Source: Pseudomonadota bacterium (GTDB taxonomy: Bacteria > Pseudomonadota > Alphaproteobacteria > Sphingomonadales > Sphingomonadaceae). From it: a stretch of 12,344 nucleotides of DNA. Position numbers and translations under genes: made by a program. Shown piece after piece: positions 1 to 12,344 of the stretch. The notes below the pieces were generated by a model, which saw only the letters and a program-made list of their open reading frames with translations, did no database searches and had not been told where the DNA came from. The first letter of the stretch is position 1, and each line of letters begins with the position of its first letter. The DNA is taken from positions 1-12,344 of the forward strand of contig JAEWJQ010000396.1 in the NCBI GenBank assembly GCA_023386515.1, read 5' to 3'.

Positions 1-2
1 AG

Positions 3-1088
3 CGCCGGGTCGCCGCGACCCCCGAAACCGTCCGCAAGTTCGTCGCGCTGGGCGCAACGGTCGCCGGCGAGGCCGGAGCGGGCGCCGCCGCGTCCTTCGC
101 CGACGCCGCCTATGCCGAGGCGGGGGCGGCGGTCGGTGACCGTGCCGCGACGCTGGCCGGGGCGGACATCGTGCTCGGGGTGCAGGGGCCGGATCCCGCC
201 AGCCTCGGCGGGATCGCGCCGGGTGCCTGGCTGGTCGCGGGGCTCAATCCGTTCGGCGAACGGGCGCGGGTCGACGCCTATGCGGCGGCCGGGGTGGAGG
301 CGCTGGCGATGGAGTTGATGCCGCGCATCACCCGGGCCCAGTCGATGGACATCCTGTCGTCCCAATCGAACCTCAGCGGCTACAAGGCGGTACTCGACGC
401 GGCGGCGGAATATGGCCGCGCCTTTCCGATGATGATGACGGCGGCGGGCACGGTCAGCGCGGCCAAGGTGTTCGTCATGGGCGTCGGTGTCGCCGGGCTG
501 CAGGCGATCGCCACCGCCCGGCGGCTGGGCGCCCAGGTGTCGGCGACCGACGTCCGCTCGGCGACGCGCGAACAGATCCTCAGCCTCGGCGCCAAGCCGA
601 TCTTCGTCGAGGGCGTCGCCGGGATCGAGGGCGAGGGCAGCGGCGGTTACGCGGGCGAGATGAGCCCAGAATATCGGGCGGCGCAGGCCGAGTTGGTGTC
701 GAGCCATCTCGCCAAACAGGACATCGTCATCACCACCGCGCTGATTCCCGGTCGGCCGGCGCCGCGGCTGATCAGCGATGCGCAGCTGGCGACGATGCGT
801 CCGGGCAGCGTCGTCGTCGACCTCGCGGTCGAGCAGGGCGGCAACGTCGAGGGTGCCGTCGCTGGCGAGGTGGTCGAGCGCCATGGCGTCAAGATCGTCG
901 GCCACCGCAACGTGCCGTCGCGGCTGGCCGCCGATGCATCGGCGCTGTTCGCGCGCAATCTCTACAATTTCCTGTCGACTTTCTGGGACAAGGAGGCCGG
1001 GCGGCCCGTCCTCGACGAGGAGATCGGCGACGCGATCCGGCTGACGAAGGACGGGCAGGTGGTGCACGCAAGGTTGGTCGCTGGGTGA
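3..1088 (+). CDS. pntAA: NAD(P) transhydrogenase alpha-1 subunit, PntAA (5' truncated by window)
   Basis: This is the soluble NAD(H)-binding subunit (domain I) of the proton-translocating transhydrogenase, which transfers hydride between NADH and NADP+ using the proton gradient. The frame is open from base 3 and begins inside the conserved N-terminal stretch RRVAATPETVRKFVALGA, so roughly 10-20 residues and the start lie outside the window; 361 residues are visible. Other family marks are RITRAQSMDILSSQSNLSGY (the NAD-site loop region, bases about 324-383) and a Rossmann motif GVGVAG at 480-497 followed by SATDVRS. It ends at TGA 1086-1088 after HARLVAG with no membrane helices, as expected for the split alphaproteobacterial form, where the membrane part is a separate gene (pntAB). 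The stop overlaps the GTG of the following hicA-like frame (GTGA). The family assignment is very secure. Confidence 0.96.
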   Translation, partial: RRVAATPETVRKFVALGATVAGEAGAGAAASFADAAYAEAGAAVGDRAATLAGADIVLGVQGPDPASLGGIAPGAWLVAGLNPFGERARVDAYAAAGVEALAMELMPRITRAQSMDILSSQSNLSGYKAVLDAAAEYGRAFPMMMTAAGTVSAAKVFVMGVGVAGLQAIATARRLGAQVSATDVRSATREQILSLGAKPIFVEGVAGIEGEGSGGYAGEMSPEYRAAQAELVSSHLAKQDIVITTALIPGRPAPRLISDAQLATMRPGSVVVDLAVEQGGNVEGAVAGEVVERHGVKIVGHRNVPSRLAADASALFARNLYNFLSTFWDKEAGRPVLDEEIGDAIRLTKDGQVVHARLVAG

Positions 1089-1328
1089 ACGCCGACAAGC
1101 TACTCGCCGCGATGAGCCAATCCACGCGATTGGCGGATCGCGGATATCGAGCGGCTTTGCGGGCGGTACGGGCTGACTTGCACGGCACCCCGCAAGGGGT
1201 CACATTACAAGGTATCGCATCCGGCCTCACCGGTGATCCTGACGATACCGGCGCATCGACCGATCAAGCCGGTCTACGTTCGGGAACTAGTGCGGCTGAT
1301 CGATGCGATTGGGGAGCGCGAGCGATGA
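1085..1328 (+). pseudogene. hicA: HicA-family toxin (mRNA interferase) with a frameshift near the start
   Basis: A HicA-like protein is encoded in two frames. GTG 1085 opens MNADKLLAAM, a typical HicA N-terminus. The body then continues one frame over, from about 1119: NPRDWRIADIERLCGRYG, APRKGSHYKVSHP, ILTIPAHRPIKPVYVREL, ending at TGA 1326-1328. The GSH histidine (codon 1203-1205) corresponds to the family's catalytic His. The body frame has a TGA at 1113-1115 and no ATG, GTG or TTG between there and the GSH motif, so it has no usable start of its own. In relatives I recall, two residues separate the Met from NPRDW; here there are four bases (1115-1118), suggesting a 2-base loss, although a 1-base gain gives the same frame. 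The composite would be about 80 residues, a normal HicA length. The TGA overlaps the hicB ATG (ATGA). Most likely an inactivated toxin; a sequencing error or recoding are alternatives. Confidence 0.82.
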
Positions 1329-1540
1329 AACCGGAAGATTACGAGGTCGATATCCGACCCTTGTCGGACACTGACGGTGGCGGTTTCGTTGGCATCGTAC
1401 CCGATCTACCAGGTTGTGTATCCGATGGAGATACGCCGCACGAGGCGCTGTCCAATGCCTATGACGCCATTACATCGTGGGTCGAGGCTGCGGAAGAATT
1501 AGGGCGGCCCGTGCCGCAGCCACGCCGCGCCGCCGCCTAG
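1325..1540 (+). CDS. hicB: HicB-family antitoxin
   Basis: A 71-residue protein of the HicB antitoxin type, which binds and neutralises the HicA RNase. The family signature is clear: YEVDIRPLSDTDGGGFVG (residues 6-23), VPDLPGCVSDGDTPHEAL (25-42), then a helix NAYDAITSWVEAAEELGRP. It is the short form, consisting of the RNase-H-like partial fold, with no evident C-terminal ribbon-helix-helix or HTH DNA-binding domain. DNA autoregulation by HicB alone is therefore doubtful. The ATG at 1325 overlaps the HicA stop (ATGA) and has GGGGAG at 1311-1316, eight bases upstream. The same frame is open back to GTG 1085, so a ribosome starting at the hicA GTG without shifting would make HicB with an 80-residue unrelated N-terminal extension. 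The short form is chosen because all HicB similarity lies after Met 1325. Confidence 0.9.
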   Translation: MKPEDYEVDIRPLSDTDGGGFVGIVPDLPGCVSDGDTPHEALSNAYDAITSWVEAAEELGRPVPQPRRAAA

Positions 1541-1570
1541 TGCGACCTTTGAGACTTTTGGAGGACTGAC

Positions 1571-1870
1571 GTGGACTTCATCGCGATCCTGTCGATCTTC
1601 GTCCTGGCCTGTTTCGTCGGCTATTACGTCGTCTGGTCGGTGACGCCGGCGCTGCACACGCCGCTGATGGCGGTGACCAATGCGATCTCGTCGGTGATCA
1701 TCGTCGGCGCGCTGATCGCCGGGGCGGCGGCGGGCAGCACGGCGTCGAAATGGCTGGGGCTGCTCGGCGTCGTGCTGGCCAGCATCAACATCTTCGGCGG
1801 CTTTGCCGTCACCAGCCGCATGCTCGCCATGTACAAGAAGAAGGACCGGCCGGCGGCGGCCAGCAAATAA
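1571..1870 (+). CDS. pntAB: NAD(P) transhydrogenase alpha-2 subunit, PntAB
   Basis: A 99-residue membrane subunit (the alpha part of domain II) of the proton-translocating transhydrogenase. It supplies three helices to the proton channel and pairs with PntB. Helices are visible at about residues 4-22 (IAILSIFVLACFVGYYVVW), 34-54 (VTNAISSVIIVGALIAGAAA) and 60-82 (WLGLLGVVLASINIFGGFAV). The segment TPLMAVTNAISSVIIVGAL is highly conserved in this subunit, and the C-terminus SRMLAMYKKKDRP is basic, as usual. The start is GTG 1571, supported by GGAGG at 1560-1564 with six bases of spacing. It follows hicB by 30 bases and precedes pntB by 96 bases containing a palindromic repeat. In most genomes I know this gene directly follows pntAA; here a hicAB pair is interposed. 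Confidence 0.96.
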   Translation: MDFIAILSIFVLACFVGYYVVWSVTPALHTPLMAVTNAISSVIIVGALIAGAAAGSTASKWLGLLGVVLASINIFGGFAVTSRMLAMYKKKDRPAAASK

Positions 1871-1872
1871 TA

Positions 1873-1951
1873 CGTCACCCCGGCGAAGCCGGGGTCCACG
1901 CATCCACTTGCGCTGGTGGCGCGGTGGATCCCGGCCCTGGCCGGAATGACG
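1873..1951 (+). repeat. REP-like extragenic palindrome between pntAB and pntB
   Basis: A roughly 79-base imperfect palindrome made of two inverted copies of a short GC-rich unit. Outer arms are CGTCA (1873-1877) and TGACG (1947-1951). The left copy forms a 7-bp hairpin, CCCCGGC-gaa-GCCGGGG (1878-1894); the right copy forms CCGGCC-ct-GGCCGG (1931-1944). Inner TCCA (1895-1898) pairs with TGGA (1925-1928). Units of the form 'cgtcaccccggcgaagccgg' paired with 'ccggaatgacg' are, from memory, a common dispersed repeat in sphingomonads and caulobacters. In the transcript it would fold into a long hairpin lacking a T tract, so it could act as an mRNA-stability or attenuation element inside the operon rather than a simple terminator. 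Confidence 0.75.
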
Positions 1952-1966
1952 ACAAGGGGGGACAGG

Positions 1967-3466
1967 ATGGAACACGCAACTGCCGGCAGTTCGTTCGCGG
2001 CACTGGCTTATCTGATTGCCGGCGTGTGCTTCATCCTCGCGCTGCGCGGGTTGTCGTCGCCGATCTCGAGCCAGCGCGGCAATCGGCTCGGCATGATCGG
2101 CATGGCGATCGCCGTCGTGACGACATTGGTCACGCATGTGCCTTTGGGGGGATTGAGCGGCGCCCATGCGCCGGCTGTCGGGATAGGCGGCGGATATCTT
2201 GATATCGTAACCGCGCTCGAAATTCTCGCCGCCATCGCGATCGGCGCGGTGATCGGCATCACCACCGCGCGCCGCATCGCGATGACCGCCATGCCGCAGC
2301 TGGTCGCCGCCTTCCACAGCCTCGTCGGCCTCGCCGCGGTGCTCGTCGCCGCCGCCGCCTATTTCAACCCGTCGGCGTTCGGCATCGCCGATCTGGTCGT
2401 CCCGCTGCTCGGCAAGCCGTTCGCCATCATCCACCCGGTCAGCCGGATCGAGATGGGGCTTGGCGTCGCGATCGGCGCGATCACCTTCTCCGGATCGGTG
2501 ATCGCCTTCCTCAAGCTCAACGGCAATATGGGCGGCAAGCCTATCCTGCTGCCCGGTCGCCATGTCCTCAACCTCGGCGTCATCGCCGCCATCCTGCTGC
2601 TCGTCGCCTATTTTACCCAGGATCAGAGCCCCTGGGTGTTCTGGACGATCACCATCCTGTCCTTCGCAATCGGCTTCCTGCTGATCATCCCCATCGGCGG
2701 CGCGGACATGCCGGTGGTCGTGTCGATGCTGAACACCTATTCGGGCTGGGCGGCGGCGGCCATGGGGTTCACGTTGCACAACAGCGCGATGATCATCACC
2801 GGCGCGCTGGTCGGATCGTCGGGCGCGATCCTCAGCTACATCATGTGCCGCGCAATGAACCGCAGCTTCCTCAGCGTCATCGCCGGCGGCTTCGGCGCCG
2901 AAGCGAGCGCGGGCGGCGGTGCGGCGCAGGTCGACCGGCCGTGGAAGCGCGGCTCGGCCGAGGACGCCGCCTTCCTGATGAGCCAGGCGGAACAGGTGAT
3001 CATCGTCCCGGGCTATGGCATGGCGGTGGCGCAGGCACAGCACGTGCTGCGTGAGATGGCCGACAAGCTGAAGGTGCATGGCGTCCGCGTCAAATATGCG
3101 ATCCACCCCGTCGCCGGCCGCATGCCCGGTCATATGAACGTGCTGCTCGCCGAGGCCAACGTTCCCTATGACGAGGTGTTCGAGTTGGAGGACATCAACG
3201 GCGAATTCGCCCAGACCGACGTCGCTTTCGTCATCGGCGCGAATGACGTGACCAATCCCGCGGCCAAGACGGACAAGAGCTCGCCGATCTACGGCATGCC
3301 CGTGCTCGATGTGGAAAAGGCCAAGACCGTTCTCTTCATCAAGCGATCGATGGGCGGTGTTGGCTATGCCGGCGTCGATAACGACGTCTTCTACCGCGAC
3401 AACACGATGATGCTGCTCGCCGACGCCAAGAAGATGGTCGAAGAGATCGTCAAGTCGCTGGACTAG
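1967..3466 (+). CDS. pntB: NAD(P) transhydrogenase beta subunit, PntB
   Basis: A 499-residue inner-membrane subunit carrying most of the proton channel (domain II) and the NADP(H)-binding domain III. The N-terminal two thirds are strongly hydrophobic helices starting with ALAYLIAGVCFILALRGL. His117, in the segment AFHSLVGLAAV, matches the channel histidine of PntB (His91 in E. coli numbering, from memory). LLIIPIGGADMPVVVSMLN and YSGWAAAAMGF follow. Domain III motifs are PGYGMAVAQAQ (from about residue 348), HPVAGRMPGHMNVLLAEA (from about 380), GANDVTNPAA (from about 424) and the KRSM...GYAGVDN NADP loop. ATG 1967 is chosen because a G-rich Shine-Dalgarno run (1956-1961) lies five bases upstream; the longer frame from GTG 1916 would translate the palindromic repeat. 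It is the last pnt gene, ending at TAG 3464-3466. Confidence 0.97.
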   Translation: MEHATAGSSFAALAYLIAGVCFILALRGLSSPISSQRGNRLGMIGMAIAVVTTLVTHVPLGGLSGAHAPAVGIGGGYLDIVTALEILAAIAIGAVIGITTARRIAMTAMPQLVAAFHSLVGLAAVLVAAAAYFNPSAFGIADLVVPLLGKPFAIIHPVSRIEMGLGVAIGAITFSGSVIAFLKLNGNMGGKPILLPGRHVLNLGVIAAILLLVAYFTQDQSPWVFWTITILSFAIGFLLIIPIGGADMPVVVSMLNTYSGWAAAAMGFTLHNSAMIITGALVGSSGAILSYIMCRAMNRSFLSVIAGGFGAEASAGGGAAQVDRPWKRGSAEDAAFLMSQAEQVIIVPGYGMAVAQAQHVLREMADKLKVHGVRVKYAIHPVAGRMPGHMNVLLAEANVPYDEVFELEDINGEFAQTDVAFVIGANDVTNPAAKTDKSSPIYGMPVLDVEKAKTVLFIKRSMGGVGYAGVDNDVFYRDNTMMLLADAKKMVEEIVKSLD

Positions 3467-3499
3467 CGAGAACGCATCCAAAACGGATATAACCGTCCT

Positions 3500-3519
3500 C
3501 GCCGACGTGCATGTCGGCG
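3500..3519 (+). promoter_or_regulatory. Perfect inverted repeat downstream of pntB, possible operator or hairpin
   Basis: Seven-base perfect arms CGCCGAC (3500-3506) and GTCGGCG (3513-3519) flank a six-base centre, 33 bases after the pntB stop and ahead of the regulator gene. It has no T tract, so it is a weak terminator candidate. Its position before a DNA-binding protein gene makes an operator possible. The function is inferred from position only; a chance match in GC-rich DNA remains possible. Confidence 0.35.
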
Positions 3520-3596
3520 CAGGCACGGTGCGGAACGGAGGCAATACGGCACCGGCCGGTCTGCCCTTGCTCTATCGTGCGCCGATGGGGAGCATG

Positions 3597-4535
3597 ATGA
3601 CGATCGGGGCCGGCACAGGCTACGCGATGGAAGGCCAACCGGTGGTGCTGGTCGCAGCGTCGAATGGTGGCGGCGATGCCGAACGTGCGGTGGCGGACCT
3701 GCGCTGTCGCATATTGCGGCGGCTCGACTGGACGCAATTGACCGATGGTCTGGACGAGCGCATCGGCCGCGTCGTGATCGTCGCGGAAGCCGGCGGCATA
3801 TCGCCGGAGGCACTCGACCAGGGCCTGCCGTGCCTTGACGATCTCGCCAGCGCGCGCGGCTTGCCAATCGTGATCAGCTTTGCGGCGCCGCAGCTCGATC
3901 AGGTCGCCGCGGCGCTCGGCGGCCCCCATGTCACGCTCCTTTGCGAGCCGACCGCGATCGATTGGGCCATCGCGCTCGCCATCGCGACGCAGATCGGCGT
4001 CCCGGTCCGCCTCAACGACAGCTGGCGGGAAAGCGCCGCTGCGCGGCTGCAGCGACTGAACGGCGAAGTGGCCCGTATCGCCGACATCTTGGCGCGTCTC
4101 GCGCAATCCGAGGAGGCGAGCGGCGATGTCGCCGATCGCCGCAGCGGCTATGATCCGGGTCCGATCGCGGCGACGCAGGACCCGGTGACGGCGCAGGAGG
4201 TGCGGCGCGCGATCCAGCTGCGCCGGTTGCGCGACAAACATTTCGAGATGTTCGGGGAGGGTCTGTTCGAGGATCCGGCCTGGGACATGCTGCTCGACCT
4301 GTACGCTGCCGAGCTGGAGGAGCAGCAGGTCAGCGTCTCCAGCCTGTGTATCGCCGCGGCGGTCGCGCCGACCACCGCTCTGCGCTGGATCGCCAAGATG
4401 ACGCAGATCGGCCTGTTCGTCCGCCATCCCGATCCCCTGGATCGCCGGCGCGCCTTCATGGGCCTGTCGCGCCCGGCGGCGGAGGCGATGCGCAGCTATA
4501 TGATCGCGGCGCGGCGCAACGAGGATCTCGGATGA
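3597..4535 (+). CDS. Winged-helix (MarR-like) regulator with N-terminal receiver-like region
   Basis: About 312 residues. The C-terminal third (roughly residues 195-300) looks like a winged helix-turn-helix: a lead helix VRRAIQLRRLRDKHFEMFG, FEDPAWDMLLDLYAAELE, VSVSSLCIAAAVAPTTALRW as the HTH, and a wing HPDPLDRRRAFMGLS. This layout is one I associate with sphingomonad regulators of the MarR/winged-helix type. The N-terminal part has alternating hydrophobic strands and helices (VVLVAAS, GRVVIVAEAGG, GLPIVISFAAP, HVTLLCEP), like a degenerate receiver or flavodoxin-like fold, but I see no phospho-acceptor Asp in the expected place. The start is uncertain: the frame is open from GTG 3507, with ATGs at 3585, 3594, 3597 and 3627. 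3597 has GGGGAG four bases upstream. It lies 130 bases after pntB on the same strand; its targets are unknown. Confidence 0.78.
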   Translation: MTIGAGTGYAMEGQPVVLVAASNGGGDAERAVADLRCRILRRLDWTQLTDGLDERIGRVVIVAEAGGISPEALDQGLPCLDDLASARGLPIVISFAAPQLDQVAAALGGPHVTLLCEPTAIDWAIALAIATQIGVPVRLNDSWRESAAARLQRLNGEVARIADILARLAQSEEASGDVADRRSGYDPGPIAATQDPVTAQEVRRAIQLRRLRDKHFEMFGEGLFEDPAWDMLLDLYAAELEEQQVSVSSLCIAAAVAPTTALRWIAKMTQIGLFVRHPDPLDRRRAFMGLSRPAAEAMRSYMIAARRNEDLG

Positions 4536-4600
4536 TCGACGACGTCATCGTCGGGCTTGCGCGCCGCGCGCGGGTTTGGCATCGGCATCCAACCCCGAGG

Positions 4601-4676
4601 GGGCGCTTAGCTCAGCTGGTAGAGCGGCTCGTTTACACCGAGTAGGTCGGCGGTTCGAACCCGTCAGCGCCCACCA
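4601..4676 (+). tRNA. tRNA-Val (anticodon UAC)
   Basis: A full 76-base cloverleaf. The acceptor stem is GGGCGCT (4601-4607) with AGCGCCC (4666-4672), followed by discriminator A and an encoded CCA (4674-4676). The D arm is GCTC-agctggta-GAGC (4610-4625). The anticodon stem is GCTCG/CGAGT with one G-U pair, and the loop TTTACAC gives anticodon TAC (4634-4636), reading GUA and other Val codons. The T arm is GGCGG-TTCGAAC-CCGTC with one G-U pair. It starts 65 bases after the regulator gene. The stop of the convergent minus-strand gene begins just two bases beyond the CCA. Confidence 0.97.
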
Positions 4677-4677
4677 T

Positions 4678-5082
4678 CTACCGTTCGCCGGACGGCCAGC
4701 GGTCGAACATCGGGCGCTGGATTGGACAGTGTTTCCCGCGCCGCTCCCAGGCCTTTTGCTGACGCTCCTCTTCGTCGTTGCTGCGGATCGTGGCGGACAC
4801 CGCCTGTTCGGGCGCTGCGATCACGAGCAGCGCGACGATCTCCGCCCGCAGCGATCGCAACGCAGCGGCGCGGCGATCGGCGGGGCCGCGGCGAGTCGCG
4901 ATCCGCCAAACCGCGTCGAACGGGGCACGGCGTCTCTCGCCGGGTACGGCATCGTGGAGAACCGCCAGCACGAGGCGCAGCTGCGCGGTCGGCGCAAGCA
5001 CGACGCCCGCGGCAACCGCGGCGGTGACGTCGTCGAGCGCGCGTAACGCCATCAGGACAAGCCGCTCATCTCCGATTCGCAT
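4678..5082 (-). CDS. Hypothetical protein, third gene of the TelA/XpaC cluster
   Basis: A 134-residue frame with no function I recognise. The N-terminal half is a helix-rich Ala/Leu/Val stretch (ERLVLMALRALDDVTAAVAA, then APTAQLRLVLAVLHDAVPG). The middle is Arg-rich, a short hydrophobic EIVALLVIAAPEQAVS follows, and the tail is polar and charged (NDEEERQQKAWERRGKHC). No signal peptide or confident membrane helix is seen. ATG 5082 has no good Shine-Dalgarno; an internal ATG at 5052 is an alternative. It starts 38 bases after the xpaC-like stop on the same strand, so it may be co-transcribed with that gene and telA. Overlapping open frames on the plus strand have poorer protein character. It is probably a real lineage-specific gene, but this rests on position and composition. 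Confidence 0.55.
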   Translation of the reverse strand: MRIGDERLVLMALRALDDVTAAVAAGVVLAPTAQLRLVLAVLHDAVPGERRRAPFDAVWRIATRRGPADRRAAALRSLRAEIVALLVIAAPEQAVSATIRSNDEEERQQKAWERRGKHCPIQRPMFDRWPSGER

Positions 5083-5120
5083 TGGCGATCTGGAACATAT
5101 GGGGAACGTCGTGGCAAGTC

Positions 5121-5867
5121 TCAGGCGGCGGGCGGTGCCTCGTCGCCGCGGTATTTCACTTCCAGATAACGGCCCCGCGTCGCTAGATTGTCGAGATCGT
5201 CCTGCGCCAACCGCCGGGTCATATCGGCGATCTCCTGCTCGATCAGCTTGAGACCGGAGACCAGCTCCGCATCGGGGGTGCGCCCGTTGCGCTCCACCTT
5301 GCGCAGCGGTTCCGGCACCCGCGCGTAATCGTTGACGAAAGCCGGCAGCTGTTCGCCGATCAGTCGGCGCACCTCATAGGCTTCCTCGTCGCGCCCCTCC
5401 AGCCGGCCGAGCTGCGGCGACAGCGTTTCCAGTCGCAGGCCGATCTGGTCGACGAGCGCGCGGGCCGGCGCTGGAAGGGTAGGGCGCTGCGCATCGAGCC
5501 ACCGCTCGGTCTTGGCCGGCAGCGCCTTGATGTCGACCTCGCGCAGGCTCTTCTCGCTGGGCGCGCGGGCGGCGGGCGCCATGGCGATGAGCAGCGTCGC
5601 CGCGACCATCAGCAGCAGCACGCCGAGCGCACCGAAGATGCCGAGCGGGAAGACCATGCCGGCCGCTCCCGCCGCGATCAGGATGATCGCGTTGACGATG
5701 GCGATGAAGGCGAGCCGCTGGCCGGCGCCGACCGCCTTGCGCTTCAGCCGTTTGCCATGGACCCGATATTGGTCGCGAAGCTGGTCGCGTGCCGGCCCGC
5801 CATAATCCTGGCCGAGCCGCGCCAGCGTGGCGCGGGCGCGGGCGATCTGTTCGTCGACTTCGGTCAT
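5121..5867 (-). CDS. XpaC-like membrane protein paired with TelA
   Basis: A 248-residue protein with a basic soluble N-terminus (residues 1-50, ending GKRLKRKAVGAGQR), two adjacent transmembrane helices (about 52-70 and 72-97, with a short turn around MVFPLG), and a helical C-terminal domain of about 150 residues facing the cytoplasm by the positive-inside rule. The fold pattern and the directly upstream telA match the XpaC / '5-bromo-4-chloroindolyl phosphate hydrolysis' family, which is commonly found next to TelA (xpaC-yceH in Bacillus). That name describes a phenotype, not a known activity; no catalytic motif is visible. ATG 5867 is seven bases from the telA stop (TAA 5877-5875), and its AAGG Shine-Dalgarno overlaps that stop, implying translational coupling. 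The family call is moderately sure because sequence conservation in this family is low. Confidence 0.72.
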   Translation of the reverse strand: MTEVDEQIARARATLARLGQDYGGPARDQLRDQYRVHGKRLKRKAVGAGQRLAFIAIVNAIILIAAGAAGMVFPLGIFGALGVLLLMVAATLLIAMAPAARAPSEKSLREVDIKALPAKTERWLDAQRPTLPAPARALVDQIGLRLETLSPQLGRLEGRDEEAYEVRRLIGEQLPAFVNDYARVPEPLRKVERNGRTPDAELVSGLKLIEQEIADMTRRLAQDDLDNLATRGRYLEVKYRGDEAPPAA

Positions 5868-5874
5868 CGCGGCC

Positions 5875-7083
5875 TTACAACGATTCCAGACGATATTGGT
5901 CGCTTGGACCCTTCAACGCGCCCTGCGTCGCGCCCTCGGCGCGGGCGATATAGCCCTTCGACTTCTCCACCTCGTTGCCGAGCGCATTGACCGTGGTCTT
6001 CATCGAATCGAGCGCCTTGATCTTGAACGTGTCGATCGCGTCCATCGTGTCGTAGATATTCTGGAAGGCGCGCTGCAGCGTCTCCAGTGGAATGGTCGAG
6101 GCGGCGGCCTGTTCGTGGATCGCGGCGGTGTTGCTGCGCAGCAGCTTGCCGGTCGAATCGATGATGCTGGCGGTCGTGGTGTTGAGCTGGGTGATGCTTT
6201 CCAGCACCAGCTTCTGGTTGGTCAGTGCCTGCGCCACCGTCACCGCGGTGCGCAACGCGGATACGGTGGTGGTCGAGGCGCGGTCGACGCCCTTGACCAG
6301 CTCGACATTGTTCTTCTTGACCAGGTCGAGCGCCAGATAGCCCTGCACCGTCACCGCCATCTGGGTCAGCAGATCCTGCGTGCGCTGCCGCGTGTAGAAC
6401 AAGGCGGTTTCGCGGATCGCCTTGGCCTTGGCGGGATCGGTGTGGTCGAGATCGTTAGCAGTCTCTTCCAGCTTAGCGTCCATGGCCTTGGACAGATGGA
6501 TCATCTGTTCCAGCCGGCCCATCGCGCCCCACAAATTGGCGCGCTCGGTATCGATGGCGGCATTGTCCATCAGTAGCTCGTCCTTGCCCGATGCCAGGCT
6601 CTTCAGGATCGAGCTGATGTGCGTCTGCGACGATTTGTAGCTGTCGAAATAGTCGCGCATCTTCGAACCGAAGGGGATCACGCCGAAAATCTTCTTCGGC
6701 CCGGACAGCGCACCCTTCTTGCCCGGATCGAGGTCCTCGATCACGCGGCGCAGCTGCGCCAGGTCGGCACCGACGCCGGTATCCTTGTCCATCGCCCGGA
6801 TCGGCCGGTCCAAGAAGCGGTTGGACTGGCCTGCCGCCTCGCGGATCTCCTTGGCGCCCATGGCGGTGATCGCATCGACGCGCTTGCCGAACTCGGGACT
6901 GTTGACGTCCTCTGCGACGAGATCGCGGACGAAGGTGTCGACGCGGCTTTCCAGCTGCGTCTTCTTGGTGTCGTCGATCGGCACCAGGCCGGCGGCGCGC
7001 TCCGCCTGCACCGTGGGCACGGGATCGGGGGGCGTCAGCACCAGATCCTTCTCGGCGGTCAGCGTGTCGGCGGTAGTGGCCAT
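5875..7083 (-). CDS. TelA-family (toxic anion resistance) protein
   Basis: A 402-residue cytoplasmic, almost all-helical protein of the TelA/KlaA family, linked by name to tellurite resistance and elsewhere to envelope stress and antimicrobial tolerance; its biochemical role is unsettled. After a flexible Pro/Thr-rich N-terminus, the family features are FLDRPIRAMDK, VGADLAQLRRVIEDLDP, the signature KKIFGVIPFGSKMRDYFDSY, SLASGKDELLMDNAAIDTER with NLWGAMGRLEQ, ALFYTRQRTQDLLTQMAVTV, and AAIHEQAAASTIPLETLQRA followed by TFKIKALDSMK. ATG 7083 is chosen because GAGG lies seven bases upstream (7091-7094) and the protein then starts in the normal place; upstream in-frame codons add a proline-poor stretch with no family match. 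It is the first gene of a minus-strand cluster with the XpaC-like gene and a small unknown gene. It is divergent from typA, sharing a 174-base intergenic region. Confidence 0.92.
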   Translation of the reverse strand: MATTADTLTAEKDLVLTPPDPVPTVQAERAAGLVPIDDTKKTQLESRVDTFVRDLVAEDVNSPEFGKRVDAITAMGAKEIREAAGQSNRFLDRPIRAMDKDTGVGADLAQLRRVIEDLDPGKKGALSGPKKIFGVIPFGSKMRDYFDSYKSSQTHISSILKSLASGKDELLMDNAAIDTERANLWGAMGRLEQMIHLSKAMDAKLEETANDLDHTDPAKAKAIRETALFYTRQRTQDLLTQMAVTVQGYLALDLVKKNNVELVKGVDRASTTTVSALRTAVTVAQALTNQKLVLESITQLNTTTASIIDSTGKLLRSNTAAIHEQAAASTIPLETLQRAFQNIYDTMDAIDTFKIKALDSMKTTVNALGNEVEKSKGYIARAEGATQGALKGPSDQYRLESL

Positions 7084-7142
7084 CGTCGATCCTCGTAGAA
7101 GCGGCACCGCCAATGTGCCGGTGTTGGCCGCGGCATTCAAGT

Positions 7143-7160
7143 GTATCATATAGGTAATAC
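7143..7160. promoter_or_regulatory. Imperfect AT-rich palindrome in the telA/typA divergent promoter region
   Basis: An AT-rich block stands out in GC-rich DNA: GTATCATATAGGTAATAC, with arms GTAT (7143-7146) and ATAC (7157-7160) and 12 of 18 positions symmetric. It contains -10-like sequences on the plus strand (ATATAG, TAATAC) and on the minus strand (TATATGAT). It lies 98 bases before the typA ATG and 60 bases before the telA ATG. It is probably the core promoter region for one or both genes; the dyad could also be an operator. The exact promoter elements cannot be fixed by eye. Confidence 0.35.
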
Positions 7161-7257
7161 GCGCCTGGGCTCCAAGCGGAAAACCGGTCGCCCTTCCCGC
7201 GGCGCAACATTTCGGCTATGGGCGCGCGAACTTCCCTCTTCCCGATCAGGATTTCTC

Positions 7258-9078
7258 ATGAGCCTCCGCAACGTGGCGATCATCGCGCACGTCGATCACG
7301 GCAAGACCACGCTCGTCGACCAGCTTTTCCGCCAGTCCGGCACCTTCCGCGACAACCAGCGCGTCGAGGAACGCGCGATGGATTCGAACGACCTCGAGAA
7401 GGAGCGCGGCATCACCATCCTCGCCAAGCCGACCTCGGTCGAATGGCAGGGCACGCGCATCAACATCGTCGACACGCCCGGCCACGCCGATTTCGGCGGC
7501 GAGGTGGAGCGCATCCTGTCGATGGTCGATGGCGTCATCCTGCTGGTCGATTCGTCGGAAGGCGCGATGCCGCAGACCAAGTTCGTCACCGGCAAGGCGC
7601 TGGCGCTGGGCCTGAAGCCGATCGTCGTCGTCAACAAGGTCGATCGCGCCGACGCCCGTATCCAGGAAGTGCTGGACGAGGTCTTCGACCTGTTCGTGTC
7701 GCTCGACGCCAATGACGAGCAGCTCGACTTCCCGGTGCTCTATGCGTCGGGCCGCAACGGCTATGCCTCGACTGACATGGACGCGCGCGAAGGCACGCTG
7801 ACCCCGATGTTCGAGCTGATCGTCAGCCACGTGCCGGCACCGAAGGTCGATCTGGACGCGCCGTTCAGCTTCCTGGTCACCCTGCTCGACCGCGACAATT
7901 TCGTTGGCCGCATCCTGACCGGCCGCGTCAACACCGGTACGCTGAAGCTCAACCAGGCGATCCACGCGCTCGACGCGGACGGCAACATCATCGAGACGGG
8001 TCGCGCGTCGAAGATCATGTCGTTCCGCGGGCTCGAGCGCGTCCCGGTCGAGGAAGCGCAGGCGGGCGACATCATCAGCCTCGCCGGCCTGACCGTCGCG
8101 ACCGTCGCCAATACGATCGCCGACGTCAGCGTCTCGACGCCGATCAAGGCGCAGCCGATCGATCCGCCGACGCTGTCGATGCGCTTCGCCGTCAATGATT
8201 CGCCGATGGCGGGTCGCGAGGGCAGCAAGGTGACCAGCCGCATGATCCGCGACCGCCTGATGCGTGAGGCGGAATCGAACGTGGCGATCAAGGTGACCGA
8301 GAGCGAGGACCGCGACAGCTTCGAGGTTGCCGGCCGCGGCGAACTGCAGCTCGGCGTGCTGATCGAGACGATGCGTCGCGAGGGCTTCGAGCTCGGCATC
8401 AGCCGCCCGCGCGTGCTGTTCCGCGATGGCGAGAACGGGCGCGAGGAGCCGTATGAAACCGTCGTGATCGACGTCGACGAGGAATTCTCCGGCACGGTCG
8501 TCGACAAGATGAACCAGCGCAAGGCCGAGATGACCGACATGCGCCCCTCGGGCGGCGGCAAGACGCGCATCACCTTCTCGGCGCCGAGCCGCGGCCTGAT
8601 TGGCTATCACGGCGAATTCCTGTCCGACACCCGCGGCACCGGCATCATGCACCGGCTGTTCGAGAAGTATGGGCCGTACAAGGGCCAGATCGAGGGACGC
8701 AAGAACGGCGTGCTGATCTCCAACGGTGCCGGCGAGGCGCAGGGCTATGCTCTGGGACCGCTCGAGGACCGCGGCATCCTGTTCGTGGGTCACGGCGAGG
8801 CGCTGTACGAGGGCATGATCATCGGCGAGAACGCCAAGACGGAGGACCTCGAGGTCAATCCGATGAAGGCGAAGCAGCTGACCAACTTCCGTGCGAGCGG
8901 CGGCAAGGACGATGCGATCCGCCTGACCCCGCCGAAGAAGATGACGCTGGAGCAGGCGATCGCCTATATCGACGACGACGAGATGGTCGAAGTCACGCCC
9001 AAGTCGATCCGGCTGCGCAAGCGCCACCTCGACCCGCACGAGCGCAAGCGCGCCAGCCGGGCGAAGCAGGCGGCCTGA
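7258..9078 (+). CDS. typA: Ribosome-associated translational GTPase TypA/BipA
   Basis: A 606-residue translation-factor GTPase that binds the 70S ribosome at the EF-G site and helps ribosome assembly and growth under cold and other stress. All G motifs are present: G1 AHVDHGKTT (residues 10-18), switch I ERGITI (49-54), G3 [14 protein letters not shown] (72-85) and G4 NKVD (126-129). Domain II, the EF-G-like domains III and V, and the BipA-specific C-terminal domain follow, with conserved segments [73 protein letters not shown] and [18 protein letters not shown]. The length is normal (about 600). The start is ATG 7258, which gives the typical [22 protein letters not shown] ends seven bases before it. 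Upstream in-frame codons to 7141 lie in the promoter region. It is a single-gene unit ended by the hairpin at 9101-9134. Confidence 0.98.
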
Positions 9079-9100
9079 CGCCCCCGATCATCGGGTAAGA

Positions 9101-9134
9101 GAAAGGGCCGGTGGAGCGATCCACCGGCCCTTTT
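9101..9134 (+). terminator. Rho-independent terminator after typA
   Basis: A 14-bp perfect stem: AAAGGGCCGGTGGA (9102-9115), loop GCGA (9116-9119), and TCCACCGGCCCTTT (9120-9133), followed by T at 9134. It starts 23 bases after the typA stop. The A tract on the left arm means it could also work for the convergent receptor gene on the minus strand, although that gene ends a further 90 bases away. Confidence 0.92.
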
Positions 9135-9165
9135 CATTGGGCCCGTTCGTTTGCGGACGCAGGAA

Positions 9166-9220
9166 CCCAGGGTTGCGAGCGGCGTCGCTTGTGACCCTGG
9201 GCGCCTGCGAGCGCAGGCGC
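9166..9220. repeat. Two tandem hairpins (REP-like) between typA and the receptor gene
   Basis: Two GC-rich inverted repeats lie side by side in the convergent intergenic space. The first has arms CCCAGGGT (9166-9173) and ACCCTGGG (9194-9201), with a smaller inner stem AGCG/CGCT. The second is GCGCCTGC-gagc-GCAGGCGC (9201-9220), an 8-bp perfect stem with a 4-base loop. Elements built on 'cccagggt' plus a 'cctgcg...cgcagg' hairpin are, from memory, common dispersed repeats in sphingomonad genomes. The second hairpin starts just after the receptor stop on the minus strand and may slow or end transcription there, although it lacks a T tract. Confidence 0.7.
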
Positions 9221-9226
9221 GCACGA

Positions 9227-11581
9227 TTAGTTGAACCGGCCGCTGACCGAAACGCCGAACACGCGCGGCTCGTTGAACACGGCGGCCATGTAGTTTTCGA
9301 TCACGCCCTTCAAATTCTTCTCGCCGGTGATGTTGCGGGCGAAGGCGGCGATCTCGTACTTGTCGTCGGCGGTGGTGATGCCGAGCTTCAGCCCACCTTC
9401 GAAATTGCCGTTCGCGTAGAATTCACGGGTGCGATAGAGAACGAAGTTGGTGTAGCCCTGGATGTTCCAGTCGGTCGCTGCGAACAGCTTCGCTCCGCTC
9501 GCGAGCGGCACGTCGTAGCGTGCGGTGGCGTTCAGCCCCCATTTCGGCGCGTTGGGCAACGGGTTGCCGTCGATCTTGGCCAGATAGACCGGACCGAAGG
9601 CGGTGGCGACGGTGCGCACCGGATTGAGCACGGTGCAGACCACGATGCCGTTGAGCGCGCAGACCTGCGCCTCGGTACGACCGTCGACGATCTTCGACTT
9701 GAGCGCGCTCGCGCCCAGCGTCAGCGTCAGATTGCGCATCGGCCGGTATTCGGCGTCGAGCTCGACACCCCAGGCGCGCGCCTTGTTGGCGTTGAACAGG
9801 ATACCGTTGCCGTTGATGTCGTTGCCGTTCAGCTGGATGTTGTCGACCGTATAGGTGAACAGCGACGAGTTGAGCCGCAGCCGGCCGTCGAGGAACAGTC
9901 CCTTCGAGCCGATCTCGTAGGAGGTGATCGTCTCGCTGTCCGCCGTGGTGAAGGGCGAGTTGAACACCGCCGAACGGCCCTGGATCGTCGGGCCGCGGAA
10001 ACCGCGGGCGACGCGCGCATAGACGCTGTTCGACGGATCGATCGTGTAGAGCGCCGACAGATCCCAGCTCGGCTCCTTGCCCTCCAGCCGCACCGCCTTG
10101 GGCGCCGTCGGATTGCTGCGGACGAACTGGTCGATCGTCCCGGTGACGTCGTAGACGGGCTTGAGCAGCGTCGTCTTCTTAATGTCCTGCGTGTAACGGC
10201 CGCCGGCGGTCAGCGTGAAGGCCGGCGTCACCTTGTAGCTGACCTGGCCGAAGCCCGCCCAGCTGGTGTTGACGTTGTGCAGGCGAACCCAGTTGTTCGG
10301 ATTGCGCGCCGCCGTGGTCAGGAAGAAGGTGCGCTGGTAGAAATCGGGCGTGTCGTTCTGGTTGAAGTAGAAGCCGCCGACCTGCCAGGTGAAGCGCTGG
10401 TCGCCGGGCGAAGCGAGGCGGATTTCCTGGGTATACTGGCCGAGCGCGCGGACGTTGCCCTGGCTCTGGCCGAAGCCGTTGGCGACGCCGTTGACCGGAT
10501 AATTGGCCGCCGCGCCGCCGTCGGTATCGCCGCGGCTGAAGCCCGAGGTCGTCTCATAGGCGCTGATCGAGGTCAGGGTCGCAGCGCCGAAATCGTAGGA
10601 GCCGTTCACCGACCAGCCGTAGGTGTCGTAATTCTGCGGGTTGTTCTTCGCCTCGTCATAGGCGACGCGGTCGCGCGGCTCGGCCTCGACCGAGTTCGAG
10701 CCCTTCTTCAGCGCGGCGCGGTGGAACAGCGTCGACGTGCCCTCATAGCCGCGGGCGTGGCCCGAGACGTTGACGGTGAACGCCTCGGTCGGGGTCAGCA
10801 GGATCTGGAGGCGCGCGTCCTTTTCGGTGAAGCCGCCCATCGCGTTCTTCAGCGGCGTCGAGGTGCCGTCGGCGCTGGTGCCGGTGAAGGTGTTGTCGAC
10901 CCAGTCGTTGCGATGCTGGATCAGGCCCGACAGGCGGAAGGCGATCTTATCCTGCACGATCGGACCGCCGACGCCGGCGTCATAGGTGAAGGTGCCGAGG
11001 TTGCCGGCCGATGCCGAGACGCGGCCCTGCCAATTCTGGCTCGGACGAATCGTGTCGAACTTGATGATGCCGGCAGTGGTGTTGCGGCCGAACAGCGAGC
11101 CCTGCGGACCGCGCAGCACCTCGACCTGGGCGACGTCGTAGACCGGGTTCGACTTCAGCACGACATGTTCGAGGACGACGTCGTCCTGGATGATCGATAC
11201 CGGCTGCGAGGCGCCGAGATAGAAGTCGATGTTGCCGAGACCGCGAATGTAATAGCGCGGGAAGATGCGGCCGGTGGTGGTTTCGGCGTAGAGGCCGGGG
11301 ACGCGCCCGGACAGGGCCAGCGTGTCCTCGCCACCCGATTGGAAGGCGCGCAAATCGCCGCCGTTCACCACCGCCACCGACAGCGGCACGCGTTGCAGGT
11401 TCTCCGACCGGCGTTCGGCGGTGACGACGATGTCGCCCAGGTCGCCGGTATCGGCGGTCTGCGTCTGCTCGACCGCATCGGCGCGGTCGGCGCCCGGCTG
11501 AGCGGTCTGGGCCAGAGCGGGAGCGGCGAGGGTCGTGGCGCTGATCAGCAGCGCGGTCTTCAACAGGTGGCGATGGTTCAC
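9227..11581 (-). CDS. TonB-dependent outer-membrane receptor, substrate unknown
   Basis: A 784-residue outer-membrane active transporter powered by TonB-ExbBD. It has a signal peptide (residues 1-25: basic MNHRHLLK, hydrophobic core, APALAQ before the cut), an acidic linker, a TonB-box-like GDIVVTAERR (about 49-58), and a plug domain with LSGRVPGLY, RYYIRGLG, and the hallmark EVLRGPQGSLFGRNTTAG. A long 22-strand-type barrel with many aromatic beta segments follows, such as FTLTAGGRYTQDIKK and SVYARVARGFRGP. It ends in FGVSVSGRFN, with Phe next to last instead of the usual terminal aromatic residue. GTG 11581 is preferred: AAGGGGAAAA (11587-11596) sits about nine bases upstream, and it puts the signal peptide at the start; GTG 11605 is the longer alternative. 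No regulator or enzyme gene adjoins it, so the substrate cannot be inferred. The plug style resembles sphingomonad receptors for plant or aromatic compounds and siderophores. Confidence 0.95.
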   Translation of the reverse strand: MNHRHLLKTALLISATTLAAPALAQTAQPGADRADAVEQTQTADTGDLGDIVVTAERRSENLQRVPLSVAVVNGGDLRAFQSGGEDTLALSGRVPGLYAETTTGRIFPRYYIRGLGNIDFYLGASQPVSIIQDDVVLEHVVLKSNPVYDVAQVEVLRGPQGSLFGRNTTAGIIKFDTIRPSQNWQGRVSASAGNLGTFTYDAGVGGPIVQDKIAFRLSGLIQHRNDWVDNTFTGTSADGTSTPLKNAMGGFTEKDARLQILLTPTEAFTVNVSGHARGYEGTSTLFHRAALKKGSNSVEAEPRDRVAYDEAKNNPQNYDTYGWSVNGSYDFGAATLTSISAYETTSGFSRGDTDGGAAANYPVNGVANGFGQSQGNVRALGQYTQEIRLASPGDQRFTWQVGGFYFNQNDTPDFYQRTFFLTTAARNPNNWVRLHNVNTSWAGFGQVSYKVTPAFTLTAGGRYTQDIKKTTLLKPVYDVTGTIDQFVRSNPTAPKAVRLEGKEPSWDLSALYTIDPSNSVYARVARGFRGPTIQGRSAVFNSPFTTADSETITSYEIGSKGLFLDGRLRLNSSLFTYTVDNIQLNGNDINGNGILFNANKARAWGVELDAEYRPMRNLTLTLGASALKSKIVDGRTEAQVCALNGIVVCTVLNPVRTVATAFGPVYLAKIDGNPLPNAPKWGLNATARYDVPLASGAKLFAATDWNIQGYTNFVLYRTREFYANGNFEGGLKLGITTADDKYEIAAFARNITGEKNLKGVIENYMAAVFNEPRVFGVSVSGRFN

Positions 11582-11904
11582 GATCTTTTTCCCCTTGTAC
11601 TGCACGCAAAGGGGGCGCCCCGCTCAGTCCGCGCGTAACCGCGATCACGGACGGATACCGGCTGCTGTGGTGTCCGCCCCCGCGGCTGCGGCCGGCGCTA
11701 GGCGCGGATTATGTCGGTATTATGAATGGAGATTAACCTTTCAATCATCCGGCCCGCCGCGCAGCAGGACCGGCTAAACCGCTGCTTAACGGCGCATTCC
11801 GGCTCCGTTCAGCGCGAATCGGCCACAGCATCGCAACACGCTCGCACCCTTGTGCGTTTTCCCACCAAGCGGACCGGGCGTTGGCGTATGAGGAGGTTCG
11901 AGAG
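11582..11904. other. Divergent intergenic region between the receptor and the glycine-zipper gene
   Basis: About 320 bases without a convincing gene. It must hold the promoters of both the receptor (minus) and the small secreted protein (plus). The stretch around 11705-11745 is AT-richer than its surroundings. On the minus strand it offers a TTAATC (11731-11736) and CATAAT (11708-11713) pair at 17-base spacing, a weak sigma-70-like match that would start a leader of about 120 bases before the receptor. A second CATAAT-like box (11719-11724) lies nearby. Short GC-rich inverted repeats occur at 11650-11710, but I recognise no riboswitch or Fur-type box. Confidence 0.3.
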
Positions 11905-12255
11905 ATGAACGGATTGCTGAAGAAAGCGGGTCTTGGCTTCGCCCTTGCGGCGACCGCGCTGACCGCGGCGGCCCCCGCCGACGCACAGCGTTGGGGGCGG
12001 TACGGCGGCTATGGCGGCTACCGTCATTACGATCGTGGCGGCAACGTCGCGGCGGGCGCATTGCTGGGCGGCATCGTCGGCTTGGGCAACGGCGCGGCGA
12101 TCGCGGATTCCAATCGCGACCGCTATTACGACCGGCGCTACTACAACTATTACGACGCGCCGCCGCCCCCGCCGCGGGTCGTCTATCGCGAGCGCTACTA
12201 TGCGCCGCCGCCGCCCCCGCCGGTGGTCTATCGCGACTATTACTACGGCTATTGA
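11905..12255 (+). CDS. Small secreted glycine-zipper, Tyr/Pro-rich protein
   Basis: A 116-residue protein. The signal peptide is MNGLLKKAGLGFALAATALT followed by AAAPADA, with likely cleavage before Gln28. A Gly/Tyr/Arg-rich segment (WGRYGGYGGYRHYDRGG) comes next, then a glycine-zipper helix GNVAAGALLGGIVGLGNGAA, typical of small membrane-associated or outer-membrane proteins. The tail is low complexity: runs of Arg/Tyr (DRYYDRRYYNYYD) and two proline blocks, each joined to VVYR (PPPPPRVVYRERYY and PPPPPPVVYRDYYYGY). The start is ATG 11905, because AGGAGG at 11891-11896 is eight bases upstream; in-frame TTG 11881 would put that signal inside the gene. Small proteins of this design (similar to the RcnB/glycine-zipper group in looks only) are frequent in sphingomonads, with no firm function. 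It is monocistronic, with its own terminator. Confidence 0.85.
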   Translation: MNGLLKKAGLGFALAATALTAAAPADAQRWGRYGGYGGYRHYDRGGNVAAGALLGGIVGLGNGAAIADSNRDRYYDRRYYNYYDAPPPPPRVVYRERYYAPPPPPPVVYRDYYYGY

Positions 12256-12282
12256 GCGCGTAGTTCCACAGTCACCCAAGGA

Positions 12283-12311
12283 GCGGCGCCGGGTTACGGC
12301 GCCGCGTTTTT
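12283..12311 (+). terminator. Rho-independent terminator after the glycine-zipper gene
   Basis: A 9-bp perfect stem, GCGGCGCCG (12283-12291) and CGGCGCCGC (12297-12305), with loop GGTTA, followed by G and five T residues (12307-12311). It begins 28 bases after the stop codon, a textbook layout. Confidence 0.92.
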
Positions 12312-12344
12312 GTGTGGTGGGGCGCGGTGCGGGCCGCGAAGCGC

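Follow-up and report, generated by a model that had tools for sequence, protein, structure and literature searches.

Is a HicA/HicB toxin–antitoxin pair lying between pntAA and pntAB a working part of the transhydrogenase operon or a passenger within it? We analyzed a stretch of 12,344 nucleotides in which this arrangement occurs (hereafter, the window). The pair is probably a compact HicAB module, with a HicB devoid of a DNA-binding domain, carried as a passenger between pntAA and pntAB and decaying here, at a junction whose contents turn over.

Layout of the locus and the frame break in hicA

The genes pntAA, hicA, hicB, pntAB, and pntB follow each other on the forward strand of the window, as established from the open reading frame (ORF) list and Pfam search, and according to Pfam the ordered pntAA, pntAB, and pntB on one strand constitute a proton-translocating transhydrogenase operon. 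In the sequence, GTG 1085 lies within the pntAA stop codon (GTGA overlap), and the hicB ATG at 1325 lies within the stop codon of the hicA frame (ATGA overlap, 1325–1328). The five-gene order, both overlaps, and the 30-base gap ahead of pntAB had been described in an earlier note on this DNA, and all are borne out by the ORF list, Pfam, and the sequence. The features are as follows.

3–1088, + strand: pntAA, transhydrogenase alpha subunit domain I, 5′ end truncated by the window start (PF05222, E = 1e-34; PF01262, E = 5e-62)
1085–1114, + strand: start of hicA (GTG), before the frame break, aligned by eye with the hicA starts of intact relatives
1116–1328, + strand: remainder of hicA in another frame, with the HicA domain and GSHYK (PF07927, E = 9e-7); stop codon at 1113–1115 directly upstream
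1325–1540, + strand: hicB, 71 residues, intact, N-terminal HicB domain only (PF15919, E = 4e-11; 69 homologues, the nearest 94% identical)
1085–1540, + strand: 151-codon ORF, the broken hicA continuing in frame into hicB (ORF list, frames, Pfam)
1541–1570, + strand: 30-base gap with GGAGG at 1560–1564 ahead of the pntAB GTG (30/30 bases identical in locus L169)
1571–1870, + strand: pntAB, four-helix membrane subunit (PF12769, E = 8e-36)
1967–3466, + strand: pntB, beta subunit (PF02233, E = 5e-190)

The intergenic segment between pntAB and pntB (1871–1966) resembles what we take to be a dispersed Sphingomonad repeat; an inverted-repeat scan reported no pairs of at least 12 nt in 1860–1975. Just downstream of pntB lie an ORF at 3507–4535 with a weak C-terminal MarR-like match (Pfam, E = 0.04) and a tRNA-Val gene (anticodon tac, 4601–4676), followed by 2 long ORFs that, by appearance, encode a putative TypA/BipA GTPase (7141–9078) and, on the reverse strand, a putative TonB-dependent receptor (9227–11605).

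The HicA homology is confined to the frame 1116–1325 (PF07927, 29.3 bits against a curated cut-off of 27). About 10 codons in, the frame opened by GTG 1085 parts from the HicA frame, and from there it runs without a stop into hicB, the first 78 residues of the 151-codon ORF matching no Pfam family at E = 10, and the third frame across the hicA region contains several stops. The HicA frame itself retains GSHYK, presumably the catalytic histidine motif of HicA, and is preceded by the stop at 1113–1115; inspection by eye revealed no ATG, GTG, or TTG ahead of the codons for this motif. Intact relatives encode a continuous HicA of about 81 residues, the start of which overlaps or adjoins the pntAA stop. 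Since HicA is found only behind a stop and out of the GTG frame, hicA is broken in the window and hicB intact, and the 151-codon ORF arises because the hicA start, the out-of-frame hicA, and hicB are read as one frame. The earlier assignment of 1085–1540 to HicA/HicB thus holds for both domains, which Pfam recovers, but not for hicA as one open gene: the toxin gene is a single open frame in most relatives at this junction and not in the window, where its toxin is very probably not made. No relative with the same fused ORF was found, the best match to the 151-residue product (P0070) being a different HicA–HicB fusion. We also considered whether frame breaks are selected to keep translation open through the spacer and set the idea aside, the 2 or 3 cases being too few for a judgment; extended across hicA, the hicB frame is free of stops in 8 of 25 intact relatives.

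It is quite unlikely that the break stems from faulty sequencing or assembly and that the pair is in fact intact. The window is known from a single sequence, and its remaining HicA frame and catalytic motif look unharmed, as such an error would leave them; yet the break involves no homopolymer, and in the protein database the closest HicA match reaches 78% identity and the closest HicB match 94%. Moreover, that HicB (P0001) is altered at residues 35, 40, and 42, which are invariant in a 17-sequence alignment that includes the window, and the pair has been lost from L169, the nearest pnt relative of the window (tree support 1.0). L169 is 92.7% identical to the window over 1–1094 and 91.3% over 1500–3349, and between these flanks hicA and most of hicB are gone. 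What remains is collinear, namely a stretch of 35 bases from the hicA–hicB junction and another of about 40 from the 3′ end of hicB, both roughly three quarters identical; the best local score, 30, was reached by none of 500 shuffles, which preserve base composition only. The broken hicA in the window and the short remnants in L169 are best accommodated by a decayed passenger held by the operon, one of the options that the earlier note had raised.

The HicB domain scored 43.5 bits (PF15919, curated cut-off 27), and Pfam and NCBIfam scans detected no helix-turn-helix or ribbon-helix-helix domain at its C-terminus; NCBIfam gave no match at all. In searches against solved structures, HicB weakly matched 3 HicB chain sequences and the HicA profile had no match. 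The pair resembles the Class 1 modules of a 2024 survey (PMC10865869) in its hicAB order, gene overlap, HicA of about 81 residues in intact relatives, and HicB of 71 residues, that is, within 60–90 residues and free of a DNA-binding domain. It differs from the Class 1 description, as far as the accessible text of the survey goes, in being nested in a housekeeping operon, where a promoter has little space, and in its broken hicA; that text does not mention such nesting, and the word stem Sphingomon is absent from the paper. With the canonical modules (Classes 3 and 4) the window shares the HicA and HicB domains and a toxin gene that comes first, but canonical HicB is self-repressing and has a C-terminal DNA-binding domain, which the window HicB lacks. 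According to the same portion of the survey, Class 1 toxins and antitoxins had not been tried experimentally, and the absent domain leaves their regulation an open question. Our literature searches, with most subscription journals outside their reach, found nothing on transhydrogenase together with HicA and HicB or on pntAA and pntAB together with Sphingomonas.

An internal terminator and promoter, which according to the earlier note would set the pair apart from pnt transcription, did not emerge from a consensus scan of 900–2100: as weak evidence, the scan gave no sigma-70-like sites where 0.2 would be expected; terminator-like sites numbered 3, against an expectation of 0.7, and all of them lie on the reverse strand, none on the forward strand. 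Having no visible promoter, HicAB would probably depend on the pnt promoter for transcription and on coupling through the GTGA and ATGA overlaps for translation. The HicA of intact relatives would act as an mRNA-cutting toxin restrained by HicB, and the toxin-to-antitoxin ratio may be set by the pnt operon rather than by HicB repressing a promoter of its own.

The pntAA–pntAB junction in Sphingomonas and beyond

HicB (E of 1e-15 or better) was detected in 34 of 295 genomes of the genus Sphingomonas, taken as that of S. oligophenolica, or about a tenth, and in 31 of the 34 it lies between pntAA and pntAB. In G436 and G399, HicB is apart from pntAB, at another place or on another contig, and in G500 it is on a 3,207-base contig devoid of pnt. 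Loci without either gene are under-counted by searches with HicB, and the reverse search with HicA (E = 1e-10) recovered 28 of the 295 genomes, all within the 34 HicB-positive ones; none of the 28 carries HicA without HicB. Among the best 80 of 279 loci matched by the HicB profile in one genome per species, hicB is between pntAA and pntAB in 22, from records titled Sphingomonas, Blastomonas, Novosphingobium, Sphingomonadaceae, Sphingomonadales, or class- or phylum-level metagenome bins. A 298-genome family sample contained pntAB in 284 genomes, and loci with hicB at the junction (G001, G096, and G139) were among the 30 HicB matches examined. An insertion private to the window genome and recent is rejected, since the pair occupies the same place in 31 of the 34 genomes. 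Candidate plasmid or phage sources of HicB were likewise rejected: 55 plasmid and 80 phage records matched in tblastn, none at 60% identity or more.

The junction itself is often occupied. Of 106 genus loci taken in order of their pntAB similarity to the window, the spacer is at least 200 bp in 69, empty and shorter than 200 bp in 36, and reduced to a hicB fragment in 1 (L174); hicB is present in 6 of the 106, a count that excludes, from rank 31 down, the hicB-bearing genomes G514, G096, G405, G465, G004, G002, and G329. Restoring these 7 would bring the loci with spacers of at least 200 bp to 76 of 113; G449 and G528 were also left out of the ranked count, for no stated reason. In a class-wide sample, pntAB was found in 87 of 111 genomes, and 2 of the best 30 loci were Sphingomonas. 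None of the other 28, presumed to be other Alphaproteobacteria with pntAB 65–78% identical, has a spacer of at least 200 bp. The gap between pntAB and pntB is at most 226 bp in 191 family loci and measures 945, 319, and 204 bp in 3 of the 28 class loci.

The 166 unique pntAA–pntAB spacers, which include loci selected for having hicB, comprise 52 that are empty and shorter than 200 bp and 8 that are longer and unassigned; the rest carry guests. Alone or combined, these are hicAB or hicB, DUF559 (PF04480), fasciclin (PF02469), nucleoside deoxyribosyltransferase-like (PF05014), bPH-like, and VOC-like genes, as well as secreted-looking families devoid of a Pfam match; Pfam identities come from one member each, and the bPH-like and VOC-like labels are our putative reading. 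Fasciclin-like genes occupy the junction in L095, L099, L102, and L106, with Pfam confirmation for L099. Every one of the 156 guest matches runs in the direction of pnt, a figure based on 11 guest reference proteins taken from forward ORFs, so that a family of reverse-only guests would be missed.

Slot content is patchy on the pnt protein tree, where hicB requires at least 23 changes, against a mean of 34.4 with shuffled labels. Distances between HicB proteins correlate moderately with pnt distances (Mantel r = 0.38, 5 of 2,000 permutations), as do those between HicA proteins (r = 0.40, 0 of 2,000). The correlations point to both inheritance and movement of HicAB, and because HicB and HicA distances track those of pnt, much of the history may be vertical rather than swapping. 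At locus L001, the order is pntAA, DUF559, a pntAB 5′ fragment, a pntAA 3′ fragment, hicAB, and pntAB, which looks as if 2 slot alleles had been joined. The DUF559 gene there (L001:2108–2575) lies between 69-nt inverted repeats that are 78% complementary, and in each of 8 genomes its protein is matched 3 to 24 times, many of these matches being short; the gene looks like a mobile repeat-flanked gene. A DUF559 gene also stands at the hicA position before hicB in L160, L166, L168, and L274. Homologous recombination within the conserved flanking genes pntAA and pntAB would probably account for part of the turnover of the slot in Sphingomonas and its family, a step suggested by the fused flank fragments at one locus and otherwise one that we infer.

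Loss of hicA and persistence of hicB

Among the 31 genus loci with hicB in the slot, hicA is lost or damaged in 8 (5 lost, 3 damaged). The gene is absent from G316, G475, G434, and G520, where a DUF559 gene precedes hicB, and is reduced to a C-terminal remnant in G405. Of the damaged copies, found in G334, G392, and G512, one has GSHYK changed to GWPDK, one has GSNYK plus a stop, and one is missing its N-terminal part; G516, with an open frame and unusual residues, was scored as intact. Beyond these 31 loci, L007 has a frame break in the C-terminal half of hicA, L052 has hicB without hicA, and in L174 only the second half of hicB is left. For a binomial test we took 10 independent losses, a number of our own counting. 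Loss of the toxin before the antitoxin is expected for any toxin–antitoxin pair.

These losses bear on the proposal of the earlier note that the insertion ties the pair to NADPH metabolism. We regard as highly improbable the reading that HicAB is a working, conserved part of pnt through whose HicA growth control is coupled to NADPH supply. The identical place and order in the 31 genomes and dN/dS values well under 1 for hicA and hicB in most close pairs speak for it; against it, no more than about a tenth of the genus has the pair, 8 of 31 loci have lost hicA or carry a damaged copy, the window copy is broken, and close relatives have unrelated genes or nothing at the junction. The note had expected a conserved hicAB to support a functional link. 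The pair does recur in place, but since relatives have small unrelated genes, or none, at this junction, the recurrence is insufficient to establish such a link.

In most close pairs, dN/dS is about 0.1 for hicB, also in pairs with one member devoid of a working hicA, and well below 1 for hicA; some pntAB values and the hicA pair L020–L091 were distorted by indels and excluded. The only sister pair in which both members lack hicA gave 0.57 for hicB, on very few changes. Because values near 0.1 persist where hicA is not working, hicB may still have a use. That hicB, once the toxin is lost, is retained for a separate function, for instance, blocking HicA of incoming elements, nonetheless seems rather unlikely. 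In its favor, hicB is free of stops in 38 of 38 unique slot loci (the L174 fragment among them), dN/dS is low in the pairs with one toxin-less member, and orphan antitoxins of Klebsiella, which likewise lack a working toxin gene, have been suggested, in the part of that study available, to play such roles (PMC7192599); the window orphan differs from them in lying inside a core metabolic operon. Conversely, much of hicB is lost in L169 and L174, P0001 departs at the invariant residues, and the pair L168–L274 hints at relaxed selection. Under the decaying-passenger reading, which we prefer, the window hicB would persist as an orphan antitoxin on its way to loss.

HicAB pairs outside the pnt operon

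Alignment places the hicA start −16 to +31 bases from the pntAA stop in 28 of 32 hicA-bearing loci, the remaining 4 having another guest between the two. For relatives outside pnt, a position at most 50 bp behind a co-directional gene was called in 23 of 51, and for control modules (GC-rich, HicB of at least 105 residues) in 1 of 13. The caller is our own codon score, trained on the same loci, and the Fisher value of 0.02 for tight docking therefore overstates the case; in addition, 12 relatives have one common Mesorhizobium arrangement, which accounts for 11 of the 23 tight calls. The relatives come from the 62 loci L019–L080, from which 7 (L020, L024, L025, L026, L037, L039, and L052) were left out by hand, 5 being in or near pnt or without hicA and 2 having low-similarity context, and 4 more were dropped for want of a hicA match or upstream sequence. 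The hicA starts of the controls L314, L319, and L332 were placed by hand, without a profile match. We reject a general rule of promoterless docking among the relatives, as 28 of the 51 were not called tight.

Ten upstream genes were typed with NCBIfam: 3 encode RuvB and 1 each TrpA, phosphoglycerate dehydrogenase, B12-dependent ribonucleotide reductase, GroEL, and NifA, and 2 Mesorhizobium genes were unmatched. Relatives of the window HicAB sit directly behind ruvB, trpA, and serA; the GroEL locus (122 bp away), the NifA locus, and one RuvB locus were not called tight. We advance only tentatively, as a possibility that we would not yet favor, the generalization that a HicAB module with a HicB devoid of a DNA-binding domain lives as an operon passenger. 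Many such modules would dock, promoterless, at stop codons of constitutively expressed housekeeping genes (pntAA, ruvB, trpA, serA, and others), leaving the toxin-to-antitoxin ratio to the host operon and translational coupling, and in Sphingomonas and its family the contents of the pnt slot would be exchanged via flank homology.

The locus offers a natural test set, with one core operon, one junction, and many close species in which hicAB is intact, broken, or absent. This set bears on how hicAB is regulated when HicB has no DNA-binding domain, a question left open in the accessible text of the 2024 survey (PMC10865869). A core metabolic operon can serve as a parking place for small accessory genes, a role that is invisible from the annotation of a single genome.
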